Virus record (IMG/VR): IMGVR_UViG_3300032322_001430
Location: 1 to 27,906 of that record
From: a virus
Direction: 5' to 3' (one strand)
DNA length: 27,906 nucleotides
The position numbers and the translations under genes were made by a program. This document shows positions 1 to 27,906 of the stretch, piece by piece (position 1 is the first letter of the stretch; the number at the start of each line of letters is the position of its first letter). The notes beneath the pieces were generated by a model. The model had not been told where the DNA came from, searched no databases, and saw nothing but the letters and a program-made list of their open reading frames with translations.

Positions 1-282
1 AAGACGACCAGTAGCGTCAGAATAACGTAGGGATGAACCTGCTAGGGTATCACCTGGGTTATATGTGGTATTTCCAGATGATTGTTGCATGAATGCGTAA
101 GATCCAACATCACCAGCAGCAGCGTTTGCGTTTACTGCAGCAGTGATTGAAACATTTGTGATGCCACTAATTCTTTGGTTGGCATCAACTGTTACTTGGG
201 CGACTTGTGTTGCAGAACCATAAGTACCAGCGGTAGCACTTGTGGTTTTTGTAACGTTTACGCCATCTCCGTATAAAGCCAT
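1..282 (-). CDS. Virion structural/fibre protein, N-terminal part (cut by window edge)
   Basis: The frame is open from the ATG at 282 to the left edge of the window, giving 94 codons with no stop, so only the N-terminus is visible. It begins MALYGDGVNVTKTTSATAG and continues with Thr-, Ala- and Gly-rich sequence (for example VTVDANQRISGITNVSI), typical of beta-structured phage surface proteins. An AGGAG ribosome site lies at 298-294, and a late promoter-like CATAAATA box at 311-304 sits 21 nt upstream of the start, which supports this start. It is the last visible gene of the minus-strand fibre cluster. A fibre or decoration role is inferred from composition and neighbours. No named family was recognised. 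Confidence 0.7.
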   Translation of the reverse strand, partial: MALYGDGVNVTKTTSATAGTYGSATQVAQVTVDANQRISGITNVSITAAVNANAAAGDVGSYAFMQQSSGNTTYNPGDTLAGSSLRYSDATGRL

Positions 283-303
283 TTTGATTTAATCTCCTTG
301 GTG

Positions 304-311
304 TATTTATG
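304..311 (-). promoter_or_regulatory. Late promoter box CATAAATA
   Basis: The minus strand reads CATAAATA here, one base from the T4 late consensus TATAAATA. It lies 21 nt before the ATG at 282, with an AGGAG ribosome site between them. Position and spacing match the other late boxes in this window. Confidence 0.55.
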
Positions 312-319
312 TTAACAAA

Positions 320-2560
320 TCAAACTTCTTCAAGAACGAAGCGGAATTTCTTACCACTTCTTCTGTTAATAATATATAGATGTTCTTCCCCTTCCTGAAT
401 AAGGTAAGAACCCCAAGTACCGTCAATGCTATTAGCACCGCCTTCGTTTGACAAGTCTAAGTCGTTTGAATAAACGTTTGCCCAACGGTTTGCGGATGAT
501 CCAAGATCAATTGTATTGTTGGCGTTTGGTACTAGATTGCCTGAAATTGTAGCAGCACCAATCGTTTTATTGGTTAGGGTTAATGTGTTAGTTGCTGTTG
601 CAACTGTAACACCTTCAATTTGAACAGTACCTGCAGCAGATCTTGTGATTGAAGTATCACTTGCATGACCGAGTTCAATAGCACCTACACCTAAACCAAT
701 AGTGGTTGATGAAGTAATACCTGTGATAGGTAATGCAGTACAGTTGGTTAATGTACCTGAAGAAGGAGTACCTAATATTGGAGTTGTTAATGTTGGTGAT
801 GTTAAGGTCTTGTTTGTTAAATTCTGAGTTCCAGTTAACGTAGCAACTGTGCTATCAATTGCAATCGTAACTACACCAGAACCATTATAAGAAGATCCAG
901 AAAGACCCGTGCTGATTGTCAGTGCATTCAGGTTAGAACCTAGAGAAACACCAGAAATTGTGGAGTTTTGAAGGTTAGCATTAGTAATACCAGCAGAACC
1001 ACTTAGATTGCTGTTGGTAAGACCAGTAATACCTGAACCAGAACCAGAGAATGAAGTTGCTGTAACTACTCCAGTAGCATTTACTGTAGTTGCTTGTAGT
1101 TGGGTAATGGTAGAAACACCTGAAGAATTCAATCTTCCTGTAATACCACCAGATACCGTTAGATTTCCTAAAGTGCCTACACTAGTTAATGAAGAATTAA
1201 CGACACCAGATCCAAGTGTTGTGGAACTTAGAACTGATGTGCCATTGATTTCATATTGCTTACCAGTAAGAAGGTTGAAATCTTCAGAAGAAGTCCAAGC
1301 ATCAGTAGCATCTACCCAGTTTAGGGTTTTGTCTGTAGTTCCTTTTAGTGTAATACCACCACCATCGGCAGTTACATCTGTTGGAGAAGCAGTTGAACCC
1401 AGTTCAATGTTCTTATCATCAACTGTAAGAGTTGTTGAGTTAATTGTAACGGTTGTACCATTTACAGTAAGATCACCAGTAACAACTAAGTTGCCACCAA
1501 CAGAAGCACCAGCAGATACGTTTACTGTAGTTGCTTGTAGGAATGCTGCTGTAGAAACACCAGAAGCATTGATATTACCTTGAACCGAACCAGTAATAGT
1601 TGGGTTTACTAGTGTTGGTGTCGTACCAAATACAAGTGCCCCAGAACCAGTCTCATCAGTTACAGCAGACGCAAGGTTTGCTGATGAAGCCGTTGTAAGG
1701 AAGGTTGCTACACCAGTACCTAAGTTAGCAATACCAGTTGCTACAGGTAATCCAGTACAGTTAGTTAATGTACCTGAAGAAGGAGTACCTAATACTGGAG
1801 TTGTTAATGTTGGTGATGTTAAGGTCTTGTTTGTTAATGTATCTGTTGTAGCACGACCAACTAACGTATCAGTTGATGTTGGTAATGTAAGTGTACCACT
1901 ATTAGAAATTGAAGAAATTACTGGGGTTGTTAAGGTTTTATTGGTAAGAGTTTGGGTATCTGATGTACCAACAATAGTTCCTGATGGTGCATGTTGACCA
2001 TCTAGTAAATCTGCGTTTAAGTTTGTAACCGCAGTTGTTGATGAAACTGTTAGTGGTGCAGTTCCTGTTGCAACTGTTGATACAAATCTTGATGCAGTTC
2101 CAATACCAGAGGCATTGATATTTGTTGCCTGAAGATATGCTGCTGTAGAAACACCAGAAGCATTTAGGTTACCAATAACCCCAGCAGATACTGTTAATCC
2201 ACCAATAGTAGAAGCACCAGATACATTTATCGTAGTTGCTTGTAAGAATGCTGCTGTAGAAACACCAGTAGCATTAATGTTACCAGTAAGTCCTTTTGAA
2301 GCGGTTAGGATACCAGTAACAGAAGCGTTTCTGGATACAATTAAATCTACAGTGGTTGTAATTCCTGTAACGTTTTGGTTTCTTGCAGAAACCTCATCAT
2401 AAGTTAAGTCTCCAGTAACATTTAGATTTCCACTGACCGTTAGGTCATCTAACATGAAGACATCGGAGGCGAAAGTAGATACGCCAACAAAACTGGATAC
2501 ACCAGCAATTACCTGTTGACCTGCTCCACCAAGTTTCGCCAGTTCTCTGGCTCTAGACAT
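320..2560 (-). CDS. Repetitive tail fibre-like protein (746 aa)
   Basis: A long low-complexity Ser/Thr/Gly/Val protein built of repeats. Units of about 30-35 residues around the motif GVSTAAFLQATTINVSG recur several times. A second repeat family reads TLTNKTLTSPTLTTP, and a third module (about 365-460) contains TVDDKNIELGS. The last ~62 residues form a non-repetitive tip beginning near DLGSSANRWANVYS and ending RSGKKFRFVLEEV. The same tip ends the neighbouring 447-aa protein. This is the pattern of trimeric phage fibres: a repetitive shaft and a globular C-terminal end. A virion surface location and a role in host contact are inferred. The start at 2560 follows an AATAAATA box by 27 nt, with no strong ribosome site. 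Two 93-bp DNA repeats lie inside. Confidence 0.75.
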   Translation of the reverse strand: MSRARELAKLGGAGQQVIAGVSSFVGVSTFASDVFMLDDLTVSGNLNVTGDLTYDEVSARNQNVTGITTTVDLIVSRNASVTGILTASKGLTGNINATGVSTAAFLQATTINVSGASTIGGLTVSAGVIGNLNASGVSTAAYLQATNINASGIGTASRFVSTVATGTAPLTVSSTTAVTNLNADLLDGQHAPSGTIVGTSDTQTLTNKTLTTPVISSISNSGTLTLPTSTDTLVGRATTDTLTNKTLTSPTLTTPVLGTPSSGTLTNCTGLPVATGIANLGTGVATFLTTASSANLASAVTDETGSGALVFGTTPTLVNPTITGSVQGNINASGVSTAAFLQATTVNVSAGASVGGNLVVTGDLTVNGTTVTINSTTLTVDDKNIELGSTASPTDVTADGGGITLKGTTDKTLNWVDATDAWTSSEDFNLLTGKQYEINGTSVLSSTTLGSGVVNSSLTSVGTLGNLTVSGGITGRLNSSGVSTITQLQATTVNATGVVTATSFSGSGSGITGLTNSNLSGSAGITNANLQNSTISGVSLGSNLNALTISTGLSGSSYNGSGVVTIAIDSTVATLTGTQNLTNKTLTSPTLTTPILGTPSSGTLTNCTALPITGITSSTTIGLGVGAIELGHASDTSITRSAAGTVQIEGVTVATATNTLTLTNKTIGAATISGNLVPNANNTIDLGSSANRWANVYSNDLDLSNEGGANSIDGTWGSYLIQEGEEHLYIINRRSGKKFRFVLEEV
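728..820 (-). repeat. 93-bp direct repeat, copy A
   Basis: This is nearly identical to 1745-1837 (3 mismatches in 93 bp). It encodes the peptide module around TLTNKTLTSPTLTTPILG in the 746-aa fibre gene. Confidence 0.85.
1745..1837 (-). repeat. 93-bp direct repeat, copy B
   Basis: Second copy of the repeat at 728-820, about 1.0 kb away in the same orientation and the same reading frame. It encodes the same TLTNKTLTSPTLTTP module. Recombination between the copies would remove 1017 bp, an exact multiple of three, and leave the frame open. Confidence 0.85.
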
Positions 2561-2587
2561 AATGGGGTATATTTTATACTACAGGAG

Positions 2588-2595
2588 TATTTATT
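2588..2595 (-). promoter_or_regulatory. Late promoter-like box AATAAATA
   Basis: The minus strand reads AATAAATA 27 nt before the fibre start at 2560, in the short gap after the 447-aa gene. It shares the TAAATA core of the other late boxes. Confidence 0.45.
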
Positions 2596-3939
2596 TTATA
2601 CCTCTGTTAAGTTGATTTTATATTTCTTACCACTTCTATTATTGAGCATAAAGATATCATTTTCACCTTCTTGCAGCGTCCAATCTCCCCATGTTCCGTC
2701 TACACTATTGCTGCTTCCTTCATTACTAAAGTGCATGTCAGCAGAATAAATGTTTGCCCAACGTACAGAAGATGATCCTAGATCGTGGGTATTATGTGTT
2801 GCTGGTAAAATTGTTTTGGAAGTTACAAATCCAACATTAATATCTGGTATTCCTGATAATCCAGTCGATTCTCCAGTAATATCACCAACAAATGAAGCAG
2901 CTGTGCAAACTCCAGTAATGGAAATAGTGCTTCCTTTTAACTGAGGAATAGTAGAAATTCCACTTGCTTGATTGATAGAAGTAACACTAATTCTACCCAG
3001 TGTTGAAATGCCAGTAGAATTAATTTCTCCAATCACGTTTCCATTAACTTGTCCCGTTAATGAACCGTTAAATGAAGAAGCAGTAACAACGCCAGAAGCA
3101 TTTACTGTGGTTGCTACAAGTTGAGTAATTGTGGAAACTCCAGAAGAATTAATTTTTCCTGTGATACCACCAGTTGCAGTAATATCTGTAACGGTAGTAA
3201 CACCAGAAACTAAAACATGCCTTCCAACATTAAGATCTTGAGTTACAGTTAATGAAGTTCCAACTGTAGCAGCAGCACTTACGTTAATTGTTGTAGAACG
3301 TAAAAATGCTGCAGTCGATACTCCAGATGAATTTAAGTTTCCAGTAAATCCTACACTACTTCCAGCAGCAACAAATCCGCCAGAAGCAGTAATAATACCA
3401 CTATGATTTGCCTTTGCTATTTGTTGCCAACCAGCAGTAGTTGATGCAGAATATAATTGCCCATCTTCTATTGATCTAGCAATCGCACCAGGATAGTCTG
3501 TAGCAAGTTGAGTAGTTAAATCTGAATTATTAAGTACACTTTGGCGAATAAGATTTCCAATTGCTTGAGATCTTATTTGTCCAGTTCCAGCATTAAACGT
3601 TGTAAGTCCAGTAGTACCAAATGTTGCAATTCCAGTTACACGTAAACTTTCTAAAATACCAGTTGGTCTGATTGATGCAATACCAGAAGTAGGACTGGTA
3701 ACTGTCATTCCAGTTCCAACCCTAATGGTAGTAATTCCAGTTAAAGCATTATTTCCAGCAGGATCTTGAACTGTTATTGTTCCTTGAACACCAGTTAAAG
3801 AAACTCCGCTACCAACAAACGAAGTCGCAGTTACAACACCAGAAACTACGATTCCATTTGTAACACCAATACCATACGGAAAGATAACTTTATCAGTATT
3901 AGTTCTGTTTACAACCGTATTTACGCGAAGCTTTGACAT
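2596..3939 (-). CDS. Tail fibre-like protein, paralogue of the 746-aa protein (447 aa)
   Basis: Starts MSKLRVNTVVNRTNTDKVIF. It has Gly/Ser/Thr/Val-rich repeats of the same GVSTAAFLRSTTINVS / GVSTITQLVATTVNASG type as the downstream 746-aa protein. A short non-repetitive stretch (about 130-175, containing DYPGAIARSIEDGQLYSAS) resembles a small folded domain in the shaft. The final ~62 residues, starting near DLGSSSVRWANIYS and ending RSGKKYKINLTEV, match the neighbour's C-terminus closely. The two genes are therefore tandem paralogues, or products of domain exchange. A surface fibre role is inferred. A CATAAATA box at 3981-3974 and an AGGAAC ribosome site precede the ATG. Confidence 0.75.
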   Translation of the reverse strand: MSKLRVNTVVNRTNTDKVIFPYGIGVTNGIVVSGVVTATSFVGSGVSLTGVQGTITVQDPAGNNALTGITTIRVGTGMTVTSPTSGIASIRPTGILESLRVTGIATFGTTGLTTFNAGTGQIRSQAIGNLIRQSVLNNSDLTTQLATDYPGAIARSIEDGQLYSASTTAGWQQIAKANHSGIITASGGFVAAGSSVGFTGNLNSSGVSTAAFLRSTTINVSAAATVGTSLTVTQDLNVGRHVLVSGVTTVTDITATGGITGKINSSGVSTITQLVATTVNASGVVTASSFNGSLTGQVNGNVIGEINSTGISTLGRISVTSINQASGISTIPQLKGSTISITGVCTAASFVGDITGESTGLSGIPDINVGFVTSKTILPATHNTHDLGSSSVRWANIYSADMHFSNEGSSNSVDGTWGDWTLQEGENDIFMLNNRSGKKYKINLTEV

Positions 3940-3973
3940 TATAAGTTCCTAAAGTGTTCTACTTTGCTTTTTT

Positions 3974-3981
3974 TATTTATG
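3974..3981 (-). promoter_or_regulatory. Late promoter box CATAAATA
   Basis: The minus strand reads CATAAATA 34 nt upstream of the ATG at 3939, in the gap after the 193-aa gene. Identical to the box at 311-304. Confidence 0.55.
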
Positions 3982-3982
3982 A

Positions 3983-4564
3983 TTAGAGACTACCTAGATT
4001 TAGAATATCGACGGTAAAAATTCTACCATCACCAATAACCAATTCATTGCCTTCATTAAGAACTAAAGTTTCATAAATTGACCATGCTCGTTCTGCATTG
4101 GGCATAGTCGTGGCATCAATGGTTACAGATCCTCCTAGACCAACTTCTGTATTAAGATATTCAACAATACCTGGACTTGATCCAGTAACGACAGAACCAA
4201 TACCAATTTGTTCTGGCGGTAGTCCAATTGTAACAGTTGCAACACCAATATTTAATCCAGAGACAACTCTGGTGGATTGTGTTGCGGTTACACCAGCACC
4301 TACAAAATTAAAAATTGTAATAGAACCAGCAAATCCTACTGGTGTTACACCTTCATCTTCTACGGTAACACCGTTGATAGATCCTGCTGGTACGTTAGGA
4401 CCCCAATAACGAAGTCCATTTACATCACTGTAAAGAACATAGTTATTATTGGATGGATTTCCTAAATTAGGTTCTGTTTGTTCTAGACTAATAAAGGAAT
4501 ATCGATCTGTAGATAAACCAGCAGCACTGGTAAGTCCTACTCTACCAGAAAGAAGTCTTGCCAT
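3983..4564 (-). CDS. Small virion structural protein, unknown (193 aa)
   Basis: Begins MARLLSGRVGLTSAAGLSTD. It is rich in Gly, Val, Thr and Ile, with no cysteine, signal peptide or membrane segment, so a beta-rich fold is likely. Its ATG overlaps the stop of the upstream 112-aa gene by one base (TAATG), so the two are probably translationally coupled and cotranscribed with the 677-aa gene. Its place between large fibre-like genes suggests a tail fibre connector or decoration subunit, but I recognise no family. The short cyanophage-like repeats VVSGLNIGVATVTIG and VEDEGVTPVGFAGSITIFNF resemble motifs in its fibre neighbours. Confidence 0.65.
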   Translation of the reverse strand: MARLLSGRVGLTSAAGLSTDRYSFISLEQTEPNLGNPSNNNYVLYSDVNGLRYWGPNVPAGSINGVTVEDEGVTPVGFAGSITIFNFVGAGVTATQSTRVVSGLNIGVATVTIGLPPEQIGIGSVVTGSSPGIVEYLNTEVGLGGSVTIDATTMPNAERAWSIYETLVLNEGNELVIGDGRIFTVDILNLGSL

Positions 4565-4902
4565 TACTTAGCGTTCTCCAGTACACTAATAATACACTTC
4601 ATAGTATTACTAAAATCCCCTTTGATTTTTAAAATATCTCCAACTTCTAAAACTAATCTACCATCAATAAACGACATCGAATCTTGAGAAGGAATTCTTC
4701 CTAGATTGATGATTTCAGTATCAGTACCATTTCTACTATGGTATGCAGTAAATGATGTTACTGATGTTCCCGAACCAACGTTAGCGACATTACCATAAAT
4801 TAAAAGTGCTGAAACACCTGGTGGACAGGTATAAATTCCAACAGCACTTGTTGAAAGTGTATGAGTAATTGTTTTAAATTTGTTTAAAGGAATAGCAGCC
4901 AT
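4564..4902 (-). CDS. Small beta-rich virion protein, unknown (112 aa)
   Basis: Begins MAAIPLNKFKTITHTLSTSA. Alternating hydrophobic residues, with segments such as VSALLIYGNVANVGSG and RLVLEVGDILKIKGDFS, suggest a single compact beta-sandwich domain. It starts 3 nt after the stop of the 677-aa gene and ends overlapping the start of the 193-aa gene (TAATG), so it is part of one late transcript. No strong ribosome site precedes it, which is consistent with translational coupling. A virion accessory role is inferred from context only. Confidence 0.65.
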   Translation of the reverse strand: MAAIPLNKFKTITHTLSTSAVGIYTCPPGVSALLIYGNVANVGSGTSVTSFTAYHSRNGTDTEIINLGRIPSQDSMSFIDGRLVLEVGDILKIKGDFSNTMKCIISVLENAK

Positions 4903-4905
4903 GGT

Positions 4906-6939
4906 TTATACTTGTCCTAATGCAATGATGAGTGGTGTTAGAGTTGCCTGAATACTCTTATTGAATGCATCTCCAGTGATGGTTCCAGTTTGTTGATTAA
5001 TTGTAAATCCATCACCAATTCTAAAGTTTCCTTTTTCATCAGTTGATGTATAAACGACTTTACCACCAAACTCAGATACAACCATATTTTCTGGAATTGA
5101 TACCCCACCATTTGCAGGGAATGCAGTTGTAATTGTTGTACCAGTACCGATGTATTCAAAAGTATATGACGAAGCAAGAATTAGTGATTGTTTTGCAAAT
5201 GGAACCGTAGATCCAACACCAATATTTGAGGGTAGATTTTGATCAAGAGTGATCGTAGATACGCCTGCAGTAGGCGTTGTAGCACTATTTATAGTAAAGT
5301 ATGATGGTCCAATTACTGCAGTAGCAGTTGCTGTAGCAATACCTGTAATTGGAGCGCCAATCGTGATTGTAGGAGCAGATCTATATTGTGTACCAGATGA
5401 GATAAGATCAATAGAAGTAACTGATCCAAATCCACTAACGTTAGCAACAGCTTCTGCAGTAATTCCATTGGGACCAGTAGGGGCACTAAGGGTAACTGTT
5501 GGTGGATTTGCTGAAGTATATCCAGCACCAGAGGATGTTATATTAACACGAATGACTTCATTGAAGAGTTCTCCAATGTAAAGTGCTTGTCCTGTAAATG
5601 GTCTTCTTGTTCCTAATCCAGACACGACAATAACATTATCTTCTGCCACAGCAGCAGTTGTTAAGATACCTGTATAATGAACTGTACCAACACCAGACGC
5701 AACCAATCCATAGTTACCAAATGATGCATTGGAATTATTAAGATCACAAGATCCGCCAGAGTAACAAGTAATTGCTTTGTCTGTACAAATGGTAAAAATA
5801 GAAACCAACTGAGCATATCCATCGTTTGTGATAGAAACACCAATGCCACCTTGATTGTATTGAGTATAACTATCAACAACCATAGATTTTGTTCCTTCTG
5901 CATGGCGTCCATTGATCTTCATACCAATGCTATTTGGAACAAAGTTCGTACAGTTTCTTACATATGGTGATTGTGTAATAATGCCAGTATTCGATGCTGG
6001 ATTAAACGCAATCATCGCTCCAGTATTTGCTGAACCAACAAATGACATATTCTGAAGCAGATCACCATTGTCAACATAGAACAAGTCTCGTCCAATATTT
6101 GTTGGAATGACTTGAGTGTTTCTTAGATCATCTCCATCAATGGTAACGTTTTTTGGAACAATAATTGGATTATTTTCTGGATAAACACCACCTGTTACAC
6201 GAATAACTTGCCCTGCTGTTGCAATTCCACAAGCCGCTTTAATTGTTCTCTTTGCTGATGTTGGAGATCTTCCAGTATTACTATCATTACCATCTTGGGT
6301 AACAAAAATGACATTAAATTCACTTGAACCTACACCAGTCCAAACAAGTTCACCAGCAGCATTGGCACCAAGAACAGAACTAGCACCACCAACAGTACCT
6401 GCTGCGTCTAAAAATGTTCCACCAATTTGAACAAATCCGTTTGAACTTTGATCTCTTGGACGTTTTACTTGGAAAAGATATTCTGGAACAGATGTGCCAA
6501 CACCAACTCTATTTGTTGTATCATTATAATATAATTGATTTGCACCACCAAACTTACCATCAGATTTTCTATATTGTACTTGGAAAGTTGTACCTGCAGC
6601 ATTAACTTGAATTTCCGCAAGATCTGTCCAAGAAACAGCAGTGCCGACAGATCTTAAAACTTGCCCATTAGTTCCAGCACTATTATTTGAATCGTAAACC
6701 TTTTCATAAAATTGAACATCGCCACGAAAATCAGCATCTCTTACTGGTTGTGTGCTACCAATACCAATTTGTCCAGCAGCAACAATACCATCAAAATTTG
6801 CTGTGGAAGCAACATCTAGTCCATATTTGGCATCAGTCTTGCCGATACCAGTTTTATTAGTATCAGCATCTACAAAAAGAGCCTGATCTCCAACTTCAAG
6901 ACCTTTTTCAACAGAAAACTTCTTATTGACAGATGCCAT
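4906..6939 (-). CDS. Beta-helix tail fibre/tailspike-like structural protein (677 aa)
   Basis: The N-terminal ~200 residues look like an attachment region (MASVNKKFSVEKGLEVGD, later NRVGVGTSVPEYLFQV). From about 205 to 435 there is a pectin-lyase-type beta-helix signature: GNDSNTGRSPTSAKRTIKAA, then VYPENNPIIVPKNVTIDGDD, then GRHAEGTKSMVV and YAQLVSIFTI...SNASFGNYG. Around 465-555 are GxGY-type beta repeats. The C-terminus carries a module starting FEYIGTG and continuing GGKVVYTSTDEKGNFRIG. The beta-helix and this last module occur in the same order in the 1767-aa protein just upstream, so the two share ancestry. The start is supported by an AAGGAG ribosome site and a late box at 6972-6965. 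No catalytic residues for polysaccharide cleavage could be assigned. Confidence 0.75.
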   Translation of the reverse strand: MASVNKKFSVEKGLEVGDQALFVDADTNKTGIGKTDAKYGLDVASTANFDGIVAAGQIGIGSTQPVRDADFRGDVQFYEKVYDSNNSAGTNGQVLRSVGTAVSWTDLAEIQVNAAGTTFQVQYRKSDGKFGGANQLYYNDTTNRVGVGTSVPEYLFQVKRPRDQSSNGFVQIGGTFLDAAGTVGGASSVLGANAAGELVWTGVGSSEFNVIFVTQDGNDSNTGRSPTSAKRTIKAACGIATAGQVIRVTGGVYPENNPIIVPKNVTIDGDDLRNTQVIPTNIGRDLFYVDNGDLLQNMSFVGSANTGAMIAFNPASNTGIITQSPYVRNCTNFVPNSIGMKINGRHAEGTKSMVVDSYTQYNQGGIGVSITNDGYAQLVSIFTICTDKAITCYSGGSCDLNNSNASFGNYGLVASGVGTVHYTGILTTAAVAEDNVIVVSGLGTRRPFTGQALYIGELFNEVIRVNITSSGAGYTSANPPTVTLSAPTGPNGITAEAVANVSGFGSVTSIDLISSGTQYRSAPTITIGAPITGIATATATAVIGPSYFTINSATTPTAGVSTITLDQNLPSNIGVGSTVPFAKQSLILASSYTFEYIGTGTTITTAFPANGGVSIPENMVVSEFGGKVVYTSTDEKGNFRIGDGFTINQQTGTITGDAFNKSIQATLTPLIIALGQV
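5286..5293 (-). promoter_or_regulatory. Internal exact late-consensus box TATAAATA (doubtful)
   Basis: The minus strand reads CTATAAATAG, an exact T4 late consensus, but inside the 677-aa coding frame, where it encodes Thr-Ile-Asn-Ser. It lies about 380 nt upstream of the 112-aa gene and could drive the two small downstream genes. It may also be a codon coincidence. Confidence 0.25.
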
Positions 6940-6964
6940 CTACTATTACGCTCCTTGTTAACAG

Positions 6965-6972
6965 TATTTATT
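6965..6972 (-). promoter_or_regulatory. Late promoter-like box AATAAATA
   Basis: The minus strand reads AATAAATAC 25 nt upstream of the ATG at 6939, overlapping the TAA stop of the 1767-aa gene. An AAGGAG ribosome site follows it. Confidence 0.5.
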
Positions 6973-9900
6973 AAACAGTTCTCATGATGAACGCTAATGC
7001 ATAATATGGTGGCAGGTTTTGATTTGTTGAAGAAATACCCGCAGATTGAATTGTAAACGTAGTTTTAGTTTCGTTTCCACCATCACCAACTTGTACAGAA
7101 CCACCACCGCCTTGGTTTACACCTTCTTCAGAAACTTCGGTGACAGCAATGAAACTATTTGCAGAACCATTCGTTACATTGTGCGTGTGGGCAGGAAGTT
7201 GAGAATCAGCTGTACCACCAACACCAGCAACAGAATAGATGTTTCCAGCACCAACAATAAATCTGTCCCTTAAATCTGGTGTTCCACTAGATCCATTACA
7301 TAGTGCCCATCCAGTTGGAATGGATACAATAGATCCAGACCACATAATAATACCACCAATAGGAATTGTACCAGCACCAATGAAAGAAGATCCTGTTGAT
7401 ACTTGAACATTACCAGTAAATGTAGAAACACCTGTGACATTTACATTTCCTGTAATACGAGTATTTCCTACTACAGTAGTAATGCCAGTAACAAATACGT
7501 TACCATTAAATGTGCTGATGCCAACAGTTTGGAACTGATATTGATCAGCACAATATGTTACACCAATACCAATCTTATCAAAGACATAATGATCACTAGC
7601 GCATTCATGAGAAATTTTACCCCAACGTTTCCATCTTACACCAGCATTTGCTTCATTTGTTCTTACCCAACCAATGTATCCACCACGAGTGAATGTGGTT
7701 CTAAAAAGAATATTATCTGTTGCACTTGATGGGCAAGTATCACCAGCACGAATACCAACATAAACTGTTTGTGCAATATCACCTGCACGATTACCCTTTA
7801 AAGCAAGATCAACAACTTCAGTGTTACCCTTACTGTATAGATTATTATTAACTGTTAAATCATCGACAGTAAGTGTTGCATAAGTTGTCTTTTCCGTGCT
7901 TGCAGCATCACCAATATCACCACTAGCACCAGAAAGACCAGTAACAGCATTGATTTTATTCTTACCGATATAGAAATCTCCAGTATCATTCATACCAGTG
8001 TAAACAACTAGTCCACCTCTGGTTTGAACCGACTGTGCAAGAAGCACTGCGTTATCATCAAGAACTCTATCTTGAGCTTGTGGCATCGCAGTAGAATAGT
8101 TTCCAGGACCATATCCAAGATACTCAAATGTATGTCCAGAAGCACGAAGAATAGAATATCTTCTATTTTCTACAGGCAATGCATTAATTCTTCTGACTGC
8201 AACGTTAGCATCGTGTGGAACAGCATTAGATCCTAATACACCACGAATAACGCTTGTTGCACCACTATTGGTAATTCTTACAATTTCATCTTCGATCAAG
8301 AGATAATCACCTCTCTTGAGCATGTTTTTATCAGCAAGAGAAATTGATGTCGTTGTGGTTGTAATACCAGAAGTCAATCTAGTAGTTACACCATCATAAA
8401 TTGGAATTCCTCTTCCTCTTCCACGAATGGAAATACCAGTTCCGTGTGCAGTTGCAACACCAGCAAACGCAGGAGCATTGCTTGTTACACCAATATTAAC
8501 ACGTAGAGAAGAACCATATCCTACTCTTTCACTAACAAAATGTGTTCCATTGTAAATTGTAGAGAACCCTGTACATCCTGCGATAACAATTTGATCTCCA
8601 CTTCTTAATCCAATATCAGAAGTAAGAAGAACAGTTGCAATACCACTTAGTGCGTCATGAGTGATATTAACAACATTTGTTGCAATACCAACATGATAAA
8701 CAAATCCTCCAGTTGATACACCAGATGCAGTTCCACTATAAGTAATTGTCTTAGAATTAGGAACAGAAGCAATTCTAAACAATCCATTATATGCAGTGCT
8801 TCCTACACCAACAACTTGAATTGCATCACCAACTCTATTATCAATTGATGCAACAGTGACTGTAGAATTTGTACCAGCAGCAAAGAATGGAACTCCTCTT
8901 ACAGTAAGAACATTACCTACAGCATATCCAGAACCATTATCTACAAGAGTAACAGAACTAATTGTACCAGCAGCAGAAACCGTTACATTAGCTGTTGCAC
9001 CTCTGCCGCTACCATTTTCTAATCTTACATTGAAATAATTTTCAGTACTGCCACTATTTGTTCCGTAGTTAGATCCACCAGTGATTGATGTTACACTAGA
9101 AATACCATTTAAATTATGTTCTACAGCAGTATTGATTGTTAAGGTAGATCCAGAAACTGATGCCCCAGTAATACCAATACCAATGCCAGTTTGTTCAAAT
9201 AATGAGAATACTGCTTCTTTTGAAACACTATCAGAAGGATCACTACTTTCTACTTGTCCAACAAGATCACGCAATGCATAACTTGTTGTTGCATTTGGAT
9301 CATCTTTTTGAGTATCTTTACCAACTGCAGGAACAAGATCATTGATATTCTGTGAGAACCTATTTGATGCTGTTGAGAATGGTGTTACATCTGGTGTTTT
9401 TAAATATCCAAGAATGGTTAGATCATAGACACCATCTTGTATATCTTTTTTATACTTTTGTACTGCAGCATTATTGTAGATTTGATAAGATGGACCAAAA
9501 TCTTTTTTAACAAAATACGGACTAAATGTTCTACCAGATCCAACAACACTTTGATCAAATACTGTGTATGGAATACCAGTTGTTATAGTAGAAATTGATC
9601 CTGGATTTGTATTTAATCCAATTCTAAATGTTTTACTATCAGTGATTGAAAGAACTTCAAACAATCCATTAAATCCAGAATTTGCAGAACCGCTGCTATT
9701 ATTTGTACTTTTTAATCTATTGATTTCAATTAAGTGTCCTGCCTTTAATCCATGTGGGTACTGTGTAGTAACAACACCAATATTTGAAGACCAAGAAGCA
9801 TTGATAATGTTAGTCTTTGTTCTCAGATTTGTTACTGATGTGAGTGTAGTATTATCATTTTTGTAATTAGTATCATCAATTACAGAACTACTTTCTTCAA

Positions 9901-12274
9901 TTGAAAATCCGTTAGATGGTGGTGATGCAATTGTAGCATTATCTGGAATAACATATCTTAGACGATAAATCTTTTCATTGTCTGTTCTATTATCAGGTGC
10001 TCTATAAATGAAAGCATTACCTGTCTTTGGTGTAACTTTTGCCTGATTAGTTACGATTGCAGCACGTAAACTATTACCAGCGCCAACATTAATATGCCAA
10101 CCAGTACTATCAAATTGAATTGGATGTCCAGGATCACCAGGAGATTTATCAGCAACCTCAGAAACAATTCTTAGTTGTCCACCAATATTGTTGATACCAG
10201 TAAGTTCATCACCTGACAATGCATTATTATAAGTTGTTGCAATCTGAATTTGGTCTGCATTTAGACCATTTGTGATTGCATAATAAACTGTTTTATGCTC
10301 TAGTCCATCTGGAAGTGATCCAGTTTCAGAATAAACTCTGATTGATTCACCAGGAAGAAGTCTGTGATTTTCTTGTAGAGTAAATGTGTTTCCAGTGATT
10401 GAGTTGATACCTGCAGATCTACCAACTAGATATTCTTTTCTTGCAGAAATTCTATTATCTGGATTAGATCCAGGAACAGGCATTAGAACGGTAGCACCAT
10501 AGACAACGTTGTCAATATTACATTGAATAGTTTCACCAACCTTATTACCAATGATATAACCACCAGTGCTCTTTAGTGGAACAGTATCTCTTTGATTATA
10601 TCCGTAGAAATATAATTTGATATCAGTTGATAATCCAGCAGTAACTTCTACATCAAGAGGAAGATAATTAACCTCAACTTGTTTTGCAAAGTTTTTCTGT
10701 GCTGGTATAATTTCTGTGATATATCCTTGATCGTCCTTCAAGAATGCGTCTTTTCTAAAATTATCTGCCTCTAATGATTTTGCACCAAAGTTTGAGTTGG
10801 AGTTTGTGATTGATTGATCTCCACCACTTTCAGCGATAAAATGCTGTGCATAACCAATGGCAAAGATAGAAACACATTGAATATATGCATTATTCGATGT
10901 TTTTACATGGAAGTTCTGCCAAGTTGGTTTATGCCTTGCTCTACTATCCGTATGTAATGAAACAGAAGTTCCTAGCGTTGCTTGATCTTGCCAAATACCA
11001 GATGTTGTGTTGTACTTGACATAAGCATTATCATCTTTGTTTAGTCCAATTCCAGTGAATTGTGCAACAACCATTGATTTAAAACCAGTGGCTTTATCAC
11101 CATCTGCGTGCATTCCATTTAGACCATATGTTGATCTAACTGAACAGTTAAAAATATATGGAGAACATGATGTTACCGTGTCAGATTCTACGGTGACAAT
11201 CGGATTTTTTCCGATTAAGCTAGGATTTGCAGTCGAAGTTGGAGTTGATGCTAGAGAATATGTGAAAGTTGTATCGTTAACAACTTGAGATACAACATAA
11301 CTACCATCATATTCAGCATTTCCTACGCCAAAGATAAGAACTGGAGTTCCTACTGAAAACTCATGATTTGTTCTTGTGACTACAGTAACAACAGGTGTTG
11401 CTACAGATGCTGATGGATTGGCACCAGAGTAAATATCTTCAATCTCAACATCACCAATTTGAGAAATTGCACCAACAATTCTCGATTCATCAACAGTTGC
11501 TTGGAAATCGTTGTTTGCAGGATAATCTGGAAGTGCTCTACCTGAGTTTACACCATAAGCTAAAGTAAGCTTACGGTAGTACATGTCAAGATCTGTACCA
11601 CCTTTACCAGCAACAGTGTTTACACCATCTGCATACTCAAAACATGTTAATTTGTGGTGGGAATAATTTGGAGAATAGACAGACTTTGTAAAGTCTCTAT
11701 AAATTCTATCACCAGGATCTGCATCAAATAAACTAAATCCAAAGAAGAAACAACCACCAGTTACTCTAAAAACTGCAGATCTTGGAATATTATCGTTATT
11801 TGGTTGAGGAACATATTTTGGTCTAATCTTTGTCTTTCTAAGATCTGATCCAATAATAGAAGTTCCACGAGGTAGAATTACACCACCGTGAATGGAATTG
11901 AAAAGATATAATACGTTATCAGGATCTTGAATATCAAAATTGGTGCCTACAGAAAACTGATTGATCGACGCTGCAGATCCATTAGCATCCGTTAGATTAG
12001 CACTCGTATCAATTGCAAGTCCTGGTCTATTGTCAATATAATGAACACCAGGAGAAACCATGATCGTGGTTTTATCAAACCGATCATTGTTTTGCCCTAC
12101 TTGATATGAGAACCTAGCACTTTCTAAAAGAGCACGTTGAATAGTCTTGAAAGGACGTGCTCTTGAATTACCAGTATTGCTGATATCATCTGTTGCGTCA
12201 AGTTCTTCGGGATTGACGTATATTACATTTCCCTGAACGTTTTTGAGAAAATTTTCCAGTCTACTTAGTGGCAT
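6971..12274 (-). CDS. Giant tail fibre/short-tail-fibre-like protein with collar domain (1767 aa)
   Basis: The largest gene in the window. Its N-terminus (about 1-200) has beta-helix-like sequence (NVIYVNPEELDATDD, ARPFKTIQRALLESARFSYQ, TSIIGSDLRKTKIRPKY). A second helix segment contains GMHADGDKATGFKSMVV and YIQCVSIFAIGYAQHF. The middle is beta-rich, with repeated motifs for events such as NGLFEVLSITDSKTFRIG and a GxGY-type repeat. Near the end is FEYLGYGPGNYSTAMP followed by GGLVVYTGMNDTGDFYIG. Residues ~1637-1698 form a T4 gp12-type phage collar domain (PIGGIIMWSG, PTGWALCNGSSGTPDLRDRF, LPAHTH). The His-Thr-His at 1696-1698 matches the metal-binding HxH of T4 gp12. It is probably a receptor-contacting fibre. 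A late box lies 33 nt upstream of the start. Confidence 0.8.
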   Translation of the reverse strand: MPLSRLENFLKNVQGNVIYVNPEELDATDDISNTGNSRARPFKTIQRALLESARFSYQVGQNNDRFDKTTIMVSPGVHYIDNRPGLAIDTSANLTDANGSAASINQFSVGTNFDIQDPDNVLYLFNSIHGGVILPRGTSIIGSDLRKTKIRPKYVPQPNNDNIPRSAVFRVTGGCFFFGFSLFDADPGDRIYRDFTKSVYSPNYSHHKLTCFEYADGVNTVAGKGGTDLDMYYRKLTLAYGVNSGRALPDYPANNDFQATVDESRIVGAISQIGDVEIEDIYSGANPSASVATPVVTVVTRTNHEFSVGTPVLIFGVGNAEYDGSYVVSQVVNDTTFTYSLASTPTSTANPSLIGKNPIVTVESDTVTSCSPYIFNCSVRSTYGLNGMHADGDKATGFKSMVVAQFTGIGLNKDDNAYVKYNTTSGIWQDQATLGTSVSLHTDSRARHKPTWQNFHVKTSNNAYIQCVSIFAIGYAQHFIAESGGDQSITNSNSNFGAKSLEADNFRKDAFLKDDQGYITEIIPAQKNFAKQVEVNYLPLDVEVTAGLSTDIKLYFYGYNQRDTVPLKSTGGYIIGNKVGETIQCNIDNVVYGATVLMPVPGSNPDNRISARKEYLVGRSAGINSITGNTFTLQENHRLLPGESIRVYSETGSLPDGLEHKTVYYAITNGLNADQIQIATTYNNALSGDELTGINNIGGQLRIVSEVADKSPGDPGHPIQFDSTGWHINVGAGNSLRAAIVTNQAKVTPKTGNAFIYRAPDNRTDNEKIYRLRYVIPDNATIASPPSNGFSIEESSSVIDDTNYKNDNTTLTSVTNLRTKTNIINASWSSNIGVVTTQYPHGLKAGHLIEINRLKSTNNSSGSANSGFNGLFEVLSITDSKTFRIGLNTNPGSISTITTGIPYTVFDQSVVGSGRTFSPYFVKKDFGPSYQIYNNAAVQKYKKDIQDGVYDLTILGYLKTPDVTPFSTASNRFSQNINDLVPAVGKDTQKDDPNATTSYALRDLVGQVESSDPSDSVSKEAVFSLFEQTGIGIGITGASVSGSTLTINTAVEHNLNGISSVTSITGGSNYGTNSGSTENYFNVRLENGSGRGATANVTVSAAGTISSVTLVDNGSGYAVGNVLTVRGVPFFAAGTNSTVTVASIDNRVGDAIQVVGVGSTAYNGLFRIASVPNSKTITYSGTASGVSTGGFVYHVGIATNVVNITHDALSGIATVLLTSDIGLRSGDQIVIAGCTGFSTIYNGTHFVSERVGYGSSLRVNIGVTSNAPAFAGVATAHGTGISIRGRGRGIPIYDGVTTRLTSGITTTTTSISLADKNMLKRGDYLLIEDEIVRITNSGATSVIRGVLGSNAVPHDANVAVRRINALPVENRRYSILRASGHTFEYLGYGPGNYSTAMPQAQDRVLDDNAVLLAQSVQTRGGLVVYTGMNDTGDFYIGKNKINAVTGLSGASGDIGDAASTEKTTYATLTVDDLTVNNNLYSKGNTEVVDLALKGNRAGDIAQTVYVGIRAGDTCPSSATDNILFRTTFTRGGYIGWVRTNEANAGVRWKRWGKISHECASDHYVFDKIGIGVTYCADQYQFQTVGISTFNGNVFVTGITTVVGNTRITGNVNVTGVSTFTGNVQVSTGSSFIGAGTIPIGGIIMWSGSIVSIPTGWALCNGSSGTPDLRDRFIVGAGNIYSVAGVGGTADSQLPAHTHNVTNGSANSFIAVTEVSEEGVNQGGGGSVQVGDGGNETKTTFTIQSAGISSTNQNLPPYYALAFIMRTV

Positions 12275-12278
12275 TACC

Positions 12279-12286
12279 TATAAATA
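12279..12286 (+). promoter_or_regulatory. Late promoter TATAAATA for the plus-strand 240-aa gene
   Basis: Exact T4 late consensus (CTATAAATAC) on the plus strand, 31 nt upstream of the ATG at 12318. It faces the minus-strand promoter at 12315-12308, so initiation from each is expected in the ~20-bp space between them. Confidence 0.65.
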
Positions 12287-12307
12287 CTGAGACACCGTTC
12301 TTCATTG

Positions 12308-12315
12308 TATTTATA
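12308..12315 (-). promoter_or_regulatory. Late promoter TATAAATA for the 1767-aa gene
   Basis: Exact T4 late consensus on the minus strand, 33 nt upstream of the ATG at 12274. It lies immediately before the plus-strand start codon at 12318, where a ribosome site for that gene would be expected. Confidence 0.65.
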
Positions 12316-12317
12316 CT

Positions 12318-13040
12318 ATGGCAAGTGGTCCAAAGACAGAATATTTGATTTCATCATATAAAAAATCAGTTGCTCAAGATAACAAGCAAAAAGAACAACT
12401 TGATCAGGTTATTTCTGGTATTGAAATAAGAACTGCAGACGATGAAGATCCAGAATATGTTATTGAAGGAATAAACGAACAGATCAATAGATTTGATCCA
12501 GCAACAAAAGGATTGGATACTAGAATTTTAGAAATCAATAATCAAATTAAAACCATTCAAAATCAAATCCTAGTTCTAGGACAGCAAGCAAACGTTATTG
12601 GATGTGGAACAACTTCTGCTGCAGTTGTAGACGTTGTTGAGGATCGTGTTATTCTTCATTCTTGGTCATTTACATCACCAAATCCATTTTCAAAAAGCAC
12701 TCAAGAATTATCTTCAAACAATGTTGGCGTTGGAACTTACGATGTTGTGACACAAGTTTCCATTGGAACTTATGAAGGATTTACCACGCCAATAGTTGGT
12801 GATTGTGTAGGATATTCTAACTCCATTACAACACTTACAAACAGTTTGACTACGTATCGAGCAGAAAGAGATGCTGTTATTGTACAGATCAACGTTATTA
12901 AAGAAGCACGAGCATCTTATGAATTACAAAGATATGGATATCAAACTGCAAAATTACAGTTAGACGCTCAGATACAAAAAAAGAGCACTTTGATTAGTGC
13001 TCTTGAAGATCTTAATAATCAAAGATATTTTGAAGAATAA
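12318..13040 (+). CDS. Coiled-coil protein, unknown, probable virion component (240 aa)
   Basis: The only plus-strand gene in the left 23.8 kb. Two strongly helical, Gln/Asn/Glu/Lys-rich regions (about 5-95 and 160-235, for example LEINNQIKTIQNQILVLGQQ) flank a short beta-like centre (about 96-150, with VEDRVILHSWSF). The shape resembles a helical hairpin with a small head. No signal peptide or membrane segment is seen. Its own exact TATAAATA box marks it as a late gene. No Shine-Dalgarno sequence precedes the ATG because the opposing promoter occupies that space. The next gene converges on it with one base between. Late timing and fibre neighbours suggest a structural or fibre-assembly role, but no family was recognised. 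Confidence 0.7.
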   Translation: MASGPKTEYLISSYKKSVAQDNKQKEQLDQVISGIEIRTADDEDPEYVIEGINEQINRFDPATKGLDTRILEINNQIKTIQNQILVLGQQANVIGCGTTSAAVVDVVEDRVILHSWSFTSPNPFSKSTQELSSNNVGVGTYDVVTQVSIGTYEGFTTPIVGDCVGYSNSITTLTNSLTTYRAERDAVIVQINVIKEARASYELQRYGYQTAKLQLDAQIQKKSTLISALEDLNNQRYFEE

Positions 13041-13070
13041 TTTATCCTAAAGGAAACTCTTCAGTTTTTT
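13031..13070 (+). terminator. Probable intrinsic terminator after the 240-aa gene
   Basis: The inverted repeat TGAAGA (13031-13036) / TCTTCA (13058-13063) encloses a small inner TCCT/AGGA hairpin and is followed by T6 at 13065-13070. It overlaps the end of the plus-strand gene and the 3' end of the converging minus-strand gene. The stem is short and AT-rich. Confidence 0.4.
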
Positions 13071-13560
13071 CTCCAGTTTTTGTTATAAAGTAATTTTTGA
13101 ACTTATAATCTGGTGGACCAAAATCCCATACTTCTATAATACATGATGTTTTTTTAGTAAACTTTGATAATGAATTAAAAAATTCTTCAGCATCTTCTAA
13201 TCTAGAAAACGATGCTGTCTGAGGTTCAATATTTTTAGTAAATTTCTTATCATTACTAATATAATTTATCATATTAAATCGTTTTGTAACAATGCGATAA
13301 TATAATCTTACTATAATAAGACTTTCTTTAGATGGAGTTTCAATTAAAGATGCTTTTTCATTATATGGATATGGAAGATTTTTACAAACTTCTTTTGCTA
13401 ATTCCTTAGTACTAAATGTATGTGCATGGGATGGATTTATTTTTGAAAGAAATTGTATTTCCTCAAGATTAATTTCAACATCTGTTTCTGGTGCATCATC
13501 ATCACTAGTTAAATAGTATATTGATCCGTTGTGAGTTTTTATAGCAATTCTATACAGCAT
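13042..13560 (-). CDS. Hypothetical protein with possible internal duplication (172 aa)
   Basis: Not recognised. The sequence seems to contain two related units of about 80 residues. Unit one runs LYRIAIKTHNGSIYYLTSDD then HTFSTKELAKEVCKNL. Unit two runs LYYRIVTKRFNMINYISNDK then ASFSRLEDAEEFFNSLSKF then CIIEVWDF. Each looks like two beta strands, a helix and a strand. There is no membrane segment or signal peptide, and the C-terminus is lysine-rich. The start at 13560 follows a TCTAAATA late-type box by 21 nt. It lies between a tRNA pair and a convergent structural gene, a position often occupied by accessory genes. A function cannot be assigned. Confidence 0.65.
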   Translation of the reverse strand: MLYRIAIKTHNGSIYYLTSDDDAPETDVEINLEEIQFLSKINPSHAHTFSTKELAKEVCKNLPYPYNEKASLIETPSKESLIIVRLYYRIVTKRFNMINYISNDKKFTKNIEPQTASFSRLEDAEEFFNSLSKFTKKTSCIIEVWDFGPPDYKFKNYFITKTGEKTEEFPLG

Positions 13561-13581
13561 TTTACGATTGTAACTCTTTTT

Positions 13582-13589
13582 TATTTAGA
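13582..13589 (-). promoter_or_regulatory. Late promoter-like box TCTAAATA
   Basis: The minus strand reads TCTAAATA 21 nt upstream of the ATG at 13560, just after the tRNA-Leu gene. The same box at the same distance precedes gp26 and gp4. Confidence 0.45.
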
Positions 13590-13593
13590 AATA

Positions 13594-13678
13594 TAGGAAC
13601 GGTCGGAATCGAACCGACAAGGACTTTACGCCCGACAGATTTTAAGTCTGTTGTGTTTACCAGTTTCACCACGCTCCC
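13594..13678 (-). tRNA. tRNA-Leu (anticodon UAA)
   Basis: Folds as an 85-nt class II tRNA. The acceptor GGGAGCG pairs with CGTTCCT (G1:U72 at the end), and the D stem is GTG/CAC. The anticodon stem ACAGA/TCTGT holds the loop CTTAAAA, giving anticodon TAA. A long variable arm (about CGGGCGTAAAGTCC) is typical of leucine tRNA. The T arm is GTCGG-TTCGATT-CCGAC. The discriminator is A. The 3' CCA is not encoded, because the next bases read TAT, so it must be added after transcription. It lies one base downstream of tRNA-Ile and is probably processed from the same transcript. Confidence 0.93.
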
Positions 13679-13679
13679 A

Positions 13680-13754
13680 TGGTAGGACCGCCGAGAATTG
13701 AACTCGGTTCTGCCGCTTATAAGGCGACGGCTTTAACCAATAAGCAACGGTCCC
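13680..13754 (-). tRNA. tRNA-Ile (anticodon UAU), CCA encoded
   Basis: A 75-nt class I tRNA including an encoded 3' CCA. The acceptor GGGACCG pairs with CGGTCCT (G1:U72). The D stem GCTT/AAGC has a GG-containing loop. The anticodon stem GTCGC/GCGGC holds the loop CTTATAA, giving anticodon TAT, which reads the isoleucine codon AUA. The T arm is CCGAG-TTCAATT-CTCGG. Many bacteria read AUA with a lysidine-modified CAU anticodon, so a plain UAU tRNA gives the phage direct decoding of a codon its AT-rich genes use. It is followed after one base by tRNA-Leu. Confidence 0.9.
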
Positions 13755-13760
13755 AGAAAA

Positions 13761-13904
13761 TTAATGCTTAGGTTTTTTCTTTGAATTTTTTTTAGGATTA
13801 AATTTGAATTTAGTGTCTGCTTCTTGACATCTTTTGATGTGTGATCCAAATTCAATTTTTCCATTACATAGATGACCACACATGGGACATCTAATCTGAG
13901 ACAT
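13761..13904 (-). CDS. Small zinc-finger-like protein, unknown (47 aa)
   Basis: The frame extends back to an ATG at 13952, but the ATG at 13904 is preferred. It gives MSQIRCPMCGHLCNGKIEF, it overlaps the end of the upstream 63-aa gene by only 14 nt, and a GAG lies just before it. The sequence has CPMCGHLC followed by FGSHIKRC, so two Cys pairs and two His residues could bind zinc in a C2HC or C2H2-like finger (residues ~6-27). The last 20 residues are very basic (KFKFNPKKNSKKKPKH) and could bind nucleic acid. The gene ends 7 nt before the tRNA-Ile gene. Function unknown. Confidence 0.55.
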   Translation of the reverse strand: MSQIRCPMCGHLCNGKIEFGSHIKRCQEADTKFKFNPKKNSKKKPKH

Positions 13905-14082
13905 ACTCGATACGTACTCCGTTTGAATGTGACTTTGTAAAATTAAGCACACTCAAGAATTGATCTGGTGTTTCGCAACACACTTCTTCATAGGACCCGT
14001 CAGTGCCGTGAAGATAAAACGTCCTGTTACTAATATTTATCTTGACGCATTCAATGTATTCGTCAGTCAGGTGAAGATCCAT
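13891..14082 (-). CDS. Small hypothetical protein (63 aa)
   Basis: Begins MDLHLTDEYIECVKINISNR and ends GVRIEYVSD. It is acidic, with adjacent cysteines in EEVCCETPDQFLS. The predicted pattern is a few beta strands followed by a helix. It lies 46 nt after the stop of the 278-aa spike-like gene and overlaps the zinc-finger-like gene by 14 nt, which suggests coupled translation. No clear ribosome site or late box precedes it, so it is probably read from the upstream hub operon. No family was recognised. Confidence 0.5.
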   Translation of the reverse strand: MDLHLTDEYIECVKINISNRTFYLHGTDGSYEEVCCETPDQFLSVLNFTKSHSNGVRIEYVSD

Positions 14083-14128
14083 AGTGATTGCTCATCAGGT
14101 TCCATCATAGCACGGCAGTTTTTGGATG

Positions 14129-14965
14129 TCAAGCCTCGACTTGAAGTTTTTCGATGTCTTTGCGTTCCGCTTGAACCAAATAATAAGCATCAATTGCACC
14201 GCCGCTAGAATTGCGAACAACAACTCTAACACCCCATTCAATGTGATCGACGAAAAGTTCTTGATAAAAACGATGTGGTGTTAGTTGAACAGTAATTGTT
14301 TCAGGATCTACGAGATCTTTCCAGTATTCTGGAAGTTCAATAATACCATCTGTAGTCACTCGTCCACGAACATAAACTCCATGTTCTGGTCCTTCTAAAG
14401 AACCATGATACAACTTTTTACCTGGTTTTGAAGGATGTTCGATTTCAAATGCTTTGCTATTTGCAGAAAAAGATCCGTTCACATGCATATTCCCATAATG
14501 TGTATAAAGTGGTGCTGCTGAAGTTTTAGCAACACAAGTGTCTTCTTGGACTGGTTGAGTGTTTGTTTCGCCACCTACTGCTACATTATACCCTGTTCTG
14601 TTCGATAAGCCAAGTGCATTGTTGATACCAATTTTGTTCAAAATACCAAGTTTGTTGGACATGCCAAAGAAATTACTCAAACCAAGGTTATTCATGTAAC
14701 CTGTATGTTGAGTTCCTGCAGTAACATCCAATCCTAAACTAGGAATTCCTGGACTAAATGGAGCAATTGCTGGTCCAATGTTTACTGCAGCACGAGCAAA
14801 TCCAATATTAGTGGGAGCACCGAAAAATGCAGGTCCAGCAACAGCTAAAGTACCTGCAAATGGATTTGCATCGTCATCTAATGTTAACGCAGATTGGTCT
14901 AATCTGGTTGGTATTTCTGGACCAATGTATAATTTACCTGCTGAAAGTTCGCCTGCTAATGCCAT
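14129..14965 (-). CDS. Hexapeptide-repeat spike/fibre-like structural protein (278 aa)
   Basis: Three parts are visible. Residues 1-90 are Gly/Pro/Ala-rich (MALAGELSAGKLYIGPEIP). Residues 92-127 form six consecutive six-residue units of pattern N-x-x-G-hydrophobic-x (NNLGLS, NFFGMS, NKLGIL, NKIGIN, NALGLS, NRTGYN), which suggests a beta-helical or beta-prism stalk. Residues ~150-278 form a C-terminal domain with FEIEHPSKPGKKLYHGSLEG and EHGVYVRGRV, a motif I associate with C-terminal regions of T4-like cyanophage structural proteins, ending YYLVQAERKDIEKLQVEA. A good GGAGGA ribosome site precedes the ATG, one base after the needle gene stops. Placement after gp5 and the needle suggests a baseplate spike or fibre attachment role (inferred). 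Confidence 0.65.
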   Translation of the reverse strand: MALAGELSAGKLYIGPEIPTRLDQSALTLDDDANPFAGTLAVAGPAFFGAPTNIGFARAAVNIGPAIAPFSPGIPSLGLDVTAGTQHTGYMNNLGLSNFFGMSNKLGILNKIGINNALGLSNRTGYNVAVGGETNTQPVQEDTCVAKTSAAPLYTHYGNMHVNGSFSANSKAFEIEHPSKPGKKLYHGSLEGPEHGVYVRGRVTTDGIIELPEYWKDLVDPETITVQLTPHRFYQELFVDHIEWGVRVVVRNSSGGAIDAYYLVQAERKDIEKLQVEA

Positions 14966-14966
14966 A

Positions 14967-15509
14967 CTATCCTCCGAAGACCAATTCTCCTAATAATGTA
15001 TTTACAAGATCTGAAACTGAAGTTGGAATAAGTTTGGTTTTTCTTTCTAACAAAAACACTGGATTACCTGATATAATGTTCCAACCATCACAATGACTTA
15101 GCATATTGTGAGATGCTCTAGTAGTTATATTCGTTCCAATAACAGTGACATTATTGTCAGCATCAAGTCTTATATTATGCTTTGAGTTTACAACAACATC
15201 ACCATCAGATCCTGTTGTTTCCATGATGATGTTTTTTCCTCGCATTGATATATCACCCTTCGCTTCAATATTGATATCTCCATCAGAAACAATATTGATA
15301 GGACCAGTTCCTTCTTGAATTAAAGTAGATCCTTTATCGTTGGATTTAGCCCATAAACACCATCCACCATCCTTATAAATGTGCAGTGCTGCTCCAGATC
15401 CACCACCAAGTTGAACGTGATGTTTTCTTAGGCATTTATCATCAGTTTCTTCGCCAATTTCCAGAAATCCGTGTTCTGGGTTATTAATTATAATTGGTGG
15501 TGATGTCAT
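14967..15509 (-). CDS. gp5 C-terminal-like needle (beta-helix spike) protein (180 aa)
   Basis: The central part (about 40-135) has short repeated strands ending in Gly or Asp turns: INIVSDGDINIEAKGDISMR, GKNIIMETTGSDGDVVVN, HNIRLDADNNVTVIGTN. This resembles the trimeric beta-helix of the T4 gp5 C-terminal domain, the membrane-piercing needle. In T4 this domain is part of gp5, but here it is a separate gene whose start overlaps the gp5 stop (ATGA, 4 nt), so stoichiometry could be kept by translational coupling. The C-terminal ~40 residues (FLLERKTKLIPTSVSDLVNT) leave the repeat pattern and may be a helical cap. N-terminal residues SGAALHIYKDGGWCLWAKSN may contact the hub. Confidence 0.65.
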   Translation of the reverse strand: MTSPPIIINNPEHGFLEIGEETDDKCLRKHHVQLGGGSGAALHIYKDGGWCLWAKSNDKGSTLIQEGTGPINIVSDGDINIEAKGDISMRGKNIIMETTGSDGDVVVNSKHNIRLDADNNVTVIGTNITTRASHNMLSHCDGWNIISGNPVFLLERKTKLIPTSVSDLVNTLLGELVFGG

Positions 15510-17464
15510 TTACTTACACAATCTACAACACGAATAACTTTTTCTGGTGGAACACTTACGTTAACTTCACTTCTTCTGACATACTTCATAACAGGTCTAA
15601 TAATCGCTCCCACGCCAGTCGCACTATTTATTGACAAGTCTGGAAGAGTTGTGCATCCAAGTTCAGATGAAATGATATTAGCACCAATAATTCTACCCTC
15701 ACCATCTAAAACTGGTTTGAGTACGCCACATTCGCTTTCAATCATATCATCTTCAGAATAACCAATACCAGTATTAACGATTTGAACACTATTGAGTTGT
15801 CCGACAACATCTTCACCCTGATTATCTGGAGTGATCTCTGATGTTGGAATGTATCCGCCACCAGTTTCAAGCATAACAATATTGGTTACTTGTCCATTTT
15901 CTACAATCGCTTGTCCAGTAGCACCATATCCATTATCACAAGCATCTATAAATTGAACAAATGGTTTTCCAGAATAAGCAAAACCAACATCAAGCATGTT
16001 TACACCAACAATTTGTCCAAAACTATTAACAACTGCCCTTGCTGCAGCACCAGCGCCGCCGCCACCGAAGATAAGAACTTCTGGTGGACCACAAACAAGA
16101 CTGTATGGATCACATCCTTTAACCAAACCATCAACAACTTCATCACCAACTTCATCTTTAGGAAACCATCCTTCAATAGTATTTGAAACATCTTTTCTAA
16201 GGTTATTAATTCTACCAGAAAGACTTATTGTTCTTCTAAAATCTGCAACTTGTTGTGGTGTTGGTCCAAAGTTTATTGCCCAGTTGTATGGTGTTGGTTC
16301 ACAAATTTCACCCTCACATTTTAAGAAATTCAATCCAATTTGAACATAGTTGATTGCTTGAGCAATATATCCTGTAAAAGATCCAACAGATCCAATGACT
16401 TGCTGAATAGCATCCATGGCAGGTCCAATTGCTTCTTGAATTTCATTACCAATGGATGAAATAAGTCCACCGATGAATTGTTCTGCAGCACAAAGTGGAA
16501 TATTGATAATTTTTCCAAGCATCTGCAGCAAGAAATCGCTGATGAATTTTTTAAGACCCTTTATAATATTTTCAATTAAACAAAAGATGGTATCCATCGA
16601 TTTTTTAATTGCAATATCTTTTAAAAGACTGTCTGGAACAAGGAAATTCAATAAATCTTTTACGCCATTATAAATTTTTTGGAACATATACTTTCTTGCC
16701 AATCGAATTAACTGAGAAAATGCTCCTGCAATCAAATCTGATGTTTGTCCGACCAAAGATCCAATATCAGCGATTTCTCCCAAAATAGGATCAATAAATC
16801 CCTGTTGAATATTAATTAAGTCTCTAGACAGTTCAATGAAAGTTGCTAGGGCTCTTGAAACTTCCCACAAAAATCCCTTGCCACCTTTACATTTTTTAGC
16901 ACGCCCTACAATTTTTTTCTTTACTTCGTTATTTTGCTTTCCTTGAAGACTTTCTTTTCCATCTGCAGTTTTACCACCACCAGGAACTCCATTCCCTGTT
17001 GGAGATCCTCCAGTGGCAGGTCTTACTGCTGTTGAATATTTTAATTGTCTGTTAAAATCAATTGGTAGAAATCCACTTGTGCCTTTATCTACAGCTTTCT
17101 GCCAAGCAACAAGGTTCTTTTCTGCTTCTCCACTAAACAATGCACCCAAAATGATGGGTTGTTGCATATCATCACCATCTAGGAAAAATCCTAGAACAGT
17201 TTCACCACCTTGCAAACCAAAACTAGTACCACCAAAGTTTTTACCAGCACCAAGATTTGGTGGTACTAGAAAATGTGCCCATGGCAATTCACTGTCAGGA
17301 ACCTCATTGGATGCTGGATGACGACCTAGGATCCTGACTTTTGCTCTGTATCCATACTTTGTGCTGAATTCTCGCCAACTAGGATCAGCTGTTACCTGTC
17401 CGATGAACCAATGAAATCCATCTTCTCCGATAAAGTTGATCTTAGATAGGCGTTGCTCCAGCAT
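15506..17464 (-). CDS. 5: gp5-like baseplate hub, OB-fold, without lysozyme domain (652 aa)
   Basis: The N-terminal ~112 residues match the gp5/VgrG-type OB fold: FHWFIGQVTADPSWREF, RAKVRILGRHP, LPWAHFLVPPN, GGETVLGFFLDGDDMQQPII, LGALFSGEA. A flexible Gly/Lys-rich linker (~145-195) follows. Then a long helical, partly hydrophobic region (~195-380; IFCLIENIIKGLKKFISDFL) stands where T4 gp5 carries its lysozyme. Residues ~462-625 hold GxGY-type beta repeats (GATGQAIVENGQVTNIV, ETGGGYIP). No lysozyme motif was seen. The beta-helix needle is encoded by the next gene. The start overlaps the CP12-like stop by one base (TGATG). Hub location is by homology; the function of the helical region is unknown. 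Confidence 0.75.
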   Translation of the reverse strand: MLEQRLSKINFIGEDGFHWFIGQVTADPSWREFSTKYGYRAKVRILGRHPASNEVPDSELPWAHFLVPPNLGAGKNFGGTSFGLQGGETVLGFFLDGDDMQQPIILGALFSGEAEKNLVAWQKAVDKGTSGFLPIDFNRQLKYSTAVRPATGGSPTGNGVPGGGKTADGKESLQGKQNNEVKKKIVGRAKKCKGGKGFLWEVSRALATFIELSRDLINIQQGFIDPILGEIADIGSLVGQTSDLIAGAFSQLIRLARKYMFQKIYNGVKDLLNFLVPDSLLKDIAIKKSMDTIFCLIENIIKGLKKFISDFLLQMLGKIINIPLCAAEQFIGGLISSIGNEIQEAIGPAMDAIQQVIGSVGSFTGYIAQAINYVQIGLNFLKCEGEICEPTPYNWAINFGPTPQQVADFRRTISLSGRINNLRKDVSNTIEGWFPKDEVGDEVVDGLVKGCDPYSLVCGPPEVLIFGGGGAGAAARAVVNSFGQIVGVNMLDVGFAYSGKPFVQFIDACDNGYGATGQAIVENGQVTNIVMLETGGGYIPTSEITPDNQGEDVVGQLNSVQIVNTGIGYSEDDMIESECGVLKPVLDGEGRIIGANIISSELGCTTLPDLSINSATGVGAIIRPVMKYVRRSEVNVSVPPEKVIRVVDCVSK

Positions 17465-17676
17465 CAGTTTTCGTAAATTCTACACTCAAGTGCATTTGGA
17501 TTTTGATCACAATAAATCTCAAATGGCGTAGGATCGTGGTGATCACCAGGATGATTTGCCTTATAAATTTTCAAGTCTTCTAGTTCTTGTTCTAGAAAAC
17601 GGCGTCGTTGTGAAGAAATACCAGGATCATAAAGATCTGTGGTATCCTTTTCTATATGGTCTTCGATGGTTCTCAT
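17464..17676 (-). CDS. CP12-like small protein inside the hub operon (70 aa)
   Basis: The C-terminus PFEIYCDQNPNALECRIYEN closely resembles the CP12 C-terminal signature (Y-C-x-x-N-P-x-A-x-E-C-R-x-Y-[DE]). The two cysteines, C56 and C65, have the eight-residue spacing of the CP12 redox pair. The preceding helix (FLEQELEDLKIYKANH, 27-42) aligns with the CP12 AWDxVEEL helix but lacks its tryptophan, and the N-terminal cysteine pair is absent. CP12 binds GAPDH and phosphoribulokinase and slows the Calvin cycle, and cp12 genes are known from cyanophages. Here the gene overlaps gp27-like (ATGA) and gp5 (TGATG), so it is translated with hub genes. A structural role is an alternative to a metabolic one. 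Confidence 0.6.
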   Translation of the reverse strand: MRTIEDHIEKDTTDLYDPGISSQRRRFLEQELEDLKIYKANHPGDHHDPTPFEIYCDQNPNALECRIYEN

Positions 17677-18935
17677 GTTAGTTGTGCGTAGGAATCTCTT
17701 ACTAAAGTCAATCCAGTAAAATCGCCTCTTGAAGAAAATTTATGTGCCAACGACTTGATCATATAGTATCCCGAACTAGGATCGGAACCAAAATCAGATT
17801 CTTGCTTATTTATCTTGGAAAAGTTGCAAAATATTACTTCTCCAACTCTTAAACGGATATTCATTGGCACGGTTATCGACAAGGTTTGTGAAAACAGTGA
17901 TGCATATCTTGCAATTCCTTGAGACTGGAACAATGGTTGATATTGTGGTGTAGTTAAATCACCTTTTGCAGATAATGTTCCTGTGTCGATTACTCCCAGT
18001 ATAATTCTTGACGAATAGGTGTCAATCTTGTTGGGAATATTCTCAACCTCATTTGATAATGTTAATTGGTTGTTTATACTTTGTCCAAAGTAATAATCTT
18101 GAAAGTCTGGCGATCTTGTGATGATATTATAAAACCAATTGGATGATCTGTACATTCCTAGTCTTAGTTTTTCTAGGATATCATGACTTTCTCTCCAAAC
18201 TGGAGGCGAAACAAGTTTGTAATTATTATCTGGACTTAATGCATCGACTGTTTCGTGGTAATTGTATTTTAATATTCTATCTTTATTTTTCTTTGCTTCA
18301 TTAAAAATATTATCAACACTTCTGAAATAATATCCATCAAGTGCTTCATAGAAAAAATATCCAGCAGTTCCAGAATTCTTTCCATTATTAACCAATGGAA
18401 TAGATTTAGGACATAACCAAGTGCAAGTAAATAAAGGTTTCTTATAATTTCCCATGAAACTATAAGTGTTTGAAGTCTCTTCAAGTCTTCTTATTCTTGT
18501 TGATTTAATATTAAGATCTTTTTCTAAAATTTTTCTAATGATTGTATCGAGTTTACCAGTGTACTTTCGATACAATCTTGTTGTATGATTGCTGAATGAT
18601 CCTTGTGTTTCTAGAATTAAGGTATAAACTTCTCGTTTTGCTGTTGCTGTTCCTGTTTTGATATTGCTGATAACTAACGGATTATTTTGATCAAATCTTA
18701 TTTCTCCTGAAGGATGCGTAATTGTAAGATATACAACTGCACCACTTCTTACAGGTAGTTTTGCTAATTTGCCACTGGTATCTAATATATCAATCTCAAA
18801 GTGAATTGAACTATCTGTAACATCTTCATAGTAACTGATGAGACCAGACTGTAAACGAACATCCTCAAACCTATCTCCTTTTGGAGAAGCAATAAGAAGC
18901 TCTGTTACTTTATGTCCTTTTAAAAAATTGGACAT
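17673..18935 (-). CDS. 27: gp27-like baseplate hub protein (420 aa)
   Basis: The position just before gp5 and the length (T4 gp27 is 391 aa) fit the hub ring protein that connects tail tube to spike. The N-terminus has tube-like beta-barrel sequence (LQSGLISYYEDVTDSSIHFE, IDILDTSGKLAKLPV, GAVVYLTITHP). The centre is charged and aromatic (YFFYEALDGYYFRSVDNIF). The C-terminus again forms strands (TLSITVPMNIRLRVGEVIF, SGYYMIKSLAHKFSSRGDFT), as expected for a second barrel that returns to a gp27/VgrG-type hub. There is no signal peptide or membrane segment. Its start overlaps the upstream stop by one base and its end overlaps the CP12-like start (ATGA). The identification rests on order and fold pattern more than on exact motifs. 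Confidence 0.65.
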   Translation of the reverse strand: MSNFLKGHKVTELLIASPKGDRFEDVRLQSGLISYYEDVTDSSIHFEIDILDTSGKLAKLPVRSGAVVYLTITHPSGEIRFDQNNPLVISNIKTGTATAKREVYTLILETQGSFSNHTTRLYRKYTGKLDTIIRKILEKDLNIKSTRIRRLEETSNTYSFMGNYKKPLFTCTWLCPKSIPLVNNGKNSGTAGYFFYEALDGYYFRSVDNIFNEAKKNKDRILKYNYHETVDALSPDNNYKLVSPPVWRESHDILEKLRLGMYRSSNWFYNIITRSPDFQDYYFGQSINNQLTLSNEVENIPNKIDTYSSRIILGVIDTGTLSAKGDLTTPQYQPLFQSQGIARYASLFSQTLSITVPMNIRLRVGEVIFCNFSKINKQESDFGSDPSSGYYMIKSLAHKFSSRGDFTGLTLVRDSYAQLT

Positions 18936-20473
18936 TATACGGTTATCTGTGACATCATCTGAGCATATTTAGCAGCAGCTTGATATGGCGTTGCTCCACC
19001 ACTACCTATAATTTGCGTTCCACCACCTACAGGAATAGGAACAATCGTAGTATTTGGTTCTGCTAATGCAATGATATTAGATCCACCTACACTACTTTGA
19101 GGACCTACAGGAGAAACTTCTTCAGGATCTAATGTATTTCTGATTTTCTTTAACTGTTTAATCTGCTTTTTTATACCTTTTAGTTCTTGTTTTTGGAAAA
19201 ATTCTTCTGGTGTTGATTTTTCTGCTTTTGTTGCAGGTCTTCTAATAATAACTTGTCCTTCTGGAGTATCAATAACTTCCTCAACTAATTCTTGTGGTTT
19301 TCCTGTTTTAGGGTTTCTAGGCATTTTTGGAGAATGTCTAGGTGCAGGAGTTTCACCAAAAACCGATTCCATGATCCTTTGTGTAGTCGGTCTTGTTGTT
19401 GGTGCTGGAGTTGGTGGTAATATTTCTTCTTTTGGAAGAACACGAACTTTTCCAGGATCTATAGGAGTTCTTGTTGGAGTTTTTGGAATAATATCTGAAA
19501 CTAATCCAAGTCTTTGCAATAACGCACCACCTTTGCCTCTGGTTAAAAATAAAGCACCACCAACAACAGCAATACCTGCAACAAATCCTACTGCGCCACC
19601 TTGTGTTCTTCCTTCACCGACACCTTTATTATAACCCTCTTCATATGCCTTTTGAAGTTGATCTTTTCTTCTTTGTATAGGCGTCATTTCTGGTGGTGCT
19701 TCTCTTCCTGCACAAGCACAAATACCTCCAGGGAAAGATGCCAGTTTATCTAATGCAGCATCAAAAGTGTCCAAAGCACCTGAGAATGGTGTTTTTGTGA
19801 TTAATAAACTTGTTTTCTTTTCTTCTTCTTGAACTCTTCTTTCAACTTCCTGTTCGCCAGCATCAGCACCAGTTACTCGATCGGCAACATTACCTGCTGC
19901 CATTGCACCAATACCACCACCAACTAACGATCCTAATCCTCCACCAATCAAAGTTCCTAATCCAGGAGCAATTATTGTACCTAATCCAGCACCAATCTTT
20001 GCTCCTAAAGCAGCACCTGCCATGCCGCCAGCAACTCCAGCGCCAGCACCAATGCCTGCCTGTAAGTTAGATTGTCCTGCGGATCGACGCTGCATAAAAT
20101 CAATACCACCAAACAATACATTCAATCCAGCAACTCCACGACCAATTCTAGGTCCACCAGGTCTAGGTTTTGGTGATACAACACCTGCTCCACCTGTTGG
20201 TGGTTTAGCGCCTTTTAATCCTTTTGCTACTCCTGCAAGACCAAGAGTACCAAGAATTTTATCTAAGACACCACCTTTCTTTTCTTGTTCTTCTTGAGAC
20301 TGTCTGATTGCAGAATAAGTTTTTTGCCTTACTTCTAGAAGTTGGGTTTTAGCACGTAATCGTTGAGTTTCAACCTCATTTGTTGTTGCAACAGACTTTG
20401 CAAATAGTTTTTCAAGATTGACACTATTTGTTTTATTGGATGCAGCAACTGCTAATACCTGTTCTAAGTTCAT
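18935..20473 (-). CDS. Glycine-zipper hub/tape-measure-like protein (512 aa)
   Basis: Residues 1-67 are helical and charged (VETQRLRAKTQLLEVRQKTY). Residues ~139-194 form a long Gly/Ala/Ile/Leu glycine-zipper stretch (GAGLGTIIAPGLGTLIGGGL) able to cross or form pores in membranes. A second hydrophobic segment lies at ~292-311 (GGAVGFVAGIAVVGGALFLT). The C-terminal half is Pro/Thr/Lys-rich and probably extended, with a helix at ~425-450, ending YAQMMSQITV. It sits in the place of T4 gp28/gp29, between gp26/51 and gp27, and overlaps the preceding gene by 4 nt (ATGA). It could be the tape measure, or a hub protein released into the host membrane with DNA. No named family was recognised. Confidence 0.6.
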   Translation of the reverse strand: MNLEQVLAVAASNKTNSVNLEKLFAKSVATTNEVETQRLRAKTQLLEVRQKTYSAIRQSQEEQEKKGGVLDKILGTLGLAGVAKGLKGAKPPTGGAGVVSPKPRPGGPRIGRGVAGLNVLFGGIDFMQRRSAGQSNLQAGIGAGAGVAGGMAGAALGAKIGAGLGTIIAPGLGTLIGGGLGSLVGGGIGAMAAGNVADRVTGADAGEQEVERRVQEEEKKTSLLITKTPFSGALDTFDAALDKLASFPGGICACAGREAPPEMTPIQRRKDQLQKAYEEGYNKGVGEGRTQGGAVGFVAGIAVVGGALFLTRGKGGALLQRLGLVSDIIPKTPTRTPIDPGKVRVLPKEEILPPTPAPTTRPTTQRIMESVFGETPAPRHSPKMPRNPKTGKPQELVEEVIDTPEGQVIIRRPATKAEKSTPEEFFQKQELKGIKKQIKQLKKIRNTLDPEEVSPVGPQSSVGGSNIIALAEPNTTIVPIPVGGGTQIIGSGGATPYQAAAKYAQMMSQITV

Positions 20474-22071
20474 GAACTATACACCCCTAGAATAAGATTA
20501 GAAGTAAATCTATCAACACTTTCAAAAGTTGTATTGAATGCAACTTCGGATGAAGCTGGAGCAGTTTTTGGTCCCTGTGGCTTAACAACTTTCTGCTGTC
20601 CAGGAAGTGTGATTAAAGAAATATCAGAACTTGCAGGTCTAGTGTATGTTGAACTTTGTTCTCCATATTTTCCATACATCCCACTATCTTGAGCAGATTT
20701 TTTTGGTTTTGGACTTGTTTTTGTTTCCTGTGCTTCTCTAAGGTTTTGGTTGTAAATATCTAAACTTTGCTGCAAAGTTCTTTTTGTCTGTCCATAATAA
20801 GGTCCAAATCCAGCCCATTCTTGATTTAATACACCAAGATCTTGAACAGTTAATGGTTTTGATACATCAATTTTTCGTTTCTTCTTTGCAAGGAATAAAA
20901 TCATTTTATTCTGCAGTTCTGGAGTAAACTTTTCCTTATTGGGATCTAATCCCATTGCACGGACAACATTTTCTGGTTCCATAAACTGCCCAGCACCAAC
21001 CGCTGCAGATCTGCCCCCAGAATAGTCCCCTCTTCCTTCTGCTAAGAACTTTCTTTGCAAATCTGCAACTTGATTTGCTGTTAATTTAGATAAATCTCCC
21101 CCATATTGTGATCCACCAAAAAATGTATTATATCCCTGAGCACTAGCAGTTCCTTCAACTTCTCTAACAGATGCAATAAATGCTTTTTCTTGTGGTGTAT
21201 CTGCAATAACATCCGCCGCATTTACATCACCAGATCCACCTCCTCCTCCGCCAGGATAATTTGGTGGTTTTTTATCCATAAGATCTTCTACAGCAACCTT
21301 TGGTTGTTCTTGTGCTTTTGCTCCACCGCCTCGTTGAGATAAAATTGCATCAAAACGAGTTACTGTTCCTTGAAATCTATCAACATCATCTGGACTGATA
21401 CCAGCAGATCCAGTTTGTCTTTTTACAAGTTCTTGTCTTCTTACATCTGCAGCACCCATTGTAAGAGGAACTGCTGCTGCAAGTCCAAGCATACCTAGTC
21501 CACCCATACCAGGCATTCTTACACCACCCCCACGAGCGATGGTAGCACCTGCTGCAGCACGCCCCACACCACCAAGTGCCATTCGTGAAAGAACTAGTCC
21601 AGAAGCGATATTAACGATCTCTGGGAGCATTGCAGTAACTGCAAACCCAGCATTGGCAGCAGCATCACCAAATCTACCTTCTAGTAATGCTTTACCAGCA
21701 AGAACTGCAGATATTCCAGCAAACTTTGCTCTTAAATCAAAGAATGATCCACGTAAAGATGTTAAATTTTCTTCTTCCTTCTTGTATAATTTTTTCTCGT
21801 CATCGAAATATCTTTTTTTGTCACGAATATCTTGCCTAATCTGTGTTTGAATTGCAGCAAGGTTACTATTAACTTGCTCAAATTCTAAGACTAACTTACC
21901 CAAAGTTCTAATTGTTTTTGGAGAAAGAGATCCTTCTCTTTCTTCCGCTTCCATGAGCAACTTATCATAAGCCAAACCCATCCTACGACGTAAAGGAGTA
22001 AGAGACGGAGACTTCTTCTCTACGCTAACAATACCAGGAAGGATTTGATTTTGTGGCTCAACTAATTGCAT
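20470..22071 (-). CDS. Tape-measure-like tail protein with lambda-R-like lytic domain (533 aa)
   Basis: Residues ~35-110 are a charged helical or coiled-coil region. Residues ~118-208 are hydrophobic and Gly/Ala-rich (FAGISAVLAGKALLEG, MGGLGMLGLAAAVPLTMGAA). A Gly linker (274-281) precedes a lysozyme-like domain (~295-445). Its motifs match lambda endolysin R in order: VEGT (E306 is the catalytic candidate) for SEGT, GYNTFFGG (313-320) for GYDVIVGG, GAGQF (359-363) for GAGRY, EWAGFGPYYGQ (418-428) for WASLPGAGYGQ. It probably opens peptidoglycan during DNA entry, since the neighbouring gp5 lacks a lysozyme. The gene directly follows gp26/51, the usual tape-measure position, and overlaps the gp51-like gene by 14 nt. 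Start at 22071 by coupling. Confidence 0.7.
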   Translation of the reverse strand: MQLVEPQNQILPGIVSVEKKSPSLTPLRRRMGLAYDKLLMEAEEREGSLSPKTIRTLGKLVLEFEQVNSNLAAIQTQIRQDIRDKKRYFDDEKKLYKKEEENLTSLRGSFFDLRAKFAGISAVLAGKALLEGRFGDAAANAGFAVTAMLPEIVNIASGLVLSRMALGGVGRAAAGATIARGGGVRMPGMGGLGMLGLAAAVPLTMGAADVRRQELVKRQTGSAGISPDDVDRFQGTVTRFDAILSQRGGGAKAQEQPKVAVEDLMDKKPPNYPGGGGGGSGDVNAADVIADTPQEKAFIASVREVEGTASAQGYNTFFGGSQYGGDLSKLTANQVADLQRKFLAEGRGDYSGGRSAAVGAGQFMEPENVVRAMGLDPNKEKFTPELQNKMILFLAKKKRKIDVSKPLTVQDLGVLNQEWAGFGPYYGQTKRTLQQSLDIYNQNLREAQETKTSPKPKKSAQDSGMYGKYGEQSSTYTRPASSDISLITLPGQQKVVKPQGPKTAPASSEVAFNTTFESVDRFTSNLILGVYSS

Positions 22072-22246
22072 TTGCTGCTTGTGCTGCCTCTAATTTTTTC
22101 TTCTCCAAATAATTCTCTAAGTATTTGATATAAGTTTCCTTTTCCCAAGGCATCAAGTTTTCAATTTCAAATAAACTCCATTTATGATAATGCATCAACG
22201 CAAAGTTGTCTTCATAATATGAAGTCATATCTGTATGATATAGCAT
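22058..22246 (-). CDS. 51: gp51-like baseplate assembly protein / frameshift extension of gp26 (62 aa)
   Basis: Begins MLYHTDMTSYYEDNFALMHY and ends in a basic, Ala-rich helix (YLEKKKLEAAQAANAIS). The middle, HYHKWSLFEIENLMPWEKE, resembles the small second partner of phage tail assembly chaperone pairs. In T4, gene 51 (baseplate hub assembly) follows gene 26, the same order as here. The ATG overlaps the gp26 stop by one base (TAATG) and lies in the -1 frame of gp26, directly downstream of a slippery run. It may therefore be made as a gp26-fused product of about 306 aa as well as, or instead of, a free protein. The only Shine-Dalgarno-like GAGGG is 21 nt upstream, too far for normal initiation. 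It overlaps the lytic-domain gene by 14 nt. Confidence 0.6.
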   Translation of the reverse strand: MLYHTDMTSYYEDNFALMHYHKWSLFEIENLMPWEKETYIKYLENYLEKKKLEAAQAANAIS

Positions 22247-22977
22247 TATGCGAAAAAATTTGTTAATCCCTCAATTAGGACATCAGTGTCAACACCAGTG
22301 TTGGGATTTGTTACCTTTGTAGAGTATGTTAACTTTGGCATCGTTTCAAAAAACTTCTCAATCATTTGGAATTGAAAACTATCCAATCCCTCAAGGAATT
22401 CAATCCATTCTTTTTCAGTGTAATCTGAATATGACCATGCTTCGTCATCATTATAAAGTTGTTCAATGCATGAAATTACGGACTTGAACGCTTTATCAAT
22501 TTTTTCCGAATTAGTTCCCGCTTTTGAAAGTGAGAAGTTATTTTCTACAAACTGTTGCATTGAAGGATATTTCAATTTCATGAACAATCCTCCACCAAGA
22601 TCAATTAAATCATTGTGTCCATCAGGAACAACAAGTTTTACTTCATTAATTTTAACCGACAATGGAACTTGAGTTTCTCCATCGTCAGTGCAGGTAACTA
22701 AAAGATCTACACTTTCACCAACAGATTTGCTGCGAATATTTAAAAACAAATATTCAAGTTCAAAACTAGGAAGATCATCTACCTTTACACCACGGGTAAG
22801 AACACAGGATTTTAAAACATCTTTTACAGCGTTTAAAATATCCTTTTCATTACCACTTTCAAGTGCAATCAGAAGAACTTTTTCTTCCTTAACAAGAAAT
22901 GGACGATATTTAATTGTCTTGCCAGTTGAAATGAGATCTAGTTCAAATGTAGGAGTAACAACCTTAGGTAATGGCAT
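22246..22977 (-). CDS. 26: gp26-like baseplate hub assembly protein (243 aa)
   Basis: Begins MPLPKVVTPTFELDLISTGK and continues with IKYRPFLVKEEKVLLIALES, the N-terminal signature of the T4 gp26 baseplate family: a beta domain followed by helices, with LKSCV, then FELEYLFLNIRSKSVGE. Later come a beta stretch (DLLVTCTDDGETQVPLSVKI) and a helical C-terminus with tryptophans and acidic residues (DDEAWSYSDYTEKEWIEFLE). T4 gp26 is 208 aa. It acts in hub assembly and is not expected to be a major virion protein. The final codons ACA AAT TTT TTC GCA TAA contain a slippery run (see the site at 22252-22261). A TCTAAATA box lies 21 nt upstream of the start, so this gene opens the hub transcript. Confidence 0.75.
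   Translation of the reverse strand: MPLPKVVTPTFELDLISTGKTIKYRPFLVKEEKVLLIALESGNEKDILNAVKDVLKSCVLTRGVKVDDLPSFELEYLFLNIRSKSVGESVDLLVTCTDDGETQVPLSVKINEVKLVVPDGHNDLIDLGGGLFMKLKYPSMQQFVENNFSLSKAGTNSEKIDKAFKSVISCIEQLYNDDEAWSYSDYTEKEWIEFLEGLDSFQFQMIEKFFETMPKLTYSTKVTNPNTGVDTDVLIEGLTNFFA
22252..22261 (-). promoter_or_regulatory. Putative -1 ribosomal frameshift site (gp26 to gp51-like)
   Basis: The minus strand reads AAATTTTTTC, which contains two overlapping X-XXY-YYZ heptamers in the gp26 frame: A-AAT-TTT and T-TTT-TTC. The gp26 stop follows two codons later. A -1 slip reads CGC ATA ATG and continues in the gp51-like frame. A GAGGG at 22272-22268 lies 9 nt before T-TTT-TTC, like the stimulatory Shine-Dalgarno of E. 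coli dnaX. An inverted repeat (22224-22210, CTTCA/TGAAG) lies 27 nt downstream. Confidence 0.55.
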
Positions 22978-22998
22978 AAAAATTCACATCATTGTCTT

Positions 22999-23006
22999 TA
23001 TTTAGA
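22999..23006 (-). promoter_or_regulatory. Late promoter-like box TCTAAATA for the hub operon
   Basis: The minus strand reads TCTAAATA 21 nt upstream of the gp26 ATG (22977), at the extreme 3' end of the gp54-like gene (its stop is at 23002-23004). It would drive the long gp26 to spike operon. Confidence 0.45.
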
Positions 23007-23826
23007 ACGGATTTCTGATGTTCTTTCCAAAATCTGATCTTAAAAGAGTATCAGTATTGAAAGATCTAGAAGTTCTATCAGTATAGTAATAATCGTATTT
23101 AAATGTAACTGCAGTTTTAATCAATTCAGCATCACCATATGCTAATGGAGCAGCAACAATATTAACAGGAAATGCATCCATTAAATGGTATGTAATACTG
23201 CTAGACATTCTAGCAGAACTTCTAACACTATCAGTCGATTTTAATCGATTATTCTCAGGAAGAATATCTCCACTAAATGCAGTGATTTGAATATCACACT
23301 TGTAACTAAGAGGATATTTTAATTTCTTATATGCAGCACGATCATTTTTTCTTTGTTGAGTATTTGCACCATGCCTACCAGATGATAATGTAGTTGGTGA
23401 AATATATTCCATCCAAGCATTGAAAACTTCATTTGTATAATAATCTTTTTGAGAATAATATGTTAATGTAATATCAGGATATCTTCTAAAAATAGCATAG
23501 TTTGAAGATACACCTTGTCTCAATCCATCAACTTGTGAGGTTTGAATTTGTGACCCTGGAAGAACTGCTTCTGAGCAAAACAACGCTAAGTAATTTCCTG
23601 GATTTTCTGTCGATCTAGCATCGTAAAATCCATGCTGATTAATAAATCCCAATAAACTATTACCACTGTCAGTTGTGGTACTACCAAAATCTATCCACAC
23701 ATCATAAAGATTATTAAATGCAGGAACAATACCAGATCCAGTTTTACTTATACTAGACCTATAAAGTTCTGATGTAGGAAGGTAAATCCTATTTCTAGTT
23801 GCTTCTAAATTACTTTCTCTAGTCAT
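23002..23826 (-). CDS. 54: gp54-like tail tube initiator (gp19-type tube fold, 274 aa)
   Basis: The central and C-terminal parts show a phage tail-tube pattern. LALFCSEAVLPGSQIQTSQV, then YAIFRRYPDITLTYYSQKDY and VFNAWMEYISPTT correspond to strand-loop-strand and the 'fine-detailed strands plus helix' of tube proteins. SITYHLMDAFPVNIVAAPLA and KTAVTFKYDYYYTDRT form the C-terminal sheet, as in T4 gp19 and gp54. T4 gp54 is 320 aa and starts tube polymerisation on gp48, which is encoded in the divergent cluster next door. A second copy of a tube-type protein (gp19) should exist outside this window, so gp54 is favoured by context. The weak ATATAAAC at 23847-23840 may be its promoter. Confidence 0.65.
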   Translation of the reverse strand: MTRESNLEATRNRIYLPTSELYRSSISKTGSGIVPAFNNLYDVWIDFGSTTTDSGNSLLGFINQHGFYDARSTENPGNYLALFCSEAVLPGSQIQTSQVDGLRQGVSSNYAIFRRYPDITLTYYSQKDYYTNEVFNAWMEYISPTTLSSGRHGANTQQRKNDRAAYKKLKYPLSYKCDIQITAFSGDILPENNRLKSTDSVRSSARMSSSITYHLMDAFPVNIVAAPLAYGDAELIKTAVTFKYDYYYTDRTSRSFNTDTLLRSDFGKNIRNPF

Positions 23827-23833
23827 CTAAATA
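23826..23833 (+). promoter_or_regulatory. Late promoter-like box TCTAAATA for gp4 cluster
   Basis: Plus-strand TCTAAATA, 21 nt upstream of the ATG at 23855. It abuts the start codon of the divergent gp54-like gene, so the two units share a 28-bp intergenic region. Confidence 0.45.
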
Positions 23834-23854
23834 GAAGACGTTTATATACTATGT

Positions 23855-24289
23855 ATGAGTTATAAGGGAAAGTTTCGACCTTCCAACCCTAAAAAGTACA
23901 AAGGAGATCCTACAAATATCATTTATAGATCTTTGTGGGAATTGAAGTTCATGAATTATTGTGATAAAAATGAAAATATTTTAATTTGGTCATCGGAAGA
24001 ACTTTGGATCCCATATAAATCTCCAGTTGATAATAGATATCACAAATATTTTCCAGATTTTTATATCAAATATAAAAATACATCTGGAAAAATTATGGAA
24101 AGTTTGATCGAGATTAAACCAGCGAAACAAGTAAAAGGTCCAACACCACAAAAAAGTAGATCTAAAAAATATATTAGTGAAGTTGTTGAATATGCTAAAA
24201 ATATGGCAAAGTGGGAAGCAGCAAAAGAATACTGCAATGATAGAAAGTGGGAATTTAAAATTCTAACGGAGCACGATCTTGGAATATAA
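23855..24289 (+). CDS. 4: gp4-like head completion protein, PD-(D/E)XK nuclease fold (144 aa)
   Basis: T4 gp4 (about 150 aa) completes filled heads before tail joining. This protein shows a restriction-endonuclease-like core: IIYRSLWELKFMNYCD with E29, YHKYFPDFYI with D68 in the P-D motif, and ESLIEIKPAK with E86-x-K88. The same arrangement occurs in TnsA-type nucleases. The C-terminal helix (VVEYAKNMAKWEAAKEYC) and the final WEFKILTEHDLG strand complete the fold. The N-terminus (SYKGKFRPSNPKKYKGDP) is basic. It is the first gene of a plus-strand cluster, and the next gene overlaps its end by 11 nt. Whether it cuts DNA during head completion is not shown by sequence, but the catalytic residues are all present. 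Confidence 0.8.
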   Translation: MSYKGKFRPSNPKKYKGDPTNIIYRSLWELKFMNYCDKNENILIWSSEELWIPYKSPVDNRYHKYFPDFYIKYKNTSGKIMESLIEIKPAKQVKGPTPQKSRSKKYISEVVEYAKNMAKWEAAKEYCNDRKWEFKILTEHDLGI

Positions 24290-24704
24290 GTCACAATTTC
24301 CAAAATCAAAAATTACAAGTATTCCTGAAGTTGGGCATTTAATGCTTTTTCGATATCGAGCATTAACAGCAGAAAAAAGATTTTATGATAAAAATCCACT
24401 GTGCTTTATTGTTCTTGATCTAAATGAAGTATTTTACGGGATGAATTTACATTATTATCCTCGTAATCAAAGAATGGATGTGGTGAATATGCTTCAAGAA
24501 GCACAGTCCAGCGGCGTGCAGAATTGGGAGGAGTTTTTATTTGGTAGCACTGGGTTCCATAAATACTTGAAATCAGAAGTAGAAAGTAACTTCATAGATA
24601 TAGCAATGGAAGAATGGCAAGCTGCATCACTATTGGCTGCTGAAGAATTTGTTAGAAGTTTTCGTGGTGCAGAAGTTCCAGTCGATCCTAGGAGTTTAAG
24701 ATAA
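24279..24704 (+). CDS. Conserved phage protein, unknown, in head-completion/baseplate cluster (141 aa)
   Basis: Begins MEYKSQFPKSKITSIPEVGH. The core reads MLFRYRALTAEKRFYDKNPLCFIVLDLNEVFYGMNLHYYP. I recall the 'F...PL....-l....f.G.NLHY-P' pattern from unnamed proteins next to head and baseplate genes in many T4-like phages. The C-terminal half is helical and acidic (SEVESNFIDIAMEEWQAASL, AEEFVRSFRGAE). There is no membrane segment. It overlaps gp4 by 11 nt, and its stop overlaps the gp48 start by one base (TAATG), so it is made with those proteins. A role in head completion or baseplate assembly is inferred from context only. Confidence 0.6.
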   Translation: MEYKSQFPKSKITSIPEVGHLMLFRYRALTAEKRFYDKNPLCFIVLDLNEVFYGMNLHYYPRNQRMDVVNMLQEAQSSGVQNWEEFLFGSTGFHKYLKSEVESNFIDIAMEEWQAASLLAAEEFVRSFRGAEVPVDPRSLR

Positions 24705-26215
24705 TGGCACCTAAAAATATATCAAAACCTGTAGGTGGAGGAGCATTAGGATATTTCGATACCACATATAACGGTAAAACGTATAGAGTTGCTTATAGCA
24801 CGGATATTGCAAATAACACGTTTTTAAAACCTGTAAAAGTTCAAAACATTACAAATGATGTACCTGTAAGGACAGACAGCCAAGAATATAAAGATTTGTC
24901 TAAAAATCCAAACTTTGATGTGGATTTTCAAGCATCAGTTTCCAGATTAAAGCAAGTTGTCCAAACAACAAAACCAAACCTTTTACCAGAAATGGCTCAG
25001 GCGGCGGCGACTGCAGGCACAAACAATTATTATGCTCCAATTAAACCAGCAACAGGATCACAAGGAACTGCGCCAGCAACAAATCCAAATTTGACAACTT
25101 ATGTTCCTACACCAGTTCCCATTTCTGGACAAAATATAACTCTTGATCCAAAGTTGGTAAAAGAAATTTTAAATAGTTCTGAAGCAACAATACAATCTTT
25201 AAACCCTGCAGGTAAAGCAGAACCAGTAGTCATATCATATCCAGTAGATGCTTCATATAAAAATACTCAAGACCATGTATTAATAGAGCAATTTACATAT
25301 AGAGCTCCTCAAGAAGAACTTTTTGTTACGGGACAGAATCAATTTACTTCAAATTTTGCAGATATTATAACTGGAGGATTAACTAGAAATTCAAATCTTA
25401 GAGATTTCATAGGAGTAGTGAAATTGCCAATACCAAATCAGTTAGCAATCTCAAATGGTGTAAGTTGGGGTGAAGATCGTGCCAATCCTGTAGAAGCTGC
25501 TGCATTCTTTGGTGCTCTTCCACTTGCACAGCAGGCAATAGGAGGAAACATTGGGGGGTTATTGAGTGGTGCTTTTGGTGGATTTGGGCAATTTATGGAC
25601 CAATTTAAACAAGGAAATTTTGGTGCAGACACACCTGCAGGATTACTATTATCTTCATTCATTGCACAATATGCTTTGGGTAAAGTTGGTATTAATGTAG
25701 ATCCTGCACAATTCATTGCACGAGGAACTGGTACAACAATAAACCCAAATCTTGAACTCTTATTTAATGGACCTAAACTAAGATCTTTCTCGTTTACCTT
25801 TGAATTTGCTCCAAATAGCAGCGATGATGCTACAGCAGCTAGACGAGTAATGAGATTTTTTAGGCAGGGAATGGCAGCAAAACGATTTGAAACTACTACA
25901 ATCCTAATAGGATCACCAAATGTTTTCAGAATTTCATATAAAGGAACTGGTGATAAAAATATAAAGGGATTAAATAGATTTAAAATATGTGCTTTGACTG
26001 CGTGTGAATTAAATTATACCCCAGAAGGTGTTTATCAGTCATATGAAGATGCAGATGCAGTATCAATGCCAGTCAGAACAAATATGACACTATCATTCAC
26101 AGAATTAACTCCAATCTTTGAACAAGATTACTTCAAAGATGATGATCCTAGCGTCCAAGATGCTTTGGGTGGAGTTGTTGGTGATAAAATTGTATTTGAT
26201 GAAATAGGTTTCTAA
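24704..26215 (+). CDS. 48: gp48-like baseplate tail-tube cap protein (503 aa)
   Basis: The C-terminal ~170 residues match the T4 gp48/gp19-type tube fold: LRSFSFTFEFAPNSSDDATA, RRVMRFFRQGMAAKRFET, LIGSPNVFRISYKGTG, FKICALTACELNYTPEGVYQ, then MPVRTNMTLSFTELTPIFEQ. T4 gp48 is 364 aa. The extra length here is an N-terminal extension (1-~150) rich in Pro, Ala and Thr (YAPIKPATGSQGTAPATNPN), and a Gly/Phe-rich hydrophobic insertion at ~265-310 (LAQQAIGGNIGGLLSGAFGG). It should sit on the baseplate hub, where the tube starts with gp54. The start overlaps the previous stop (TAATG). gp53 begins after one base, so this is one operon. Confidence 0.8.
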   Translation: MAPKNISKPVGGGALGYFDTTYNGKTYRVAYSTDIANNTFLKPVKVQNITNDVPVRTDSQEYKDLSKNPNFDVDFQASVSRLKQVVQTTKPNLLPEMAQAAATAGTNNYYAPIKPATGSQGTAPATNPNLTTYVPTPVPISGQNITLDPKLVKEILNSSEATIQSLNPAGKAEPVVISYPVDASYKNTQDHVLIEQFTYRAPQEELFVTGQNQFTSNFADIITGGLTRNSNLRDFIGVVKLPIPNQLAISNGVSWGEDRANPVEAAAFFGALPLAQQAIGGNIGGLLSGAFGGFGQFMDQFKQGNFGADTPAGLLLSSFIAQYALGKVGINVDPAQFIARGTGTTINPNLELLFNGPKLRSFSFTFEFAPNSSDDATAARRVMRFFRQGMAAKRFETTTILIGSPNVFRISYKGTGDKNIKGLNRFKICALTACELNYTPEGVYQSYEDADAVSMPVRTNMTLSFTELTPIFEQDYFKDDDPSVQDALGGVVGDKIVFDEIGF

Positions 26216-26216
26216 A

Positions 26217-26882
26217 ATGTCATATTTCGATCTTTTCCCAGACCTATTGCTACCATCATTCACGGACAATCGTAATTCCAGTTACGATTATGTTCGTGTG
26301 AAAAATCTATTCAAGCGTGCTAAAATTAGGGATGATTTTTTCCAAAATGCTGTAGTTTTTGACAAATACTCTATAGTTGGTGATAATCGTCCAGATAATG
26401 TAGCACAAACATTATACAACAACCCACAATTAGACTGGATTGTTCTTATTTCTAACAATATTATCAATGTTAGGGAAGAATGGCCAATGTCACAAGCAGA
26501 TTTGAACAATTATTTGATGAATAAGTATGGTTCTGAACTTTTACAAGAAATTCATCATTATGAAACAAAAGAAGTTCGTGACAGTGAAGGAAATCTTCTC
26601 TTGCAAGCAGGATTAACTGTTGATGCAAATTTCCAATTCAAATATTCTAATTTCGGCGCTTATAAAGTGCTTTCTGGTGCAAGTATTGTAACTTCAGTCA
26701 GCAACTACGATTATGAAGTTTTGAAAAATGATGAAAAACGCACAATTTACGTTTTGAGGCAAAATTACATTCAAACCGTAATTGACGATATGCGTGAAAT
26801 CATGACTTATACCGATAGTTCTCAATATATTGATAGACGCACTAAAAAGGGAGCTAACTTGAGGATTTTATCCCCACGTTAA
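26217..26882 (+). CDS. 53: gp53-like baseplate wedge protein (221 aa)
   Basis: T4 gp53 (196 aa) links neighbouring baseplate wedges. Matching features are the N-terminus SYFDLFPDLLLPSF, then YVRVKNLFKRAKIRDDFFQN, the motif LYNNPQLDWIVLISNNIINV with the following REEWPMS, and the helix DLNNYLMNKYGSELL. The C-terminal part (about 165-221; YDYEVLKNDEKRTIYVLRQN, YIQTVIDDMREIMTYTDS) corresponds to the region that carries a LysM-like fold in T4 gp53. The gene starts one base after gp48 ends (TAAAATG) and is last in its plus-strand cluster. A terminator follows, after which gp32 converges from the other strand. Confidence 0.85.
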   Translation: MSYFDLFPDLLLPSFTDNRNSSYDYVRVKNLFKRAKIRDDFFQNAVVFDKYSIVGDNRPDNVAQTLYNNPQLDWIVLISNNIINVREEWPMSQADLNNYLMNKYGSELLQEIHHYETKEVRDSEGNLLLQAGLTVDANFQFKYSNFGAYKVLSGASIVTSVSNYDYEVLKNDEKRTIYVLRQNYIQTVIDDMREIMTYTDSSQYIDRRTKKGANLRILSPR

Positions 26883-26901
26883 CTCCCCAAAAACCTATTT
26901 G

Positions 26902-26926
26902 GCAATTTTTGCCCAGAATTTTTTTC
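26902..26926 (+). terminator. Intrinsic terminator after gp53
   Basis: The hairpin GGCAA-TTT-TTGCC (26902-26914) is followed by CAGAA and T7 (26920-26926), 20 nt past the gp53 stop. Short stem, but the U-run is clear. Confidence 0.5.
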
Positions 26927-26928
26927 CC

Positions 26929-26952
26929 GACTTTTTTGGAATCAAAAGTCGA
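26929..26952. terminator. 8-bp inverted repeat between convergent gp53 and gp32
   Basis: CGACTTTT (26929-26936) and AAAAGTCG (26945-26952) form a perfect 8-bp stem with an 8-nt loop. It lies 9 nt beyond the gp32 stop. Neither strand has a long U-run right after it, so it may be an RNA 3'-end stabiliser or a weak terminator for gp32 mRNA. Confidence 0.4.
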
Positions 26953-26960
26953 TTTTGAAA

Positions 26961-27875
26961 TCACTCCTCGGCAAGTCGCTGGAAGTATGACAGTGCATCA
27001 TCGTCATCATCATCTGCTGCAGGAGCAGGAGATGACTTAACAACACGCTCTTCTTCCTTCATTTGCTGACGAGACTTCATCACGATCTCTTCTTCCTCAT
27101 CGAACGTATCAGGATCAACACGACGACTAGAAGCGTTAGGATTTAGAACACTGTTCATACGCTTTTCCAGTTCTTCGTAAGACTTGAACTGATCAGGACG
27201 AGTAAACTCTTCAAGAGAATACTGTTTCTTCCAGATTGCTTCCAGTGCATCATCATCATCCAGAAGCGGTTCAGGAGATGCAAACTCAGAACTGTCGTAG
27301 TTACGATAACCAGCAACGTTCTTGATCTTCATCTTGAAGTTAGCACCTTGCCAGAAGTCAAACGGATCAATCGCTTGCTCATCTTCATACTCAGGTTGCA
27401 TGGCAGCAGTAATCTTATCAAAGATTTTCTTGCCAAACTTGAACAGAAAGACTTTGCCTTCGTTCTGAGGATTAGCAGGATCCTTTACAACATAGATGTT
27501 ACTGATGTAAGACAGTTTACGCTTCTGCTTACGTGCTTGCTCTTTATCTACTTCACTACCACTGTTCCAGAGAATGCGATTGTGCTCCGAAACAGGATCT
27601 TTACCACCAAGCGTGGTCAGACTGTTCTCAATATACCAACCTCCAGGACCTTGGAAAGCATGAGACCACACTTTTGCCCAAGGCAACTCTTCACCTTGCG
27701 GTGCAGGTAGAAAACGGATCACTGCATAACCGTTTCCTGCTTTATCTACTTCTGGTTTCCATACACGATCATCAGCACCGCCCGTGGTGCTCTTATTCAT
27801 TTTTTCGATCTCTGTTGTCAGTTTAGAAGTCAAACTGCCAAGGCGAGACTGTTTCTTTAGATCTGCGAAAGACAT
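26961..27875 (-). CDS. 32: gp32-like single-stranded DNA-binding protein lacking zinc cysteines (304 aa)
   Basis: Length and layout match T4 gp32 (301 aa). The basic N-terminus KKQSRLGSLTSKL resembles the cooperative-binding region. The core contains NGYAVIRFLPAP, WSHAFQGPGGWYIE, then ISNIYVVKDPANPQNEGKVF, LFKFGKKIFDKI and FDFWQGANFKMKIKNVAGYR. An acidic tail (VDPDTFDEEEEIV, then a run of Asp) ends DALSYFQRLAEE. T4 gp32 binds zinc through H64, C77, C87 and C90. Here H72 is kept, but the cysteine positions are S85, D93 and S96, and the protein has no cysteine at all. It coats single-stranded DNA in replication and recombination. No clear ribosome site is seen in the 31 bases upstream. Confidence 0.93.
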   Translation of the reverse strand: MSFADLKKQSRLGSLTSKLTTEIEKMNKSTTGGADDRVWKPEVDKAGNGYAVIRFLPAPQGEELPWAKVWSHAFQGPGGWYIENSLTTLGGKDPVSEHNRILWNSGSEVDKEQARKQKRKLSYISNIYVVKDPANPQNEGKVFLFKFGKKIFDKITAAMQPEYEDEQAIDPFDFWQGANFKMKIKNVAGYRNYDSSEFASPEPLLDDDDALEAIWKKQYSLEEFTRPDQFKSYEELEKRMNSVLNPNASSRRVDPDTFDEEEEIVMKSRQQMKEEERVVKSSPAPAADDDDDDALSYFQRLAEE

Positions 27876-27906
27876 AGGATTTTTGTATTCGTTGGATTGG
27901 GTGGAT

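Follow-up and report, generated by a model that had tools for sequence, protein, structure and literature searches.

The window analysed here, a 27.9-kb virus record with a T4-like tail module, carries a 278-amino-acid open reading frame (ORF) in which a six-residue repeat is kept in exact register. We consider it probable that these hexads form the stalk of a homotrimeric virion spike that is either capped by a C-terminal domain, here called the HP domain, or ended by a Peptidase_S74 (S74) chaperone, and that is located at or near the central spike of the tail. The components of this proposal differ in strength. That the hexads make a trimeric stalk is very probably correct. The assignment of the protein to the central spike itself, which draws on gene order and on the absence of a PAAR match, is plausible while falling somewhat short of probable.

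The hexad array

Translation of the minus strand gives residues 92-127 as NNLGLS NFFGMS NKLGIL NKIGIN NALGLS NRTGYN, which bears out an earlier note on this DNA that had described six hexads of perfect length at these residues. Every unit begins with N, has G as its fourth residue and carries a hydrophobic or aromatic side chain at position 5. The same note had placed the repeat at 14587-14692; the upper end is right, but the start falls two bases short of the last codon and should be 14585, on the minus strand. Reading the plus strand from 14585 instead runs into a stop and yields no repeat. QHTGYM (residues 86-91) precedes the six units and VAVGGE (residues 128-133) follows them, and because both flanking hexads retain the glycine at position 4 we count the array as eight hexads (Table 1). 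Across the eight, position 3 is hydrophobic in six and position 5 in seven (column counts), and a VGG....QP motif that closes the array is conserved in most relatives (alignment A1).

Table 1. Features of the hexad-bearing protein and its upstream neighbours, in window coordinates
Feature	Position	Strand	Remarks
gp5, baseplate hub subunit and tail lysozyme family	15506..17464	minus	PHROG 1922, E 3e-100
Needle ORF, 180 aa, gp5C/VgrG-like beta-helix candidate, immediately upstream of hexad ORF	14967..15509	minus	
Hexad-bearing ORF, 278 aa	14129..14965	minus	Matches PHROG 17490 and 28536, both of unknown function
Residues 1-85, N-terminal part with GTLAVxGPAFFG...ARAAVNIGP	14711..14965	minus	Alignments A1, A2, A4
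Residues 86-133, eight-hexad array, G at position 4 (QHTGYM to VAVGGE)	14567..14710	minus	
Residues 92-127, six N-x-x-G-hydrophobic-x hexads	14585..14692	minus	Translation
Residues 134-165, linker behind the array	14471..14566	minus	
Residues 166-278, C-terminal HP domain (HPSKPGK...EGPEHGVYVRG...ELPEYW...)	14132..14470	minus	Confident beta domain, AlphaFold2
Residues 195-267, HP half resembling trimeric tailspike/fibre C-terminal domains	14165..14383	minus	

The six-hexad repeat is real and lies far from chance. When the whole protein was shuffled 20,000 times, the longest run of N-x-x-G hexads was three, reached in a single shuffle, as against six in the real protein. Shuffling the 36 repeat residues among themselves 100,000 times gave a longest N-x-x-G run of four (two shuffles), and the search for any two-residue motif with a period of 4 to 12 likewise reached four (two shuffles) in 1,000 shuffles. 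An origin of the hexads by tandem repetition of DNA was considered and rejected, because Tandem Repeats Finder detects no DNA repeat in the hexad-coding region; mean DNA identity among the six 18-base units is only 51%.

The array is also under purifying selection, and its flanks change residues more freely. Summed over pairwise comparisons with six close relatives, which are not independent of one another, residues 86-133 show 69 synonymous versus 4 nonsynonymous codon differences, compared with 120 versus 48 in residues 1-85 and 227 versus 45 in residues 134-278. The N-terminal part is conserved in both C-terminal types of the branch to which the window protein belongs, and is possibly the attachment end.

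Family databases give the protein no name. Neither Pfam (E<=1) nor NCBIfam (E<=0.1) yields a match for the window protein, the HP family as a whole is without a match in Pfam and NCBIfam and receives no function from PHROGs, and PDB sequence searches with the window protein, the family profile (A4) and the HP profile (A5) returned no credible match.

Gene order and relatives

The tail module runs from gp5 through the needle candidate and the hexad ORF to a 240-amino-acid ORF on the opposite strand and a 1767-amino-acid fibre. Matches of the needle ORF are weak, with PHROG 13211 at 0.0034 and DUF2345 at 0.0025, the latter below the cut-off (alignment A3), and hhalign finds no similarity between it and T4 gp5 (probability 0.4%). 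Because that profile comparison is empty, the label 'needle' rests on position, length and the weak DUF2345 and PHROG matches. A tblastn search with the needle matched only one phage record. The C-terminal region of gp5 (residues about 460-650) is a shared module with matches to PHROGs 701, 32965 and 708, whose members are a wedge subunit and further structural proteins of virions. The 240-amino-acid ORF (12318-13040, plus strand) sits inside the minus-strand tail module and has no Pfam match at E<=1; it has a relative in 25 of 35 related loci, inverted in 23 of them and on the same strand in two (L033 and L184).

The phages that carry the hexad gene are probably cyanophages, since two consecutive Photo_RC (PF00124) genes, which we read as psbA and psbD, lie on the 172-kb contig that encodes L008, a relative with 91% identity; PF00124 was found in 2 of the 12 records searched. 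The order gp5, needle-sized ORF and hexad-gene relative recurs in S-SSM7, S-PRM1, P-TIM68, DSL-LC02, S-8S53, Sf-CH8, S-CAM9 and DSL-LC03, whose annotations all call gp5 either hub/lysozyme or central spike. Sf-FS3 has the same order, with gp5 under another name and recognised by BLAST, S-T4 has three ORFs of matching sizes that are all annotated as hypothetical, and in Bellamy a needle-sized ORF and the relative follow a long hypothetical ORF. The relative is annotated as a hypothetical protein in all 11 annotated Synechococcus and Prochlorococcus phage records examined.

It is this position, directly after gp5 and the needle, together with the lack of a detectable PAAR protein, that suggested to us a trimer at or near the central spike. 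No match to PAAR_motif (PF05488) was found in the window protein or in any of the seven IMG/VR records searched, and T4 gp5.4, run as a positive control, matches this model at 9e-10. Several of the seven records are clearly fragments, and the absence of PAAR is for that reason unproven. Nor is gene adjacency proof of a position in the virion, because in T4 three ORFs lie between gene 5 and gene 5.4.

A tblastn search with the window protein matched 29 viral contigs and, among 50,697 phage records, 45, of which 21 aligned across 80% or more of the query. Among the matches listed for a first hexad DNA pattern, most were low-complexity frames (NPGGAK, NGNG). A stricter pattern yielded 65 stretches, of which a reading of the frames placed 24 in the hexad family and found 4 without in-frame hexads and the rest unrelated. 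In alignment A1 it is the N and G of the hexads that are invariant, but many of its rows were chosen by hexad patterns, and because of this bias we relied instead on a sample anchored on the needle. From 118 confirmed loci the best 80 were retained, and needles similar to the one in the window are overrepresented among them.

At 76 of the 80 loci an ORF of at least 80 codons lies directly downstream of the needle, and the other four loci end shortly after it. According to HMM matches, 72 of these 76 ORFs carry one of two C-terminal modules, HP or S74. At least four N-x-x-G hexads are present in 28 of the 76, nine with HP and 19 with S74 (the S74 calls were made with an HMM built from 11 rows of A1), and a further 44 are HP relatives without N-x-x-G hexads. 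The remaining four are an unrelated 87-amino-acid ORF inserted between the needle and the next gene (L219, L268, L269 and L271). Homologues with other numbers of hexads, for which the earlier note had suggested a search, do exist, in that the 28 ORFs with hexads have runs of between 6 and 9 glycines spaced exactly six residues apart. That note had also held that homologues lacking the periodicity would speak against a stalk. Such homologues are common by the criterion of the N-x-x-G motif, which is missing from 48 of the 76 ORFs (the 44 HP relatives and the four unrelated ones), but the motif-less relatives still favour a spacing of six.

This preference is evident from glycine pairs. In 25 distinct proteins with hexads, 202 pairs are separated by six residues where 46 would be expected. 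The corresponding figures are 75 and 32 for 30 relatives lacking N-x-x-G hexads, and 55 and 16 for 12 proteins of named records, namely 11 phages and the marine virus AG-345-D19. A second peak at a spacing of twelve is seen in the hexad-bearing group (143 versus 42 expected) and in the named-record group (46 versus 14) and is absent from the relatives without N-x-x-G (22 versus 28), which consequently have at most short runs. Because six-spacing is enriched in all three groups, N-x-φ-G-φ-x (where φ is hydrophobic) seems to be one variety of a broader class of six-residue stalk, judging from these sequence comparisons.

Two C-terminal ends

Neither the window protein nor the window record has a Peptidase_S74 (PF13884) match. 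In several relatives (L009-L014 and L049/L163), the hexad-bearing N-terminal part is 51-64% identical to that of the window protein and S74 replaces the HP domain. PF13884 matches at 1e-18 in L010 and above the cut-off in G002 and G008 (the records of L049 and L217). A profile of 17 S74-type relatives compared with the PDB matches 6f45 (2.6e-17), 8jov (8.2e-10), MyRF 7dc3 (4e-8) and 8hqz, an L-shaped tail fibre assembly (2.8e-4). A Ser and a Lys five residues apart are invariant in all 17 (S120 and K125 of A6), and the same Ser-Lys spacing is given for the autocleavage dyad S578-K583 of MYRF and endosialidase (PMC3742443). The S74 identity of the C terminus of these relatives is therefore solid.

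The HP domain has not vanished entirely from these loci. A separate ORF of 77-104 amino acids that matches the HP profile lies directly downstream (gap -49 to +27) in 14 of the 15 S74-type loci tested, and the 15th ends at a contig edge. Those inspected match the second half of the HP domain; stand-alone second-half ORFs include L009:4031-4321, L010:5804-6094, L049:8744-9028, one in L209 and others. No HP-half ORF lies downstream in another eleven S74 loci, which are of shorter types; three of these have fewer than 500 bases there. The small ORFs are intact and alignable, and because their codon differences are not strongly skewed toward synonymous ones (for example, 24 synonymous versus 26 nonsynonymous between L217 and L218), no strong constraint on them is demonstrated. 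A tree of the N-terminal part and the hexads (76/62 support) does not decide whether S74 was acquired a single time.

HP domains occur in other settings as well. In P-TIM68, a 78-amino-acid ORF matching window residues 194-266 (L034:6733-6969) follows a full-length HP protein, and in L017 to L024, as in Bellamy (L291), two consecutive genes both end in an HP domain. The domain also terminates other fibre-like proteins, such as a 1129-amino-acid protein in L016 and the 'putative tail fiber-like protein' of Flavobacterium phage immuto. Searches of the open-licence literature did not find a description of the N-x-φ-G-φ-x hexad, of a stalk capped by HP, or of an exchange of cap and chaperone accompanied by a split-off cap ORF.

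Proposed architecture and its alternatives

A single-chain AlphaFold2 model of the window protein is confident for the HP domain, with pLDDT around 90 at residues 201-270. Structural matches to HP residues 195-267 are dominated by tailspikes, depolymerases and fibres of phages or pyocins and by T4 gp9, which together make up 14 of the top 16. They include the Pam1 tailspike (Z 7.8), Sf6 (5.8), the LKA1 tailspike, the K64-1 depolymerase, the K1 lyase, AP22 gp53, R-pyocin fibres and T4 gp9, and the 16 matches span Z 4.9-7.8, values below 8 being common according to the tool; the other two are E. coli ZapD, a Z-ring associated protein. We take it as likely from the model that the cap shares its fold with trimeric tailspike C-terminal domains (Pam1 7eea, Sf6 2vbk, K1 lyase 7w1c, pyocin fibre 6cl6), a likeness of fold that does not establish kinship, with sequence identities of only 9-20% and Z 5.0-7.8. 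The tailspike-like stretch is about the half that occurs as a separate ORF in S74-type relatives. In BFVD, a 78-amino-acid viral protein matches 77 columns of the window model at E 9.7e-9, with a TM of 0.93 when normalised to its own length, and would appear to cover that same half. Foldseek against the PDB gave no match to the window model at E<=0.001, the best being 0.07.

For the hexads, the same model has pLDDT 28-37 and no assigned strands, and the single-chain model of an S74-type relative likewise gives no resolved stalk (hexad pLDDT about 23-35) and gives the chaperone a long C-terminal helix. These values are compatible with a chain that needs partners in order to fold, but also with disorder, the prediction of which the earlier note had regarded as a reason to abandon a stalk.

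Its proposal of a regular stalk, possibly a trimeric beta-helix, leading from the N terminus to the HPSKPGK domain does fit the S74-type relatives and the stalk of MyRF, and the trimer is one that we infer from them. The only PDB fold matches of the S74-type model at E<=0.001 are three MyRF chains (3.4e-5), in agreement with the profile match of the same domain. MyRF is described as having a beta-helical trimer stalk of hexapeptide repeats directly upstream of the intramolecular chaperone (ICA/S74), with core residues one apart (PMC8326128), as in the window hexads. A hexapeptide stalk ahead of an S74 domain is thus already known from at least one solved case, and the S74-type chaperone proteins MyRF (PMC8326128) and T5 pb1 (PMC4690869) are both trimers. 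MyRF differs in being a mammalian transcription factor whose stalk is only partly intertwined, and the window protein differs in lacking the S74 domain. Among phage spikes, the trimeric, triple-stranded beta-helix at the C terminus of T4 gp5 also has a regular repeat, in which a ladder of hydrogen bonds on the surface is reported to be formed by Asn or Asp at one repeat position (PMC4576200), and the hexad gene lies one ORF from gp5. The T4 repeat (Gp5_C, PF06715) is, however, an octad, VxGxxxxx, rather than a hexad, and Gp5_C has no match at E<=1 in the window protein or the needle. T4 gp5.4, the PAAR tip, is likewise encoded after gp5 and occupies the distal spike position proposed here for the hexad protein, but the latter has no PAAR motif match and shows no similarity to it by hhalign (probability 0.5%).

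In the architecture that we favour, each hexad (N-x-φ-G-φ-x) would make one short beta-strand, its two hydrophobic residues, one residue apart, would point into the core of a three-chain triangular prism, and Gly and Asn would fill tight strand and corner positions. The HP domain would then close the stalk as a tailspike-like cap. In S74-type relatives, an intramolecular chaperone in place of the cap would trimerise the chains, set the stalk in register and release itself by self-cleavage, and the separate small gene would provide half of the former cap.

The same trimeric hexad stalk could instead belong to a peripheral receptor-binding spike or a short fibre on the baseplate, which we regard as somewhat unlikely. 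The resemblance of the cap to the ends of tailspikes and pyocin fibres, the HP domains that end other fibre-like proteins and the frequent occurrence of S74 in tail fibres all speak for such a location. Against it, the relative lies directly after the needle in 72 of the 76 sampled loci, and homologues of the large fibre are found further along the module.

That the hexads are a flexible or disordered linker of biased composition appears improbable. The low pLDDT in both models and the many relatives with other sequences at the hexad site would fit a linker. Disordered linkers, however, are not expected to hold register, and here an exact six-residue register with alternating hydrophobic positions extends over eight units, nonsynonymous changes in the array are rare, and the six-residue spacing of glycines is retained in relatives that were not selected for hexads.

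We see very little chance that the protein is a non-virion assembly factor that aids folding of the needle, as its place beside the needle gene and the chaperone nature of one of its C-terminal types might imply; the S74-type chaperone of T5 pb1 serves the chain it belongs to and undergoes autoproteolysis (PMC4690869). The likeness of the cap to structural tailspike ends also argues against such a role. Slighter still is the chance of a monomeric left-handed parallel beta-helix of the hexapeptide-acyltransferase kind, a fold with six residues per face that the period would fit, given the lack of a Pfam match at E<=1, a single-chain model without a coil (if of low confidence there), an array of eight hexads that would give fewer than three coils, and a coupling to S74 that points to trimers.

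With a homotrimeric, hexad-stalked spike as the preferred reading, a hypothetical protein of Synechococcus and Prochlorococcus phages gains a testable architecture, and N-x-φ-G-φ-x hexads become a sequence signature that might reveal trimeric stalks. In this family a cis cap is naturally exchanged for a chaperone together with a split-off cap ORF, which is relevant to the gain and loss of intramolecular chaperones by phage fibres. More tentatively, and with the chances rather against it, marine T4-like phages may carry a third central-spike component in place of the PAAR tip, a hexad-stalk trimer that has either a permanent cis cap or a self-cleaving S74 domain complemented by a trans cap half from a split-off gene. 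If this is true, the chaperone-plus-split-cap arrangement would mean that a single orthologous gene has switched from one assembly strategy to another.
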